The position numbers and the translations under genes are program-made. This document shows, in pieces, positions 1 through 64,000 of a stretch of DNA of 64,000 nt; positions within the stretch are counted from its first letter, which is position 1; each line of letters begins with the position of its first letter. Under the pieces are notes generated by a model that was given only the letters and a program-made list of their open reading frames with translations, did not search any database and had not been told where the DNA came from. Origin of the DNA: Dongia deserti (GTDB lineage: Bacteria; Pseudomonadota; Alphaproteobacteria; Dongiales; Dongiaceae); assembly GCF_003574735.1 (NCBI RefSeq), contig NZ_QORW01000011.1, positions 62,001 to 126,000 of the forward strand, given 5' to 3'.

Positions 1-106
1 TGCCGAGGATGCTGGGCACCGGTTTGGTCCAGCCATCCGCATATTTCAGCGACAATCCCATCAGGATCTCGACCACGCTGGCGGCGAGCAGGATCAGCCA
101 GGCCAT
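1..106 (-). CDS. SMR-family multidrug/guanidinium exporter (SugE/Gdx-like), 3' end missing
   Basis: This is the N-terminal 35 codons of a small multidrug resistance transporter; the rest lies outside the window. The visible peptide starts MAWLILLAASVVEILMGLSL and continues with the family-typical LKYADGW segment. Glu13 in the first membrane helix matches the essential proton/substrate-binding Glu of SMR proteins (family knowledge). The ATG at 104-106 is preceded on the minus strand by GAGGTG, a good ribosome site. It is divergent from the HxlR regulator at 193, which could control it (inference). Whether it is a SugE/Gdx or an EmrE/Qac type cannot be settled from the fragment. Confidence 0.8.
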   Translation of the reverse strand, partial: MAWLILLAASVVEILMGLSLKYADGWTKPVPSILG

Positions 107-192
107 TGCAAAGCACCTCGTGCACCTTACCTGAATTGACTGGAACGTATGTTTTGAGCTCAACTCCCACAATTACGCACCTGCGGGTAACC
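107..192. promoter_or_regulatory. Divergent promoter region between SMR transporter and HxlR regulator
   Basis: This 86-base gap separates two divergent starts. It is more AT-rich than the genes around it (for example ACGTATGTTTTGAGCTCAAC). An open frame with a TTG start at 106 runs through it into the regulator, but I prefer the ATG at 193. HxlR proteins often bind their own divergent promoter; no operator can be proved by eye. Confidence 0.4.
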
Positions 193-609
193 ATGACGGC
201 TTCGTTGAAATCGGATGAGGCGTTCGGCACGGCGCCGAGCGGCAACGTGTTCGACGCGAACTGCTCGGCGCGCCATGCGCTGGAGCTGATCTCGGGCAAG
301 TGGGCGATGCTGATTCTGCCGGCTCTGCGCGAGGGATCGATGCGCAACGCCGAGCTTCTGCGCAAGATCGGCGGCATCTCGCAGAAGGTCTTGACAGAGA
401 CGTTGCGAGACCTGGAGCGCAATGGCCTCGTGATTCGCGAAGATCGCCGCACCATGCCGCTGCACGTGGACTACCGCTTGAGCGCGCTTGGCCGGTCGCT
501 GAGCGATGCGCTGATCGTGCTCGACCGCTGGGCGGAGCGGAACTTCCCTGCGCTGGACGCGGCGCGCGAGCGCTATGATCAGGCACACCAGACAGTGAAC
601 GGCAGATGA
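193..609 (+). CDS. HxlR-family winged-helix transcriptional regulator
   Basis: The protein is 138 residues from the ATG at 193. It shows the HxlR pattern: an N-terminal Cys (DANCSARHALELISGKW), then helix-turn-helix and wing sequences including LRKIGGISQKVLTETLRDLE and LVIREDRRTMPLHVDYRLS. HxlR proteins are dimeric DNA-binding repressors or activators that often respond to electrophiles or aldehydes through the N-terminal Cys (family knowledge). Its end overlaps the arylamine N-acetyltransferase start by 4 bases, so the two are probably co-translated. The SMR gene is divergent. The ligand is unknown. Confidence 0.9.
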   Translation: MTASLKSDEAFGTAPSGNVFDANCSARHALELISGKWAMLILPALREGSMRNAELLRKIGGISQKVLTETLRDLERNGLVIREDRRTMPLHVDYRLSALGRSLSDALIVLDRWAERNFPALDAARERYDQAHQTVNGR

Positions 610-1436
610 GCGAGACCTTCGATCTGGACTCCTACTTTGCGCGCATCCGCTATGACGGGCCGCGTACGCCGAGCCTGGATACGTTGCGCGCGATCCAGCT
701 GCTGCATCCGCAGGCGATCGCGTTTGAGAACCTCAATCCGCTGCTGGGCATGCCTGTTGCGCTCGACCTGGAGTCTTTGCAGCAGAAGTTGATCCGCTCG
801 CGGCGCGGCGGCTATTGCTTCGAGCACAATGGCGTGTTGCTCCATGCCCTGCGCGCGCTGGGCTTTCGCGTCACCGGACTTGCTGCGCGGGTGGTGTGGA
901 ACCAGCCGAACGACATGATGCCGCCGCGCAGCCACATGGTGCTGCGGGTCGTGTTGGAGGAAGGCATCTATCTCGCCGACGTCGGATTCGGCATGAGCCC
1001 CACCGCGCCGCTGCGCCTCGAGCCTGAGATCGAGCAGCAGACGCCCCACGAACCGTTTCGCCTGCTGCAGGGCGACGGCCACTTCACCTTGCAATGCAAG
1101 CTGAAGGACGAGTGGACCTCGTTCTATCGCTTCGATCTGCAAGAGCAGGCGCTGATCGACTATCAGGTCGCCAACTACTACGTCTCGACCTGGCCGACAT
1201 CGCATTTCGTGCAATCGCTGATCGCCGCGCGCGCGACGCCGGAGGGGCGCTATGGCTTGCGCAACAACCGCCTGTCGCTGCATCGGATGGGAGGCGAGAG
1301 CGAGCAACGCATCCTGAACAGCGCGGAGGAGGTCTGCGCCGCCCTGCATGACGTGTTCGGAATCGTGGTGCCGGATGAACGCGCCTTCGCCGCCGCGCTG
1401 GCGCGGCTCAACTGGCCGGACTTCTCCGCCAATTGA
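606..1436 (+). CDS. nat: Arylamine N-acetyltransferase
   Basis: This 276-residue protein transfers acetyl from acetyl-CoA to arylamines, hydrazines or hydroxylamines. All three catalytic residues are visible: Cys71 in RGGYCFEHN, His110 in PRSHMVL and Asp125 in LADVGFG. FENLNPLLG near residues 40-48 is also typical. The length is normal for bacterial NATs. The start overlaps the HxlR gene by ATGA, suggesting an operon in which the regulator senses aromatic or electrophilic compounds (inference). Confidence 0.95.
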   Translation: MSETFDLDSYFARIRYDGPRTPSLDTLRAIQLLHPQAIAFENLNPLLGMPVALDLESLQQKLIRSRRGGYCFEHNGVLLHALRALGFRVTGLAARVVWNQPNDMMPPRSHMVLRVVLEEGIYLADVGFGMSPTAPLRLEPEIEQQTPHEPFRLLQGDGHFTLQCKLKDEWTSFYRFDLQEQALIDYQVANYYVSTWPTSHFVQSLIAARATPEGRYGLRNNRLSLHRMGGESEQRILNSAEEVCAALHDVFGIVVPDERAFAAALARLNWPDFSAN

Positions 1437-1445
1437 GCCGCATCC

Positions 1446-1871
1446 CTACTTGGCCGCGCTTTGCTCCGGCTGCTCGACCGACACGATCGTCATCTCGTGG
1501 CTGCTGCCGTCCCGCGCTGTCCAGGTGATGGATTCCCCCTCGGCCAAGCCGATCAACGCAGCGCCGACGGGTGTCAGGACGGAGACTTTGCCCGCCGCGA
1601 TGTCCGCCTCCTGTGGAAACACGAGCGTCACACGCTTGCGGTCCTGATCGGAACTGAATTCAACAGCCGATCCCATCCGCACTACATCAGGCGGTACCGA
1701 TTCATCCGCGACGACCTTTGCACGGTCCAGCTCCGACAGCAGCTCCTCCGCCGTATCGGGCACCGTCTCCAGGGCGGCCGTCGCCAGGCTTGTCAGGCGC
1801 GCGTGATCCGTATCGCTGACCACGATCTCCGGCAGCCGATAATCCCCGCCATTTTGCGATTGCTTTTCCAT
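1446..1871 (-). CDS. rnk: Rnk-like nucleoside diphosphate kinase regulator (GreA/GreB C-terminal domain)
   Basis: The protein has 141 residues from the ATG at 1869-1871, preceded by AAGGAGAG; longer in-frame starts lack such a site. The N-terminal half is a short helical segment with LPEIVVSDTDHARL. The C-terminal half is the FKBP-like domain shared with GreA, with VSVLTPVGAALIGLAEGESI. Rnk-type proteins bind RNA polymerase but lack the long GreA coiled coil and have no cleavage activity (family knowledge). It is convergent with the NAT gene, 9 bases apart. Confidence 0.85.
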   Translation of the reverse strand: MEKQSQNGGDYRLPEIVVSDTDHARLTSLATAALETVPDTAEELLSELDRAKVVADESVPPDVVRMGSAVEFSSDQDRKRVTLVFPQEADIAAGKVSVLTPVGAALIGLAEGESITWTARDGSSHEMTIVSVEQPEQSAAK

Positions 1872-2183
1872 GCTTCTCTCCTTCGCGTGCACCGCTGCGC
1901 CTCGAGGCCGAGCGGACGATCGCGTTATTATTGTGACTGCGCCAATGCCATCGCGCCCCAAGCCACCTTGAGCGTGCAGACGATGCTATGACTGGATGGC
2001 CCCCGGGCTCGGGGGCGCACGAAAGCCGAGCCGGGGGCTTAGAGGCCCACCATCAGGGTTTCCCTGCAGCAGCGCAGGTTGCATGTGCTCGGACTGTTCA
2101 TAAAGCCAACATGGGCCCTGTGGCCGGATTGTCAAGCGGAACCGGCCGCGAATCGCTGCCGGGTCCTGCCGTTCACAGGCGCG
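1872..2183. other. Intergenic region with one GC-rich hairpin
   Basis: This 312-base stretch has no supportable gene. It holds the upstream region of rnk on its left and the downstream region of the aldo/keto reductase on its right. Bases 1999-2012 (GCCCCCGGGCTCGG) pair with 2026-2038 (CCGAGCCGGGGGC) with one bulge and a 13-base loop. There is no T-run on either side, so a Rho-independent terminator is not certain. Confidence 0.5.
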
Positions 2184-3170
2184 TCACAGGCCGACGCCCC
2201 TCATGCCCTCTTCGGTGTAGCGGGCGCCCGCGACCTCGCTGGGGGCGAAGATCCGGTCGAGCTCCGCGATGTCCGTCGGATTCAGCTTGATCTCCGCCGC
2301 GGCGACATTCTCCCCGAGGTAGGTGCGCCGCTTGGTGCCGGGGATCGGCACCACATGCGGGTGCTTGTTGAGCAGCCAGGCAAGCGCGATCTGCGCCGGC
2401 TTCGCCCGATGCTCCGCCGCGAATTCTCCAAGCGCTGCGACGAGGATATTGTTGCGCTGCAGCGCTTCCGCCTGGAAGCGCGGATTGGCGCGCCGGAAAT
2501 CGGTATCGGGTAGATCCTCCGTCGTGCCGACCGTGCCGGTCAGAAACGCACGACCCAAGGGCGAATAGGCGACGAAGGTGACGCCGAGCTCCGCGCAAGC
2601 CTGCAGCAATCCCTGCTCGGCATCACGGCTCCACAGTGAATACTCGCTCTGCACGGCCGCGATCGGATGCACATTGTGCGCCTTGCGCAAGGTCTCTACC
2701 GAGACTTCGGAGAGGCCGAGCGCCTTCACCTTGCCTTGCTTGACCAGTTCCGCCATGGCCCCGACCGATTCCTCGACCGACACATCCGGATTGCGGCGAT
2801 GCATATAGTAGAGCTCGATATGGTCCGTCCCCAGCCGCTTGAGCGAAGCATTGCAGGCGGAGCGGATGTAGTCCGGCGAATTGTCCACGCGCCGTTCGTA
2901 GGCGCCGGGCTTGCGCACGATGCCGAACTTGGTGGCGAGGATCACCTTGTCGCGCTTGCCGTTCAGAAAGCGGCCGACCAATTCCTCATTGTGGCCATGG
3001 CCATAGGTATCGGCGGTGTCGAAGAAATCGATCCCGGACGCGACCGCCGCCTCCAGCGTTGCCATCGATTCCGTGTCATTGGGCGTCCCATAGAACTCCG
3101 ACATGCCCATGCAACCGAGGCCCAGTGCTGATACGGAAAGGCCGCTGCGGCCGAGAGGGCGGTGCTGCAT
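2184..3170 (-). CDS. Aldo/keto reductase
   Basis: This is a 328-residue NADPH-dependent oxidoreductase of the AKR superfamily. The catalytic tetrad is complete: Asp51 and Tyr56 in FDTADTYGHGHNEELVG, Lys81 in LATKFGI and His124 in YYMHRRNPDV. The C-terminal cofactor motif VPIPGTKRRTYLGEN is present. LGLGCMGMSEFYG is typical of the AKR11/13 (YakC-like) branch. The ATG at 3168-3170 starts MQHRPLGRSG and has GGAGCTC upstream. The substrate is an unidentified carbonyl compound. The gene stands alone. Confidence 0.92.
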   Translation of the reverse strand: MQHRPLGRSGLSVSALGLGCMGMSEFYGTPNDTESMATLEAAVASGIDFFDTADTYGHGHNEELVGRFLNGKRDKVILATKFGIVRKPGAYERRVDNSPDYIRSACNASLKRLGTDHIELYYMHRRNPDVSVEESVGAMAELVKQGKVKALGLSEVSVETLRKAHNVHPIAAVQSEYSLWSRDAEQGLLQACAELGVTFVAYSPLGRAFLTGTVGTTEDLPDTDFRRANPRFQAEALQRNNILVAALGEFAAEHRAKPAQIALAWLLNKHPHVVPIPGTKRRTYLGENVAAAEIKLNPTDIAELDRIFAPSEVAGARYTEEGMRGVGL

Positions 3171-3404
3171 GGCGAGCTCCTGAAGTGTGGTGTGGCAAAC
3201 TCTTGAGGTAGGAGGCGGGACCGGCACGTGCAACCCTTCATCGGTGCGTCAATCACAATGTCACCCTCATCGGGACCAGAGTAGGCACTCTTCCTTGTCG
3301 CGGTTTCGACGTGGTTCGGCGACCTTGGCGCAGGCTGTGACTGGACGCGGGCCGAGGGACGCGTCAATCTTCGGCGCAGGTGCGCTCGGAAGGAGGCTGC
3401 AGTC

Positions 3405-4046
3405 ATGACCGTCGTCCTTTGCTTCGGCGATTCCAACACACACGGCTCAATTCCGATGCATCACCGCGACGACATCCGGCGCTTCGGGCCGGATGAACGC
3501 TGGCCCGGCGTGCTGCGCAAAGAGCTTGCCGCCGACTTTACGGTGATCGAGGAAGGATTGCCGGGGCGCACCACCCTGCACGACGATCCGATCGAAGGCG
3601 TCTACAAGAACGGCCTCTGGTATCTGCGCGCGTGCCTGGAAAGCCATCGGCCGATCGACATCATGACCCTGATGCTCGGCACCAACGACCTCAAATCGCG
3701 CTTTGCGGTGCAGCCACTCGATATCGCCGAGTCCGTCGGCATCCTGCTCGACACGATCGCCAAGTCCGGCGCCGGGCCGAACAACACGGCGCCACGGGTC
3801 CTGCTGATCGCGCCGCCGCCCCTCGCCAAGCTCACCTTCCTCGGCGACATGTTCTTGGGCGGCAGCGAAAAATCCCAGCGCCTCGGCGCCGCCTATCGCC
3901 CCCAAGCGGAGAAATACGGTGCCGCGTTCCTGGATGCCGGCACCGTCATCCGCACCAGCGACACCGACGGCGTGCATTTCGAAGCGGGCGAGCATGAGAA
4001 GCTCGGCAAAGCAGTGGCCGCCGCGATCCGCACGATGACTGCATGA
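3405..4046 (+). CDS. SGNH/GDSL-family esterase (arylesterase-like)
   Basis: The protein has 213 residues with the SGNH blocks: block I GDSNTHG with nucleophile Ser10, the oxyanion residues in LPGRTT and GTNDLK (Asn94), and block V DGVHFEAG giving Asp188 and His191. There is no signal peptide, so it is probably cytoplasmic. The family hydrolyses aryl or acyl esters and some members work on acetylated carbohydrates (family knowledge). AAGGAGG lies 8 bases before the ATG. Its stop overlaps the HAD gene by 4 bases. Confidence 0.9.
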   Translation: MTVVLCFGDSNTHGSIPMHHRDDIRRFGPDERWPGVLRKELAADFTVIEEGLPGRTTLHDDPIEGVYKNGLWYLRACLESHRPIDIMTLMLGTNDLKSRFAVQPLDIAESVGILLDTIAKSGAGPNNTAPRVLLIAPPPLAKLTFLGDMFLGGSEKSQRLGAAYRPQAEKYGAAFLDAGTVIRTSDTDGVHFEAGEHEKLGKAVAAAIRTMTA

Positions 4047-4705
4047 TCTCCCTCGTCATCTTCGACTGCGATGGTGTCCTGATCGACAGCGAGATCATCA
4101 GCGCGACCACGCTGGTGGAGGCGCTGACCGAGCACGGCATCGCGATCGAGATGGGCCATGTGCTGGAGCATTTCATCGGACACCCGTATGCGGTGGTGGC
4201 GGGCAAGATCGCGACCATGGCCGGCGCGCCGCTCCCCGCGTCGTTCGAGAGCGCCTACCGCATCCGCTTGGCGCAGCGTTTCGAAGCGGAGTTGCGCCCT
4301 ACGCCCGGAGTCCGCGACGTGCTGGACCAACTCGCGGTTCCTTATTGCGCAGCCACCAGCTCGAGCCCGGAGCGCGCGCATCATTCGCTGCGCGCGGCAG
4401 GCCTGGCCGAGCGATTTCGCGATCGGGTGTTCACCGTCTCCATGGTCGATCGGCCGAAGCCCGCACCGGATCTGTTCCTGCATGCAGCCGCCGTGATGGA
4501 TGTCGACCCCAAGCACTGCCTGGTGGTCGAGGACAGCGACCTCGGCATCGCTGCAGCGCAGGCCGCCGGCATGATCGCGTGGCAGTTCACCGGAGGGAGC
4601 CATTACGCTGCCTGCCACCGCATGCCGGCGCCGGACATCAAGCCCGACCGCTCCCTCCGCGATATGAGGGACTTCTTCGCCGGCGCACCGCACTTGAGGC
4701 GCTGA
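4043..4705 (+). CDS. HAD-superfamily phosphatase (beta-phosphoglucomutase/YieH-like)
   Basis: The 220-residue protein carries all HAD motifs: DCDGVLIDSE with Asp8 and Asp10, the Ser/Thr motif ATSSSPE near 106, Lys139 in RPKPAPDLF, and the acidic pair VVEDSDLGI near 163-164. A helical cap lies between motifs I and II (class C1). Such enzymes dephosphorylate small sugar phosphates. It overlaps the SGNH gene by ATGA and lies 38 bases before the SorC regulator, so a link to polyol use is possible but unproved. Confidence 0.88.
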   Translation: MISLVIFDCDGVLIDSEIISATTLVEALTEHGIAIEMGHVLEHFIGHPYAVVAGKIATMAGAPLPASFESAYRIRLAQRFEAELRPTPGVRDVLDQLAVPYCAATSSSPERAHHSLRAAGLAERFRDRVFTVSMVDRPKPAPDLFLHAAAVMDVDPKHCLVVEDSDLGIAAAQAAGMIAWQFTGGSHYAACHRMPAPDIKPDRSLRDMRDFFAGAPHLRR

Positions 4706-4743
4706 CACGCTTCGGACTAAGGTTTGCGCCCACGAGGGGGCGC

Positions 4744-5694
4744 ATGGCGAAGAAACCGGACAGCGAAACCAGCAGGCTCGACGAAGCGGCGCGGGCGGGC
4801 TGGCTCTATTACATTGCCGGCAACACGCAGGACGAGATCGCGGTCAAGCTCGGGGTGTCGCGCCAGACGGCGCAGCGCCTGGTCTCGCTCGCTGTCAGCC
4901 AGCGGCTCATCAAGGTGCGGCTGGACCATCCGATCGCCAAGTGCCTCGACCTGTCGCAGCGCCTCATCGACAAATATGCGCTGCAGCTGTGCGAAGTGGT
5001 GCCCGCCGATCCGACCTCGCCCTCAACGACCCTCGGCGTGGCCGAGGCGATGGCGGCGGAGTTGGAGCGACGGCTCGCATCACAGCACCCGATCGTCGTT
5101 GCCATGGGATCGGGGCGTACCCTGCGCGCCGCGGTCGAGCAACTGCCGCCGATGGAATGCCCGCAGCACAAGATCGTCTCACTGGTCGGCAACATCGCGC
5201 CGGACGGCTCCGCGTCCTTCTACGATGTCATCATGCGCATCGCCGATGCGGTGAAGGCGCCGCACTATCCCATGCCCCTGCCGGTCATTGCTTCGACCAT
5301 TCATGAAAAAGCTTTGTTCCTGTCGCAGAAATCAGTGATGAGCGTGGTCGATCTGGCCCAGCAGGCCGACGTTACCTTCGTCGGCGTCGGGCAGATGGGC
5401 GACAGCGCGCCTCTGGTGCAGGATGGCTTCGTCACCGCGGCGGAGATGCGGGCGCTCGTGAAGGCGGGTGCGGTGGGCGAGATCGTCGGCTGGGCTTTCG
5501 ATGCCAAAGGCAGGCTGATCGAGGGCCTCACCAATGACCGCGTGGCGAGCGTGCCGCTGGATCAGCCGGCCGCGCGCCTCGTCATCGCCGTTGCCATGGG
5601 CGTCTTCAAGGCCAAGGCGCTGAAGGCGGCGCTCGCCGGGAAATTCATCACGGGCCTCATCACCAACGAAGTTACGGCTGAGCTCTTGCTCTAG
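4744..5694 (+). CDS. SorC/DeoR-type sugar-binding transcriptional regulator
   Basis: This 316-residue protein starts at ATG 4744 (MAKKPDSETS). An N-terminal helix-turn-helix contains GNTQDEIAVKLGVSRQTAQR. A large effector domain follows with the SorC-type phosphosugar-isomerase-like fold: VAMGSGRTLRAAVEQL, VSLVGNIAPDGSASFYDV, FVGVGQMGDSAPL and a final GLITNEVTAELLL. The family is controlled by a sugar or sugar phosphate. It sits directly upstream of the ABC operon on the same strand, so it is the likely local regulator. Confidence 0.92.
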   Translation: MAKKPDSETSRLDEAARAGWLYYIAGNTQDEIAVKLGVSRQTAQRLVSLAVSQRLIKVRLDHPIAKCLDLSQRLIDKYALQLCEVVPADPTSPSTTLGVAEAMAAELERRLASQHPIVVAMGSGRTLRAAVEQLPPMECPQHKIVSLVGNIAPDGSASFYDVIMRIADAVKAPHYPMPLPVIASTIHEKALFLSQKSVMSVVDLAQQADVTFVGVGQMGDSAPLVQDGFVTAAEMRALVKAGAVGEIVGWAFDAKGRLIEGLTNDRVASVPLDQPAARLVIAVAMGVFKAKALKAALAGKFITGLITNEVTAELLL

Positions 5695-5855
5695 AGCTGA
5701 GCCTTTTCCCACAAAATTTTCCATTATAGCGCAATAGTTTACGTGCCAGCGCTGCGCCGCAGCACGGAATCCGCCTTGACTCGAGCCACCTGCAGTTCGA
5801 GTATATGCCCGTTCAATTAGCAAATGCTCAGCATAAGAGCTGGATGGGAGGAACC
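5695..5855 (+). promoter_or_regulatory. Promoter/operator region of the polyol ABC operon
   Basis: This 161-base AT-enriched gap precedes the binding-protein gene. A TTGACT hexamer lies at 5776-5781 and a TATATG at 5802-5807, but their 20-base spacing is long, so the promoter call is weak. Short inverted repeats (AGCAAATGCT and TGCTCAGCA, about 5819-5836) could be part of a SorC operator. GGGAGG at about 5847-5852 is the ribosome site. Confidence 0.35.
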
Positions 5856-7172
5856 ATGAAACTGATGCTTCGCGCCCTCTCCGGCGCGTGCGTGCTGGCC
5901 GCTCTGGCATTTCCGGCGGCGGCAGACACCAAGCTCACCATCGCCACGGTCAATAACGGCGACATGATCCGGATGCAGAGGCTGGCGGATGATTTCACAT
6001 CGAAGAATCCGGACATCAGCCTTGAATGGGTGACGCTCGAAGAGAACGTGCTGCGCCAGAAGGTGACGACCGACATTGCCACCAAGGGCGGGCAGTTCGA
6101 CGTTCTCACCATCGGCACGTACGAAGTGCCGATCTGGGCCAAGAAGGGCTGGCTGGTGCCGCTCGACAATCTCGGCGCCGCGTACGACGTCGATGACCTG
6201 TTGCCCGCGATTCGTTCCGGCCTCTCGCTCGACGGCACGCTCTACGCCGCGCCGTTCTATGGCGAGAGCTCGATGGTGATGTATCGCAAGGACCTGTTCG
6301 AGAAGGCCGGCCTTACGATGCCGGATGCGCCGAGTTGGGACTTCATTGCGGAAGCGGCGCGCAAGATCACCGATCCGTCGGGCGGAGTCTACGGCATCTG
6401 CCTGCGCGGCAAGGCTGGTTGGGGCGAGAACATGGCGTTCCTCACCGCCACTGCCAATTCCTTCGGCGCACGCTGGTTCGACGAGAACTGGAAACCGCAG
6501 TTCGATCAGCCGGAATGGAAGAACACACTCGCGTTCTACACCCAGCTGATGAAGGACGCCGGCCCTCCGGGCGCCTCCTCCAACGGCTTCAACGAGAATC
6601 TCGCTTTGTTCAATTCCGGCAGGTGCGGCATGTGGATCGATGCCACGGTCGCGGCCTCCTTCGTCACCAACCCGAAGGAATCGAAGGTCGCGGACAAGGT
6701 GGGCTTCGCCCTTGCGCCGGACAACGGGCTTGGCAAGCGCGGCAACTGGCTGTGGGCCTGGTCGCTCGCGGTGCCGGCGGGCTCGCAGAAGACCGACGCG
6801 GCGCAGAAGTTCATCGCCTGGGCGACTGGCAAGGACTACCTGAAGCTGGTCGCGGAGAAGGAAGGCTGGGCCAACGTGCCGCCGGGCACGCGCACCTCGC
6901 TCTACGAGAACCCGGACTACCAGAAGGCGGCACCCTTCGCGAAGATGACGCTGGATTCCATCAACTCCGCCGATCCGACCAAGCCGACGGTGAAGCCGGT
7001 GCCCTATGTCGGCGTGCAGTTCGTGGCGATCCCTGAGTTCCAGGGTCTCGGCACACAGGTAGGCCAGCTGTTCTCCGCAGCCTTGTCCGGCGACACGACA
7101 GTCGATCAGGCGCTGCAGAGCGCGCAGGCGATCGCCACGCGCGAGATGACCAAGGCAGGCTACATCAAATAA
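5856..7172 (+). CDS. smoE: Sorbitol/mannitol-type ABC transporter substrate-binding protein
   Basis: The 438-residue protein starts at ATG 5856 after GGGAGG. A signal peptide (MKLMLRALSGACVLAALAFP, then AAAD) is cleaved at about residue 23, giving a periplasmic family 1 solute-binding protein. QFDVLTIGTYEVPIWAKKGW, YGESSMVMYRKDLFEKAGL and NPDYQKAAPFAKMTL resemble SmoE/MtlE polyol-binding proteins. It is the first gene of an SBP-permease-permease-ATPase-dehydrogenase operon. The exact ligand (sorbitol, mannitol or another polyol) is inferred from this gene order and needs ligand data. Confidence 0.85.
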   Translation: MKLMLRALSGACVLAALAFPAAADTKLTIATVNNGDMIRMQRLADDFTSKNPDISLEWVTLEENVLRQKVTTDIATKGGQFDVLTIGTYEVPIWAKKGWLVPLDNLGAAYDVDDLLPAIRSGLSLDGTLYAAPFYGESSMVMYRKDLFEKAGLTMPDAPSWDFIAEAARKITDPSGGVYGICLRGKAGWGENMAFLTATANSFGARWFDENWKPQFDQPEWKNTLAFYTQLMKDAGPPGASSNGFNENLALFNSGRCGMWIDATVAASFVTNPKESKVADKVGFALAPDNGLGKRGNWLWAWSLAVPAGSQKTDAAQKFIAWATGKDYLKLVAEKEGWANVPPGTRTSLYENPDYQKAAPFAKMTLDSINSADPTKPTVKPVPYVGVQFVAIPEFQGLGTQVGQLFSAALSGDTTVDQALQSAQAIATREMTKAGYIK

Positions 7173-7263
7173 GCCACTGCCTCCCATCTCCCCTTGCTGC
7201 CCGGCTCCGCGCAGGGCCGGGCGGCACCTTCTCTTCGGAGCCTGATTGGCTCGCGCCCAGTAC

Positions 7264-7396
7264 CGTCATGGTTGTGCGTGGGCACGACCATCCACGAGTA
7301 CCCGGCGAGGCTGCACGAAGCGTTCGAATATGCGTCGGATAAGTTCATCACTCGCTGACAAACTCGTGGATGGTCGGACCAAGTCCGACCATGACG
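7264..7396. repeat. Paired palindromic intergenic element (BIME-like), CGTCATGG/CCATCCACGAG type
   Basis: Two hairpin-forming arms lie in opposite orientation: 7264-7299 and 7362-7396. The right arm reads ACTCGTGGATGGTCGG, then a short loop, then CCGACCATGACG. The left arm has CCGTCATGG and CCACGAGT. About 62 bases lie between them. They sit inside an operon between the binding-protein and permease genes, so the element may attenuate or protect the upstream mRNA (inference). Confidence 0.75.
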
Positions 7397-7430
7397 AAAG
7401 AGTGAGCGTGTAGAGCGAGGCGCAGCAACC

Positions 7431-8303
7431 ATGGCCACACGTCAGACACGCATCCTTGCCCATGCGGCGACCGCGCCATCCACCCTGGTGCTGTTCCTGT
7501 GGATGATCGTGCCGCTCGCCATGACCATCTATTTCTCGCTGTTGCGCTATTCGCTGCTCGATCCCGGCAACGAGAGCTTCATCGGCCTCGTCAATTACGA
7601 ATATTTCCTGAGCGATCCCGCGTTCTTCGCCGCACTCTTCAACACGCTGAAGCTGGTTGGCGGCGTGCTCCTGATCTCGGTGGTCGGCGGGATATTGCTG
7701 GCGCTGCTGCTGGACCAGCCCTGCTGGGGCCGCGGCATCGTGCGGCTGATGGTGATCGCGCCGTTCTTCGTGATGCCGACAGTCAGTGCCCTCATCTGGA
7801 AGAACCTGCTGATGCATCCCGTTCAGGGGCTGTTCGCCTGGATCGCCAACCTGCTCGGCCTGCAGCCGATCGACTGGTTTGCTCAAGCGCCGCTGACCGC
7901 CATCACCCTGATCGTCGCCTGGCAATGGCTGCCCTTCGCGACGCTCATTCTGCTGACCGCCATCCAGTCGCTGGATGAGGAGCAGAAGGAAGCGGCGGAG
8001 ATGGACGGCACGCCGCCGCTCTCGTTCTTCTTCTATATCGTGCTGCCGCACCTGGCGCGGCCGATCACGGTCGTGATCCTGATCGAGACCATCTTTCTTC
8101 TGAACGTCTTCGCCGAGATCCTGGTCACCACCGGCGGCGGACCCGGCAACCTCACCACCAACATTCCGTTCCTGGTCTATGCCCAGGCGCTGCTGCAGTT
8201 CGATGTCGGCGGCGCATCGGCCGGCGGCATCATCGCGGTCATCCTCGCCAACATCGTCGCCATTTTCCTGGTGCGGATGATCGGCCGCAATCTGGAGGCC
8301 TGA
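7431..8303 (+). CDS. smoF: Polyol-type ABC transporter permease, subunit 1
   Basis: The 290-residue inner-membrane protein belongs to the MalF/UgpA-type permeases (CUT1). About six hydrophobic helices are visible, beginning with STLVLFLWMIVPLAMTIYFS. The cytoplasmic EAA loop that docks on the ATPase is EAAEMDGTPPLSFFFYIVLP. The gene follows the palindromic element by 34 bases. GAGG lies about 11 bases before the ATG. It pairs with the next permease, 2 bases downstream. Confidence 0.92.
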   Translation: MATRQTRILAHAATAPSTLVLFLWMIVPLAMTIYFSLLRYSLLDPGNESFIGLVNYEYFLSDPAFFAALFNTLKLVGGVLLISVVGGILLALLLDQPCWGRGIVRLMVIAPFFVMPTVSALIWKNLLMHPVQGLFAWIANLLGLQPIDWFAQAPLTAITLIVAWQWLPFATLILLTAIQSLDEEQKEAAEMDGTPPLSFFFYIVLPHLARPITVVILIETIFLLNVFAEILVTTGGGPGNLTTNIPFLVYAQALLQFDVGGASAGGIIAVILANIVAIFLVRMIGRNLEA

Positions 8304-8305
8304 CG

Positions 8306-9136
<831 letters not shown>

Positions 9137-9151
9137 TCAGGGGATCGTTCC

Positions 9152-10156
<1,005 letters not shown>

Positions 10157-10179
10157 TTTCAACGGAGTGGAACGCCAGC

Positions 10180-10953
10180 ATGTATCTCGAGAAGTATAAG
10201 TTGAAAGGCCGCGTCGCGGTCGTGACGGGCGGCGGGCAGGCCATCGGCCTTGCCTGCGTCGAAGCCCTGGCCGAAGCCGGCGCCAAGGTCGTGATCGCCG
10301 ACTATAACGCGAAGATCGCCGAGGACGGCCGCGATGCAATGAAGCGCAAGGGCTATGACTGCGACGTCGCGGTCGTCGACGTGACGGACTCGAAAGGCAT
10401 CGAGGCGTTGGCCGACAAGCTCGGCAGGACGCACGGTACCGTCGACATCCTGGTCAACAATGCCGGCATCGCGCGTTCCGAAACGCCGGCGGAGCAAGTC
10501 GAGGACGAGCACTGGCTGAACGTGCTCGACGTGAACTTGAACGGCACCTTCTGGTGCTGCCGCTCCTTCGGCAAGCGCATGCTCGTCGCCGGCAAGGGCT
10601 CGATCGTCAATGTCGGCTCCATGTCCGGCTTCATCGTCAATCGCCCGCAAGCGCAGAGCTACTACAATGCGTCGAAAGCGGCGGTGCATCACCTGACCAG
10701 GTCGCTCGCCGCCGAGTGGGGCGGGCGCGGTGTGCGCGTCAACGCCGTCGCGCCGACCTACATCAACACGCCGCTCAACGCCTTCGTGAAATCGAAGCCA
10801 GAGATGTACGAGGCCTGGATCGGCGGCACGCCCATGGGCCGCATGGGTGAAGTGGACGAAATCGCCTCCGCCGTCCTCTTCCTCGCCAGCGACGCCGCCA
10901 GCTTGATGACCGGCTCGATCGTGCTGGTGGATGGCGGGTATACTTGTTGGTAG
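10180..10953 (+). CDS. Short-chain dehydrogenase, probable NAD-dependent polyol dehydrogenase
   Basis: The 257-residue classical SDR starts at ATG 10180 after AACGGAG. The cofactor loop is VTGGGQAIG (15-23), and Asp41 after beta-2 predicts NAD over NADP. NNAG is at 93-96, with catalytic Ser149 in VGSMSG and Tyr162/Lys166 in SYYNASK. The end MTGSIVLVDGGYTCW is typical of sorbitol, arabinitol or galactitol dehydrogenases. It is the last gene of the ABC operon and most likely oxidises the imported polyol (inference from context). Confidence 0.9.
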   Translation: MYLEKYKLKGRVAVVTGGGQAIGLACVEALAEAGAKVVIADYNAKIAEDGRDAMKRKGYDCDVAVVDVTDSKGIEALADKLGRTHGTVDILVNNAGIARSETPAEQVEDEHWLNVLDVNLNGTFWCCRSFGKRMLVAGKGSIVNVGSMSGFIVNRPQAQSYYNASKAAVHHLTRSLAAEWGGRGVRVNAVAPTYINTPLNAFVKSKPEMYEAWIGGTPMGRMGEVDEIASAVLFLASDAASLMTGSIVLVDGGYTCW

Positions 10954-11435
10954 CGCCGAAGCAGATTGCCTGACGAACTGTGGCAGAATGGCCACAGACG
11001 TTAAACATTTTCTCGTCCCTTAACCATTTGCCGCATGCAAATTCGCCTGATCGCTCAGAGTATTACACGCGACAATAAGCTTTCGCCGGATAGAGACCCC
11101 AGCCCTTGAGCCGAAATTTAGTCTTTGACTCAAGATGTAGATAAGTCTGTGGATCGACTCAGAAATATTACGGGAATCAAATGCTTATGCGGTGATCTTG
11201 CTATTTTGCTTTGACTTTTAGGTTAATTGCACGCATCGTTAACCGCGAAGTAACGCTCCGGGGTGTTCTGATTCCAGGTTGGAGCAGCAGGTTCAACAAG
11301 GGCGGTTGGACGGCGATCGGCGGGCGAGTTTCGGGGTTGTCCGCCGCGAGTTTTTCAGTGCCGCACGCGCGCCTTTGAGCGAACCTGACATCCCTCGGAA
11401 TTCGTGACCGAGCGGTCGCATTGGGGAGTCGCTCG
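10954..11435. other. Long leader/intergenic region before the DUF2336-kinase operon
   Basis: This 482-base stretch is AT-rich in its first 300 bases and carries no supportable gene. ACTGTGGCAGAATGGCCACAG (about 10978-10998) can fold as a small hairpin with CTGTGGC/GCCACAG arms and may end the ABC operon. TTAA-N7-GTAAC at 11239-11254 is one base from the CtrA box TTAA-N7-TTAAC. A promoter for the next operon must lie here. GGGGAG at 11423-11428 is the ribosome site for the gene at 11436. Confidence 0.45.
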
Positions 11436-12626
11436 ATGGCTGCAGAAGCCATGGAAGTGCAGCAGCTCCTGCAGTTGGCGCGGGAGAAATCGGAGCAGGC
11501 GCGGTCGCATCTCTTCGAGGTGATGGGCGACCTGTTCCAAGAGCAGGCCGCGGTCCTGAGCGCGCAAGAACGCGCGCTGATGGTCGACATCCTCGAAAAG
11601 CTGGTCCGCGAAGTCTCCCACGACATCCGCCTCAAGCTCTCCCATCGGCTCGCCGATCTGCCCGGAACGCCGCGCGAGCTCGCCATCCTGCTGGCCAACG
11701 ATGAGATCGACATCGCCTCGCCCATCCTGATGCGCTCCCGCGCGCTGCAGGACGCGGATCTGATCGAGATCATCCATCACCGCTCGCGCCAGCACATCCT
11801 GGCCGTCGCCATGCGGCGCGATCTCTCCATGTCGGTCAGCGACGTGCTGGTCGAGACCGGCCACAGCGACGTGATCATGGCCCTGCTCAACAACCAGGAA
11901 GCCACGATCTCGGAAAAGACCATGGCCTATCTTGTCGACCAGTCGAAGCATATCGACGAGTTCCAGGAGCCTCTGGTCCATCGCCGCGACCTGCCGCGCG
12001 ATCTGGCGGTCAAGATGTGCTACTGGGTCTCCGCCGCGATCCGCCAATTCATCGTGGAGAAGTTCCAGGTCGACGCAAACGAGCTCGACGACACGATCGA
12101 GCCCATACTCCAAGAACAGGTGGAAGCGACCAAGGCCGAAACGCCGTCGCCCGAAGCGCTGACGCCAGCCGAAGAGGCCGCGCGCGCGATCAAGGAAAGC
12201 GGCAAGCTGACCGCGCGGCTGATGATCCAGACCCTGCGCCGCGGCGAAGTGCCGATGTTCGAAGCCATGTTCGCGCAGGCCTCGGAGCTGCGCCTCGGCC
12301 TGGTGCATCGGCTGCTGTATGAAGTGGGCGGCAACGGCATCGCGGTGATCGCGCGCGCCTTGCGCCTGTCGCGCGAGGAATTCGCCACCATCTATCTGCT
12401 GACGCGCCGCGCGCGCCCGGGCCTGGGTGGCGGCGCGGTCGACTTGGGCCGGGCGCTGGGCTTCTACGACAAGGTCGCGACCGACGCGGCTATGAAGGTT
12501 CTGGAGCGCTGGCGGCGCGATCCACAATATCTCTATGCCATCAAGACTATCGAGCAAGGCGGAAGCCGGCCAGGCGGGGGCGCCGATTTCTTGGGCCCGA
12601 CTTCCGAAGGGGACGGGACGCAATGA
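11436..12626 (+). CDS. DUF2336 domain-containing protein
   Basis: The 396-residue, largely helical, soluble protein begins MAAEAMEVQQLLQLAREK. ATG 11436 is preferred over the in-frame TTG at 11421 because GGGGAG is placed correctly for it. Repeated HEAT-like helices are visible: REVSHDIRLKLSHRLADL, LPRDLAVKMCYWVSAAIR and a second related half after an acidic linker near 235-250. DUF2336 proteins are common in Alphaproteobacteria and have no settled function. The 4-base overlap with the PAS kinase suggests the two proteins act together. Confidence 0.8.
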   Translation: MAAEAMEVQQLLQLAREKSEQARSHLFEVMGDLFQEQAAVLSAQERALMVDILEKLVREVSHDIRLKLSHRLADLPGTPRELAILLANDEIDIASPILMRSRALQDADLIEIIHHRSRQHILAVAMRRDLSMSVSDVLVETGHSDVIMALLNNQEATISEKTMAYLVDQSKHIDEFQEPLVHRRDLPRDLAVKMCYWVSAAIRQFIVEKFQVDANELDDTIEPILQEQVEATKAETPSPEALTPAEEAARAIKESGKLTARLMIQTLRRGEVPMFEAMFAQASELRLGLVHRLLYEVGGNGIAVIARALRLSREEFATIYLLTRRARPGLGGGAVDLGRALGFYDKVATDAAMKVLERWRRDPQYLYAIKTIEQGGSRPGGGADFLGPTSEGDGTQ

Positions 12627-14167
12627 TGCAGGCATCGATGATCGTCAGCGACTGGCAACCGGAGATCGGCCGGTCGCCGACACCGGAGCAGTTACGCGAC
12701 ATATTCCAGAAGGAGCTGATGGATCTCGGTCCGGCCTTGTTCCTCGCGGACAAGACCGGGGCGATCCGGTGGTGCAACTCAGGCTATCGGCGCGTTGCCG
12801 AGGTGCAGACGGAAGATGGCCGCATCGGCGACCTGCTGCCGTTGCGCCAGGTGGCGGAGGAGATCGAATACAGCCGCAGCACCGTCTATCGCGAGGACCG
12901 CTACATTATCGGCCAGACCACGCAGATCCTGAAGTCGCGCATGGTGCCGGTGTTCGACAATGACGGCGCCTTGAACGGCTTCGGCGGCATCCTGCAGATG
13001 TTCGCCGACCATGGCATCGGGACCGAAGACATCGCCCAGATGCTCGACCGCTACATGGACTTCCTGCGCCTGACCGCCGACTGGGTGTGGGAATCCGACG
13101 CCAACCTCAACTTCACCATGGTCTCGCAGCGCATCACCAATGCGCTCGACCGCCCGCCGCAGGACTATATCGGCAAGAACCTCCTGAACATGATGGTGAC
13201 GGACACGCTGCGCCAGGTGGCCAAGCGCCGATTCGAGCGCATGTCGCCGTTCCGCGACGTGCCGTTCGACGCGATCGACGGCGAAGGCAAACGGCGACTA
13301 TTCATGCTGTCGGCCGTGCCGGTGTTCGACCGGGCGAACGGCACGCTCAAGGGCTATCGCGGCGCCGCGACCGACATCACCGAATTGACCAAGCGCGAGG
13401 AAAGCCTGCGCATGGCGAAGGAGCAGGCGGACGTCGCCAGCCGTGCCAAGACCCATTTCCTTGCCAACATGAGTCACGAGCTGCGCACGCCCTTGAACGC
13501 CATCATCGGCTTCGCCGACGTGATGCGCATGGAAATGATCGGGCCGGTCAGCAACCCGCAATACAAGTCCTACATCCGCGACATCCACGGCAGCGCGCTG
13601 CACCTGCTCGGCATCATCAACGACATCCTTGATGTCTCGCGTATCGAGGCGGGCAAGGTGACGTTGCATGAGAGCGTGGTCAGCGTGGACGAAATCGTGG
13701 AGTCGGTGGTGCGCCTGGTAAAGGAACGCGTGACCGACAGCCAGCTCTCTCTCGATCTCGACGTCGCGGCCAAGCTGCCGCGCGTCCACGCCGACAAGCA
13801 GAAGCTGAAACAGATCCTGATCAATCTCATCGGCAACGCCATCAAGTTCACGCCCAAGCACGGCCGCATTACCGTCGGCGCGCGCCTCTCTGCCCATGGC
13901 GAACTGGAGCTCAGCGTGGCCGACAACGGCATCGGTATCAGCCAAGAGAACATCGACCGGGTGCTGGAGCCGTTCGTGCAGGTCGATTCCGCTCTGCACC
14001 GCAAGTTCGACGGTGCCGGCCTCGGCCTGCCGCTGTCCCGCGGCCTCGCGCGCCTGCATGGCGGCGAGCTTCGCCTCGAAAGCGCGCCGGGCAAAGGCAC
14101 GCGCGCCATCATCACGCTACCGGCCTCGCGCCTGCTCGACGGCAAGCACCTGGCGGCGGTGCGGTAG
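12623..14167 (+). CDS. PAS-domain sensor histidine kinase
   Basis: This 514-residue soluble kinase has two PAS-like domains (about 30-130 and 140-255) and no clear membrane helix. The second one ends in the PAC-like GYRGAATDITELTKREESL. The H-box [17 protein letters not shown] contains His285. The ATPase motifs are N-box QILINLIGNAIKFTP, G1 VADNGIGIS and G2 GAGLGLPLSRGLARLHGG. The sequence resembles PleC/DivJ-class kinases of Alphaproteobacteria. There is no receiver domain and no adjacent response regulator, so the partner is elsewhere. It is translationally coupled to the DUF2336 gene. Confidence 0.92.
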   Translation: MMQASMIVSDWQPEIGRSPTPEQLRDIFQKELMDLGPALFLADKTGAIRWCNSGYRRVAEVQTEDGRIGDLLPLRQVAEEIEYSRSTVYREDRYIIGQTTQILKSRMVPVFDNDGALNGFGGILQMFADHGIGTEDIAQMLDRYMDFLRLTADWVWESDANLNFTMVSQRITNALDRPPQDYIGKNLLNMMVTDTLRQVAKRRFERMSPFRDVPFDAIDGEGKRRLFMLSAVPVFDRANGTLKGYRGAATDITELTKREESLRMAKEQADVASRAKTHFLANMSHELRTPLNAIIGFADVMRMEMIGPVSNPQYKSYIRDIHGSALHLLGIINDILDVSRIEAGKVTLHESVVSVDEIVESVVRLVKERVTDSQLSLDLDVAAKLPRVHADKQKLKQILINLIGNAIKFTPKHGRITVGARLSAHGELELSVADNGIGISQENIDRVLEPFVQVDSALHRKFDGAGLGLPLSRGLARLHGGELRLESAPGKGTRAIITLPASRLLDGKHLAAVR

Positions 14168-14179
14168 CAGGAGCCAGAT

Positions 14180-14243
14180 ATCAGATGTCGGATGTCAGAT
14201 GGCGCGTCTCGCATTTTCCTGAAATCTGACACCTGATCTCTGA

Positions 14244-14244
<1 letters not shown>
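14180..14244. repeat. Imperfect inverted repeat between convergent kinase genes
   Basis: Bases 14180-14200 (ATCAGATGTCGGATGTCAGAT) are nearly complementary to 14224-14244, with 16 or 17 of 21 positions pairing and a 23-base loop. The arms also contain short direct repeats of CAGAT and TGTC. It lies between the convergent ends of the two kinase genes and may act as a two-way terminator, though the T-run is weak. Confidence 0.55.
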
Positions 14245-15806
<1,562 letters not shown>

Positions 15807-15985
15807 GAAACGATTCAGCCTCATTCGAATGAAAGAAGCGTAAATATGGCTATTTCATTCGGATGTACCTGCCGAGATTCGGTGCTCTCTGACACCAGAA
15901 TGTAAGGGCAAGACGGCTCCGTATCGCGAGAGTTGCTTCGGCTTCTTGCGCTCCGGCATTTGTCTAAAATTGTCGGCTCCTCGAG
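15807..15985. other. Upstream region of the MHYT kinase
   Basis: This stretch contains the presumed promoter of the MHYT kinase on the minus strand. It includes an AT-rich part at 15840-15905 and no supportable gene. With the pseudogene block beyond it, 650 bases lack an intact gene. Confidence 0.4.
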
Positions 15986-16348
15986 TCAGCGTCCGCGCTG
16001 CGGTTCCTTCAGCCCCGCCTCCAGCCCGTTGAGCGTCCGCGGATACATCTGGCGCATGAGACGTGCGGAGGTCGTGCCTTCCCACGCGCACGGATCGCGC
16101 GGGTTGATCCAGATCGCGCTTCTGAATCGTTTGAGCAGCCGGGTCAGCGCTTGATGTAGTTGGCGATGTCGTGGACCTTGGCATCGCCCAGCTGCCCGTC
16201 GCAGCGGCAGGCCGAGTGACTGTGCCCCCCTCTGCGCCAGCACCGCCTCTCCGGTGTCCGGCTCGCCCTTCATCAGCAGCAGCCGTTCCAGGGCGATCGC
16301 GGCATGGACTGCGATCTCCAGATCGCGGGTCGCGATGTAGCCGTCTGT
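15986..16348 (-). pseudogene. Decayed MoxR-type AAA ATPase and CoxE-like VWA protein remnants
   Basis: Reading the minus strand, 16348-16202 encodes DGYIATRDLEIAVHAAIALE, then LLLMKGEPDTGEAVLA and LGLPL. This matches the N-terminus of MoxR/CoxD-type ATPases, but the Walker A that should read GEPGTGKT is GEPDTGEA, so it cannot work. After a frame change, 16138-15986 encodes RFRSAIWINPRDPCAWEGTT and MRQMYPRTLNGLEA. That matches the C-terminal end of CoxE-like VWA proteins. The middle of both genes is lost. A segment ending VHDIANYIKR and a stop lies between them; its origin is unknown. Confidence 0.7.
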
Positions 16349-16457
16349 GGAAGCACAGCGAAGGCGTTGGGCTGCGCGGCGCCCTCATCACGTGGGCGGC
16401 GAACCATAGCAGCGCCTTCGGCTTGATCCAAACCGCCGCCCCGGGCCAAATAGCCGG

Positions 16458-16799
16458 ATGACCGAATCCAATCCGGCCCGCGTGGCGCGCTTCAAGATCG
16501 GCGACGTGGTGCGCCACAGGATCTATCCGTTCCGGGGCGTGGTCTACGACGTGGATCCGGTCTTCAACAACACCGAGGAATGGCTGGCCTCGATTCCCGA
16601 GGAGATCCGGCCGCACAGGGACCAGCCCTTTTATCACCTGCTGGCCGAGAACGACCGCACCACCTATGTTGCCTATGTCTCGGAGCAGAACCTGCTGCCG
16701 GACGACACGGGTAAACCCTGTCGCCACCCGATGGTGCCGGAGATGTTCGAGGGGCCGATCGCGGGTGTCTACCGGCTGAAATCCATCAAGCCCAACTGA
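16458..16799 (+). CDS. hspQ: Heat shock protein HspQ (YccV-like, hemimethylated-DNA-binding family)
   Basis: The 113-residue protein carries the complete HspQ/YccV fold: FKIGDVVRHRIYPFRGVVYD, VDPVFNNTEEWLASIP, QPFYHLLAENDRTTYVAYVS and EQNLLPDDTGKPCRHP. In Escherichia coli HspQ is a specificity factor for Lon and was first described as binding hemimethylated oriC DNA (established). The ATG at 16458 is weakly supported by its upstream sequence. No heat-shock promoter is obvious. It has no functional link to the remnants upstream. Confidence 0.93.
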   Translation: MTESNPARVARFKIGDVVRHRIYPFRGVVYDVDPVFNNTEEWLASIPEEIRPHRDQPFYHLLAENDRTTYVAYVSEQNLLPDDTGKPCRHPMVPEMFEGPIAGVYRLKSIKPN

Positions 16800-16823
16800 G
16801 CCGGCTATCTCCTACATTCCCGC

Positions 16824-16858
16824 TTGACTTGGCCCAAGTTTCGGAACATAAAAAGAAC
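16824..16858 (+). promoter_or_regulatory. SOS promoter: LexA box over the -10 of a sigma70-type promoter
   Basis: GAAC-N7-GAAC is exact at 16844-16858 (GAACATAAAAAGAAC). This is the complement of the GTTC-N7-GTTC direct repeat bound by alphaproteobacterial LexA (established). A TTGACT -35 hexamer is at 16824-16829, and 17 bases later CATAAA at 16847-16852 serves as -10, so bound LexA would block polymerase. The next start, ATG 16887, follows AGGAG. Confidence 0.8.
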
Positions 16859-16886
16859 AAAGAGCGATCAAACAGGAGACACGGCC

Positions 16887-16979
16887 ATGCTCAACTATGC
16901 CTCTCATGTCCTGGAAGGCGCCGCCTTTGCCGCCATCATGCTGCTGATTGCAATCTCGCCGGGCCTTCTGGCCAGCTGA
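16887..16979 (+). CDS. 30-residue LexA-controlled single-helix membrane peptide
   Basis: The predicted peptide has one hydrophobic helix over residues 11-28 (GAAFAAIMLLIAISPGLLA) after a short polar start MLNYASHVLE. The ATG at 16887 has AGGAGAC placed about 8 bases upstream, and an exact LexA box lies 29 bases before it. In Caulobacter the LexA-controlled SidA is a 29-residue membrane peptide that stops division through FtsW/FtsN (established). Size, topology and control match, but sequence homology was not tested. A non-coding leader is the alternative. Confidence 0.6.
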   Translation: MLNYASHVLEGAAFAAIMLLIAISPGLLAS

Positions 16980-16987
16980 GGCTTTCC

Positions 16988-17197
16988 ATGTTCCTGATCG
17001 ACCGCCCCGCCCTCTCGCCCAACCTGCGTGCGGACCTTGCGCCGCGGCAGCTGTTCGGCAGCACGGGTGATGTCGTTCGTGCGGCCCTGGTGGCGCGTCC
17101 TCCAGTGACGGACCCAGCGGCACCAATCCAGCGTCACCCCAACCGCCAATTCGACTTCACCGTCACGGCGCCGACGTGGCGGCGCAAAGCGGTCTAG
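16988..17197 (+). CDS. 69-residue hypothetical protein, second gene of the putative SOS operon
   Basis: The ATG at 16988 lies 8 bases after the stop of the 30-residue peptide, and GAGG around that stop is well placed as its ribosome site, so the two would be coupled. The product starts MFLIDRPALSPNLRADLAPR, is rich in Pro, Arg and Ala, and ends PTWRRKAV. No membrane helix and no known domain are visible. No function is proposed beyond likely SOS co-expression. Confidence 0.45.
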   Translation: MFLIDRPALSPNLRADLAPRQLFGSTGDVVRAALVARPPVTDPAAPIQRHPNRQFDFTVTAPTWRRKAV

Positions 17198-17391
17198 CGG
17201 CAACCGACACCACCCATCACGTGTTGTTATCCGGCGGTGGACCGCAGGCGTTGTCCCGTGTCTCTGCGGGCCTGTGAATCAGGTTCGCGGCGGGTGCGGC
17301 CGAGCAGCGTCAGAGGAGCACGGTCGTCCGGTCTGCCTGCAAGTGCGCTCCCTATCCCATCGACTCGCGTTCAGAGCAAGGGAGTGTTCGC

Positions 17392-18582
17392 GTGCCGCTG
17401 TCCACCATCCGGGACTTTTTGCGTCGTGAGTCGGCGGGCGGCTTCGCTCTGCTCGGCGCGGCTTTGCTGGCGCTTGCACTCACCAACTCGCCGCTGGCCG
17501 GCCTCTATCACGATTTCTTCGCGCTGCATCTGACCGTCAAGCTGGGCGATGTCGGGTTCGACAAGTCGCTCAACTACTGGATCAACGACGGTCTGATGGC
17601 GATCTTCTTTTTCCTGGTCGGACTCGAGATCAAGCGCGAGCTCATCGAGGGTGAGTTGTCGAGCCCGACGCAGGCAGCGCTGCCCGCGATTGCTGCGATC
17701 GGCGGCATGGTGGCGCCCGCCGCGATATATGTCCTGGTCAACGCCGGCACGCCGGCGACGCTCGACGGCTGGGCCATTCCGGCGGCCACCGACATTGCCT
17801 TCGCGATGGGAGTACTCGGCCTGCTCAGCAACCGCGTGCCCGACAGCCTGAAGATATTTCTGCTGGCTCTTGCCATCATCGATGATCTCGGCGCCATCAT
17901 CATCATCGCCATCTTCTATACCGCGGATTTGTCGTTGCAGGCGCTTGGCCTGGCCTCGATTGGCGTCACGCTCCTTTTCGTTATGAACCGCCTGAACGTG
18001 CAGAGTCTCGCCGCCTATGTGCTGGTTGGATTCTATGTCTGGAGCTGCGTGCTGCAATCGGGGGTACATGCGACGCTAGCCGGTACTGTCGTCGCCCTAT
18101 TCGTGCCGCTGCGCGTACCGCGTGACGAAGATGAAGACTCCCTGCTAAAGCGCTGTATCGACGGCCTGCATCCGTGGGTAGCCTTCGGGATCGTACCGGT
18201 GTTCGCGTTTGCCAATGCCGGCGTGTCCCTGGACGGCGTCACTTGGGAAACGATCGTGGCGCCTGTCACGTTGGGCGTGGCGCTTGGACTCTTCATCGGC
18301 AAGCAGGCCGGCGTGATGGCTGCAATCGCGTTGGCGCACGTCACGCGGGTGGCGCACCTGCCGCAGGGCACGACCTGGAGGGAGGCTTACGGTGTCGCGG
18401 TCCTGACCGGCATCGGCTTCACGATGAGTCTCTTCATCGGCGGGCTTGCGTTTCGCAAGCTGGATCACATCGTGGAGATGCGCCTCGGCGTGATCGCCGG
18501 CTCGATCCTCTCGGCGGCCGCAGGACTGCTTGTGCTGATGTGGGCGACGCGGCACCGAACGGCGGAGGCAGCGACTCAATAG
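17392..18582 (+). CDS. nhaA: Na+/H+ antiporter NhaA
   Basis: The 396-residue inner-membrane antiporter exchanges Na+ (or Li+) for protons. The paired aspartates that bind the ion are seen in LAIIDDLGAIIIIAIFYTAD (Asp164/165), with AATDIAFAMGVLGLL (Asp134) and the signature DGLMAIFFFLVGLEIKREL. Translation starts at GTG 17392 after AAGGGAG. The end overlaps the convergent serine protease by 7 bases. The 194 bases upstream, after the putative SOS operon, hold no other gene. Confidence 0.96.
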   Translation: MPLSTIRDFLRRESAGGFALLGAALLALALTNSPLAGLYHDFFALHLTVKLGDVGFDKSLNYWINDGLMAIFFFLVGLEIKRELIEGELSSPTQAALPAIAAIGGMVAPAAIYVLVNAGTPATLDGWAIPAATDIAFAMGVLGLLSNRVPDSLKIFLLALAIIDDLGAIIIIAIFYTADLSLQALGLASIGVTLLFVMNRLNVQSLAAYVLVGFYVWSCVLQSGVHATLAGTVVALFVPLRVPRDEDEDSLLKRCIDGLHPWVAFGIVPVFAFANAGVSLDGVTWETIVAPVTLGVALGLFIGKQAGVMAAIALAHVTRVAHLPQGTTWREAYGVAVLTGIGFTMSLFIGGLAFRKLDHIVEMRLGVIAGSILSAAAGLLVLMWATRHRTAEAATQ

Positions 18583-19694
18583 CGCCGCGCCGCCTTGCGG
18601 AAGGCCTCGATCGGGACGGCGGCGCCGAAACTGCGCCCGTCTTCCAGTGTCACGATGGCGCTCTGCAAGCCGATAATCTCCGCCCCGGCGGGCGTCACCA
18701 GCAGCAGCGGCGCGCCGGACGTGCCGTAAGTCGCATCGCAGTCATGCAGCAACAGATGCCCGTTTTCCACCTTGGCGATCAGCTGGCAGCCATGATGCTG
18801 GGTCAGGATCTCCGCATAGTCGCCGTTATAGCCGGCGATTGTCAGTTCGCCGTCCTCCACGGCCCTTTTCATCTGCTCGAATGACAAGCTGCTGAGCTCC
18901 ACCGGCTGTATGGCGAGGCTGCGTTCCAGCTCCACGAGGGCCCAGTCATTGCCGATGTTCGATTCGTCCTTCGCATCCCCGGGCTTCCATTTGGGCGAGA
19001 TGGTGAAGTCCCGCCCCTTGGCGTGGGCCCGATACGCACCGCGGTGATAGCCGGCGACGAAATGCACCTCCATCGGGATGGTCCAGCGCTGGTCCCTGAA
19101 ATTGTAGAGGCAGTGCGCCGCCGTCAGGACCAGGTTCGGCGCGATCAGGGCGCCGGTGCAATGGCCGCCGATTTCGCGGTTGATGCGGCCGAGCGCAATC
19201 CACGGCCACGTCTCATTGTCGATGGGCGTGCGGTCGTCCGCGCCTTCGATGCCGATGATCGTGCTCTTGGCCTCGTCGGCCCGCACGATGCCGGCCAGCA
19301 GCATCAGCGCAAGAACCGCCAGCGCAAATCCGACCGCCAGCGCCTGGATGCCGGTCCGGCTGGAGCGCCGGCGCCGCTGCTGCCGGCGCATCATCCGGTC
19401 CTGGGCCCGGCGCTGCGGCCCGCGGCTGTCGGCGCCGGCCAGAACGACGCCATAGAACTTCTTTCCGCCGAGGGAGGCGGGCAGGCTGAAGCGCCAATCT
19501 ACGCTGTGTTGGCGGGGGGCCGCAGCGGCGGCGGCGCGTTTGATATCGTCCAGTTGCGCAGGGGAGAGGCCGGATTTCGTTTCCGGCGAGAGCCGCGCAA
19601 GAAACAGATCGCCCCACAATTCTGCATCCCGCCGGTCCGCGGGCGCGGCGCCGTTCCCGGTGTTGCCGCGCGTGGTCTTTCCGCCTGTCGCCAT
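18576..19694 (-). CDS. Membrane-anchored trypsin-like serine protease with N-terminal cytoplasmic domain
   Basis: The 372-residue protein starts at ATG 19692-19694 (MATGGKTTRG). Residues 1-112 are a soluble region with LSPAQLDDIKRAAAAA and FSLPASLGGKKFYGVVLAG, ending in a run of arginines. One membrane helix spans about 115-137. A periplasmic S1-type protease follows with a complete triad: His194 (TAAHCLYN), Asp250 (IGNDWALVEL) and Ser326 (ATYGTSGAPL). The arginine-rich flank predicts the N-terminus stays inside. The substrate is unknown. The gene overlaps nhaA tail-to-tail by 7 bases. Confidence 0.85.
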   Translation of the reverse strand: MATGGKTTRGNTGNGAAPADRRDAELWGDLFLARLSPETKSGLSPAQLDDIKRAAAAAAPRQHSVDWRFSLPASLGGKKFYGVVLAGADSRGPQRRAQDRMMRRQQRRRRSSRTGIQALAVGFALAVLALMLLAGIVRADEAKSTIIGIEGADDRTPIDNETWPWIALGRINREIGGHCTGALIAPNLVLTAAHCLYNFRDQRWTIPMEVHFVAGYHRGAYRAHAKGRDFTISPKWKPGDAKDESNIGNDWALVELERSLAIQPVELSSLSFEQMKRAVEDGELTIAGYNGDYAEILTQHHGCQLIAKVENGHLLLHDCDATYGTSGAPLLLVTPAGAEIIGLQSAIVTLEDGRSFGAAVPIEAFRKAARRY

Positions 19695-19900
19695 GCTCTC
19701 AGCAGTCCTTTGCACGGTGCCCCCACCGGCCGTTCGAGGCTAGCCGGTCGATTGTTAAGGAAGCGTGACCAACCCGTTGGTTTAACGCCGTTTTCGCCGT
19801 AGTCGCCTGGAATCCTCAGTTCTGTTGCGCTAGACTCGCCTTGCCCTCCCAGCACCGCTGCCGCTAGAGCACGGCCAAGTATTCCAAGATCAGGACAATC
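19695..19900. promoter_or_regulatory. Divergent promoter region between protease and glutamate dehydrogenase
   Basis: The 206-base gap separates divergent starts. It contains TTGTTAAGGAAGCG and GGTTTAACGCCG in its left part, but no promoter or operator stands out with confidence. Confidence 0.3.
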
Positions 19901-22900
19901 ATGAAATCCGAAACCCTCAAGCAGCAACTGATGGACCAGGTTCTCCGCTTCGTCGGCGGCCGGATCGAGCGCGGCCGCGCGTCCCAGGTCGAATCCTTCG
20001 TCCGTCAGTTCTACGCCAATGTGCCCGTCGCCGACATCGCACAGGATCCGCCGGAAGATCTGTTCTGCGCCGCGCTCTCGCTGTGGCAATTCGCCCATAA
20101 GCGCAAGCCGGGCGTGGCGAAGGTGCGCGTCTTCAATCCGCACCAGGACGAGCATGGCTGGCGCTCCAGCCACACCATTGTCGAGATCGTGAACGACGAC
20201 ATGTCATTCCTGGTGGATTCGGTGACCGCCGAACTGGCGCGGCAGAATCTGGACGTTCACCTGGTCGTGCATCCGATCATGCGGATCGGCCGTGATTCCT
20301 CCGGGCAGATGGTCGAGATCGGCAAGAAGGACGCCCAGGGCGTCGGTTCGGCCGAATCCGTCATGCAGATTCGCGCGACGCAGGTCGCGCAGCCGGAGAA
20401 GCTGGCGCAGATCACACGCGGCATCGAATCAGTGCTCAAGGACGTGCGCGTCGCCGTCACTGATTGGCGCGAGATGCGCGAGCGCCTGCGCGAGACGATC
20501 GAGGCGATCGACCGCAAGAAGCTGCCGGTCGACGAGGACGAGCGGGCGGAGGTGTCGCGTTTCCTCAAATGGATCGTGGACGACCACTTCACTTTCCTCG
20601 GCTATCGCGAATACGCGATGACGGGTACCGGCGAGAAGGCATCGTACCAGATCGTCGACAGCCGGTCGCTCGGCATCCTCAAGGACTCCGATGTTCGGAT
20701 TTTCGGCGGCATGCGGAACAAGGAAAGCATGCCGACCCAGGTGCGCTCCTATCTGCGCCAGCCCAAGCTGCTGCTGATCACCAAGGCCAATACCCGCGCC
20801 ACCGTGCATCGCGACGTGCCGATGGATGTGTTCGGCGTGAAGACGTTCGACGCCAAGGGCAACGTGACCGGCGAGCGGTTGTTCGCCGGCCTCTTCACAT
20901 CGGCTGCCTACAGCCGTTCGCCGCGCGAGATTCCGATGCTGGATCGCAAGATCGAGACCATCATCGAGCGTGCCGGCTTCTTGCCCGACAGCCATGACGG
21001 CAAGGCCCTGGCGCACATCCTGGAGACCTATCCACGCGACGAACTGCTCCAGGCCAGCGAAGACGAGCTGCTGGAGACCGCCGTCGGCATCCTCAACCTG
21101 CAGGAGCGCCAGCGCGTCGCCTTGTTCGTGCGGCGTGACCCCTATGAGCGATTCGTCACTGCGCTCATCTTCCTGCCAAAGGATACGATGAACACCGCGC
21201 TGCGCCTGCAGATGCAGGAGGTGGTGAGCAAGTCGTTCAACGGCACGCTCTCCGCCTACTACGTGCACCTGGGCGACAGTGCGCTGGCGCGCCTGCAGCT
21301 CATCATCGCGACCACGCCTGGCCAGGTACCGATGGCCGATCTCAAGGAGCTGGAGACGAAGCTCGCCGACGTGGCGCGCTCCTGGGCAGACCACTTGCGC
21401 GATGCGCTGGTCGAGGCCAAGGGCGAGGCTGCGGGCACGGACCTGCTACGGCGCTATCGCGATGCCTTTCCGGCCGGCTATGAGGATCATTTCAACGCTC
21501 ATGCCGCGGTCCACGACATCGATCGCGTCGAGGAAGCGCGCTACCAGGCGGTTCCCGCCATCAATCTCTATCGTCCGATCGAGGCAGCGCCCAACGAGCT
21601 GCGCCTGAAGCTCTACCAGGTGAAGGACAAGATCGCGCTGTCGACCGTGCTGCCATCGCTGGAGAATTTCGGCCTCAAGGTCATCAGCGAGATCCCGTTC
21701 GAGATCAACGCCCTGGGCGAGGACAAGACAGTCTGGATCCACGATTTCACCATGTGCACAGCGGACGGCGCCGAGGTCGACGTGCCGCAGATCCGCGACA
21801 AGTTCCACGAAGCCTATGCGCGGATCTGGGCTGGCGAAGCGGAGGATGACGGGTTCAACCGGCTGGTCCTCACCGCCGGCATCGGCTGGCGCAACATCGC
21901 GCTGCTGCGCGCCTATTGCAAATATCTGCGTCAGGCGGCGATCGCCTTCAGCCAGTCCTACATGGAACAGACGCTCAACGCCAACGCGGTCATCACGCGC
22001 GACATCATGCATCTGTTCTATGCCATGTTCGATCCGAGCTATTCGGGCGACCGGGCCAAGGGGACGCAAGCCATCGTCGATCGCATCCTGAAGGCGCTGG
22101 ACCTGGTCTCCAATCTCGACGAGGACCGCATCCTGCGCCGGTTCCTGAATGCCGTGCAGTGCACCTTGCGCACCAACTTCTTCCAGCGTGGTGCGGATGG
22201 GAAGGACAAGGACTACATCTCCTTCAAGCTGGATTCCCTCAAGCTCGATGAGCTGCCGCTGCCCCGACCGATGGTCGAAGTGTTCGTCTACTCGCCGCGC
22301 GCGGAAGCCATCCATCTGCGCGGCGGCAAGGTGGCGCGCGGCGGCATCCGCTGGTCGGACCGGCGCGAGGATTTCCGCACCGAAGTGCTGGGGCTCATGA
22401 AGGCCCAGATGGTGAAGAACTCCGTCATCGTGCCGGTGGGATCCAAAGGCGGCTTCGTGGTCAAGCGCCTGCCCCAGACCAGCGATCGCGAGGTGCTGAT
22501 GGCCGAGGTCGTGCATTGCTACAAGACCCTGATGCGCGGCCTGCTCGACATCACCGACAATCTGGTGAGCGGCAAGATCGTGCCCCCCAAGGAGGTCGTG
22601 CGGCGCGATGACGATGATCCCTATCTCGTGGTCGCGGCCGACAAGGGCACCGCGACTTTCTCCGACATCGCGAACGGCGTGTCGCGCGAGTACGGCTTCT
22701 GGCTGGATGACGCGTTCGCCTCCGGCGGGTCGGCCGGCTACGACCACAAGAAAATGGGCATCACCGCGCGCGGCGCCTGGGAGTGCGTGAAGCGGCATTT
22801 CCGCGAGCTCGGCACCGATATCCAGACGCAAGAGTTCACCTGCATCGGCGTCGGCGACATGTCGGGCGACGTGTTCGGCAACGGCCTGCTGTTATCCAAG

Positions 22901-24727
22901 CACACCAAGCTGCTGGCCGCCTTCAACCACATGCACATTTTCCTCGACCCCGACCCAGACCTGGCGGCGAGCCATGCGGAGCGCCAGCGTCTGTTCGATC
23001 TGCCGCGCTCCACCTGGAGCGACTACAATCCGGCCCTGATTTCCAAGGGCGGCGGTATCTATGAGCGCAGAGCCAAGTCGATCGCGCTGTCGCCCGAAGT
23101 GCGCGCCCGGTTCGGCATCACCAAGGACCATGCGACGCCGGCGGAGCTCATCAAGATCCTACTGAAGTCCGACGTGGACCTGCTGTTCTTCGGCGGCATC
23201 GGTACCTATGTGCGGGCGAGCGACGAGACCAACACCGAAGTCGGGGACCGCGCCAATGACGCGCTGCGCATCACCGGCGAGGAGCTGCGGGCCAAGGTGA
23301 TCGGCGAAGGCGCCAATCTCGGCGCCACCCAGCGCGGCCGCATCGAAGCGGCCCTGAAGGGCGTAAAGATCAACACCGACGCGCTCGACAATTCCGCCGG
23401 CGTTGACACCTCCGACCACGAGGTCAACATCAAGATCCTGCTCAACGAGGCAGTGCAGGCCGGCGATCTCACCATGAAGCAGCGCGACAAGCTGCTGGCC
23501 CAGATGACCGACGATGTGGCGGAACTCGTGCTCCGCGACAACTACCTGCAGTCCCAGGCGCTGAGCATAGCGGAGGCGCAGAGCTTCACGCTGCTGGATC
23601 AGCAGAACCGCTTCATGCGAGCGTTGGAGCGTTCGGGGCGGCTCGATCGCGTGATCGAGTTCCTGCCGGACGATGAGGCCGTGCGGCAGCGGCTTAACAA
23701 GCGAGTCGGACTGACGAGGCCCGAGATGGCTGTCCTGCTCGCCTACGCCAAGAACTCGATCTACGACGAGCTGCTGCCCTCCGACCTGCCGGATGACCCG
23801 CAGCTCGAGGACGATCTCGTCAAGTATTTCCCTACCGCCTTGCAGCAATCCTACAAGGAGCAGATCGGCCGGCACCGGCTGCGGCGCGAGATCATCGCGA
23901 CCGTCGTCACCAACTCCGTCATCAACCGGATGGGCGCCACCTTCATCCACGTCTTGCGGGAGCGCACCGGCCAGCCCGCCGCCGCGATCACGCGCGCTTA
24001 TGCCATCACGCGCGCCGCCTATCGGCTGCGCGAGCTGTGGAGCGGCATCCAGGATCTCGACAACAAGATTCCGGCCAAGCTGCAGGTTGAGATGCTCATC
24101 GACATCAACAGCCTGGCCGAGCAGGCGACCCAGTGGTTCCTGCGCAACTGCCAGCATCCGCTGGATATCGCCGCCAATGTCGCCGCCACCAGCCCGGGTC
24201 TGATCGCGCTGGAGAATGCGTTATTGAGCTTGCTGGCGGAGGACGATCGCGCGTTCGTGGAGAGGCGCTCGGCGCATTTCACCGAGCTGGGCGTGCCCCA
24301 GGCCCTGGCACAACGCATCGCCCAAGCGCCGGCGCTGGTCTCATCGCTCGATATCGTCCGCATCGGGACCGAGCTCAAGCTGAAGGTCGAGGATGCGGCG
24401 CGCACCTACTATGCCGTGGGTGAGGCCTTCCATCTCGACTGGCTGCGCGAGGGCGCGCGCGCCCTCATCGGCGACAGCCATTGGGATCGGCTGGCGGTGT
24501 TCGCGATCATCGAGGATTTCTATGGCCATCAGCGCGACCTGACGATCAGCATCCTGTCGCAGGCCAAGGGTGTCATCGGTTCCGAAGCCATCGCTGCCTG
24601 GCGTGAGACACGCGGCGCCTCCTTGGCCCGCGCCGACGGCCTGTTCAGCGATCTGCGCCAGGTCGGCAAGCTGGAACTCGCCATGCTCGCCGTCGCCAAC
24701 CGCACGCTGCGGAGTTTGATCGGATAA
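19901..24727 (+). CDS. gdhB: NAD-specific glutamate dehydrogenase, large (about 180 kDa) type
   Basis: The 1608-residue cytoplasmic enzyme deaminates glutamate to 2-oxoglutarate and ammonia with NAD. The length fits the 180-kDa class (Bac_GDH). The N-terminal half holds ACT-like regulatory regions with FLVDSVTAELARQNLDVHLV and FLGYREYAM. The catalytic part is at about 800-1230, with RGGIRWSDRREDFRTEVLGL, KNSVIVPVGSKGGFVVKRLP, IGVGDMSGDVFGNGLLLS and the dinucleotide-binding region ending VIGEGANLGATQRGRIE. A long helical tail follows. The gene stands alone and is the largest in the window. Confidence 0.97.
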   Translation: MKSETLKQQLMDQVLRFVGGRIERGRASQVESFVRQFYANVPVADIAQDPPEDLFCAALSLWQFAHKRKPGVAKVRVFNPHQDEHGWRSSHTIVEIVNDDMSFLVDSVTAELARQNLDVHLVVHPIMRIGRDSSGQMVEIGKKDAQGVGSAESVMQIRATQVAQPEKLAQITRGIESVLKDVRVAVTDWREMRERLRETIEAIDRKKLPVDEDERAEVSRFLKWIVDDHFTFLGYREYAMTGTGEKASYQIVDSRSLGILKDSDVRIFGGMRNKESMPTQVRSYLRQPKLLLITKANTRATVHRDVPMDVFGVKTFDAKGNVTGERLFAGLFTSAAYSRSPREIPMLDRKIETIIERAGFLPDSHDGKALAHILETYPRDELLQASEDELLETAVGILNLQERQRVALFVRRDPYERFVTALIFLPKDTMNTALRLQMQEVVSKSFNGTLSAYYVHLGDSALARLQLIIATTPGQVPMADLKELETKLADVARSWADHLRDALVEAKGEAAGTDLLRRYRDAFPAGYEDHFNAHAAVHDIDRVEEARYQAVPAINLYRPIEAAPNELRLKLYQVKDKIALSTVLPSLENFGLKVISEIPFEINALGEDKTVWIHDFTMCTADGAEVDVPQIRDKFHEAYARIWAGEAEDDGFNRLVLTAGIGWRNIALLRAYCKYLRQAAIAFSQSYMEQTLNANAVITRDIMHLFYAMFDPSYSGDRAKGTQAIVDRILKALDLVSNLDEDRILRRFLNAVQCTLRTNFFQRGADGKDKDYISFKLDSLKLDELPLPRPMVEVFVYSPRAEAIHLRGGKVARGGIRWSDRREDFRTEVLGLMKAQMVKNSVIVPVGSKGGFVVKRLPQTSDREVLMAEVVHCYKTLMRGLLDITDNLVSGKIVPPKEVVRRDDDDPYLVVAADKGTATFSDIANGVSREYGFWLDDAFASGGSAGYDHKKMGITARGAWECVKRHFRELGTDIQTQEFTCIGVGDMSGDVFGNGLLLSKHTKLLAAFNHMHIFLDPDPDLAASHAERQRLFDLPRSTWSDYNPALISKGGGIYERRAKSIALSPEVRARFGITKDHATPAELIKILLKSDVDLLFFGGIGTYVRASDETNTEVGDRANDALRITGEELRAKVIGEGANLGATQRGRIEAALKGVKINTDALDNSAGVDTSDHEVNIKILLNEAVQAGDLTMKQRDKLLAQMTDDVAELVLRDNYLQSQALSIAEAQSFTLLDQQNRFMRALERSGRLDRVIEFLPDDEAVRQRLNKRVGLTRPEMAVLLAYAKNSIYDELLPSDLPDDPQLEDDLVKYFPTALQQSYKEQIGRHRLRREIIATVVTNSVINRMGATFIHVLRERTGQPAAAITRAYAITRAAYRLRELWSGIQDLDNKIPAKLQVEMLIDINSLAEQATQWFLRNCQHPLDIAANVAATSPGLIALENALLSLLAEDDRAFVERRSAHFTELGVPQALAQRIAQAPALVSSLDIVRIGTELKLKVEDAARTYYAVGEAFHLDWLREGARALIGDSHWDRLAVFAIIEDFYGHQRDLTISILSQAKGVIGSEAIAAWRETRGASLARADGLFSDLRQVGKLELAMLAVANRTLRSLIG

Positions 24728-24824
24728 CTCAACGCTGTTATGCGCTGAGCCTCGACAGACTCCCTTTCTTCCCTCGTGGTTCAGGGGCATATCGCATATG
24801 GCTCTTGAAGCACGAACTGCAGTT

Positions 24825-24847
24825 CCCTCCCCCGAGATGGGGGAGGG
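24825..24847. terminator. Perfect 9-bp purine/pyrimidine hairpin between convergent genes
   Basis: CCCTCCCCC (24825-24833) and GGGGGAGGG (24839-24847) flank a 5-base loop. It lies between the convergent ends of glutamate dehydrogenase (24727) and the first FecR gene (24871). It may stop transcription from both sides, though no T-run follows. It belongs to the same purine-rich palindrome family as those near 34.8 and 52.5 kb. Confidence 0.55.
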
Positions 24848-24870
24848 AGAAATGTGACGTGCATCAGCGA

Positions 24871-25650
24871 TCAGGCCAGCGCGATGGTTTCATCCTCGAT
24901 GAGGAACATGGCGCCGCTGCCGCTGCCTTCGCCGCCGCTGCCCTCGCCGCCGTCTTCGCCGCCTTCATCCCTGCCAAAGTCGGGCAGGTCCCGCTGCGGG
25001 CGATCGCGGTCCTGCCCGCCATGGCTCGGCTCGCGCCGCTTCGGGCCCGGATTGGCCGCAGCAGAGGAGAACGAGCCGAGATCGCCGCAGATCGCATCAT
25101 CGTCCGCGCCCGCAACCAGGATGCTCTGACCCGCGACGCAGACGACGGACTTGCCCGCGCCGTTCGGCTGGGCCTCCACGGCGCCGGACAGGATGTCGAT
25201 GATCGTCGCGTCGTCGTCGTCGACATGGACAAGAAACTCGGTGCCGCGCACGCCGATGGTGGCGACCGGCGTTCTTAGCTTCACGCCCTGGTCCGGCTGG
25301 CCGTTGGAGGTGAAGTGGAACAGGCCATCATTCAGGTTGATGAGACCCTTGCTTGCTGCGCCATCAAACACGTAGTCCGACAAGACGAGCTCGCTCTCGG
25401 CCTCCATGTTGAGTTCCGAGCCGTCGACGAACTTCACGCGGATAGAAGAGTCATCATCGGTGCGCAGCGCCTCATCCTGTACGAGCTCGTCTGCGCGGTT
25501 GGCGGTGCGTTCCTTCGCGCCGGGAGGGGTGCGATAGCCTTCGTTCACCACGTCGGCGACGGTGGCGATGCCCGTGGCCTCGGCCGACCCGCCGAATGCA
25601 GCCACCGCGGCAATCACATAACAAAGCTGATAAGCCAGACGCCCTTTCAC
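24871..25650 (-). CDS. FecR-domain periplasmic protein, paralogue 1
   Basis: The 259-residue protein starts at GTG 25648-25650, right after GGAGGG. A signal peptide covers about 26 residues (KGRLAYQLCYVIAAVAAFGG, then SAEA). The FecR domain follows: LNMEAESELVLSDYVFDGAA, INLNDGLFHFTSN, VKLRTPVATIGVRGTEFLV and IIDILSGAVEAQ. The charged Gly-rich tail ends GAMFLIEDETIALA, related to the end of paralogue 3. It is one of four tandem paralogues next to a CHASE2 cyclase. It lacks the anti-sigma membrane part of classical FecR. Confidence 0.88.
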   Translation of the reverse strand: MKGRLAYQLCYVIAAVAAFGGSAEATGIATVADVVNEGYRTPPGAKERTANRADELVQDEALRTDDDSSIRVKFVDGSELNMEAESELVLSDYVFDGAASKGLINLNDGLFHFTSNGQPDQGVKLRTPVATIGVRGTEFLVHVDDDDATIIDILSGAVEAQPNGAGKSVVCVAGQSILVAGADDDAICGDLGSFSSAAANPGPKRREPSHGGQDRDRPQRDLPDFGRDEGGEDGGEGSGGEGSGSGAMFLIEDETIALA

Positions 25651-25859
25651 GGAACCCTCCACTCGCAAACATGGCTTGGTCAACGCCGCCCATGAGCCGC
25701 GTTGTCCGGGCACAATTGCCCCCAAAATCGTCGGTTGAATCGCTTCAAGGCTTCCGAAGCGACGAGACGGGGAGGATATGGGGTGAAAGAAAGGCCAAAA
25801 GCTGTGAAGGCCGTCACAGGACGACGTTTTCCGCAACCATACTTAGCGACGCGGAAGCA

Positions 25860-25887
25860 CAATGGGCGGAGATCACTCCGCCCATTG
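25860..25887 (-). terminator. Perfect 12-bp hairpin downstream of FecR paralogue 2
   Basis: CAATGGGCGGAG (25860-25871) pairs perfectly with CTCCGCCCATTG (25876-25887) across an ATCA loop. It lies 62 bases past the stop of paralogue 2 on the minus strand. No clear T-run follows, so it is a terminator or an mRNA-end stabiliser. The rest of the 298-base gap 25651-25948 shows no gene. Confidence 0.6.
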
Positions 25888-25948
25888 CCTTAAAACGTGT
25901 TGGCCCAAGCTTAGAGCCGCAGCTTACTTGCTGGTCACAGCACCGCCG

Positions 25949-26680
25949 CTATCGGCAGTCACACGGTTCGGGCTCGGGTTGTGGATCCGGATCGCGACCG
26001 AAGTCCGGCAGCTCCCTCTCCTTCTCGTCCTTCTCCTTGTCGCCGCCCTTCTGACCACCCTTGGGTCCGTCATTCTGGCCTGGGCCGGCAGCAGTGGAGA
26101 ACGACCCGATGTCGCCACAAATCGCGTCGTCATCCGGGCTCGCGATCAGAATGCTCTGGCCTTCAAAGCACGTGATCTCCTTGCCGGTGCCGTGCGGCTG
26201 TGCCGACACGGCACCCGATAGAATGTCGATAATCGTCGCGTCGTCGCCGTCGACATGGACCAGGAACTCGGTGCCGCGCACGCCGATGGTCGCGACCGGC
26301 GTTCTCAGCTTCACGCCCTGATCGGGCTTGCCGTTCGACGTGAAATGGAACAGGCCGTTGTTGAGATTGATCAGGCCGCTGGCAGCCGCCCCATCGAAGA
26401 CATAATCGGACAGCACCATCTCGCTCGATTCTTCGACGCTCAGCTGCGAGCCGTCGACGAACCGCACCTGGATGGCCGACTCTTCTTTCGTGCGCAGCCC
26501 TTCGTTTTGCACCAGTTCGTCGGCAGCCTTGGCGGTGATCTCGCTGGCGCCCGGCGGAATCCGGTAGCCCTCGTTCACCACGTCCACCACGGTCGCAATG
26601 CCGGCGGCATGCGCCGCGTGCGGCAAGGCCCACAATGCCGCGACGGCATAACAGGCCTGGTACGCTAGTCTCTTCTTCAC
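25949..26680 (-). CDS. FecR-domain periplasmic protein, paralogue 2
   Basis: The 243-residue protein starts at GTG 26678-26680 after GGAGGAAG. The signal peptide is KKRLAYQACYAVAALWALPH, then AAHA. The FecR domain is nearly the same as paralogue 3: DVVNEGYRIPPGASEI, VEESSEMVLSDYVFDGAA, VKLRTPVATIGVRGTEFLVH and ICGDIGSFSTAAGPGQNDGP. The tail is a charged, Pro-rich linker ending QPEPEPCDCR. It lacks the GAM end seen in paralogues 1 and 3 and may be shortened. It is probably exported to the periplasm. Confidence 0.87.
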   Translation of the reverse strand: MKKRLAYQACYAVAALWALPHAAHAAGIATVVDVVNEGYRIPPGASEITAKAADELVQNEGLRTKEESAIQVRFVDGSQLSVEESSEMVLSDYVFDGAAASGLINLNNGLFHFTSNGKPDQGVKLRTPVATIGVRGTEFLVHVDGDDATIIDILSGAVSAQPHGTGKEITCFEGQSILIASPDDDAICGDIGSFSTAAGPGQNDGPKGGQKGGDKEKDEKERELPDFGRDPDPQPEPEPCDCR

Positions 26681-26864
26681 GTCTTCCTCCAGTTACAACA
26701 AACACATGAGACCACGGACGGGCCCTCGGCTTCGTTTCGTGAAGCCAAGGCCCCGATGTGGCCATTGCCCTGATTCGGTTAGCTAGGCCGAACGCTCCAT
26801 CCAGCCGTGCATCATCCGGAAATCACGATGATGATGGATCTGTCCGCTCACTATCTCCAGTCAA

Positions 26865-27692
26865 CTAGCCCAATTGGAACGGCTCTTCGTCCATGAGCAT
26901 GGCCCCGCGAGACCCATAATCTGGATTGTCTGGGTTATCCGGATTGTCTGGGTTATCCGGATTGTCTGGATTATCCGGATTGTCGCCGACATCGCCGCCG
27001 CCCTCATCCGGTGGCGATGGTGGATCCTTCGGCGTATTATCCTTCTCCTTGTCGCCACCTCTCTGACCACCCTTCGGGCCGTCGTTCTGGCCGGGGCCGG
27101 CAGCCGTGGAGAAAGAACCGATGTCGCCGCAGATTGCGTCTTCATCCGGGCTGGCGACGAGGATGCTCTGGCCTTCGACGCAGGTTATCTCCTTGCCCGT
27201 GCCGTGTGGCTGTGCCGACACGGCGCCCGACAGGATGTCGATGATGGTGGCGTCATCGCCATCGACATGGACCAGGAACTCCGTGCCACGGACTCCGATG
27301 GTCGCAACCGGCGTCCGCAACTTCACGCCCTGATCGCTGGCCGCGCCGGATCTGAAATGAAACAGCCCGTTGTTGAGATTGATCAGGCCAGCCGTCGCCG
27401 CCCCGTCGAACACGTAATCGGACAGCACCATCTCGCTGGATTGCTCGACGCTCAGCTGCGAGCCGTCGACGAACTGCACCTGGATGATCGATTCTTCCTC
27501 GGTGCGCAGGGCTTCATTCTGCACCAGCTCGTCCGCCGTCTTGGCCGTGATCTCGTTGGCGCCGGGCGGGGTCCGGTAGCCTTCGTTCACCACGTCCAGG
27601 ACGGTCGCTATGCCGGCAGCGTTGGCAGCCTGCGGCAAGGCCCACAAGGCGGCGATCGCATAGCAGACCTGGTACGCCAGTTTCCGTTTCAT
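26865..27692 (-). CDS. FecR-domain periplasmic protein, paralogue 3, with NPD-repeat tail
   Basis: The 275-residue protein starts at ATG 27690-27692 after GGAGGGAG. The signal peptide is KRKLAYQVCYAIAALWALPQ, then AANA. The FecR domain matches paralogue 2 closely (VEQSSEMVLSDYVFDGAA, VKLRTPVATIGVRGTEFLV). The tail holds seven tandem Asn-Pro-Asp units and ends GAMLMDEEPFQLG, like paralogue 1. Close similarity to paralogue 2 at protein and DNA level points to recent duplication. The 172-base gap to paralogue 2 (26681-26864) holds no gene. Confidence 0.87.
   Translation of the reverse strand: MKRKLAYQVCYAIAALWALPQAANAAGIATVLDVVNEGYRTPPGANEITAKTADELVQNEALRTEEESIIQVQFVDGSQLSVEQSSEMVLSDYVFDGAATAGLINLNNGLFHFRSGAASDQGVKLRTPVATIGVRGTEFLVHVDGDDATIIDILSGAVSAQPHGTGKEITCVEGQSILVASPDEDAICGDIGSFSTAAGPGQNDGPKGGQRGGDKEKDNTPKDPPSPPDEGGGDVGDNPDNPDNPDNPDNPDNPDNPDYGSRGAMLMDEEPFQLG
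26917..26985 (-). repeat. In-frame 9-bp tandem repeat encoding Asn-Pro-Asp units
   Basis: A 9-base unit (plus-strand form GGATTGTCT or variants GGGTTATCC/GGATTATCC) is repeated about seven times near the 3' end of FecR paralogue 3. Two units form an 18-base higher-order repeat. It encodes the (NPD)n linker between the FecR domain and the C-terminal end, so copy number can change without breaking the frame. Confidence 0.85.
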
Positions 27693-28302
27693 AACTCCCT
27701 CCAAATCGCAAACACCCTTCGTCACGCCATGGCTGGCGCTTGCACGCCGGCCCGTCCCAACACTCCGCCGTTCCTTCGGCGGATTCCGGCCGTTGCGCGC
27801 TGGTGATCTGGTACGCCTGTCCCCACTTGCGATCGTACTCGAGCGCCGCATGAGCCTCGGCTCACGCGCCGCGTGGAAGATGGTCTGTCCCTGACCGAAT
27901 TCCGACCGACTCAAGGCCGCTGAAGCGGCTGAGAATCGGATTTGGGCGATTTCACGATTGTTCGGATGTTCCCCGGACGCTGCCTTGCCCCCTATCAGAC
28001 CTGGCGGCACGTCATCCCTGGCATTGTCACGCCCCGACCTGCTGACAAGCCATGTTCACATGGTCGCCCTCTGTCAGACATCGGCCTGGTAAGCGCGATT
28101 GTCTTTCCTCGGGTGCCCGAAGGTCAATAGGATTGTAGTAAAGTTCGACACAACCGCAGGTGTAGATCCGGTTGGTTAACGGCCCAATCTCCCCCTGAAA
28201 TTACCGTCCTTTTCACGATCCGAATATGGATCGCTCAACCACTTAGCGGACGTGACGCATGGCACAGCGGCGTTGCCGCGCCAAGAGCCTCCGACGCTGG
28301 CC
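27693..28302. other. 610-base gap between FecR paralogues 3 and 4
   Basis: No gene is supported here. The right part of the gap (28110-28240) is AT-richer, but that side lies downstream of paralogue 4, so the promoter of paralogue 3 should be on the left side near 27700-27900. I see no convincing -10/-35 pair, and no repeat or hairpin with a T-run. Confidence 0.4.
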
Positions 28303-29190
28303 CTATTTTTTCCCGCCGCCTGGATTGTCGCTCCCGCCGTTATTGCCACCGTGGTTGCCGTTCCCATTCCCGTGGCCCTTGCCCGGGTTCGAGCCGTCCT
28401 TGTGGCCCGAACGATTGCTCTTGCCTTCGCCGCCGCCCGGATCGCCGCCACCGCCGGGATCACCTCCGCCGTTGCCGGGATCACCGCCGCCGTTGCCTGG
28501 ATTACCGCCGCCCCCGCTGGGACCGGCGGGGCCACTTCCGCCCGATCGATCGTGATCGTTATTCTCGTGCGAATTCGCCGCCTGCTGCGGCGGGGCAGCA
28601 GCGGTCGTGAAGGACCCGAGATCGCCGCAGACGGCGTCCGATTTCGCGCTTGCCACCAGGACGCTCTGGCCACCTTCGCAGGTGATCGCCTTCCCGCCGC
28701 CTGATGGTGTGACTTCGACTGCACCTTCGAGGATGTCGACGATGGTCGTGTCGTCCGCCACCGTCACCAGGAACTGGGTGCCGCGGATGCCGATGGTCGC
28801 CACTGGTGTCTGCAGGACCAGCCCTTCGTCCGCCACGTTGTTGGAGTTGAAATGGAACAACCCGCTGTTGAGCGCGATGACGCCGGTGGCGCTGGCCGCC
28901 GCGGGATCGAAAACATAGTCCGACAACACGACCTCGCTCAGCGCTTCCACGTTGAGCTCGGAGCCGTCGATGAACCGCACCGCAATCCTGGAATCACGTG
29001 CGGTGCGCAACGCTTCTTCCGAGACAAGCTCGTCCGACGGCGCAACGCGGCGCTCCTGGTCGCCCGGCGGCTGCCGGTACCCGTTGTTAACGACGTCCGT
29101 CACTGTGGCGATACCTACCGCGAACGCTGGCGTGGTCGCCAGGGCCCCAAGGATCGCGCATACGCATACTCGACAAGCCATGCGGAGCAT
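28303..29190 (-). CDS. FecR-domain periplasmic protein, paralogue 4, Gly-rich tail
   Basis: The 295-residue protein starts at ATG 29188-29190 after AGGGGG. The signal peptide is MLRMACRVCVCAILGALATT, then PAFA. The FecR domain is more diverged than in the other three: LNVEALSEVVLSDYVFDPAA, LNSGLFHFNSN, LVLQTPVATIGIRGTQFLV and IVDILEGAVEV. The last 80 residues are Gly/Asn/Asp-rich with repeated NGGGDPG units and end NPGGGKK. It is the paralogue nearest to the CHASE2 cyclase, with divergent starts 193 bases apart. Confidence 0.88.
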   Translation of the reverse strand: MLRMACRVCVCAILGALATTPAFAVGIATVTDVVNNGYRQPPGDQERRVAPSDELVSEEALRTARDSRIAVRFIDGSELNVEALSEVVLSDYVFDPAAASATGVIALNSGLFHFNSNNVADEGLVLQTPVATIGIRGTQFLVTVADDTTIVDILEGAVEVTPSGGGKAITCEGGQSVLVASAKSDAVCGDLGSFTTAAAPPQQAANSHENNDHDRSGGSGPAGPSGGGGNPGNGGGDPGNGGGDPGGGGDPGGGEGKSNRSGHKDGSNPGKGHGNGNGNHGGNNGGSDNPGGGKK

Positions 29191-29383
29191 GGTTGGCCCC
29201 CTGCCGATAATGGTGCGATGCAGTATCATCTGCGCTCGGCTGTCGCAGGGGTCAATACAATTGTCGTAAAATACTCTAGAAAAGTGCGGAGGGTCACACA
29301 CAAGGTGAACGGGCGTTCATCTTGGTTGCTTAACGGAGAGCGACAGAGGCGCTTTCCCGATTTTGGGGAGTTGGCGGAGGGCG
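29191..29383. promoter_or_regulatory. Divergent promoter region between FecR paralogue 4 and CHASE2 cyclase
   Basis: The 193-base gap contains an AT-rich core (TACAATTGTCGTAAAATACTC, about 29255-29275) that may hold both promoters. The shared region fits joint control of the FecR array and the cyclase, but no operator is recognised. Confidence 0.4.
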
Positions 29384-31585
29384 ATGGATAAGTGGCTGCA
29401 ACCCGCTTTGGCGTCGCTGGTGCTTGCGATCGCGCTTGTCCTGCGCTGGACCGACCCGCCCACGCTTTCGGATCTGCGCACGCTGGTGTTCGACCAGTAT
29501 CAGCGCGTAGCGCCGCGTGAATACAAGCCGGTGCCGGTGAAGATCGTCGATATCGATGATGAGTCGCTGGCGCGCGCCGGCCAGTGGCCTTGGCCACGCA
29601 GCACCGTCGCGCAACTACTCGCGAAACTGCGAGAAAGCGGCGCCGCCGTTGTCGCCATGGATATCCTGTTCGCCGAGCCGGATCGGACGGCGCCGGCACG
29701 CGTGCTGCCGGGCTGGGGCGTGCTGTCGAATGACGACCTGGCGCTGGCCTTGACCCAACGCGTGCAGGACCCGGACGAAGCCTTGGCCGAGGAATTGGCG
29801 AAAGGCCGCGTCGTGCTGGGCGTCGTGCTGTTCAACAAGGATTCGAAGCCGCGCGTCACCAAGAAGGGCGGCTACGCCAATCTTGGTGTCAATCCGCGCG
29901 AGAACGTGTTCGCTTTCGCAGGCGCGCTGCCGGCGATCCCTATTCTACGCGATGCGGCCGCAGGCAATGGAGCGATCAATCCGCTCCTCGATCGAGACGC
30001 CGTCGTGCGACGCGTGCCGATGATCCTCAACGGCGGCGGCGATCTCTATCCGAGCCTGGTCGCCGAGGCCTTGCGCGTTGCGGTCGGTGCCAGCACCTAT
30101 ATTGTGAAATCCACCGGCTCACAAAGCTATACCTTTGGGGGCTTCACGAGCGTCTTGCGGCGCGAGACCGGCGTCGGCGAGGTCGGCATCGGACCCGTGC
30201 GCATCCGCACCGATCCCTCTGCAGCCATGTGGCTGTACGATACCGGGCACCGGAAGGAGCGGTTCATTCCCGCCTGGAAAGTGCTGGCGGGCCAAGCCGG
30301 CGACCTCAACGGCACCATCGTGTTCATCGGCACCAGCGCGCCCGGCCTACTCGATCTGCGTTCCACTCCGATCGGCACCGCTGTTCCCGGCGTGGAGGTC
30401 CATGCTCAGATCGTCGAGCAGATCCTGACCGGCGACATCATCGAGCGGCCACTGTGGGCCGACGATTTGGAGTTCTTTACGCTGCTGGTCCTCGGCAGCG
30501 CTATGGCGCTGCTGTTACCACGGATGGGCGCGATCGGATGCGCTATTCTCGGCGGCACAAGCATGATCGCCGCGTTCGCGTTCGGCTGGTGGGCGTTTTG
30601 GGACCTCGGCTGGCTGATTGATCCGGTCTATCCGTCCATGGCAGCGCTCGCCGTGTTCACGACCGGCATCCTGCTCTCATTCCGGCGTTCGGACGTCGAG
30701 CGGAAGCGCGTGCGGGACACCTTCAGCCATTATCTCGCACCGGCCATGGTGAAGCGCCTGGTCGCAAACCCCGGCCTCGTGCGCCTTGGTGGCGAGGTAC
30801 GCGACATGACCATCATGTTCCTGGACATCCGCGACTTCACCACCATCTCCGAACGGATGGAAGCGACCGCGCTGACAACGCTGCTCAACGACTTCCTGAC
30901 GCCGATGTCGGAAGCGGTGATGGAGAACGGCGGTACGATCGACAAATATATCGGCGATTCCATCATGGCGTTCTGGAACGCGCCGCTGGACGACCCTGAT
31001 CACGCGAAGAACGCCTGCCGGGCCACGCTGGAAATGCGCCGGCGGCTGTCGACCCTCAACAAGGTGCTGGCGGAGCGCGCACAGGCCGCAGGCCAACCCT
31101 ATACGCCGATCATGATCGGTATCGGTCTCAACTCGGGCGACGCGCTGGTCGGCAATCTCGGCGCCCGGTCACGCGTCAACTACTCGGTCATCGGCGATAA
31201 CGTGAATCTCGCGTCGCGCATCGAAGGGGTGAGCAAGAATTTCGGCCTGGACATCCTGATCGGCGAGCACACGAGGGAGGCCGCGCCCGAATTCGCGGCC
31301 ATCCCCATCGGGGACATCTTCGTCAAAGGCAAGACGCTGCCCGCCCGGCTGTTCGCCCTGATCGGCGGGCCGGAGGTCGCCCAAGCGCCACAGGCGGAAG
31401 AGCTGCTGACCGAGATCGCCAAGGCCGCGCACAGTTTCAAGGGCGGCAACCTAGCCGCCGCCAACGCTGCGCTTGCCGCTGCACGCGCCCTCGGGCAGGG
31501 GCTCGGCCTCGAGCCGCTATTCGATCACATGAGCAACATGCTCGTCGCGGCTGAAGGCAAGGCGAAGGCCGCGGCCGCGCAGTAG
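29384..31585 (+). CDS. CHASE2-domain adenylate/guanylate cyclase (class III)
   Basis: The 733-residue membrane protein starts at ATG 29384 after GGAGG. An N-terminal helix is followed by a periplasmic CHASE2 sensor (about 30-330) with VDIDDESLARAGQWPWPRS, MDILFAEPDR, GVEVHAQIVEQILTGD and IGTSAPGLLDLRSTPIG. Two or three helices lie at about 350-430. The class III cyclase domain has FLDIRDFTTISE (Asp481), GTIDKYIGDSIMAFWNAP (Asp525) and YSVIGDNVNLASRIEG. Both metal-binding Asp residues are kept, so it should be active. The nucleotide (ATP or GTP) is not certain. Confidence 0.93.
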   Translation: MDKWLQPALASLVLAIALVLRWTDPPTLSDLRTLVFDQYQRVAPREYKPVPVKIVDIDDESLARAGQWPWPRSTVAQLLAKLRESGAAVVAMDILFAEPDRTAPARVLPGWGVLSNDDLALALTQRVQDPDEALAEELAKGRVVLGVVLFNKDSKPRVTKKGGYANLGVNPRENVFAFAGALPAIPILRDAAAGNGAINPLLDRDAVVRRVPMILNGGGDLYPSLVAEALRVAVGASTYIVKSTGSQSYTFGGFTSVLRRETGVGEVGIGPVRIRTDPSAAMWLYDTGHRKERFIPAWKVLAGQAGDLNGTIVFIGTSAPGLLDLRSTPIGTAVPGVEVHAQIVEQILTGDIIERPLWADDLEFFTLLVLGSAMALLLPRMGAIGCAILGGTSMIAAFAFGWWAFWDLGWLIDPVYPSMAALAVFTTGILLSFRRSDVERKRVRDTFSHYLAPAMVKRLVANPGLVRLGGEVRDMTIMFLDIRDFTTISERMEATALTTLLNDFLTPMSEAVMENGGTIDKYIGDSIMAFWNAPLDDPDHAKNACRATLEMRRRLSTLNKVLAERAQAAGQPYTPIMIGIGLNSGDALVGNLGARSRVNYSVIGDNVNLASRIEGVSKNFGLDILIGEHTREAAPEFAAIPIGDIFVKGKTLPARLFALIGGPEVAQAPQAEELLTEIAKAAHSFKGGNLAAANAALAAARALGQGLGLEPLFDHMSNMLVAAEGKAKAAAAQ

Positions 31586-31588
31586 CGG

Positions 31589-32287
31589 CTAACTTTTCTT
31601 CCGAGCCTTGTATCGCGCCATGTTCTCTTCGTTCGGCGGATAGAGGCCGGGTAGCGCTTTGCCGGCTTTCACTTCGTCCATGAGCCAAGCTTCGAGTTCT
31701 TCCTGCTCGGTGCCGAGGCGTGCGACCTCGTCGGCGAGCGCGGCGGGAACCAGCACCGCACCATCGCCATCCGCGACCACCACGTCGTTCGGGTAGACCG
31801 CGACGCCGCCACAGCCGATCGGCTCCTGCCAGCCGACGAAGGTGAGGCCGGCGACCGAAGGCGGCGCCGCCGCGCCAGTGCACCAGACGGGCAGTCCGGT
31901 GCCGAGCACGCCTTCCTTGTCACGCATGACGCCATCGGTCACCAGGCCCGCAACGCCGCGCACGGCCATGCGCTGCGCCAGGATGTCGCCGAAGACGCCC
32001 GCCTCGGTCACGCCCATCGCGTCGATCACGGCGATGCAGCCTTCCGGCATGTCCTCGATCGCGGCGCGCGTCGAGCGCGGAGACGACCAGGACGCCGGCG
32101 TCGCGAGATCCTCGCGCGCGGGCACAAAGCGCAAGGTGAACGCGCGCCCCGCGATGCGCGGTTGCCCGGACGTCAAGGGCTGCGGCCCTTTCATCCAGGT
32201 GCGGCGGATACCTTTCTTCAGCAGCACTGTGGTGATGGTGGCCGTTGTGATCTGACGCAGCGCGGCGAGGAGTGCGGTATCGGACAT
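31589..32287 (-). CDS. RraA-like / 4-hydroxy-4-methyl-2-oxoglutarate aldolase-like protein
   Basis: The 232-residue protein belongs to the RraA/HMG-aldolase family. The G-x20-R-D signature is seen from GVFGDILAQRMAVRGVAGLV to TDGVMRDKEGV. VYPNDVVVADGDGAVLVP is the usual C-terminal metal-site strand. Family members are divalent-metal aldolases or decarboxylases of pyruvate-type acids, or RNase E inhibitors in enterics. The aldolase role is more likely here, but the substrate is unknown. It lies 18 bases after the GFA-like gene on the same strand. Confidence 0.85.
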   Translation of the reverse strand: MSDTALLAALRQITTATITTVLLKKGIRRTWMKGPQPLTSGQPRIAGRAFTLRFVPAREDLATPASWSSPRSTRAAIEDMPEGCIAVIDAMGVTEAGVFGDILAQRMAVRGVAGLVTDGVMRDKEGVLGTGLPVWCTGAAAPPSVAGLTFVGWQEPIGCGGVAVYPNDVVVADGDGAVLVPAALADEVARLGTEQEELEAWLMDEVKAGKALPGLYPPNEENMARYKARKKS

Positions 32288-32305
32288 GTCATTCTCGATG
32301 GAAGG

Positions 32306-32689
32306 CTAGAAGGATGTCTGCCAATGCGCGGGGAGGCCAACCCACGCGCAGCGCTCTTCATTCGCAACGGTGAACGATGGCGCCGGAAATGGCACATCCT
32401 GAAAACATCCGCCGGCGATGCCGGTCTGTCCGGGGAAGTGGATCGAGTGCCAGAACAAGGTGGTACCGCACTGGGCGCAGAACCACCTCTCCTGCTCATT
32501 CCGGATGCGATAAGCCTTCAGCTCGCCCGATTTCCGGAGCACCTGCACGTTCCCGAAGTAGGTCGACCAGCCGAATGCGCTGCCGGTGCGCCGCTTGCAG
32601 TTGCTGCAATGGCAGACCGCATTGATCGCGGGCTCGCCTTTAACCTCGATCGAGCAGTGCGCGCAGCAGCACCTCGCGGTGCGGGTCAT
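32306..32689 (-). CDS. GFA-family (CENP-V/GFA) zinc-binding protein
   Basis: The 127-residue protein has the paired cysteine motifs that bind zinc: CCCAHCSIEV near the start, VCHCSNCKRRTGSAFG, and RWFCAQCGTTLFW. Family members include glutathione-dependent formaldehyde-activating enzyme, though most do other, unknown tasks. It lies between acs and the RraA-like gene with 22- and 18-base gaps, so the three may form an operon. Formaldehyde metabolism is not supported by neighbours. Confidence 0.85.
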   Translation of the reverse strand: MTRTARCCCAHCSIEVKGEPAINAVCHCSNCKRRTGSAFGWSTYFGNVQVLRKSGELKAYRIRNEQERWFCAQCGTTLFWHSIHFPGQTGIAGGCFQDVPFPAPSFTVANEERCAWVGLPAHWQTSF

Positions 32690-32711
32690 TGGGTTATGTC
32701 CGTTTGCACCG

Positions 32712-34652
32712 CTAACCCCGATTCATCCTATTCTCCACCAGGCTCTGCACTACGCTGGGATCGGCCAAGGTCGAGGTGTCGCCGAGGTTGCTGTAGTCGT
32801 TCTCCGCGATCTTGCGCAGGATGCGGCGCATGATCTTGCCGGAGCGGGTCTTGGGCAGGCCCGGCGCCCATTGCAGCAGGTCGGGCTGCGCGATCGGGCC
32901 GATCTCCTTGCGCACCCACTGCACCAGCTCCTTGCGCAGATCCTCGCTCGGCTCCACGCCGATCTTCAGCGTGACATAGGCGTAGATGCCCTGGCCCTTG
33001 ATGTCGTGCGGATAGCCGACGACGGCAGACTCCGCGACCTTTGGATGGGCAACAAGCGCGGATTCCACTTCCGCCGTTCCCATGCGGTGGCCGGAGACGT
33101 TGAGCACGTCATCGACGCGGCCTGTGATCCAGTAATAGCCGTCGCTATCGCGCCGGCAGCCGTCGCCGGTGAAGTACTTGCCGGGATAGGTGCGGAAGTA
33201 GGTCTCGGCAAAGCGCTTGTGATCGCCATAGACGGTGCGCATCTGGCCCGGCCAGGAATCGGCGATGCAGAGATTGCCCTGGCATTCGCCCTGCAGCACC
33301 TTGCCGTCGGCATCGACGATCTCTGGAATGATCCCGAACAGCGGCTTGGTGGCTGATCCGGGCTTGAGCGCCGTCGCGCCCGGCAGCGGCGAAATGAGGA
33401 TGCCGCCGGTCTCGGTCTGCCACCACGTGTCGACAATCGGGCAGCGATGCTTGCCGACGACGCGATGGTACCACAGCCAGGCTTCGGGATTGATCGGCTC
33501 GCCTACGGAGCCGAGCAGGCGCAGCGAATCGAGCTTGCACTTCTGCACCGGCGCCTCACCCTCGCGCATCAAGGCGCGGATCGCGGTCGGCGCGGTATAG
33601 AAGATATTGACCTTGTGCTTGTCGCACACCTGCCAGAAGCGCGAGGCGTCCGGATAGTTCGGCACGCCTTCGAACATCAGCGAGATCGCGCCGTTGGCGA
33701 GGGGGCCATAGACGATGTAGCTGTGCCCCGTGACCCAACCGACATCCGCCGTGCACCAGTAGATATCGCCCTCGTGATAGTCGAACACCTGCTCGTGCGT
33801 GAGCGCGGCATAGACCAGATAGCCACCGGTGGTATGCAGCACGCCCTTGGGCTTTCCGGTCGAGCCCGAGGTATAGAGGATGAAGAGGGGATCTTCCGCA
33901 TTCATCTCCTCCGGCGCGCACTGGGCGCTGACCTTCGGCGATTCCTCGTGCCACCAGTGATCGCGACCTTCGGCCCACTCGATCTTGCCGCCGGTGCGGC
34001 GCACCACCAGGCATTTCTTGATCGAGGGGCAGTTCTTGAGCGCCGCGTCGACGTTGGCCTTCAGCGGGATCTTCTTGCCGCCGCGCAAGCCTTCATCAGC
34101 CGTGATGACGATGTTGGAGTCGCAATCCTGGATGCGTCCGGCCAGGCTGTCGGGCGAGAAGCCGCCGAACACCACCGAATGGATGGCGCCGACGCGCGCG
34201 CAAGCCAGCATGGCATAGGCCGCCTCGGGGATCATCGGCATATAGATGGTGATACGGTCGCCGCGCTTGGCGCCCAGAGCCTTGAGCACATTCGCCATGC
34301 GGCACACCTGCTCATGCGCCTCGTTGTAGGTGATGTGTTTGCTTTCGCTGGGATCATCGCCTTCCCAGATGATCGCGGTCTGATCGCCACGCTTGGCGAG
34401 GTGACGATCGAGGCAATTGGCGGAGGCGTTCAGGATGCCATCATAGTACCAGCGGATGCGGATATCGCCGGTGTAATCGACATCCTTCACCTTGGTGTAG
34501 GGACGCATCCAGTCGACGCGCTTACCGATCTCGCCCCAGAAGCCTTCGGGGTCGGTGACGGAGCGGCGATACATCTCCTCATAGGTCTTGGCGTCGATCA
34601 GCGCGCGCTTCGCGGCGTCGGCGGGGACGGGAAACACTTGTGGCTCTGACAT
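32712..34652 (-). CDS. acs: Acetyl-CoA synthetase
   Basis: The 646-residue enzyme activates acetate to acetyl-CoA with ATP through acetyl-AMP. The AMP-forming motifs are present: [51 protein letters not shown] and [19 protein letters not shown]. Lys606 in [10 protein letters not shown] is the residue that is acetylated to control the enzyme (family knowledge). The start is ATG 34650-34652 with AGGGGAG upstream; a longer frame has no support. The length is normal. Confidence 0.97.
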
Positions 34653-34957
34653 CGCTCGCACTCCCCTGACAGTCTTCTTGGCGCCGCACTTTAGGGCTTG
34701 GCGCCACAGGTTTTTCCTTAGACCAAAGTCGTAACAAGGCGGGGATGAAAGGGCAAGATGGGGAGAGCCAAGTGCGCTGCTAAGGGCTTGGCAGCATTGA
34801 TCTTCGCGATCGCCTGGAATCTCCCTCCCCCGAGCCCGGTGGAGGGTTGGGGTGGGGGCGTCTCGGTGTCGCAGGTGAGTTCGCCCTTGTCGATACTCAT
34901 CCGGCTTCGAGAACAACCCCCACCTAACCTCCCCTAAACTTGGGGAGGAACTTCATT
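34653..34957. repeat. Intergenic region with paired purine-rich palindromes
   Basis: Left arm: CTCCCTCCCCCGAGCCCGG followed by GGAGGGTTGGGGTGGGGG (about 34821-34858). Right arm: CCCCCACCTAACCTCCCC and TTGGGGAGG (about 34917-34949). Each arm folds on itself, and the inner halves are also complementary to each other. It separates acs from creD on the same strand. The acs promoter should lie near 34660-34740. No gene is seen. Confidence 0.65.
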
Positions 34958-36361
34958 CTAGGCGGCCTCTTCCCGCGTTTCCCCGAGGGCGAACCAGTCG
35001 ACCTTGCGGGTGGCGATCATGACAGAGAGGAGCGCCAACAGCAGACCGATCGCGCCGCTGAGCAGCGCGAAGCTTTCCATTTGCAGCAGCACATACATGT
35101 AGCCATGCACCAGTGCCAGGACAGCGCCCGTGACCCAGCCCATCAAGCGCCGGATGGTGGCGCCGGCATACCAGGCGACGATCGTGATATCGACCACACT
35201 GGCGATCACGTAGGAGAGCGCGAAATCCATCTGCTCCGCCAGCGAAAGCAGCAGCAGGTAGAACAGCGTGATCGAGGCACCGATCAGCAGATATTGCACC
35301 AGGTGCACGCGATCCTGCTTCAGCAGGCCGACGACGAAGATGGTGCCGAAGGTGAGCCCGATGACCAGGATGCCGTATTTGACGATCCGATCGGTCTGCT
35401 GGTGCACGTCGCCCGGCTCGGCGAGCGCGACGCCCACGGTTGTGGTGCGCTCGGGCTCCAGCTTGAACTGGTGGGTGAGCCAGGAGAGCGGCGAGCCGGT
35501 GGCGATGTGGGAGACCGACCAGGACGCGGTGAACCCATCGGCGCGGATCTCCCGCTTGGCCGGTAGCGGCGTTCCGATGAAGTTCGGATGCGGCCAGTCG
35601 CTGGTGATCGTGACCTCGCTCTGCCGACCGAGCGGCTGGAACGAGAGATGATCGCGCCCGTTCAACGTCAGCTTCGCAGCGAACTCGAACGGCGGTGGGT
35701 TGGTGCCAACGGTCTGCAGCGGCAACGATGCGCGGATGCCGTCCGCGAACGGATGATAGGGCAGCACGCCAGCTTCAATCTGACGGTCGCTGCCGGCGGC
35801 GTCCAGCGACGCCGCATTGATGGCGCGCACGCCGGCGAGACCAAACACGAGGCTCGCCTGGTCCCAGCCGATCTGAGTGGGCGTGACGCCGAGCTGCCCG
35901 AAATCGGGCACGGCAAAGCGGCCGGAGATCGCGACATCGGCACCATAGACCAGCATCTCGTAGATGCTCTTGTAGCGCTTCTGCACGCCGGTCGACGCGT
36001 CGATGCGCAATTCTTCGGGCGTGAAGACGGCGTAGCGCGTTTCGAAGATGGTCTTGGGATCGCCGTCGGCGTTCGTCTGCACGCGCGAGATTTCATAGGG
36101 CACGACCAGCAGCGGCCCGCTGATGGTCTGCGGCGGTCCCCATTGCGCACCGATCTCCTCGGCGACCTGCGCCTTGGTCGCCGCGCGCTCCTCGACCACG
36201 CCTTCGACCATGCCAAGCGGCACGAGCATGATCAGCACCAGCACAGCGAAATAGACGACCCGCTTACCCGCCTCCCACCCGCCGCCAAACCGGCGGCGTG
36301 CGTGGCGGGCCATGGATTGGATGGTGGGCGTACTCGGGCCTGGATCGGCAAGATCGGACAT
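34958..36361 (-). CDS. creD: CreD-like inner-membrane protein
   Basis: The 467-residue protein has one N-terminal membrane helix (VVYFAVLVLIMLVPLGMVEG), a large periplasmic part (about 55-330) and a cluster of helices at the end. Typical CreD segments are QWGPPQTISGPLLVVPY, GVALAEPGDVHQQTDRIVKY and FALLSGAIGLLLALLSVMIA. CreD is induced by the CreBC system and affects envelope properties and beta-lactam tolerance in gammaproteobacteria (established there). No creBC genes are nearby. GGGGAG precedes the ATG. Confidence 0.93.
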   Translation of the reverse strand: MSDLADPGPSTPTIQSMARHARRRFGGGWEAGKRVVYFAVLVLIMLVPLGMVEGVVEERAATKAQVAEEIGAQWGPPQTISGPLLVVPYEISRVQTNADGDPKTIFETRYAVFTPEELRIDASTGVQKRYKSIYEMLVYGADVAISGRFAVPDFGQLGVTPTQIGWDQASLVFGLAGVRAINAASLDAAGSDRQIEAGVLPYHPFADGIRASLPLQTVGTNPPPFEFAAKLTLNGRDHLSFQPLGRQSEVTITSDWPHPNFIGTPLPAKREIRADGFTASWSVSHIATGSPLSWLTHQFKLEPERTTTVGVALAEPGDVHQQTDRIVKYGILVIGLTFGTIFVVGLLKQDRVHLVQYLLIGASITLFYLLLLSLAEQMDFALSYVIASVVDITIVAWYAGATIRRLMGWVTGAVLALVHGYMYVLLQMESFALLSGAIGLLLALLSVMIATRKVDWFALGETREEAA

Positions 36362-36452
36362 GGCTCTCCCCTGTCAGTGCGACGCGACAGGGTGCGTTCA
36401 TGTCAGCCCGAAACGGCAGCGTAAGGGCAGGATTGGGGCGTTGTGGGGGCGC

Positions 36453-36866
36453 CTATCCCTTCACCCCGCCCATCGAGCACACGTATTTCCACTGCTCCGG
36501 CGTCACCGGCTGCACGGAGAGGCGCGAGGCGCGGACCAGCGTCATGTCCTTGAGCTTCGGATCTTTCTTGATGTCGGCCAGAGTGACGGGAGTCTTGAGG
36601 GGCCCGACCGGCTTGATGTCGACCATGCCGAAGCGTTCGGTCTCGTCGGTCGGATCGGGATAGTAGGTCTTGCAGACCTCCGCGATGCCGACCACCGCCG
36701 GCCCCTCGCCGGAGTGATAGAAGAAGACGCGGTCGCCGATCTTCATTGCCTTCATGTTGGCGCTGGCCTGGAAGTTGCGCACGCCGTTCCAGCTGGTCTT
36801 CTTGTCCTTCACCAGCTGGCCCCAGGAATAGGAGGACGGTTCGGATTTCATCAGCCAGTAGTTCAT
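36453..36866 (-). CDS. EVE-domain protein
   Basis: The 137-residue protein is a single EVE (PUA-like) domain: MNYWLMKSEPSSYSWGQLVK, TSWNGVRNFQASANMKAMKIGD, VFFYHSG and VVGIAEVCKTYYPDPTD. EVE domains are thought to read modified bases in RNA or DNA. The ATG at 36864-36866 follows AAGAGGGGA. It is the last gene of a tsaD-yciI-EVE cluster, an order often kept in Alphaproteobacteria. Confidence 0.93.
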   Translation of the reverse strand: MNYWLMKSEPSSYSWGQLVKDKKTSWNGVRNFQASANMKAMKIGDRVFFYHSGEGPAVVGIAEVCKTYYPDPTDETERFGMVDIKPVGPLKTPVTLADIKKDPKLKDMTLVRASRLSVQPVTPEQWKYVCSMGGVKG

Positions 36867-36882
36867 GGGTCCCCTCTTGAGG

Positions 36883-37161
36883 CTATGGGAAGACTTTGCG
36901 GAAGGGCGTGATGGTGACGCTCTCGAACAGGCCCGCCTTGGCATAGGGATCGTTGACGGCAAAATCCTCGGCCGCTTTCCGGTCCCCAAACTCCATCACC
37001 AGCAGCGAGCCCACCATGCCTTGCCCATCATCGCTCAGCAACGGACCGGTGCAGACATGCTGCCCGGCGAATTGCTTCAGATACTCGACATGCGCCGACC
37101 GGTTGTCGAGCCGCGTCTGCAGATGGTTCGGCTTGTCCTTGCAATAGATGGCGTAGAGCAT
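36883..37161 (-). CDS. YciI-family protein
   Basis: The 92-residue protein is a dimeric ferredoxin-like alpha+beta barrel of the YCII family: MLYAIYCKDKPNHLQTRLDN, RSAHVEYLKQFAGQHVCTGP and SLLVMEFGDRKAAEDFAVND. His24 and the FxxxDPY-like NDPYAKAGLF are typical conserved positions. No reaction is known for most members. It lies 18 bases after tsaD and 16 bases before the EVE gene. Confidence 0.92.
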   Translation of the reverse strand: MLYAIYCKDKPNHLQTRLDNRSAHVEYLKQFAGQHVCTGPLLSDDGQGMVGSLLVMEFGDRKAAEDFAVNDPYAKAGLFESVTITPFRKVFP

Positions 37162-37179
37162 CGGTGCCTCATTTTGTCA

Positions 37180-38232
37180 TCATGCTTTCACCCCCGCGCC
37201 GGCCAGCTTAGGCGCGGTTTCGTCGAGCGGCCAGCGCGGACGCGGTGCGAAATCGAGTGGGCTTTCCTCGCCCAAACGGAAGCGCTCCAGCCCGGCCCAG
37301 GCGATCATCGCGGCGTTGTCGGTGCAGAGGCGCAGCGGCGGCGCGACGAATCCCAACCGGGCATCGCGCGCACAGGATTCCAGTTCCGCACGCAGCACGC
37401 TGTTCGCGGCAACGCCGCCCGCTACCACCAGCGCGCTCAAGGTCGGATGGCTGGCGCGTGCCGCCACGATGGCGCGGCGGGTACGATCGACCAGGCTTTC
37501 CACCGCCGCGATCTGGAATCCGGCGGCAAGGTTGGCGCGCGCGTCGTCATCCAGCGCGCCCAGCTCTTCCATCTTGTGGCGCAGCGCGGTCTTCAATCCC
37601 GAGAAGGAGAAGTTGAGCTCCGCCCGTCCCTTCATCGGTCGCGGCAGATCCATCACCGGCTGCGTCGCCGCGCGCGCGGCGCGTTCGATCGAGGGCCCGC
37701 CGGGATAGCCAAGGCCCAAAAGCTTCGCCGCCTTGTCGAAAGCTTCGCCGGCCGCGTCATCGATGGTGGCGCCGAGGCGGCGATAGCGGCCGACACCTTC
37801 CACGACCAGCAGCTGGCAATGGCCGCCGGAAACCAGCAGCAGCAGATAGGGAAACGGCGTGTCGTCGGTGAGGCGCGCGGTCAGGGCGTGGCCTTCCAGG
37901 TGATTGACCGCAATGAAAGGCTTGTCATGCACCAGGGCGATCGCCTTGGCGGTCATCACGCCGACGATCACGCCGCCGATCAGGCCCGGCCCGCCGGTCG
38001 CCGCTACCGCGTCCACCTCGACAAAGCCGATGCCGGCCTCGCGCATGGCCTGGCCGACCAGCTTGTCCAGCCGGTCAAGGTGCGCGCGCGCCGCCACTTC
38101 CGGCACCACGCCGCCATAGGGCCGGTGATCCTCCAGCTGCGCCGCCACCAGGTCGGCGAGGATGTGCCGATCCTCCGTCACCAGAGCAGCGGCGGTCTCA
38201 TCACAGCTTGACTCAATGCCCAATACGATCAT
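37180..38232 (-). CDS. tsaD: tRNA N6-adenosine threonylcarbamoyltransferase TsaD
   Basis: The 350-residue enzyme transfers threonylcarbamoyl to A37 of ANN-decoding tRNAs, with TsaB and TsaE. Metal-binding His111 and His115 are in NHLEGHALTARL. LGIESSCDETAAALV opens the ASKHA fold, and LLVSGGHCQL, YPGGPSIERAA and VAGGVAANSVLR follow. The usual partner gpsA between tsaD and yciI is missing here. It is divergent from hemC with 60 bases between starts. Confidence 0.97.
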   Translation of the reverse strand: MIVLGIESSCDETAAALVTEDRHILADLVAAQLEDHRPYGGVVPEVAARAHLDRLDKLVGQAMREAGIGFVEVDAVAATGGPGLIGGVIVGVMTAKAIALVHDKPFIAVNHLEGHALTARLTDDTPFPYLLLLVSGGHCQLLVVEGVGRYRRLGATIDDAAGEAFDKAAKLLGLGYPGGPSIERAARAATQPVMDLPRPMKGRAELNFSFSGLKTALRHKMEELGALDDDARANLAAGFQIAAVESLVDRTRRAIVAARASHPTLSALVVAGGVAANSVLRAELESCARDARLGFVAPPLRLCTDNAAMIAWAGLERFRLGEESPLDFAPRPRWPLDETAPKLAGAGVKA

Positions 38233-38292
38233 GACACACGGATCATAGGCCGCGCGGTTGCATTCCCGGAAGGCGGCCTTTATGCAAGTCTT

Positions 38293-39240
38293 ATGGCGTC
38301 ATCAGCCTCAGATAGCAACCAAGCCATCCTGCGCATCGGCACGCGCGGCTCGCCGCTCGCCCTGGCCCAAGCGGATGAAACACGCACACGCCTGATCGCC
38401 GCCCATCCGCACCTCGCCTCCCCCGGTGCGATCGAGATCCGGATCATCAAGACCACGGGCGACAAGGAGCAGAACCGCCTGCTGAACGAGATCGGCGGCA
38501 AGGGCCTGTTCACCAAGGAGATCGAAGAGGCATTGCTGGCCGGTGACGTGGATATCGCCGTCCATTCCATGAAGGACATGCCGACCTTCCTGCCCGAAGG
38601 CCTCGTCATCAGCTGCCTGCTGCCGCGCGAAGACCCGCGCGATGTGCTGATCACGACGGCTGGCACATCCATCGCGACCCTGCCGCAGGGGGCAGTGGTC
38701 GGCAGTGCGAGCCTGCGGCGGGCAGCACAGATCAAGGCGCTGCGGCCCGATCTTTCGATCGTGCCTTTGCGCGGCAATGTGGAGACGCGCATCGCGAAGG
38801 TGCAGCGTGGCGATGCGACCGCAACGCTGCTCGCGCTCGCCGGCCTCAAGCGCCTGCACAAAGCAAACATCGCCACCGCGATTCTGTCCACAGACGAAAT
38901 CCTGCCCGCGGTTGCGCAAGGCGCGATCGGCATCGAGAGCCGCGCCGGTGACGATCGCGTGAACGAACTGCTGGCGCCGCTCAATGATCCGCAGACGGAA
39001 ATGCGCGTGACGACGGAGCGCGCCTGCCTCGCCGTGCTCGAAGGGTCCTGCCGAACCCCGATCGCCGCGTTGGCGGAACTCCAGGGCGACCGGCTGCGTT
39101 TACGCGCTTTGGTCGCCTTGCCTGATGGATCGAAGGTCTATCGGCAGGACGCGACTGCCGCCGCGTCGGACGCCAGGAAACTGGGCGAACAAATCGGCCG
39201 CAAACTGAAGGAATTGGCAGGCCCCGATTTCTTGCCGTGA
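38293..39240 (+). CDS. hemC: Porphobilinogen deaminase (hydroxymethylbilane synthase)
   Basis: The 315-residue enzyme joins four porphobilinogens to hydroxymethylbilane in heme synthesis. Cys253 in VLEGSCRTPIAAL holds the dipyrromethane cofactor. Other motifs are LRIGTRGSPLALAQA, GGKGLFTKEIEEALL, AVHSMKDMPTFLPEGL and GSASLRRAAQIKALRPDL. It starts the cluster hemC, hemD-mitofilin, hemY-N and is divergent from tsaD, a common alphaproteobacterial layout. Confidence 0.97.
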   Translation: MASSASDSNQAILRIGTRGSPLALAQADETRTRLIAAHPHLASPGAIEIRIIKTTGDKEQNRLLNEIGGKGLFTKEIEEALLAGDVDIAVHSMKDMPTFLPEGLVISCLLPREDPRDVLITTAGTSIATLPQGAVVGSASLRRAAQIKALRPDLSIVPLRGNVETRIAKVQRGDATATLLALAGLKRLHKANIATAILSTDEILPAVAQGAIGIESRAGDDRVNELLAPLNDPQTEMRVTTERACLAVLEGSCRTPIAALAELQGDRLRLRALVALPDGSKVYRQDATAAASDARKLGEQIGRKLKELAGPDFLP

Positions 39241-39285
39241 TATTCTGGGCGCGATCGCCGCCTTTCCTCCGCTATAGTGTGACCG

Positions 39286-41430
39286 ATGCGCATTCTGATT
39301 ACCCGCCCGATCGAAGATGCCAAGCCGCTCGCAGACGCTCTTGAGGAGCGCCATGTTGAAGTCCTGATCGAGCCGTTGCTCGAGATCCAGCATCTGGAAG
39401 ATGCCGAGATCAATCTCCAAGGTGTCCAGGCGCTGCTCTTCACCAGTGCGAACGGCGTGCGTGCCTTTGCCGCCTTGTGCCCGCGCCGCGACCTCAAGGC
39501 CTTCACGGTCGGCGACGGGTCGGCCGAAGCCGCGCGCCAGGCCGGATTTGGCAATGTCGAAAGCGCCAAGGGCGATGTGGAAGCGCTCGCCGCGCTGGTA
39601 GTAGATCGGCTGAAGGCGGAAGACGGGCCTCTGTTTCATGCAGCGGGGACGGTGACGGCCGGCGATCTCAAGACCCGCCTGGAAGGGCTCGGTTACCAGG
39701 TGCGCCGGGCGCAGCTCTACGAAGCGAAGATCGCCAGCGCGCTGTCGACGGAGACCCGCGCCAATTTGACGCTGGGCGGGATCGACGCGGTGCTCCTGTT
39801 CTCGCCGCGCACCGCGTCGACCTTTGCAGATCTGTGGCGGGCCGCCGGGTCGCCGTCCTTGGCCGGCATCCATGCGCTTTGTCTCAGCGCGGCGGTGGCA
39901 CGAGAGATCGGGAACCTCGGCTGGGCGGGGGTGGAAATCGCCGACCGCCCGGACTTGCCTTCGATGCTGGCCCTGGTGGATGCTGCCCGCAGCAAAGGAG
40001 CCGAAATGGCCGAGCCATCCCAGCGCCCCGAAGAGGGCGCGCCCTCTGCCGACGGGGCGGCAGACAGTGCGGCGGGAGCAGATACCGCCGCAGCCCGAGC
40101 TGCGAGCACGACCGAGGCGAGGAGTGCCCGCCGGCCGCGCACCGGCGGTTCCATTCTGCTTTATCTGGTGCTGATGCTGATCGCGGCAGCGGCGGTCGTG
40201 ATCACGGCGCCACTCTGGCAGCCGCAGGTTGGCGCGCTCGTGGGATTGCAGCCGCCCTCCGCACCCGCTGTGGACGACCGGATCGCAACGCTGCAGCGCG
40301 ACGTCCAGGCTCTATCCGAGCAGGTCCAGGCCGCGATCGACGAAAACGCCCTGCAGCAGGCGATCGAGCCGATCAACACCGACCTCAACGCCGTGAAGCA
40401 GGAGGTGGCCACCCTCAAGTCCGAGCTGGAAAGACTGCGCAATGCGCCGGGCGGAACCTCCACCTTGTCCGAAGGACCGAGCGTGAATCTGGCGCCGATC
40501 GAGGAACGGCTTAGCAAGCTGGAAAGCGCGCTCTCGGATGCGACCAGGCGCATCAACGAGGTCGCCAGCGCACAAGGAACGGCGCCATCGGACTCGGCGG
40601 CCGGCGCTCCGATACCAGAGCCTGATCCGCGCATCGATCGCCTGGTTTCGGAGAACGATGCGCTGAAGCAGCAGATCGCCTCGCTGACGGAGCGCCTGGA
40701 CCAGATGGCGGATCTCGATGCCAAGGTCGGCGAGCTGGTACCGCGTGTGGACGAGCTCGGGCCGCGCCTCGATGCGCTGGATGAGCAGATCGCAAGCCTG
40801 CCCAAGAGCAACGAGCAGCAGCGCGCCGTCGCCTTGATTGTCGCGGTCGGCGAGTTGCGCAGCGCGCTCGCCAGCGACAAGAGCTTTGCCGCCGAGCTGG
40901 CAACGCTCAATGACCTGACTCTGAACGATGAGGAGCTGCGCCCGCGCCTGAAGCCGATCGTCGATAGCCTGACGCCGATGGCGGAGGCAGGCGTGCCGAC
41001 CCTCTCGCAATTGGCGGCGGGGTTCCCCGCGACCGAGATCGCGCGAGCCGGCGAAGCGGAGCTGGCAGGCCAGGTGACGGATGACAATTGGCTGAAGCGC
41101 TTCTGGCGCGGGCTGGGCCACAGCATCTCGGAGGTCATTACGGTTCGACCGACCGGGCCGGATGTCGAAGGCGACGACACGCTGGCGCAACTGGCGCGCG
41201 CGGAAGCGAAGCTGAGCGAAGGCGATCTCGCCGCCGCGGTCTCGGAAGTGCGCGCCATGACCGGCCTAGCCGCGGAGGCCGCCGCGGAATGGCTCGCCCA
41301 AGCCGAAGCGCGCCTCACCATCGAAGCGGCAGCAGCACAGCTGGCGGACATCTCGACCCGGGAACTGGCGCCGCGGACCACGGCAGAGGCGGCGCCAGCA
41401 AGCGGTGACGTCGAGGGGGCGGGGAACTGA
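39286..41430 (+). CDS. hemD: HemD-mitofilin fusion: uroporphyrinogen-III synthase joined to a Mic60-like membrane protein
   Basis: The 714-residue open frame has two parts. Residues 1-235 are HemD, which closes hydroxymethylbilane to uroporphyrinogen III: MRILITRPIEDAKPLADALE, LLFTSANGVRAFA and LLFSPRTASTFADL. Residues 241-714 are a mitofilin (COG4223-type) protein: an Ala-rich segment, one membrane helix (288-309), long coiled coils (325-530) and a C-terminal mitofilin region (NWLKRFWRGLGHSISEVITV). Alphaproteobacterial Mic60 homologues usually sit next to hemD as separate genes. An internal ATG at 40006 has its own ribosome site. Confidence 0.9.
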   Translation: MRILITRPIEDAKPLADALEERHVEVLIEPLLEIQHLEDAEINLQGVQALLFTSANGVRAFAALCPRRDLKAFTVGDGSAEAARQAGFGNVESAKGDVEALAALVVDRLKAEDGPLFHAAGTVTAGDLKTRLEGLGYQVRRAQLYEAKIASALSTETRANLTLGGIDAVLLFSPRTASTFADLWRAAGSPSLAGIHALCLSAAVAREIGNLGWAGVEIADRPDLPSMLALVDAARSKGAEMAEPSQRPEEGAPSADGAADSAAGADTAAARAASTTEARSARRPRTGGSILLYLVLMLIAAAAVVITAPLWQPQVGALVGLQPPSAPAVDDRIATLQRDVQALSEQVQAAIDENALQQAIEPINTDLNAVKQEVATLKSELERLRNAPGGTSTLSEGPSVNLAPIEERLSKLESALSDATRRINEVASAQGTAPSDSAAGAPIPEPDPRIDRLVSENDALKQQIASLTERLDQMADLDAKVGELVPRVDELGPRLDALDEQIASLPKSNEQQRAVALIVAVGELRSALASDKSFAAELATLNDLTLNDEELRPRLKPIVDSLTPMAEAGVPTLSQLAAGFPATEIARAGEAELAGQVTDDNWLKRFWRGLGHSISEVITVRPTGPDVEGDDTLAQLARAEAKLSEGDLAAAVSEVRAMTGLAAEAAAEWLAQAEARLTIEAAAAQLADISTRELAPRTTAEAAPASGDVEGAGN
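39994..40008 (+). promoter_or_regulatory. Internal ribosome site and ATG at the HemD-mitofilin junction
   Basis: AAAGGAG (39994-40000) lies 5 bases before an in-frame ATG (40006-40008, residue 241). Translation from here would give a 474-residue mitofilin protein with a helix near residue 48-69, the normal layout of a separate Mic60 gene. The site looks like the relic, or the still-used start, of the former second gene. Confidence 0.65.
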
Positions 41431-41431
41431 C

Positions 41432-43036
41432 GTGAAGCTCTCGCGCCTGCTCTTCATCTATTTCCCGCTGCTGGCGGGCCTGCTCATTGTCGCGCTCTAC
41501 TTCGCGTACAACCCGGGCGGCGTGACGCTGAACTGGTTGGGCTACCGGATCGACATGCATATCGGCGCGGCCCTGTTCCTGATCGCGCTCGCGTTCCTGA
41601 TCCTCCAGTTCCTGGCCTGGCTGCTCGGCGCCATTTTGCGCACGCCGCAAACCCTCTCGATGATGCGCTCCAATTCGCGCAAGGCGAAAGGATATCGTGC
41701 CTTGACGCGCGGATTGACCGCGGTCGCGGCAGGCGATCCCACCGAGGCGCGGCGGCAGGCCAAGATCGCACATGATCTGCTGGGCGAGCCGCCTTTGACC
41801 CTGCTGCTCGCTGCACAGGCGGCCCAACTCACCGGCGATGAGACCAGTGCCGAGCGCTATTTCGATCGCCTGACGCAGGCGCCGGAGACCGCGTTGCTGG
41901 GCTTGCGCGGCCTGACCATGGGTGCGTTGAAGCGCGACGATGAGGCAGCGGCGCTCTCGTATGCCGAAAAGGCGAGCGCGGTGGCGCCGCAGGCCGCCTG
42001 GGCCGCCGAGACCGCGCACAATCTGCAGGTCAAGAGCAGCAAGATCGAAGCCGCCACGCACAGCCTGAACCAGCTCGCCCGCGCGGGTGGCATGGCGCCC
42101 AAGGCCGCGCAGCGCCGCCGCGCCGCTTTGCTGACCGAGCAGGCGCGCCGCATCCTGGCGGGCGAAGGCGGCGATGCGAATCGCGCGCTCGCCTTGGCGC
42201 GCGAAGCTGTGAAGCTGACCCGCGACAAACCGGGCGAATTCGTGCCCGCGCGTCTCATCCTCTGCCGATCGCTGCTGCGCCAAGGCAAGGCGCGCGAGGC
42301 CGCCAAGCTGATCGAGCAGGTGTGGGATGACGCGCCCCATGCCGCGCTCGGCCGCGTGTATCTGGAAGCGGTGGGTGGCGACACCCCGCTCGACCGGGCC
42401 CAGCGCGTACAAAAGCTGGTGAAGCAGAACCCGGACCACGCCGAGAGCCATCGCATCGGCGCGGATGCAGCCCTGACAGCGCGGGTGTGGGGCGACGCGC
42501 GCCGGCATCTGGAGCGGTTGGTGGAGCTGGAGCAGGCGGGTGATGGCGTCAGTGCCGACACCTGCCGCCGCATGGCCCGGTTGGAGGCCGGCGAACATGG
42601 CGCGGGCTCCAGCGGCGAGCGGCAATGGCTGGACATGGCCGCAGAGGCGCGCGGCGGCGCCGATTGGGTGTGCGAGTCCTGCGGGACGCTTGGCGCCGGC
42701 GGGCCGGAGGCCATGGGCTGGCAGCTCTGCTGTCCGCGCTGCGATGCAATCGACAGCTTGGTCTGGCGGCCAGCCGCCCCACGGCAGGGCGCGGCCCTGG
42801 GCGGCATGATCCTGGACCAGCTCCCCGCCGCAGAGGCACCCGCGCCGGCGCTAACGCCAGCGGTCGCCGCCCCTCCGTCGGTGGCGGTCACGGCGGCTGG
42901 GCAGGTTCCGGCGGGGCCGATCCCTCATGGCAGTTTCGCCGCCGCGGAAACCCCGCCGGCACCAGCGGGCCAGGGGAAACCAGAGAAGCCGGCCCCTCTC
43001 GGCGCGTCGGTTGACGCGGCGCGCCTCGTGAACTAG
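41432..43036 (+). CDS. hemY: HemY N-terminal-domain TPR protein with C-terminal zinc ribbon
   Basis: The 534-residue protein starts at GTG 41432, one base after the fusion gene stop and after GAGGGGGCGGGG. Two N-terminal helices (LLFIYFPLLAGLLIVALYFA and AALFLIALAFLILQFLAWLL) anchor it in the inner membrane. TPR-like helices follow (HemY_N family), facing the cytoplasm or periplasm. Four or five Cys near 414-437 (VCESCG and CCPRC) form a likely zinc ribbon, and the tail is Pro/Ala-rich. This is not the protoporphyrinogen oxidase HemY of Bacillus. It accompanies hemC-hemD in Proteobacteria. Confidence 0.88.
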   Translation: MKLSRLLFIYFPLLAGLLIVALYFAYNPGGVTLNWLGYRIDMHIGAALFLIALAFLILQFLAWLLGAILRTPQTLSMMRSNSRKAKGYRALTRGLTAVAAGDPTEARRQAKIAHDLLGEPPLTLLLAAQAAQLTGDETSAERYFDRLTQAPETALLGLRGLTMGALKRDDEAAALSYAEKASAVAPQAAWAAETAHNLQVKSSKIEAATHSLNQLARAGGMAPKAAQRRRAALLTEQARRILAGEGGDANRALALAREAVKLTRDKPGEFVPARLILCRSLLRQGKAREAAKLIEQVWDDAPHAALGRVYLEAVGGDTPLDRAQRVQKLVKQNPDHAESHRIGADAALTARVWGDARRHLERLVELEQAGDGVSADTCRRMARLEAGEHGAGSSGERQWLDMAAEARGGADWVCESCGTLGAGGPEAMGWQLCCPRCDAIDSLVWRPAAPRQGAALGGMILDQLPAAEAPAPALTPAVAAPPSVAVTAAGQVPAGPIPHGSFAAAETPPAPAGQGKPEKPAPLGASVDAARLVN

Positions 43037-43102
43037 TGTCCCGCCGCGTTCGGGCCGGTTAACCATTTCGCAAAGTCGACCTGACACGGTCCCACCTGGA
43101 AT

Positions 43103-43177
43103 GCCGTAGTAGCTCAGCGGTAGAGCATCCGCTTCGTAAGCGGGTGGTCGGGGGTTCAAATCCCTCCTACGGCACCA
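43103..43177 (+). tRNA. tRNA-Thr (anticodon CGT)
   Basis: The 7-base acceptor stem GCCGTAG (43103-43109) pairs with CTACGGC (43167-43173), followed by A and an encoded CCA. The D arm is AGCTCAGCGGTAGAGC. The anticodon loop TTCGTAA sits in the stem TCCGC/GCGGG, giving anticodon CGT. The T arm is GGGGGTTCAAATCCCTC. All arms are normal. Confidence 0.96.
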
Positions 43178-43196
43178 TTCCCGTCCCGACCTCGGC

Positions 43197-44852
43197 TTAG
43201 TCAACATCCTCGTTCCACCACTCCTTGTCGACCATGGATCGTTCGGCGATCGGGTTCCATTTCCGATCTTCGATCTTCACGCTGTGGTGAAAGCCTGTCG
43301 GAAGGTCCGGCGTTACGCCGCGAAACTGAGAGCGTGCCAGGGCATCGAGAATGAGGCGCAGCGGATAGCGCTTGCTATCGTAGCCAGGCTCGATCCCCGG
43401 AGCCGAGACGGCAAAGAAAGCCGCTAGCCCGTCCACTAGGTCGCGATCGGTGAAGCGCCCGTCGTTCTCGATCACAGGATCGAATTGCACAATGCGCGAC
43501 CCGTGATCGGCATGAATGATGATAACGGTCTTGCCCGCAGCAGGAGACGCGGCGATGGCTGAGAGCATCTCCTCGACCTTGTGCGTCACACACTCTACCT
43601 GATCGAAATAAGCGTCGTAGCGAGCCTGCCATGACACTCTGCTTGCCCGGCCACGCCATTCCGACTGCCGCAGCATGCGGCAGGCCTTGTCATAGATGTA
43701 AGGGTAGTGGGGAACGAGGACGTGCGCGAAGATCGCCTGGCCCGGCGTCAGCGCACGTGTCTGCCCGATCACCCACTCGAATGTCGCCATGCCGTTCAGG
43801 CTGCTAGTGCTGGTCTCCTGCAGCTGCTGCACGAAAGGCAGGTCCAGGCCGACGCGCCGGACGTAGAACACCGCAAGATCGTAGACCCCCAAGGCGCTCC
43901 GCGCGAGAGCCGAGAGCGCGGCAAACCGGAAGGCCAGAATGTAGGCCTTGTCCGAGACCGGCAACTGGTCGCCCACGTCGATCAGGCCGCCGGCCGCGCG
44001 CGTCATGCACGTCTCGACTGCTGGATGGTTGCAATAGTCGATCCAGTCGGATTGCGCGACGGTGATACGCAACCCCATCCACTGAAGGACATCGAAATAG
44101 CGATTCTGTTCCACCGTGGTCCCCCAGCGCCCACCCTGCTTCCAAGGAAGCGCCGGCTCAAGGCCGAGGATCCGCGGAATGGAATTCACCGTATGCAGGC
44201 TCTCGCTATACGCCCCAGCGAGGAGACGGAAGCCATGCCGCAGATAGAACGTCCGTAGCTGTTCGCGCGCCTCCGGCCCACGCGGCACGAAATCCGGAAT
44301 GGCCTCGAGGCCAATATGCTCGTCCAGGATTAGGTGAACGACCGCGATATCGGACTTCTTCGTAGCCATGGCTCCCGTCTGGACGGCGCTGCCGGCAGCT
44401 GCTGGATGTCCACCCGCCGTTCCCGTTGCGGCGGTCCATAGCTCCGAAATGACGACCACGCCGAACCACAAGATCAGTGCCTGCCGAGCGAACCGCGCCA
44501 GCAACGCCGAAGCCAACACGCCGACTGTCAAGAATGCGCCACCGAAGTTCAACTGAATCGCGAGCACGACCAGCAGTACCGGTACGACGAGCTGGGCGAA
44601 CACGCCCAGGGTGGCAGCAACTAGTCCGACGACAGCCGAAACCGCCAGGACGCCGGCAAACACCAGTTGGACTTCAGCGCTGCCGACAGGGTATCCATAG
44701 TAGTTGAGGAAGTTCAGGAACGATCCGGTCAACATCACCGCAGTGGCTGCCGCGCCAAGCGTGAAGGCGCGCGCCCGGCTTTCGGATGGATCGACGATCT
44801 TCATCCAGATCGGTCGCGGCTTTGGCTTAGCGGCGGCTTGATCGATCGCCAT
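43197..44852 (-). CDS. Membrane-anchored sulfatase/alkaline-phosphatase-fold hydrolase
   Basis: The 551-residue protein has four or five N-terminal membrane helices (residues about 30-150) and a large periplasmic domain. The domain opens with AVVHLILDEHIGLEAIPDF, where the metal-binding region of the fold should be, and later has VIIIHADHGSRIVQFDP, the typical DHG metal site. It resembles LTA-synthase-like and phosphoethanolamine-transferase-like hydrolases. The usual nucleophile Ser/Thr/Cys after the first motif is not obvious. It is the last gene of a three-gene envelope operon. Confidence 0.8.
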   Translation of the reverse strand: MAIDQAAAKPKPRPIWMKIVDPSESRARAFTLGAAATAVMLTGSFLNFLNYYGYPVGSAEVQLVFAGVLAVSAVVGLVAATLGVFAQLVVPVLLVVLAIQLNFGGAFLTVGVLASALLARFARQALILWFGVVVISELWTAATGTAGGHPAAAGSAVQTGAMATKKSDIAVVHLILDEHIGLEAIPDFVPRGPEAREQLRTFYLRHGFRLLAGAYSESLHTVNSIPRILGLEPALPWKQGGRWGTTVEQNRYFDVLQWMGLRITVAQSDWIDYCNHPAVETCMTRAAGGLIDVGDQLPVSDKAYILAFRFAALSALARSALGVYDLAVFYVRRVGLDLPFVQQLQETSTSSLNGMATFEWVIGQTRALTPGQAIFAHVLVPHYPYIYDKACRMLRQSEWRGRASRVSWQARYDAYFDQVECVTHKVEEMLSAIAASPAAGKTVIIIHADHGSRIVQFDPVIENDGRFTDRDLVDGLAAFFAVSAPGIEPGYDSKRYPLRLILDALARSQFRGVTPDLPTGFHHSVKIEDRKWNPIAERSMVDKEWWNEDVD

Positions 44853-44875
44853 CGTCCCCCCTCCCAGACTGTTCT

Positions 44876-46270
44876 TCAGCTGCGATCGAACCAGACCAGC
44901 AGCCGGCCGCCTTGCCCCAACCGCTCCTGGCGCACGATGCGTGCCCGTCGCGCGACATGGGCGACGAAGTGCTCGTGGTCATAATCGGCGAAGATGTCTT
45001 CGCGCAGAGCCAGCAGCTGCTGGACCATGGGATCGCTCTTGTCCGGACATTCGATCACGCCCATGGGTGCCAATCCCACGATCCAGTCCACCACGGCATC
45101 CAGCGGAATGTTGCGCGAAATCGCGAGGTGATGAACCAGCGCCAGTGCGATGATCGCGTCGGCGTTCAGCCGCTCGCTCAGCCCAAGCCGTTCCGACTGA
45201 CCCCAACCCTGGTTCGGGCTCGGGTTCGCTGCGTCCAGCCACAGCGGCAGGAAATCGAGCTTCTTCGCCTCGGCGCGAGCGGCCGCCAGGTTGAGCGCGC
45301 CATGATCGAAGTCGAACCCGATGACCCGCCCGGCGCCGGCCTCGAGAGCGGCGTCGGAATAGTCGCCGGTATTGCAGCCGAGATCGACCAGCATCCGCGG
45401 GCGCACCTTCGCCACCATCTCGCTCACGAACCGTCGCTTGGCATCCGCCTCCGCCGCCCCGTAGCTGTTGGACTGGGCATAGTCGGACCACACCGTCGCG
45501 CCGCTGAGGACCTTCATCGCGATGATCGCGCGCCGCAGCCCTTGCAGCATGCCGACGAAAGCAACCTTCGACACCGATACTGATCGCAGTCTTCCGATCG
45601 TCGCGGCGCGCCGGCCTGAGGCGCGGCGCTGCAGCGCGGCCTGCATCACCACATGGGTGAGGACGGTCCACGAGAGCTTGCTGCGGAACGGGAGTAGCGG
45701 CGCCAGCACTTCCGGTTCGATCCCCTCGAGCGAACCGCGAAACAGAGTGTTCGGCGCGATCTTGAGCAGCGTGTGGCACAGCAGCGGATTGAGGAACTGC
45801 ATGCAGAACTGCCGGTGCCCCGTCCACACGGCGCCGTCGCGGTAGGGGCGCAGAGAGAGATGGTCGATGAAGATTGGCGAAGAGCCCTGGAACTGGACGT
45901 TGTATGCCGACGCGTCCGACAGGTCGAACCCCCGCTCCAGCGCCGCGAGATGGAGATCGAGATGCAGGAGCGCTGCCTTCCGATGCAGGGCGAAGCTCCA
46001 TTCATAGGGGTACGATATGAACGGCAGCCGCGCGCTTGCGAGGACGTGCGCCGCTCCCGTCATCGATTGGAGTGCCGGTACCTCCATCTCTTCGAACGGC
46101 AGGAGATAGCCCCGCTCGGCAAGGTCCTTGAACAGCCCGGACTCGCGCGCGGCCCGATAGACTTCCGATGCATTGCCCGGCATCACGGTCCGCAGGATGC
46201 GATCACCAGACCGATAGACCGCGCCACTCGGGTCGCGGAACGAGCCCGGATCGCGCAGCGGTGCGTTCAT
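44876..46270 (-). CDS. SAM-dependent methyltransferase (NoeA-like)
   Basis: The 464-residue protein has an N-terminal region with FISYPYEWSFALHRKAALLH and FIDHLSLRPYRDGAVW, and a C-terminal class I methyltransferase fold. The SAM-binding loop is LVDLGCNTGDYSDAAL, the next acidic strand is VIGFDFDHGALNLAAARA, and LALVHHLAISRNIPLD follows. The layout resembles NoeA-type proteins linked to surface glycans (low certainty). It overlaps the small membrane gene by 4 bases and precedes the sulfatase-like gene by 23 bases. Confidence 0.82.
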   Translation of the reverse strand: MNAPLRDPGSFRDPSGAVYRSGDRILRTVMPGNASEVYRAARESGLFKDLAERGYLLPFEEMEVPALQSMTGAAHVLASARLPFISYPYEWSFALHRKAALLHLDLHLAALERGFDLSDASAYNVQFQGSSPIFIDHLSLRPYRDGAVWTGHRQFCMQFLNPLLCHTLLKIAPNTLFRGSLEGIEPEVLAPLLPFRSKLSWTVLTHVVMQAALQRRASGRRAATIGRLRSVSVSKVAFVGMLQGLRRAIIAMKVLSGATVWSDYAQSNSYGAAEADAKRRFVSEMVAKVRPRMLVDLGCNTGDYSDAALEAGAGRVIGFDFDHGALNLAAARAEAKKLDFLPLWLDAANPSPNQGWGQSERLGLSERLNADAIIALALVHHLAISRNIPLDAVVDWIVGLAPMGVIECPDKSDPMVQQLLALREDIFADYDHEHFVAHVARRARIVRQERLGQGGRLLVWFDRS

Positions 46271-46521
46271 TGGTTCTTCGGATCGCTATTGCGGTTCCCG
46301 AAGGTGCGCCGCAGCACATCCTTGAGGCGCGTCCAATACATGCGCGCAAACGCCATCGAGCCGATGATGCCGGCGATCAGGGATTGCAGGATGATGCTGC
46401 CCGTCCCCGGATCGAGATAGGCGAAGGCGCTGTCGTAGCTCGCCGACAGGATGAGAGCGGCACCTCCGCCAACTGCAAGCGGCTTGAGCAGTACACGCAT
46501 CAAGTCCCGATACCCGGCCAT
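46267..46521 (-). CDS. Small membrane protein with YLDPGTGS motif
   Basis: The 84-residue protein starts at ATG 46519-46521 after GGAGGGG. A signal-like helix (LLKPLAVGGGAALILSAS) is followed by AYLDPGTGSIILQSLIAGII, a motif seen in small proteins next to polysaccharide or methyltransferase genes, and a charged tail. Its function is unknown. The 4-base overlap with the methyltransferase puts it first in the operon. Confidence 0.8.
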   Translation of the reverse strand: MAGYRDLMRVLLKPLAVGGGAALILSASYDSAFAYLDPGTGSIILQSLIAGIIGSMAFARMYWTRLKDVLRRTFGNRNSDPKNQ

Positions 46522-46670
46522 GGAAATCCCCTCCTGGAAGCGGCTCGTTCGAGAATTCGAACCTAATAGTGTAGGACCGAGCGTTAACCAAAGGTGAATG
46601 CGATGGGCTAGTATGCAATCATTTCGCGACTCGATCAATCTCGCTGCCGGGATGCGCGTGAAGTTCGCGC

Positions 46671-47006
46671 TTATGCGGCTCTCCGCTTGCGCGCGGGACG
46701 GTCCGCACAATAGCGCCGGTGCAGGATGGCGATGATCGCGGCCGCTTCCTTGCTGGCCAGCGAATAGAGGATCGTGGTCCCCTCTCGCCGCGCGGCGACC
46801 AGCTGCAGCGCCTTCAGCTTCGCGAGATGCTGCGAGACGTTGGGCTGTGAGGCACCGAGTAGATCCGCCAGCTCGCCGACCGAACGCGCCCCTTCACCGA
46901 GCGCGCACAGGATCGCCAAGCGGTTCTCGTTCGCCATGGTGCGCAGGAATTGCGCGGCTTCCGCCGCGCTGACGCCCAAGGCGGCCATCGATGTTTTGGA
47001 GTTCAT
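46671..47006 (-). CDS. ArsR-family repressor with two widely spaced cysteines (BigR/SqrR-like)
   Basis: The 111-residue winged-helix protein has the DNA-recognition segment LADLLGASQPNVSQHLAKLK. Cys34 (RLAILCALGE) and Cys100 (HRRYCADRP) are 66 residues apart. In BigR/SqrR proteins two cysteines at equivalent places form a tetrasulfide when cells meet persulfides, releasing DNA (established). It is divergent from an MBL-fold gene of the persulfide dioxygenase type, which supports a sulfide-sensing role. No metal-binding CVC motif of arsenic sensors is present. Confidence 0.85.
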   Translation of the reverse strand: MNSKTSMAALGVSAAEAAQFLRTMANENRLAILCALGEGARSVGELADLLGASQPNVSQHLAKLKALQLVAARREGTTILYSLASKEAAAIIAILHRRYCADRPARKRRAA

Positions 47007-47009
47007 ACT

Positions 47010-47023
47010 TGCTTATATAAGCA
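47010..47023. promoter_or_regulatory. Palindromic operator candidate in the ArsR/MBL divergent region
   Basis: TGCTTATATAAGCA is a perfect 14-base palindrome just 4 bases upstream of the ArsR start. A second imperfect one, CATATTATTATATATG, lies at 47022-47037. These AT-rich sites are where ArsR-type repressors bind and overlap possible -10 boxes. The rest of the 186-base gap has no gene. Confidence 0.65.
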
Positions 47024-47192
47024 TATTATTATATATGTCAAATTGATCTCTTGTTGGAAATGCGTCACCTCGCCCATGAAGAAATCCTGCAGAGGTGTCA
47101 AAGATTTTCTGGTCACACGGAAATATCTGGCGCTCGACTCAATCCTCCGGTACTAGAAGCCCTGGGGCGAGCAATTGCGCAGAGGGAAGATC

Positions 47193-48053
47193 ATGACCGC
47201 GCCGACCGTCCTGAGCTTCTTCGACACGGCGACCAAGAGCTACAGCCATATCGTGACCGATGCGGACTCCGGCGTTTGCGCCGTCATCGATTCGGTCCTG
47301 GATTTCGACATCAAGTCGGGTCGCACTGGCACTGCCGGCGCCGGTCGGCTGATCGAGACGGTGAAACAGCGCAACTGGCGCACCGAATGGGTGCTGGAAA
47401 CCCATGCCCACGCGGACCACTTGACCGCGGCGCCTTATATCAAGGCGAAGCTGGGCGGAAAGATCGCCATCGGCGCGCAAATCCCGGTCGTGCAGCAGGC
47501 CTTCAGCAGAATCTACAATCTGGGCGGCGATTTCCCAGTTGACGGATGTCAATTCGATCGGCTGTTCGCTGATGGCGAAGAATTCAGGATCGGCGGCCTG
47601 ACGGCCCGGGTGATGGCAACGCCCGGTCACACACCAGCCTGCATTACTTATGTGATTGGCGACGCCGCCTTCATCGGCGACACGTTGTTCGCGCCGGACT
47701 ACGGCACGGCGCGCTGCGATTTTCCTGGCGGCGATGCGCGCACGCTCTATCGCTCGATCCAACGCATCCTCGCACTGCCGCCAGACACAAGACTCTATCA
47801 ATGCCACGATTATCCGCCGGACGGACGCGAGCCGCAGCCTCACGCGACGGTGGCCGAGCAGCGTGCGAAGAACGTGCATCTCACCGGGAGGAGCGAGGAT
47901 GAGTTCGTCGCACTGCGCGAAGGGCGCGACAAGACCTTGGAGATGCCGCCCCTGATGCTGCCTGCGGTTCAGGTGAACATCCGTGCCGGCGCGATGCCGC
48001 CGCCGGAACCGAACGGCATCTCCTATCTCAAGATCCCGGTGAACCGGTTCTAA
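47193..48053 (+). CDS. MBL-fold hydrolase, persulfide dioxygenase (ETHE1/BLH)-like
   Basis: The 286-residue protein starts at ATG 47193 after AGAGGG. The metal-binding motif is ETHAHADHLTAAPYIKAKLG, with GHTPACITYVIGD, FIGDTLFAPDYGTARCDFPG and LYQCHDYPPDGR giving the other ligands. This pattern (a single iron as in ETHE1 or BLH) fits sulfur dioxygenases that oxidise glutathione persulfide to sulfite. The adjacent BigR-like repressor supports this. A glyoxalase II role is less likely. Confidence 0.88.
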   Translation: MTAPTVLSFFDTATKSYSHIVTDADSGVCAVIDSVLDFDIKSGRTGTAGAGRLIETVKQRNWRTEWVLETHAHADHLTAAPYIKAKLGGKIAIGAQIPVVQQAFSRIYNLGGDFPVDGCQFDRLFADGEEFRIGGLTARVMATPGHTPACITYVIGDAAFIGDTLFAPDYGTARCDFPGGDARTLYRSIQRILALPPDTRLYQCHDYPPDGREPQPHATVAEQRAKNVHLTGRSEDEFVALREGRDKTLEMPPLMLPAVQVNIRAGAMPPPEPNGISYLKIPVNRF

Positions 48054-48757
48054 AGCGGCAGCGTCGCATCGGGCAAAGCGGCTGCGATGGGAAAGAGATG
48101 TAGCCGATCGCGGCCTAGCAGCGCCAGCCGCGCCTCCGCATCCAGCAAGCGCCGGATCGCAACCTCCCGCACATTGAGACCGCCGGCATAGGCGCCGAAG
48201 GCCGGCAGCAGCAGCCGATGGCGCCCGATCGCGAAGCAGCGCCGGCGGAACGAGCGTCCCCGCGTCGAAACAGACGCGACCGGATGGTAGTGGCCGATGA
48301 TTTCGCCGCCCTCGCCTTGCCGCTCATGGTGCGCATCGTGGCGGAAGACGAGCGGCCCGATCGCGATTTCCACCGCGCCGCGCCCGCCCAGTTGCTTGGG
48401 CGGCTTGGGGTCGTGATTGCCGTGGATCCAGATCCAGTCGGTACGGTCGCTGAGCCTGCGGATCCGGTCCGCAACCTCGCCGTCGAGCCGCGTCGCGCCG
48501 GCGCGGTCATGGAACGAATCGCCGAGCGCGACGACGCACTGCGGCTGGTAGTGCGCGACCAGCCGCTCCAGGCGCGCGACCGTCTGCGCGCTGTCATAGG
48601 GCGGCAACAGGCGCCCAGCGCTCCTGGCATAAGAGCTGCCCTTTTCCAGATGCAGATCCGCCGCCACCAGCAGCTGCTCCTCCGGCCAATACAGAACGCC
48701 CTCGAGATCGAGTTGCAGCGCGATGCCGTGCCAGGTGATGGTGATGGAGTGCTTCAC
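48050..48757 (-). CDS. pdeM: Ligase-associated DNA damage response endonuclease PdeM
   Basis: The 235-residue calcineurin-like metallophosphoesterase starts at GTG 48755-48757 after GAGGTGGC. Metal motifs are VAADLHLEKGSSYARSA, VVALGDSFHDR, WIHGNHDPKPP and IIGHYHPVAS. PdeM belongs to a conserved group with an Lhr-like helicase, an MBL exonuclease and an ATP-dependent ligase, all present here. The stop overlaps the MBL gene by 4 bases tail-to-tail. The helicase lies upstream on the same strand, separated by a palindromic element. Confidence 0.93.
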   Translation of the reverse strand: MKHSITITWHGIALQLDLEGVLYWPEEQLLVAADLHLEKGSSYARSAGRLLPPYDSAQTVARLERLVAHYQPQCVVALGDSFHDRAGATRLDGEVADRIRRLSDRTDWIWIHGNHDPKPPKQLGGRGAVEIAIGPLVFRHDAHHERQGEGGEIIGHYHPVASVSTRGRSFRRRCFAIGRHRLLLPAFGAYAGGLNVREVAIRRLLDAEARLALLGRDRLHLFPIAAALPDATLPL

Positions 48758-48773
48758 GCCACCTCACACATCC

Positions 48774-48874
48774 CGTCGTCACCGGGCCGCAGCGAAGCTG
48801 CGAGACCCGGTGATCCAAAATCCGGCGCGTCGCACGCACACTTGGATCGCCGGGTCTTCGCCCGGCGATGACGG
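48774..48874. repeat. Paired palindromic intergenic element, CGTCATCGCCGGG/ATCCA type
   Basis: Left arm 48774-48817: CGTCGTCACCGGGCC, inner stem-loop, GACCCGGTGATCCA. Right arm 48843-48874: TGGATCGCCGGGTC-TTCG-CCCGGCGATGACGG. The arms face each other in opposite orientation around 25 bases. The outer CGTCAT and inner ATCCA ends are shared with the element at 7264-7396. It sits between the helicase and pdeM genes, in the same transcript. Confidence 0.8.
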
Positions 48875-48893
48875 AAGAAGAGGAACACAGGAA

Positions 48894-51356
48894 TCACAAC
48901 ATCGCCTCCTGCCCGGGTTCGCCGCTGGTCGCTTCCTCTATCAGATCGGCGGCGGCTTCTTCCAGCAGCGCGTCCATCGCTTCGTTGCCCACTTCGGTGC
49001 TGCCGAGCGTGACAAGGACCGGAACGGCCAGCGGTGTCACGCGATCCAGGCGCCGAACGTCGATCCGGCCCTGCACACGCTTCAGAAAATCGCCGAGGCG
49101 CTGCACGTCGGCGAGATTCCATGCTGCATCCTGACGCGTCGCGTGCAGCAGGATGTGGTCCGGCTCGTGCTTGCGCAGGACGTCGTAGATGAGATCGGCA
49201 TTGAAGGTGATCTGCCGGCGCGACTTTTCCTCGCCCGGATGGCGCCGCTCGATCAGGCCGGCGATCACGGCGACGTTGCGGAAGGAGCGCCGCAGCATCG
49301 AGGAATCCTCCAACCATTCCTCGAGATCGTCGCCCAGCATGTCTTCCGCAAAGAGGCGTTCGACCTGCTCCTGCGTCGGCGCGCCCAGCGCCCAGGTCGC
49401 GAGCACGTAATCGGTGGCGACGAAGCCGAGCGGCTTCAGCCCGGCGCGCTCCATGCGCCGCGTCAGCAGCATGCCGAGCGTCTGGTGCGCAATCCGACCC
49501 TCGAAGCAATAGGCGACCAGGAACTCCTTGTTGCCGCGCGGGAAGCTCTCGATCAGCAGGCGCGAGCGCGTCGGCAGCACCGAGCGCCAGCGTTGCAGCC
49601 TGAGCCATTCCTGCACGTCATCAGGCAGATCCCGCTGCTGCCGCCGATCCTCTAGGATCGCCCGCACGCGCTCGGCAAGATCCGTCGTCAAGGGCAGCCG
49701 GCCGCCGCCATAAACCGGCACCTTGGGCTCGCCGCTCTTCGCCAGCGAACAGACGACCGACATCTCGCGGATGCCTTCGAAGCGCAGCAGGCGTCCGGCG
49801 AACATGAAGGTGTCGCCGGGCAGCAGGCCCTGCACGAACCATTCCTCTACTTCGCCCAGCGCCTGGCCGCGGCCGAGGCGCACTTTCAGCATCGGCGATT
49901 CGACGATGGTGCCGACATTCATGCGATATTGCCGCACCACGGTCATGTTGGCGGCGCGCCAGCCGCCATCGGGCATCTGGCGCAGGCGCTTCCAGCGGTC
50001 ATAAGCCTTCAGCGCATAGCCGCCATCGCGCACGAAGGCGAAGACGCGATCGAACTCCTCGCGCGGCAGCGATGCATACGACGCCGCTGTCGTGACTTCC
50101 AGATAGAGCGCATCCGGATTCACCGACCCGGCGCAGGCGAGGCACAGGATGTGCTGTGCCAGCACGTCGAGGCAGTACGGCCGCGGCGGATATTCATCGA
50201 GATCCTTCTCCAGCGCCGCTTCGATCGCCGCTTTGCATTCCAGCACTTCGAAGCGGTTGGCCGGCACCAGCAAGGCACGGCTCGGCTCATCCAGCCGGTG
50301 ATTGGCGCGGCCGATGCGCTGCAGTAGGCGGCTCGCGCCCTTCGGCGCGCCGACCTGGATGACAAGATCGATGTCGCCCCAGTCGATGCCAAGATCGAGC
50401 GAGGAGGTTGCGACCACCGCGCGCAAGGCACCGCGCGCCATCGCCGCCTCGATCTTCCGCCGCTGCTCCACCGCAAGCGAGCCGTGGTGCAACCCGATCG
50501 CCAGGTTGTCGTCATTGAGCCGCCACAAGCCCTGGAACACCAGCTCCGCCTGGGCGCGTGTGTTGACGAACACGAGCGTCGTCTTGTGGCGCTTGATCTC
50601 CTCATAGATCGCCGGCACCGCATGCAACGCCATGCGCCCACTCCACGGCACGTGCGCATCCGGGATCATGATCCCGATCTCCGGCTGCGCACCGTCGCGC
50701 CCGCGGATGATATCAAGCGGCCGCGCGCCGTAGTTCAGATGCTGCGCCACGCGCTCCGGCGCCGCGACCGTTGCGCTCAGGCCGAGGAAACGGCATTGCG
50801 GCGCCAGCCGCGCGAGGCGAGCCAGCCCCAGTGTGAGAAGCTGCCCGCGCTTGGTGTCGGCGATCGCATACAGCTCGTCGATGATCACGGTTTTGAGCGA
50901 CGCGAAATAGTCTGGCGCCTCGCTGTAGGAGAGCAGCAGCGCCAGGCTCTCCGGCGTCGTCAACAGGATGTGCGGCGGGTGCTTGCGCTGGCGCTGGCGT
51001 CGGTTCTGCGGCGTGTCCCCTGTTCGGGTCTCGCTTTCTATGGGCAGACCCATTTCCGCGATCGGCGTCTCCAGGTTGCGCGCCACGTCTACTGTCAAAG
51101 CCTTGAGCGGCGAGATGTAGAGTGTGTGGATGCCGGTGCGTTTCTCCTTGGGGTCGGCGTCAGCCAGCTCCACCAGGCTGGGCAGGAACCCCGCCAAGGT
51201 CTTGCCGCCGCCGGTGGGCGCGATCAGCAGGACCGAGCGTCCTGCCTCAACCGCGCGCAGAACCGCCAGTTGGTGGTCGTGCACCTGCCAGCCGCGGCCC
51301 TGGAACCAAGCGGCAAAGCGGGGTGGCAGCAGGCTGGTAGCGATGGGCTGGTCCAT
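48894..51356 (-). CDS. lhr: Ligase-associated DEXH-box helicase (Lhr-like)
   Basis: The 820-residue superfamily 2 helicase has Walker A LLIAPTGGGKTLAGFLPSLV, motif Ia ISPLKALTVDVARN, motif II as VIIDELYAIADTKRGQLL, motif III FLGLSATV, and the C-terminal RecA motifs VVATSSLDLGIDWGDIDLVI and RIGRANHRLD. A winged-helix and Lhr-specific C-terminal region follow. The family unwinds 3'-tailed DNA or RNA:DNA in repair. Motif II reads DELY instead of the usual DE[VL]H. It is divergent from the exonuclease. Confidence 0.95.
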   Translation of the reverse strand: MDQPIATSLLPPRFAAWFQGRGWQVHDHQLAVLRAVEAGRSVLLIAPTGGGKTLAGFLPSLVELADADPKEKRTGIHTLYISPLKALTVDVARNLETPIAEMGLPIESETRTGDTPQNRRQRQRKHPPHILLTTPESLALLLSYSEAPDYFASLKTVIIDELYAIADTKRGQLLTLGLARLARLAPQCRFLGLSATVAAPERVAQHLNYGARPLDIIRGRDGAQPEIGIMIPDAHVPWSGRMALHAVPAIYEEIKRHKTTLVFVNTRAQAELVFQGLWRLNDDNLAIGLHHGSLAVEQRRKIEAAMARGALRAVVATSSLDLGIDWGDIDLVIQVGAPKGASRLLQRIGRANHRLDEPSRALLVPANRFEVLECKAAIEAALEKDLDEYPPRPYCLDVLAQHILCLACAGSVNPDALYLEVTTAASYASLPREEFDRVFAFVRDGGYALKAYDRWKRLRQMPDGGWRAANMTVVRQYRMNVGTIVESPMLKVRLGRGQALGEVEEWFVQGLLPGDTFMFAGRLLRFEGIREMSVVCSLAKSGEPKVPVYGGGRLPLTTDLAERVRAILEDRRQQRDLPDDVQEWLRLQRWRSVLPTRSRLLIESFPRGNKEFLVAYCFEGRIAHQTLGMLLTRRMERAGLKPLGFVATDYVLATWALGAPTQEQVERLFAEDMLGDDLEEWLEDSSMLRRSFRNVAVIAGLIERRHPGEEKSRRQITFNADLIYDVLRKHEPDHILLHATRQDAAWNLADVQRLGDFLKRVQGRIDVRRLDRVTPLAVPVLVTLGSTEVGNEAMDALLEEAAADLIEEATSGEPGQEAML

Positions 51357-51433
51357 ATCGGCTTGCGGAACAAAACCGGATCATCATAGGTTAAAGCCCT
51401 GGCAACACAACGATTTTGAATCCTGAGAACTCA

Positions 51434-52441
51434 ATGGCTTTGCACCCCCAGCACTGGCTCAAGCCCATGCCCGGCGGACTCTATTGCGAGCCCGGCGGGT
51501 TCTTCATCGACCCGTCCCGCCCGGTCGACCGCGCCATCGTCACGCACGGCCACGGCGACCATGCCCGCGCCGGCCACGGCAAGGTGGCGGCAACGGCGGA
51601 AACCCTCGCCATCATGGGCGTGCGCTATGGCGAGGGCTTCGCGCGCGAAACGCAGTCGCTGTCCTATGGCGAGCGCCTTGGCATGGGCGACGTCACCATC
51701 ATGCTCGAGCCCGCCGGACATATCCTCGGCAGCGCGCAAGTGGTGCTGGAGCATGGCGGCTGCAGGGCGGTGGTCTCCGGCGATTACAAGCGGCGCTTTG
51801 ATCCCACTTGCCCGCCTTTCACGCCGGTCAAGTGCGACGTCTTCATCACGGAGGCGACGTTTGGCTTGCCTGTCTTCCATCATCCGCCGGACAAAGGCGA
51901 GATCGGCAAGGTGCTGCATGCGCGCGAGCTGTTCCCCGACCGCAGCATGCTGGTCGGTGTCTATGCGCTCGGCAAATGCCAGCGCGTGATCGCGCTGCTG
52001 CGCCGCGCCGGCTATGACAAGCCGATCTATCTGCATGGCGCGTTGCAGGCTTTGACGCAGCTCTACGAGACACAGGGCGTGAGGCTTGGGCCGCTGGCAT
52101 CGGTCGCCGGCATGGTGCCGGCGCAGCTCAAGAGCGAGATCGTGCTCTGCCCGCCCTCGGCGATCGGCGAGGTGTGGAGCCGGCGCATGGGCGATCCCGT
52201 GCCGGCGGTCGCTTCCGGCTGGATGCGCATCCGCGCCCGCGCACGGCAGGCCCGCGCCGAGCTGCCCCTCATCATCTCCGACCATTGCGACTGGGACGAG
52301 CTGTTGCAGACCGTGCGCGATGTGGACGCGCCGGAAGTGTGGGTGACCCACGGCCGCGAAGAAGCGCTGATCCACGCCATCCAGCAAACCGGCCGCCGCG
52401 CCCGCGCGTTGTCGCTGGTCGGGTACGAGGATGAGGAATGA
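51434..52441 (+). CDS. Ligase-associated DNA damage response exonuclease (MBL-fold, SNM1/Artemis-like)
   Basis: The 335-residue MBL/beta-CASP protein has AIVTHGHGDHARAGHGKVAA (metal motif), EPAGHILGSAQVVLEHGG and VVSGDYKRRFDPTCPPF, then FITEATFGLPVF and a C-terminal IISDHCDWDELL. The family degrades DNA from 5' ends at damage sites. I chose ATG 51434; the upstream in-frame TTG has no support. It is divergent from the helicase and is followed by the ligase after a repeat-filled gap. Confidence 0.93.
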   Translation: MALHPQHWLKPMPGGLYCEPGGFFIDPSRPVDRAIVTHGHGDHARAGHGKVAATAETLAIMGVRYGEGFARETQSLSYGERLGMGDVTIMLEPAGHILGSAQVVLEHGGCRAVVSGDYKRRFDPTCPPFTPVKCDVFITEATFGLPVFHHPPDKGEIGKVLHARELFPDRSMLVGVYALGKCQRVIALLRRAGYDKPIYLHGALQALTQLYETQGVRLGPLASVAGMVPAQLKSEIVLCPPSAIGEVWSRRMGDPVPAVASGWMRIRARARQARAELPLIISDHCDWDELLQTVRDVDAPEVWVTHGREEALIHAIQQTGRRARALSLVGYEDEE

Positions 52442-52608
52442 GTACACCACCTCTCCCTCCCACGTCAGAGCGTCCCCTCCCCCAGCATGAGAGAGGGTTA
52501 GGGAGGGAGAAGCCGCGCCTCAACGTTAGACTATCTTCGCTTGCTCCCCCCAATCCTTCCCTCCCCCGTACCGGGGGAGGGGGACTCTCGTTTGCGGTCG
52601 GCTAACCC
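52442..52608. repeat. Purine-rich palindrome cluster between exonuclease and ligase
   Basis: The gap is filled by CCTCCC/GGGAGG repeats: CTCTCCCTCCC, GTCCCCTCCCCCAGCATGAG, GAGGGTTAGGGAGGGAGAA, then CTCCCCCG-TAC-CGGGGGAG (52561-52579). The last one is a perfect 8-bp hairpin that may be extended by two more pairs. The family matches 24825-24847 and 34821-34949. It lies inside a repair-gene pair read in the same direction. Confidence 0.7.
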
Positions 52609-54213
52609 ATGCAACTCTTCGCCGATCTGCTCGATGCCCTTTCCTATCAGCCGGCGCGCAATGGGAAGCTGCGGCTGATCGAGGATTATCTGCGCCATGC
52701 GCCGGATCCCGATCGCGGCTATGCGCTGGCGGCGCTGTGCGGCGAGCTGGAGCTGCCGAGCCTCAAGCCGGCCGCTCTGCGCGACATGACGATCGCGCGC
52801 GTCGATCCGGAGTTGTTCGGCTGGTCCTACGACTATGTCGGCGATCTCGCGGAGACCATCGCGCTGATCTGGCCAGTCACCGATCGCGCAACGCATGTGC
52901 CGCCACGCCTCAGCGACGTGGTCGAGCGCTTGCGCCTGGCCGGCCGCGCAGAGGCGATGATTCTGATGTCGGATTGGCTCGACGGGCTCGATGCCACGGG
53001 CCGCTGGGCCCTTTTGAAGCTCGCGGCCGGCGCACTGCGCGTCGGCGTCTCCGCGCGGCTGGCGAAGACCGCGCTCAGCGCCTTCGGCACGGTAGGACTG
53101 GAGGACATCGAAGAACAGTGGCCGCAGCACGAGCCGCCTTATACCGAGCTGATCCGCTGGGTCGCGGGCGGTGAAAAGCCAGCGGCGCGCAACACCCTTG
53201 GCTTCCGACCGCTCATGCTTTCCCACCCCATCGAGGAATCGGATCTGGCCAATCTGACGCCGCACGATTTCTGCGCCGAATGGAAGTGGGACGGCATCCG
53301 CGTCCAGATCGCAGCCTCGGACGGGCAGGTGCGCCTCTACTCCCGCGCGGGGGAGGATATCAGCGGCGCGTTTCCGGACCTGATCGAGCACGTCGATTTC
53401 GAAGCAGTCCTGGATGGCGAACTGCTGGTGGCGCGGCGCACGGATAACGCGGTGGAGGTCGCATCCTTCAACGACCTGCAGCAGCGTCTCAACCGCAAGA
53501 AACCGAATCCGGCCTTGATGCTCTCGAACCCAGCGCATATGCGGCTCTACGATGCGCTCATCATCGGCAATGACGATCTGCGCCCCCTGCCCTTGCGTGA
53601 ACGCCGGCAGCATCTCGAAGCCTGGTATGCGCAAAGACCGCGCCTGCGCTTCGATTTGTCGCCGCTGATCCAGTTCGCCAATTGGAGCGAGCTCGTCCGC
53701 TTGCGCGCCGATGCGCGCGCCAGCGGAATCGAAGGCTTGATGCTGAAGCGCTGGGAAAGCCCGTACATCGCCGGCCGCGTCAAAGGCCACTGGTTCAAGT
53801 GGAAGCGCGATGCACTCACCATCGACGCCGTGCTGATGTACGCCCAGCGCGGGCACGGCAAGCGCTCCTCCTTCTATTCCGATTTCACCTTCGGCTGCTG
53901 GCGTCCCATCGTGGACGAGCATGGCAATCCCGGGCGGGAGCTGGTGCCTGTCGGCAAAGCCTATTCCGGCTTCACCGACGAGGAGCTGCGCAGGCTCGAC
54001 CGCTGGGTGCGCAACAACACGGTGGACCGCTTCGGCCCGGTGCGCGTGCTGTCGCCCGCGCTGGTCGCCGAGTTCGAGTTCGACAGCGTGCACGAATCGA
54101 CGCGCCACAAGTCCGGCCTGGCGTTGCGCTTCCCCCGCTTTCACCGCATCCGCTGGGACAAGCCCGCCAACGAGGCCGATGAGGTCGAAACACTGAAGAA
54201 GCTGATAAGCTGA
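52609..54213 (+). CDS. ATP-dependent DNA ligase, repair-cluster type
   Basis: The 534-residue ligase has an N-terminal DNA-binding domain (1-200), the adenylation domain with Lys226 in CAEWKWDGIRVQIAA (motif I), VLDGELLVARR (motif III), SGIEGLMLKRWESPY (motif IV) and WFKWKRDALTIDAVLMYAQ (motif V), and a C-terminal OB-fold ending RFPRFHRIRWDKPANEA (motif VI). This LigB/LigC-like form is found next to PdeM, the helicase and the exonuclease and seals nicks after repair. It is not the NAD-dependent replicative ligase. Confidence 0.95.
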   Translation: MQLFADLLDALSYQPARNGKLRLIEDYLRHAPDPDRGYALAALCGELELPSLKPAALRDMTIARVDPELFGWSYDYVGDLAETIALIWPVTDRATHVPPRLSDVVERLRLAGRAEAMILMSDWLDGLDATGRWALLKLAAGALRVGVSARLAKTALSAFGTVGLEDIEEQWPQHEPPYTELIRWVAGGEKPAARNTLGFRPLMLSHPIEESDLANLTPHDFCAEWKWDGIRVQIAASDGQVRLYSRAGEDISGAFPDLIEHVDFEAVLDGELLVARRTDNAVEVASFNDLQQRLNRKKPNPALMLSNPAHMRLYDALIIGNDDLRPLPLRERRQHLEAWYAQRPRLRFDLSPLIQFANWSELVRLRADARASGIEGLMLKRWESPYIAGRVKGHWFKWKRDALTIDAVLMYAQRGHGKRSSFYSDFTFGCWRPIVDEHGNPGRELVPVGKAYSGFTDEELRRLDRWVRNNTVDRFGPVRVLSPALVAEFEFDSVHESTRHKSGLALRFPRFHRIRWDKPANEADEVETLKKLIS

Positions 54214-54242
54214 CGCCCGACGCCAGAACAGAGGCAAGTCCC

Positions 54243-55714
54243 ATGAGCAACGCGAGCTTTCAGCCTCATGAACCCGATTCTCTCGACCCGCACGATTTCG
54301 AGACCTTCCGGGCCGACGCGCACAAGCTGCTCGATTCGTGCCTGGATCACCTGAAAGCGGCGCGGGATAGGCCGTGGCGTCCGGTCGATCCGACCGTGCG
54401 CGAAGCGCTCGCGCCGGCCTTGCTCGAAACCGGAATCGGGGAAAGCCGGCTTGCCCGCGAACTGGCGGAACGCGTGCTGCCCTTCGGCACCGGCAACACT
54501 CATCCGCGCTTCTTCGGTTGGGTCCATGGAACCGCCTTGCCGCCGGTCTGCTGGCCGACATGACCGCCTCGGCGATGAACAGCAATTGCGGTGGGCGCGA
54601 CCATGGCGCGATCCATGTCGAACGCGCCGTGATCGACTGGACCCGTCGGATCTTCGGATTTCCCGAGGGAACCAGCGGATTGCTGACGTCCGGCACATCC
54701 CAGTCGACCATCATCGCCCTCGCGGCGGCGCGCATTCACGCGCTGGGCCGCGATGTCCGGGCGAACGGATTGCGTGACGCGCCCGATCACGTCGCTTATG
54801 CCTCGAGCGGTGCGCATAGCGCGAACCAGAAGGCGCTAGAGCTGCTCGGGCACGGCGCCCAGGCCGTGCGGCGCATTCCCGCCACAGGTACGAATGGCGG
54901 CATGGATCTCGCAAAGTTGCGCGCGCAACTGGCCAGTGACCGAGCCGCGGGAAAACGGCCATTCTGTGTGATCGGTACGATTGGGTCCGTCGACACCGGC
55001 GCGTGCGATGATCTCGATGCGCTCGCCGATCTCTGCGCGCAGGAGGGCCTTTGGCTGCATGTCGACGGCGCGTTCGGATGCTGGGCACGAATCGCGGACC
55101 ATCCCTGGCGCGACCTGGCGCGCGGGATCGAGCGGGCGGATTCCCTGGCGTTCGATTTCCACAAGTGGATGTACGTGCAATATGATTGCGGCGCCGTCCT
55201 CATCCGGCATGGCGATGCCCATCGCGCGGCGTTTGCCATGCGCCCCGATTACCTGGAGGGGCAAGAGGACGGGCTCGGTGGCGGCGATCCGTGGTATTGC
55301 GACTATGGGATCGAGCTGTCGCGCGGCTTCCGCGCGCTCAGGGTCTGGTCTTGTCTGCGTGCCTACGGCCTCGATCGCCTGGCACGGAAGATCTCCGACA
55401 ATTGCCGGCAAGCAGCGCGCATGGCCGCACTGGTCGAAACGGCCGACGAGCTCGAGCTTGGGGCGCCGGTGGTGCTCAACGTCTGCTGCTTCCGATATGC
55501 GCCAAAGGACGTCGACGCCGGGAGGCAGGACATGCTGAATCGTCAGCTCGCCACGCGCCTCCAGCTGGGCGGCGAGGTCGTCTTCTCAACCACCAAGCTG
55601 GGCGGCAGGACATTCCTGCGCGCCGCGATCGTCAATCATCGCACGCGCGACCAGGATATAGACCGGGCGATTGCAGCGGTGCGCGAAGCCTGCGGCGCGC
55701 TCGGGAGGCAATAG
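54243..55714 (+). pseudogene. PLP-dependent aromatic amino acid decarboxylase, frameshifted
   Basis: The N-terminal part (54243-54563) reads to HPRFFGWVHGTA and then meets a stop in the wrong frame. The rest, in the +2 frame from about 54535, continues LAAGLLADMTASAMNSNCGG and runs to 55714. PLP motifs are complete: TSGTSQSTIIALAAAR, HVDGAFGCWA and AFDFHKWMYVQYDCGAV with the Schiff-base Lys. Adding one G after GGAACC would restore GTGLAAGLLADM. So there is a one-base deletion near 54531-54540. The rest is free of stops, so the break is recent or a sequencing error. Confidence 0.85.
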
Positions 55715-55732
55715 GCCGCCGCGTGGCGGCGG

Positions 55733-56026
55733 TCAGGTCCGTCCGCGCCGACCACCCCTGCGCCCCTGCGGGCGGGCAGCGCCGGCAGTCGCAGTCTGCT
55801 CCAGCAACGTCAGCAGGCGCCGGACCGGATGCCTGTCCTCGAGGTCCGCGACCTGAGCGCGATGACGCTCCGCCAGCACTGCGGCGATGGCGGGCGCGTT
55901 CGCATCGGCGGGCAAGGACAGCATCCACGATAGCAGTAGATCCTCCGCGGGGCCGGGGAATTCCGCACCCATCGCGAAGGCCTGCTCGATCAGCCGCTTG
56001 GGATCATGCTGCGCGGGGTCGGTCAT
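55733..56026 (-). CDS. 97-residue hypothetical protein
   Basis: The protein starts MTDPAQHDPKRLIEQAFAMG at ATG 56024-56026 and overlaps the DUF3047 gene by 4 bases. Its middle is helical with FPGPAEDLLLSWMLSLPADA and a C-terminal Arg/Gly-rich tail (RPQGRRGGRRGRT). No domain is recognised. The overlap suggests a co-translated small partner of the DUF3047 protein. Confidence 0.7.
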   Translation of the reverse strand: MTDPAQHDPKRLIEQAFAMGAEFPGPAEDLLLSWMLSLPADANAPAIAAVLAERHRAQVADLEDRHPVRRLLTLLEQTATAGAARPQGRRGGRRGRT

Positions 56027-56709
56027 CGGGCCTGAAAGGTGATGTCGCCGTACCAGCCTTCTACCAGAGCGCCCGTCTGGTCGCCATCGCTCATCAGGCA
56101 GATGGCGTCGATCCGGTCTACCGCACGGCCGAAGGCCGCGCGGAAATCGGCAGCCAGATCGCGCTGCTCGGACCGCCACAGGCCGGGCTGGGCAGGGCCG
56201 CTGTGCGCGACCACCTGCTGCGCATTCGCAACAAAGGCGTTCGCCCAGTGTGCGCCCACAGGTTCGCTCTGCGAACACACATATTGGATGGCGAGAATGG
56301 AATCCTCACCGGCACCGCTCTGGTGCAGGAAGGACAGGCGCAGCCCCTGATCGTCGCCCCCCTTCATGCGCTCGTTCCTACGCGCGGGTGCATGGTCCAG
56401 CCGCCAGTGCCACCGCAGGATCGGCAGGGAATCGAGGTCGATCTGCACCGTCCGGCACAGGCCCGACGCGCTGCCGTCCGCCATGGCACGCAGTGCGGGA
56501 CCTTGGCCGCCGTCTTCCACGCGATAGGCCGTCTCCCCCTTGAAGCTCTTCGCTTGCCAGGCTGGGAGATCGGCCGGAGATATCGTCACTGGCTGGGCTG
56601 CCGGGGCCTCCGAACGCGCGGCCGATGCGTAGAGGACTGCAGACAGGACGAAAATCGGCAGAAACCAGCCGCCATTAAGGGATATGTCGGATTGTTGACG
56701 GAACTGCAT
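56023..56709 (-). CDS. DUF3047 periplasmic protein
   Basis: The 228-residue protein has a signal segment (GWFLPIFVLSAVLYASAARS) and DUF3047 features: FKGETAYRVEDGGQGPALRA, LRWHWRLDHAP, DDQGLRLSFL and ICLMSDGDQTGALVEGWYGD. ATG 56707-56709 has AGGAAA upstream. DUF3047 proteins have a jelly-roll-like fold of unknown role. The gene is divergent from cfa with 74 bases between starts. Confidence 0.85.
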   Translation of the reverse strand: MQFRQQSDISLNGGWFLPIFVLSAVLYASAARSEAPAAQPVTISPADLPAWQAKSFKGETAYRVEDGGQGPALRAMADGSASGLCRTVQIDLDSLPILRWHWRLDHAPARRNERMKGGDDQGLRLSFLHQSGAGEDSILAIQYVCSQSEPVGAHWANAFVANAQQVVAHSGPAQPGLWRSEQRDLAADFRAAFGRAVDRIDAICLMSDGDQTGALVEGWYGDITFQAR

Positions 56710-56783
56710 CACGTTTCCTAGATTAATTCCAAGGATGGAGAGCCGGGATCACATTCCGGTCAGACGGGGGCAGGAGATCGGGC

Positions 56784-58013
56784 ATGTTCGATCGCTTGTT
56801 GGCGCGCAGCATCAAACGTGGGTGCGTTACGCTGATCGATCACAAGGGCCGGGGTCAGGCCTTTGGGCAAGGGGAACCCAAGGTAACGATCCGGCTGGCG
56901 GATCGTGCGACGGATTGGGCGTTGTCGTTCAATCCGTGGCTCAAGGTCGGCGAAGCCTACATGGACGGCAAGCTGACCATCGAGGAGGGTTCTCTCTACG
57001 ACCTCATCGATATCGGCCTTGCCAACACGAGCGACATCCAGAGCGAACGTTGGCAGCGCGTCATCGCCGGCTTTCACACGCTTGCCCGCTGGTGGCATCA
57101 GCACAATCCGGTCGGCCTGGCGCGCCAGCACGTGGCGCACCACTACGATCTGTCGCAGCGTCTGTTCGAGCTCTTCCTCGACGAGAGCATGCAATATTCC
57201 TGCGCCTATTTCCTCAATCCGGCGATGAGCCTGGCCGAGGCACAGATCGCCAAGATGCGGCACATCGCTTCCAAGCTGGTGCTGGAGCCGGGGCAGCGCG
57301 TGTTCGACATCGGCTGCGGCTGGGGCGGGCTCGGCATTTATCTCGCCAAGCATTGCGGCGTCGAAGTCGTCGGCGTCACGCTGTCCAAGGAGCAGCATGA
57401 GCTGGCGACGCGGCGCGCGAAGGAGGCTGGCGTCGACAAGCAGGTCACGTTCAAGCTGCAGGATTATCGGCTGGAGAAGGATACCTACGACCGCATCGTC
57501 TCCGTCGGCATGTTCGAGCATGTCGGCGTCAAGCATTACGGCGAGTTCTTCGGTTCGGTCGAGCGGCTGCTGAAGCCGGCGGGCGTCGCGCTGCTGCACG
57601 CGATCGGACGGCGCGACGGGCCGGGCTTCACCAATCCCTGGCTGCGCAAATACATCTTCCCCGGCGGCTACAGCCCGGCCTTATCGGAGGTCGTGCCCCG
57701 GGTCGAGAAGACCAGCATGTGGATCACCGACATCGAGGTCCTGCGCCTCCACTACGCCGAGACGTTGCGCTGCTGGCGCGGGAACTTCAATCGCCACCGG
57801 GCCGAGATCGCCCGCATCTATGACGAGCGCTTCTGCCGGATGTGGGAGTTCTACCTGATCGGCAGCGAGCTCTCCTTCCGCCACGACTACAACATGGTCT
57901 GGCAGATGCAGATGGCGCGCGACATCGACGCCGTCCCGCTGACCCGCGACTACATGTTCGACTGGGAGCGCCAGGCCGGCATTCCAGCACGCCGCGGCCG
58001 CGCCGCCGAATGA
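56784..58013 (+). CDS. cfa: Cyclopropane-fatty-acyl-phospholipid synthase
   Basis: The 409-residue enzyme adds a methylene from SAM across the double bond of membrane lipid acyl chains. SAM motif I is VFDIGCGWGGLGIYLA. Other typical blocks are VAHHYDLSQRLFELFLDESM, YSCAYFLNPAMSLAEAQ, VSVGMFEHVG and FIFPGGY-like YIFPGGYSPALSEV, with FNRHRAEIARIYDERFCRMW near the end. The N-terminal lipid-binding region is slightly long. It is followed by the GT2 gene after 34 bases. Confidence 0.95.
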   Translation: MFDRLLARSIKRGCVTLIDHKGRGQAFGQGEPKVTIRLADRATDWALSFNPWLKVGEAYMDGKLTIEEGSLYDLIDIGLANTSDIQSERWQRVIAGFHTLARWWHQHNPVGLARQHVAHHYDLSQRLFELFLDESMQYSCAYFLNPAMSLAEAQIAKMRHIASKLVLEPGQRVFDIGCGWGGLGIYLAKHCGVEVVGVTLSKEQHELATRRAKEAGVDKQVTFKLQDYRLEKDTYDRIVSVGMFEHVGVKHYGEFFGSVERLLKPAGVALLHAIGRRDGPGFTNPWLRKYIFPGGYSPALSEVVPRVEKTSMWITDIEVLRLHYAETLRCWRGNFNRHRAEIARIYDERFCRMWEFYLIGSELSFRHDYNMVWQMQMARDIDAVPLTRDYMFDWERQAGIPARRGRAAE

Positions 58014-58047
58014 ACGACGCCCGGCCCTGCAGCGGCACGGTCGAACG

Positions 58048-58865
58048 ATGCTGGGGCTGAGGGCAAGACTGCGCCGTGTCCGGGAACAGTTCCACGTCCG
58101 GGATCCTGTCATCCATCTGTATTGCCTGTGCTGGAACGAGGAGCGGATGCTGCCGTTCTTCTTCCGCCACTACGACGATCTAGTCGCGCGCTATTTTGTC
58201 TTCGACAATGGATCGACGGACCGGTCGATTGGCATGCTCAAGCAGCATCCAAAGGTGACGCTAGGCGAGTTCCGCGCGGTCGGGGGTCGGTGATCCGGGA
58301 GGCGCCCGCCTTCTATGAAACGGTCTGGCGCCAGAGCCGGCAGGACGCGGACTGGGTCTTCATCGTCAATATCGACGAGTTCCTCTATCATGCGGCTGGC
58401 AAGGACTATTTCCGGCACTGCATCCGCGAGGCCGTCACAGTAGTTCCGGCCACCGGTTATGAAATGCTCGCGCCGGCTTTCCCGCCGGCCGACCAGACCC
58501 TCCCTCTCTCGATCACGAATGGCCTTCGGGCCAAGTACATGGACAAGTTGTGCGCCTTCCGCCCGGACGACATCAGGCGCTTGAACTATTCGCCGGGCCG
58601 CCACTCCGCCAAGCCGCGCGGGCATATAGTCTACCCTGCAACATCCGAACTCAAGCTGCTGCACTACAAATATTTGGGGGAATCCTATCTGGTGGAACGC
58701 TATGCGGAACTGCGCGCGCGAACGCCGGAGGGCGACCAAAACCAGGGCCTAGGCGTCCATTACTTCCGTGAGCCGGAATCCCTCGTGCAACTGCATCGAT
58801 CGTTGCTGGCCCGGGCTGCACCCGTTCCGGGCCTGCATGAACCCCCGAAAGCGTCCGCCACATGA
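58048..58865 (+). pseudogene. Glycosyltransferase family 2 (DUF4422/GT2-like), frameshifted
   Basis: The first frame (58048-58293) reads VIHLYCLCWNEERMLPFFFR, FVFDNGSTDRSIGMLKQH and then stops. The rest, in the +2 frame, has SVIREAPAFYETVW, DADWVFIVNIDEFLYHA and continues to 58865. One missing G in the run at 58282-58286 (GTCGGGGGTCGG) would join them as AVGGSVIREAP. The stop at 58865 overlaps the DegT start by ATGA, showing that the second frame was the working end. Either a sequencing error or a recent mutation explains it. Confidence 0.8.
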
Positions 58866-60076
58866 ACACCGCCGCGCAAAGCGCTCCGCCGGTGGCGCCC
58901 CCCTGGGTGGGCGCTGAGGGCCTGCTACCCCGGATTGCCGAGATAGCCGGACTGCCGAAGCGCCGAAACGGCGGCAGCGGGTTTCTGCCGGCTGCGCCTG
59001 CTGCCACGACGCGGGTGCGCTATGTCGAGAACAAGTGCATCGACTGGGAGCGGGTGCGCGAGATTGCAGCCTTGTCCGAGCGCGCCGGCCAATGGGCCAA
59101 TTTCGGGCCGGTGTCGACGGCGCTCGAGCGCTCCCTCGAATTCATCCTGAATCTACCGAATGATCGCGCCGTCATCATGTGCGCGTCGGCCACGGTCGGC
59201 CTGCAGGCGCTGGCTGGACTGGAGGCAGCGAAGCGGGGTCGAAGCCTGCGTTGGGCGGTTTCGGCCTACACGTTTTTCAGCCAGCGTGTCGGGACGTACG
59301 CCGGCGCGATGGTAGTCGACAGCGATGATCATGGCCTCGTCGACCTGGATGCCATCGCGGCCTCGCCTGACGAAACCTGGGATGGGCTGGTGGTGACGAA
59401 CCTGTTCGCGGGCCTGCCAAGCGCGCGGGCCTTCGCGGATTTCTGCTGTGCGCGGGATAAGGCCATCATCGTCGATTCCGCGGCAGCCTTGTTCGGTCCG
59501 GATCGCACCTGGGCAGGGCACCCGAACGAGACCATCAGCTTCCATCAAACCAAGCCATGGGGCGTCGGTGAAGGTGGCTGCATCATCGTGGACCGTCCCG
59601 ATGCGACACTCGCCAGATCCATCATCAATTTCGGGGTCGGAGCGCCTCTTGCGGCCCAGCCTTTCGCGGGTAACGGCAAGATATCGGATGTTGCGGCCGC
59701 CGTGATACTGGAACGACTGGAGCGACTGCCGTCATGGGCGGCGCGGTATGATGCGCAACGCCGCCGCATCGAGTCTCTGTGCAGCGAAATCGGCGTGCCC
59801 CTGCTGTTGCAGGCGCCTCGGGAAGCTCTTCTTGCGAGCGTGCCGGCGCTGTCTGCGCAGCCGATCAAACAGGAGGACTTCCGGAGCATCGAGTTCGATC
59901 TCGGCAAATACTATCCTCCGCTAGACGACAGCTGCCGGACGGCGCGCGGCATTTTTGAGCGTATCATCAACATTCCCAGCCATTGCGGCATGTCCGCCGT
60001 CGAAACCCGGGCGCTCGTTCGCGTTCTCGAGCGACTGCTGCCTGATGCTTCCATGCAAGAAGTCGAGCGATCTTGA
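58862..60076 (+). CDS. DegT/DnrJ/EryC1-family PLP aminotransferase-like protein
   Basis: The 404-residue protein shows the sugar aminotransferase fold: VIMCASATVGLQALAGLEAA (PLP phosphate loop), AIIVDSAAALFG with Asp205, and ISFHQTKPWGVGEGGCIIV with Schiff-base Lys231. Members aminate keto-sugars linked to nucleotides. The N-terminus (about 50 residues) is longer than usual. It overlaps the GT2 gene by 4 bases and the dioxygenase by one base. A role in a surface glycan is inferred from neighbours. Confidence 0.85.
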   Translation: MNTAAQSAPPVAPPWVGAEGLLPRIAEIAGLPKRRNGGSGFLPAAPAATTRVRYVENKCIDWERVREIAALSERAGQWANFGPVSTALERSLEFILNLPNDRAVIMCASATVGLQALAGLEAAKRGRSLRWAVSAYTFFSQRVGTYAGAMVVDSDDHGLVDLDAIAASPDETWDGLVVTNLFAGLPSARAFADFCCARDKAIIVDSAAALFGPDRTWAGHPNETISFHQTKPWGVGEGGCIIVDRPDATLARSIINFGVGAPLAAQPFAGNGKISDVAAAVILERLERLPSWAARYDAQRRRIESLCSEIGVPLLLQAPREALLASVPALSAQPIKQEDFRSIEFDLGKYYPPLDDSCRTARGIFERIINIPSHCGMSAVETRALVRVLERLLPDASMQEVERS

Positions 60077-60861
60077 TGGAGCGCGCAGTGGACTTTGCCG
60101 AACTCGAGAGGGACGGCTACCAGATCGTTCGGTCGGTCGTATCGCCGCCGGAGATAGCGGATATCCTGCGTGAGACCGATCGCCTCAAGTTCCTGGTGCT
60201 CGCGAGCGCGCTGGACGATCGACGCTTGCGGATGCTGTGGTCCAAGTCCGACGCCGGCGAGGCGACGCTCCGCGGACTACAGAACGCACACCATGTCAGC
60301 CCAGCGATCGAAGAACTTCGCCTGCATCGCGGCATCGGCAGGATCCTGTGCGGCGTGTTGGGTTCCGACATCAAGACCGTTCTCACGTCGATCTTCTGGA
60401 AATCCCCGGGCGAAGGCGAGACCGGGATCGCATATCACCAGGACGCCGCATTTCGGCAACCTGCCTTGAATTTTCGCAACCTCGCGCATTCTTTCTTGCA
60501 GCTCACAGTGGCCCTCGATCCCCAGGATAATGAGAATGGCGGCTTGCGCTTTGTGCCCGGCAGCCACCGTCAGGCACGGATCCTTCCGCGTCCGCCACAG
60601 AGCGTCCTCACCGGTCAGGCGACGGAGCGAGAGCTCAGCGCGATGGGCATCGCGTCGGGGAGCGTGCACACGGTCCGTCTCGAACCAGGGGATATCGTCA
60701 TCTGGAACGCATTCACCGTGCATGGGTCGCCACCCAACCGGTCGAAAGATCGCGATCGACGTTCATTCACTATGGCGTCGATGCGCTCTCGTGATTGCGA
60801 CACCGGAACCGACGCCTACATCGCTGGGGAGCCGGCGATTCAAGCCCACGACGGCACCTAA
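60076..60861 (+). CDS. Phytanoyl-CoA dioxygenase (PhyH) family protein
   Basis: The 261-residue protein has the Fe(II)/2-oxoglutarate motif HxD...H: His121 and Asp123 in AYHQDAAFRQPALNF, and His216 in IWNAFTVHGSPPNRS, with the oxoglutarate Arg in RDRRSFTMAS. DNENGGLRFVPGSHRQA is the usual family loop. The start ATG shares its A with the DegT stop (TGATG), so translation is coupled. It probably hydroxylates a glycan or lipid part made by this cluster (inference). Confidence 0.85.
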   Translation: MERAVDFAELERDGYQIVRSVVSPPEIADILRETDRLKFLVLASALDDRRLRMLWSKSDAGEATLRGLQNAHHVSPAIEELRLHRGIGRILCGVLGSDIKTVLTSIFWKSPGEGETGIAYHQDAAFRQPALNFRNLAHSFLQLTVALDPQDNENGGLRFVPGSHRQARILPRPPQSVLTGQATERELSAMGIASGSVHTVRLEPGDIVIWNAFTVHGSPPNRSKDRDRRSFTMASMRSRDCDTGTDAYIAGEPAIQAHDGT

Positions 60862-61520
60862 ACCGGTGGACGTGACCAGTCTGCGGGGCCCTGCACCTTT
60901 GCGGGCGTGCCGAACGCCCGGATGTTGTCTGGCAAATCGCGCGTAACGACGCTGCCGGCCCCGACAACTGAATGCGCGCCGATGGAAACGCCGAGCACGG
61001 CCACATGAGTTCCCAGGAATGAACCAGCGCCGACCTGACTGCCGGCAACCAGCGAGCAATGGGCGGCAAGCATCGAGAAGGGACCGAGAGTGCTGTCTCC
61101 GCCGATCGTACAGTAAGGGTCAAGGATGCAGCCTGTGCCGATAGTGCATTGAGATGCGAGACGCACATAGGGCGCAATGAACAATCCGTCACCCAGCTTC
61201 GCATAAGGCGAGATGACTGCCGTCGGATGTATGGCGGAGCAAAGTGCGCCGCCGTGCGCCGTCACCGCCTCTGCCAAGGCTCGTCTGATGTTTGAGTTTC
61301 CGATCGCAACGTGGATGGCTGCGCGCCGTAACAACTCTGGATCGTGCGCCTCAGTGAAGCCGCCAAGAACCTCGACCCCCACCACCTTGCTTCCCCGCTC
61401 CTTGGTGTCGTCGAGGAAGCCCAGGATCGGGTAGTTCATCCAGCGGAAAATGTCCGCCGCATTCCGGCCGTGTCGGCCTGCTCCCATGATCACGACCAAG
61501 CGCTGATCTTCGCTATCCAT
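60858..61520 (-). CDS. NeuD-like sugar O/N-acyltransferase (hexapeptide repeat)
   Basis: The 220-residue protein has a Rossmann-like PglD/NeuD N-terminus (VVIMGAGRHGRNAADIFRW, ILGFLDD) and a left-handed beta-helix of hexapeptide repeats (IHPTAVISPYAKLGDGLFIA, VRLASQCTIGTGCILDPYC, HCSLVAGSQVGAGSFLGTHV). The catalytic His is likely in HCSLV or GTHVAV. It acetylates amino sugars with acetyl-CoA. It is convergent with PhyH, overlapping by 4 bases. Confidence 0.9.
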   Translation of the reverse strand: MDSEDQRLVVIMGAGRHGRNAADIFRWMNYPILGFLDDTKERGSKVVGVEVLGGFTEAHDPELLRRAAIHVAIGNSNIRRALAEAVTAHGGALCSAIHPTAVISPYAKLGDGLFIAPYVRLASQCTIGTGCILDPYCTIGGDSTLGPFSMLAAHCSLVAGSQVGAGSFLGTHVAVLGVSIGAHSVVGAGSVVTRDLPDNIRAFGTPAKVQGPADWSRPPV

Positions 61521-61643
61521 GCGTCTGCCCCCAGCTTAGGACAGTACCTGTAGGCGTCCTGGCTCGGACATGCCAGCCTCAATCGGTGGCGGGCAAGATT
61601 GGGGCGCGCCGCCACGCACCACTTATGCCGGGACCTCCTGCCT

Positions 61644-61892
61644 CTAGAACGTCACATAGGTGATTGTGAAGAGCAGAATTGTGCCGGCTACCAGCCTGGT
61701 GAAATGCGGCCAGACCAGCAGCACGCTCTGCCCGAAGGGATCAGCACGGCCGAGCAGCGCGCCCTGCAGCTGGCTCATGAAGCTCGGCCCCAGGGAGCGG
61801 GTCGCGGAATTGAGCAGTGCCAGAGCCGCCTCGACAAACAGATAGTTGGGCGAGACGTGCGCAAACATCGGCCGATCCACCTTTTCATGCAA
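61644..61892 (-). pseudogene. C-terminal remnant of an ABC-2-type permease
   Basis: This fragment encodes SPNYLFVEAALALLNSATRS, LGPSFMSQLQGALLGR and FGQSVLLVWPHFTRLVAGTI followed by LLFTITYVTF and a stop. It matches the last 65-70 residues of ABC-2 membrane permeases (pattern LGQSLLLVWP...). The first two-thirds of the permease is absent upstream in any frame, and the usual charged tail after the last helix is missing. An ABC ATPase is not nearby. Confidence 0.65.
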
Positions 61893-62086
61893 TCGTGCCA
61901 GAGTCGCGGAGACACCGGACGCTCCGGCACGAGCATGAGATCGGAGATCGGCGCTCTCGAAAAAGGTGATGGGCGAAGTGCTGATTCTGCAGGGCTCCGC
62001 CGGCGATTGCCTCGTTGTCCTCCCACCCCATCCTCCGTTGTCCGAAGGACAGCGCCAGGCTTGGCACCCGGCGCGCTCTTGCGCCC
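61893..62086. other. Gap between permease remnant and hsp20
   Basis: Together with 61521-61643 this forms a 566-base stretch that holds only the permease remnant. No other coding or structured signal is seen. Confidence 0.4.
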
Positions 62087-62599
62087 TTATTTGCCGGTGA
62101 TGGCGATGCGCCTCGTTCTGCTCTGCGCACGCTCGGTCTTGGGCATGGTGATGGTCAGCACCCCGTTCTTGAAGCGCGCTTCCACCTTGTCCTCCTCGAT
62201 CTCGGTGCCGAGCGCGATCCGGCGTTCGAACTGCCCGTAGTAGCGCTCGCTGAACTGACGATCCTTGTCCTCCGTCTCGGAGCGTCTTTCACCGCGTAAC
62301 GTCAGAACGTTATCATCCAACAGGACCTCCACGTCCTTTTCCTCGAGGCCAGGCAGTTCGGCCGTCACGCGGACATCCTTCTCGGTCTCCGAGACCTCCA
62401 CATTCGGCCAGCCCCAGTTCGCTCGGCCGGAAGCCAGGTTCGGGAAGCGGCCCGTGCCCAAGCTCTCGAAATCATGGAACATGTTGTCGAATAGCCGATT
62501 GACTTCGCGATGCAGTGCCATGAAGGGGTCTGCGTCGCGATAGAGCGTCGGTGTGTTGCTCTCCGAGCGCCTCCAGGGAATGAGATCTCTCATGTTCAT
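62087..62599 (-). CDS. Small heat shock protein Hsp20, copy 1
   Basis: The 170-residue chaperone has an alpha-crystallin domain (about 60-165): WPNVEVSETEKDVRVTAELP, GLEEKDVEVLLDDNVLTLRG and FKNGVLTITMPKTERAQSRT. The N-terminal part DPFMALHREVNRLFDNMFHD is typical of the class A family. Small Hsps hold unfolding proteins for refolding by the DnaK or GroEL systems. It is downstream of the second hsp20 gene (80-base gap) and probably in the same operon. Confidence 0.95.
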   Translation of the reverse strand: MNMRDLIPWRRSESNTPTLYRDADPFMALHREVNRLFDNMFHDFESLGTGRFPNLASGRANWGWPNVEVSETEKDVRVTAELPGLEEKDVEVLLDDNVLTLRGERRSETEDKDRQFSERYYGQFERRIALGTEIEEDKVEARFKNGVLTITMPKTERAQSRTRRIAITGK

Positions 62600-62679
62600 G
62601 CTATCCTCCTTTCTTGGCAGATCAGGCGGTCCGGCCGCGACATCGGGCGGCCGGGCGTTGGCAGGCGCGCGTGCCCGCT

Positions 62680-63147
62680 CTAAGCCGCCTGCTTATCGCC
62701 TTTGAGCTGTCTTGCCTCGACCGCGGTGTCGCCGCTTTTGATCGCGATCTTGCGCGGCTTCATCTCCTCGGGCACTTCACGCGTCAGCGTGATGGTCAAG
62801 AGACCGTTCTGCAGGTTGGCTTCGGCGACCTTCACGTGATCGGCCAACTCGAACCGTCGCTCGAACGACGTGCCGGGAATACCGCGGTGCAGGTAGTCGC
62901 CTTCCTCCTCGGGCTTGGTGCCAGCGACAATCAGCAGGTTCGGCAGTGTCGTGATGCTGAGCTCGGATTCCGAGAAGCCCGCCACCGCCATGCTGATGCG
63001 GTAGGCATCCTCCGAGCTCCGCACGATGTCATAGGGCGGCCAGCTCTCGAAACTCTGGGTCCGGCTGGCGTTTTCCAGAAGGTCGAAGACTCGGTCGAAA
63101 CCGATGGTCGACCTGAACAGGGGCGAGAAATTGAGGTTCGTCCTCAT
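62680..63147 (-). CDS. ibpA: Small heat shock protein Hsp20 (IbpA-like), copy 2
   Basis: The 155-residue protein starts at ATG 63145-63147 after GGAGGATG. It begins MRTNLNFSPLFRSTIGFDRV and has the IbpA pattern: FDLLENASRTQSFESWPPYD, IVRSSEDAYRISMAVAGFSE, RGIPGTSFERRFELADHV and LQNGLLTITLTREVPEEMKP. It is first in the hsp20 pair, with an RpoH-type promoter about 95-125 bases upstream. Confidence 0.95.
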   Translation of the reverse strand: MRTNLNFSPLFRSTIGFDRVFDLLENASRTQSFESWPPYDIVRSSEDAYRISMAVAGFSESELSITTLPNLLIVAGTKPEEEGDYLHRGIPGTSFERRFELADHVKVAEANLQNGLLTITLTREVPEEMKPRKIAIKSGDTAVEARQLKGDKQAA

Positions 63148-63242
63148 AGCCACATCCTCCGATTGAGCAACATGGATACGGGGTTCCCGGAAAGCTGGGT
63201 TCCCGGGCTGCCGATCCCCGAATGGGCGACCGACGACTGGGG

Positions 63243-63270
63243 ATTTAGGCGCTGGTTTCGGGCTGTCAAG
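63243..63270 (-). promoter_or_regulatory. RpoH (sigma32)-type promoter of the hsp20 operon
   Basis: On the minus strand CTTG (63270-63267) is followed by 17 bases and CCTAAAT (63249-63243). This is close to the alphaproteobacterial sigma32 pattern CTTG-N17/18-CYTATNT, with one mismatch. It lies about 95 bases before the hsp20 start at 63147. Confidence 0.65.
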
Positions 63271-63322
63271 GCCGCCTCGGCACCGCATCCGGGCCTCCAG
63301 CGAAAAATTTGCTGTCGTTGGG

Positions 63323-63351
63323 CTTGACGGGAAATCAGCCGCTTCCCATCT
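63323..63351 (+). promoter_or_regulatory. RpoH (sigma32)-type promoter of groES-groEL
   Basis: CTTG (63323-63326, extended CTTGAC) is followed by 18 bases and CCCATCT (63345-63351), a good match to the sigma32 consensus. It lies about 74 bases before groES. No CIRCE repeat is seen, so HrcA control is unlikely. It is 52 bases from the divergent hsp20 promoter. Confidence 0.7.
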
Positions 63352-63424
63352 GGATGGCCGCCTCCGGCCGACTGATCAGAGGCTGGGGGATTCTCAGCGC
63401 TCAGTTCGAACCATGGAGGGTTGC

Positions 63425-63739
63425 ATGCCATTCCGTCCATTGCACGACCGTGTTCTCGTCCGACGCATCGAGGCTGACGAGAAGACGGCCGGCGGCATCA
63501 TCATTCCGGACACTGCCAAGGAAAAACCGCAGCGCGGCGAGGTCGTCGCCGTGGGCGCCGGCGCGCGCACCGACAAGGGCGAGCTGGTGCCCCTGGACAT
63601 CAGGGTCGGGGATGAGGTTCTGTTCGGGAAGTGGTCCGGGACCGAGGTCAAGATCGACGGTGAGGACCTGCTGATCATGAAAGAATCGGACATCCTGGGC
63701 GTCGTCGAAGCCGGCAAGGCCGCGAAGAAGGCGGCCTGA
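63425..63739 (+). CDS. groES: Co-chaperonin GroES
   Basis: The 104-residue protein caps the GroEL ring. [34 protein letters not shown] (mobile loop) and [20 protein letters not shown], then [20 protein letters not shown] are typical. I chose ATG 63425 because the GGAGGG right before it (within an earlier in-frame ATG) is the ribosome site. The groEL start follows after 44 bases. Confidence 0.97.
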
Positions 63740-63771
63740 CGGACCCGCGCCCAAGTGCCAGACGAGCGTAA

Positions 63772-64000
<229 letters not shown>

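Follow-up and report, generated by a model that had tools for sequence, protein, structure and literature searches.

Between hspQ and nhaA of Dongia deserti, in the 64,000-nucleotide stretch of DNA that was analysed as a whole (hereafter, the window), a frame of 30 residues lies directly behind a promoter overlapped by a predicted LexA box. The locus raises the question whether a gene of the damage response has gone unnoticed here and, if so, what its product may do in the damaged cell. To this end the parts of the locus, collected in Table 1, were compared with their counterparts in 17 genomes of the order (designated by G numbers; g1 to g7 are groups of these, g1 being the genus of the window) and in wider sets of genomes. 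Sequence comparison establishes the operator-promoter, the coding frame and the predicted helix; the peptide gene is an overlooked one, likely to encode a new damage-response peptide.

Table 1. Coordinates of the promoter elements, ribosome-binding sites and genes of the locus, as positions of the window
Feature	Position	Strand	Remarks
-35 hexamer TTGACT	16824-16829	+	read directly; 17-base spacing shared by all 12 orthologous promoters
-10 hexamer CATAAA	16847-16852	+	starts on the final C of the first GAAC; 17 bases from the -35
Predicted LexA box GAACATAAAAAGAAC	16844-16858	+	GAAC-N7-GAAC; overlaps the -10 hexamer
Ribosome-binding site AGGAGA	16874-16879	+	upstream of the peptide ATG at 16887
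Peptide gene, 30 residues	16887-16979	+	ATG 16887, stop 16977-16979 included; predicted single-helix membrane peptide
GAGG, probable coupled ribosome site of the second gene	16978-16981	+	overlaps the peptide stop codon
Second gene, 69 residues	16988-17197	+	ATG 16988, stop 17195-17197 included; basic, genus-specific
hspQ (YccV-like), upstream neighbour	16458-16799	+	PF08755 E 4e-29; TIGR02097 over cut-off
nhaA, Na+/H+ antiporter, downstream neighbour	17392-18582	+	PF06965 E 1e-143; TIGR00773 over cut-off

The promoter and its predicted LexA box

A preliminary description of this DNA had reported an exact GAAC-N7-GAAC repeat over the -10 of a TTGACT-N17-CATAAA promoter, and direct reading finds both in place. 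The 6.13 Mb genome contains this repeat 124 times, versus 165 for the reversed control pattern, and the 64-kb window contains it three times, where the shuffle mean is 1.48 and 18 out of 100 shuffles reach three. As the genome shows no enrichment of GAAC-N7-GAAC, the motif count alone was rejected as evidence for a LexA box: the box at the peptide gene is significant because features of promoter, spacer and conservation are added to the pattern. Among the 100 sites listed of the 124, it is the only one with a 7-base spacer composed entirely of A/T, but a matrix built from the lexA boxes ranks it only joint fourth among the same 100. Searching for the box along with a -35 element, as TTGAC-N(4-15)-GAAC-N7-GAAC, resulted in 51 matches in the 17 genomes of the order, versus 11 with the pattern reversed; judged by their positions, 16 matches belong to lexA and 11 to the peptide gene. 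Four sites with this layout are found in the genome of the window, namely those at lexA, imuA (C4:9110), the peptide gene and C7:84527, and in relatives two further ones (L148 and L164) precede imuA or imuA-like frames. The remaining matches were read in part, and others among those looked unrelated.

One promoter-plus-box match in G015 (L140, C12:2629) stands before a 74-residue HicA-type toxin gene (1215-1436, minus strand; PF07927, E 1e-12). A toxin-antitoxin locus of this genome may be under LexA.

The lexA gene was found in 16 of the 17 genomes, all but G016, and is preceded in every case by an exact box, GAAC(C/T)AAA(A/C)TAGAAC, lying 81-172 bases upstream of the matched start. In the genome of the window, exact boxes also precede imuA (NF033429, E 9e-24, 84 bits, below the cut-off of 150) and a radical-SAM repair-type gene (TIGR03916, 553 bits, over cut-off). 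The exact-box rule is nevertheless incomplete, because only one of the 15 recA genes found (L123-L137) has such a box within 450 bases, and 14 do not. Thirteen of these 14 feature a one-mismatch GTTC-N7-GATC at 137-186 bases before the matched start, and a GAAC-N7-GTAC form lies upstream of 10 of the 14.

The peptide promoters of the 12 carrier genomes share a rigid frame: all feature a -35 of the type TTGAC(T/A/G) with a 17-base spacer, and in all a GAAC that starts at offset 20, counted from the -35, touches the -10. A partner GAAC, exact and in the N7 register, is present in 11 of the 12, upstream of the first in seven genomes (offset 9) and downstream in four, those of g1 (offset 31), while in the twelfth, G014, a GAAT at offset 9 produces a one-mismatch GAAT-N7-GAAC. 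The two partner placements, 11 bases apart, thus put the box on either side of a fixed -10, an arrangement that is difficult to account for unless LexA control is under selection. LexA very probably controls the peptide gene, as judged from this comparison: with exact boxes at 16 out of 16 lexA genes and at 11 out of 12 peptide promoters, the LexA control proposed at the outset is well supported. A half-site that switched sides while the peptide was kept offers a clean case of regulatory-site turnover under constant control.

The peptide promoter of G009 (L087, L051) contains four GAAC half-sites, which pair twice at an exact N7 spacing and once at N9: in addition to the offset-9 pair, a further N7 pair lies downstream. 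This promoter may represent a halfway state of the box shift.

The peptide family and the second gene

A peptide of 28-33 residues with a single helix is found in 12 of the 17 genomes of the order, at E < 1e-6, the other five giving either no match or E >= 0.067. Carriers are all four genomes of g1, all seven of g6 and the only one of g7; the peptide is absent from g2, g3, g4 (two genomes) and g5. In 11 of the 17 genomes an exact box and a frame of 28-30 residues lie downstream of hspQ, and in G014 a 33-residue version with its one-mismatch box is located 3 kb from hspQ, ahead of nhaA. No exact box was found within 700 bases after hspQ in the five non-carriers (G004, G005, G006, G007 and G010). 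Stop codons or frame changes in the peptide frame behind a retained promoter were not seen in any of the 17 genomes, and the conservation of box and peptide frame, for which the preliminary description pointed to related genomes, was found in 12 of them, all keeping promoter and frame together.

In a FastTree tree of HspQ, LexA and RecA, where one of these proteins is missing for four genomes, the split between carriers and non-carriers has support 1.0, so that one gain or one loss explains the distribution of the peptide. Since the peptide is missing from five of the 17 genomes, the SOS response of the order does not generally depend on it. Wider searches at E <= 0.01 produced six matches in 387 genomes of the class and two in 397 of the phylum, all within the peptide family of the order; both sets are samples from larger groups, and Caulobacter may not be among them. 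A scan of named genomes returned three loci, which appear to be those of G002, G003 and G001, but says little on distribution, because one narrow pattern was used. A viral origin was also considered and rejected: the six stretches of viral contigs matching the pattern contained no relative of the peptide.

The ATG at 16887 is the earliest start preceded by a good ribosome site, and the orthologues also carry purine-rich sites ahead of their starts; a 51-residue frame with a TTG start contains the same 30-residue peptide. The 30-residue frame previously read behind the box is confirmed, and its single membrane helix is supported by hydropathy, predicted structure and orthologues. AlphaFold2, run on four sequences, predicts a helix over residues 2-29 with a mean pLDDT of 94 for the window peptide. 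The best 19-residue hydropathy is 2.0-2.2 in 10 of the 12 peptides (2.16 in that of the window), G009 and G014 having less hydrophobic helices (1.45 and 1.57, respectively). The hydrophobic moment is low, 0.03-0.24 in the 12 peptides, suggesting a conventional membrane-spanning helix and not an amphipathic one. Assuming transcription to start 7 bases after the -10, the leader measures about 25-33 nt in all 12 carriers; the predicted fold of the window leader has part of the ribosome site base-paired to the coding region.

In an alignment of 11 peptides, from which G014 was left out, M1, E10, F14 and I21 are invariant and A13, M18, L20, P25 and L27 nearly so; none of the 11 matches any Pfam or NCBIfam family. 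Pairwise, uncorrected pN/pS values are 0.14-0.54 in the six pairs of the genus and 0.14-0.95 in the 15 pairs of six g6 genomes, one pair standing at 0.95. Differences fall at third codon positions in 81 cases out of 142 within the genus and in 148 out of 293 in the six g6 genomes.

The preliminary description had also assigned to the locus a second gene of 69 residues with a coupled ribosome site. The frame is indeed there, and GAGG is a probable coupled site, although not conserved letter for letter in G002 and G003; the two-gene layout, however, holds for this genus only, the eight other carriers showing no clear relative of the second gene. Within the genus, the gene is clear in G000, G002 and G003 and probable in G001. 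The protein is 66-69% identical in G002 and G003, its first 45 residues being better conserved than the remainder, and in three genomes pN/pS is 0.35-0.44 in frame versus 0.87-2.81 in the two other frames. The substitution patterns show purifying selection on the frames of both the peptide and the second gene. In G001, a 124-residue frame is called a probable relative because it lies at the same place and begins with the same four residues, MFLI, its matches to the second protein being short and weak (two, E 0.002 and 0.022 in a single comparison).

The second protein is basic (+5) and has no predicted membrane helix, the best 19-residue hydropathy being 0.77; its fold, predicted from three sequences, is of low confidence (pLDDT 57), and Pfam returned a chance match only (E 0.34). 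Beyond the genus, weak hits only were obtained in 61 genomes, and an extension of the gene beyond the genus was accordingly rejected. Among 289 genomes of the class, none outside the own genome matched at E <= 0.001, in a search which in many genomes scored only 15 of the first-look candidates.

Proposed function and alternative readings

By analogy, the following course of events may be proposed. In the undamaged cell, LexA bound to the box over the -10 would block the promoter, and upon damage RecA-triggered cleavage of LexA would free it. The peptide, translated from an mRNA whose leader is very short, would span the inner membrane once; in this genus, a second, soluble and basic protein would probably be made from the same message. 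Within the membrane, the helix might dock onto the late divisome (FtsW/FtsI/FtsN), in the manner reported for SidA of Caulobacter crescentus, and a reversible brake on cell division would be the outcome and the most likely job of the peptide. The whole chain, a LexA-repressed single-span peptide braking division, is plausible but tentative; its division target is a proposal, and the label of SOS division inhibitor, or SidA-like peptide, remains an analogy. A division target does not explain the antiporter neighbourhood described below, which counts against it.

A first alternative sees in the peptide a membrane toxin induced by SOS and comparable to TisB and DinQ, which would lower the membrane potential and lead damaged cells into dormancy. 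The position of the gene, adjoining that of an antiporter working on the proton gradient, speaks for this reading, but the helix, nearly uniformly apolar and of low moment, speaks against it. In type I toxins a long structured leader holds back translation: the leader length found here, given the assumed transcription start, does not fit, although the partial pairing of the ribosome site may provide some hold on translation. DinQ belongs to the same class of control and size, and its raised level results in depolarisation, but it is held back by antisense RNA and RNA processing (PMC3567139, in excerpt), whereas the leader here, with its start assumed, counts only about 25-33 nt. No Rfam family scored over cut-off in 16400-17500 (best match E 0.51), and no antisense RNA was recognised by Rfam search and promoter scan; the latter found neither strand of 16700-17500 to carry a sigma-70-like promoter, and also misses the promoter of the peptide itself. 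On this evidence a toxin appears unlikely.

Another alternative starts from the neighbourhood: the peptide might partner, or be co-expressed with, the adjacent Na+/H+ antiporter, DNA damage thereby altering sodium/proton exchange. Counting the next gene after the peptide, or after the second gene in g1, a Na+/H+ antiporter gene follows in 11 of the 12 carriers, of the nhaA type in seven (PF06965 in all) and of the nhaD type in four (PF03600 in all; NF038006 NhaD in the two scanned with NCBIfam). In G008 and G013 the gene order is hspQ-peptide-nhaD-nhaA, two unrelated antiporters lying behind the peptide (L168, 2367-4835, and L169, 3863-6481, respectively); nhaA after nhaD was read in these two genomes, the reading of G012 and G015 having ended before that point. 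Beyond nhaA, the window contains a trypsin-like gene on the other strand, followed by NAD-glutamate dehydrogenase. G006, which has no peptide, also has no nhaA between hspQ and the glutamate dehydrogenase gene, the gap holding only a 112-residue frame that matches the N-terminal part of the trypsin-like protein of the window (30% over 90 residues).

These observations favour the antiporter reading, as does the own genome, where no terminator-like site was found in 16700-17500, an interval spanning peptide to nhaA. In G013, however, a good terminator lies between peptide and nhaD, just after the peptide, so that co-transcription of peptide and antiporter is not general, and the notion of a general operon is weakened. 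Moreover, G002 keeps the peptide next to the gene of a UPF0114 membrane protein, with no nhaA there. The linkage of peptide and antiporter genes is real, but in the light of the tree it may be due to one shared event in the ancestor of the clade. A functional tie between the two is rather improbable. A literature search gave no paper linking nhaA to the SOS response and LexA via a small protein.

Some further features of the surroundings may be mentioned. The trypsin-like gene of the window (18576-19715, minus strand) has an extra N-terminal part; the counterparts of its two portions look like separate frames in G008 and G013. Upstream, the window contains two convergent sensor histidine kinase genes (12623-14167, plus strand, and 14244-15824, minus strand), one with PAS domains and one with MHYT repeats. 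A riboswitch before nhaA was rejected, no Rfam match being over cut-off in 16400-17500.

The two themes may also be combined, by supposing that peptide and nhaA entered or left the stretch between hspQ and glutamate dehydrogenase together and that the peptide tunes ion exchange or membrane energy in the SOS response; this reading, which also holds that the peptide stayed beside antiporters even where an unrelated NhaD was added, is distinctly doubtful. That a chance box stands before chance short frames, with no gene at all, is extremely improbable: the lack of enrichment of GAAC-N7-GAAC alone would suit it, but 12 genomes share the box with its spacing, the start and the frame, substitutions cluster at third codon positions, and promoter-plus-box matches number 51 versus 11.

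Comparison with known systems

Read as a putative brake on division, the peptide can be set beside several small membrane proteins induced by DNA damage. TisB of Escherichia coli, a LexA-controlled small membrane peptide as this one very probably is, has 29 residues; YneA, SosA and ChiZ are larger than the peptide described here. DinQ, also of E. coli, is likewise LexA-controlled, counts 27 residues with one membrane helix (PMC3567139, in excerpt), and differs in its RNA-level control, as discussed above. According to the same excerpt, DinQ is a counter-example to the assumption that an SOS-induced single-helix peptide must inhibit division (PMC3567139).

The SOS response also induces the membrane proteins YneA, SosA and ChiZ, whose presumed point of action is late division, but YneA and ChiZ carry a LysM domain (PMC13396833, in excerpt), missing from the peptide here. 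In the same partial source, SidA, SosA and ChiZ were modelled against TM7 of FtsW, like YneA, though not with high confidence, and YneA reduced to its membrane segment still reaches FtsW without blocking division (PMC13396833), which counts against a division brake here. DidA of Caulobacter crescentus, a damage-induced small division inhibitor of 71 residues, recalls the second protein, of 69, but is SOS-independent and has a membrane helix (PMC4211646, in excerpt), whereas the second protein has none.

The closest parallel by description is SidA, as portrayed in the available parts of two reports: an SOS-induced inner-membrane division inhibitor of 29 residues acting on FtsW (PMC4211646), under LexA control through a box of the GTTC-N7-GTTC type, whose deletion relieves the filamentation of a lexA mutant (PMC12700426). 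The predicted type of control, the size (28-33 residues here) and the one predicted helix are alike. In contrast to SidA, the peptide is linked to hspQ and to antiporter genes and, within this genus, is followed by a second small protein; no sequence relative of it was detected outside the order in the 387 class and 397 phylum genomes, and it is likened to SidA by description only. Since no relative was seen outside the order, it is not to be filed as a SidA homologue and, as far as sequence comparison goes, is most suitably classed as a new family of SOS-controlled single-helix peptides, seen to date in this order only. SOS-induced membrane peptides are known in few organisms and have little sequence in common: each independent family therefore helps to find the common features of their target.
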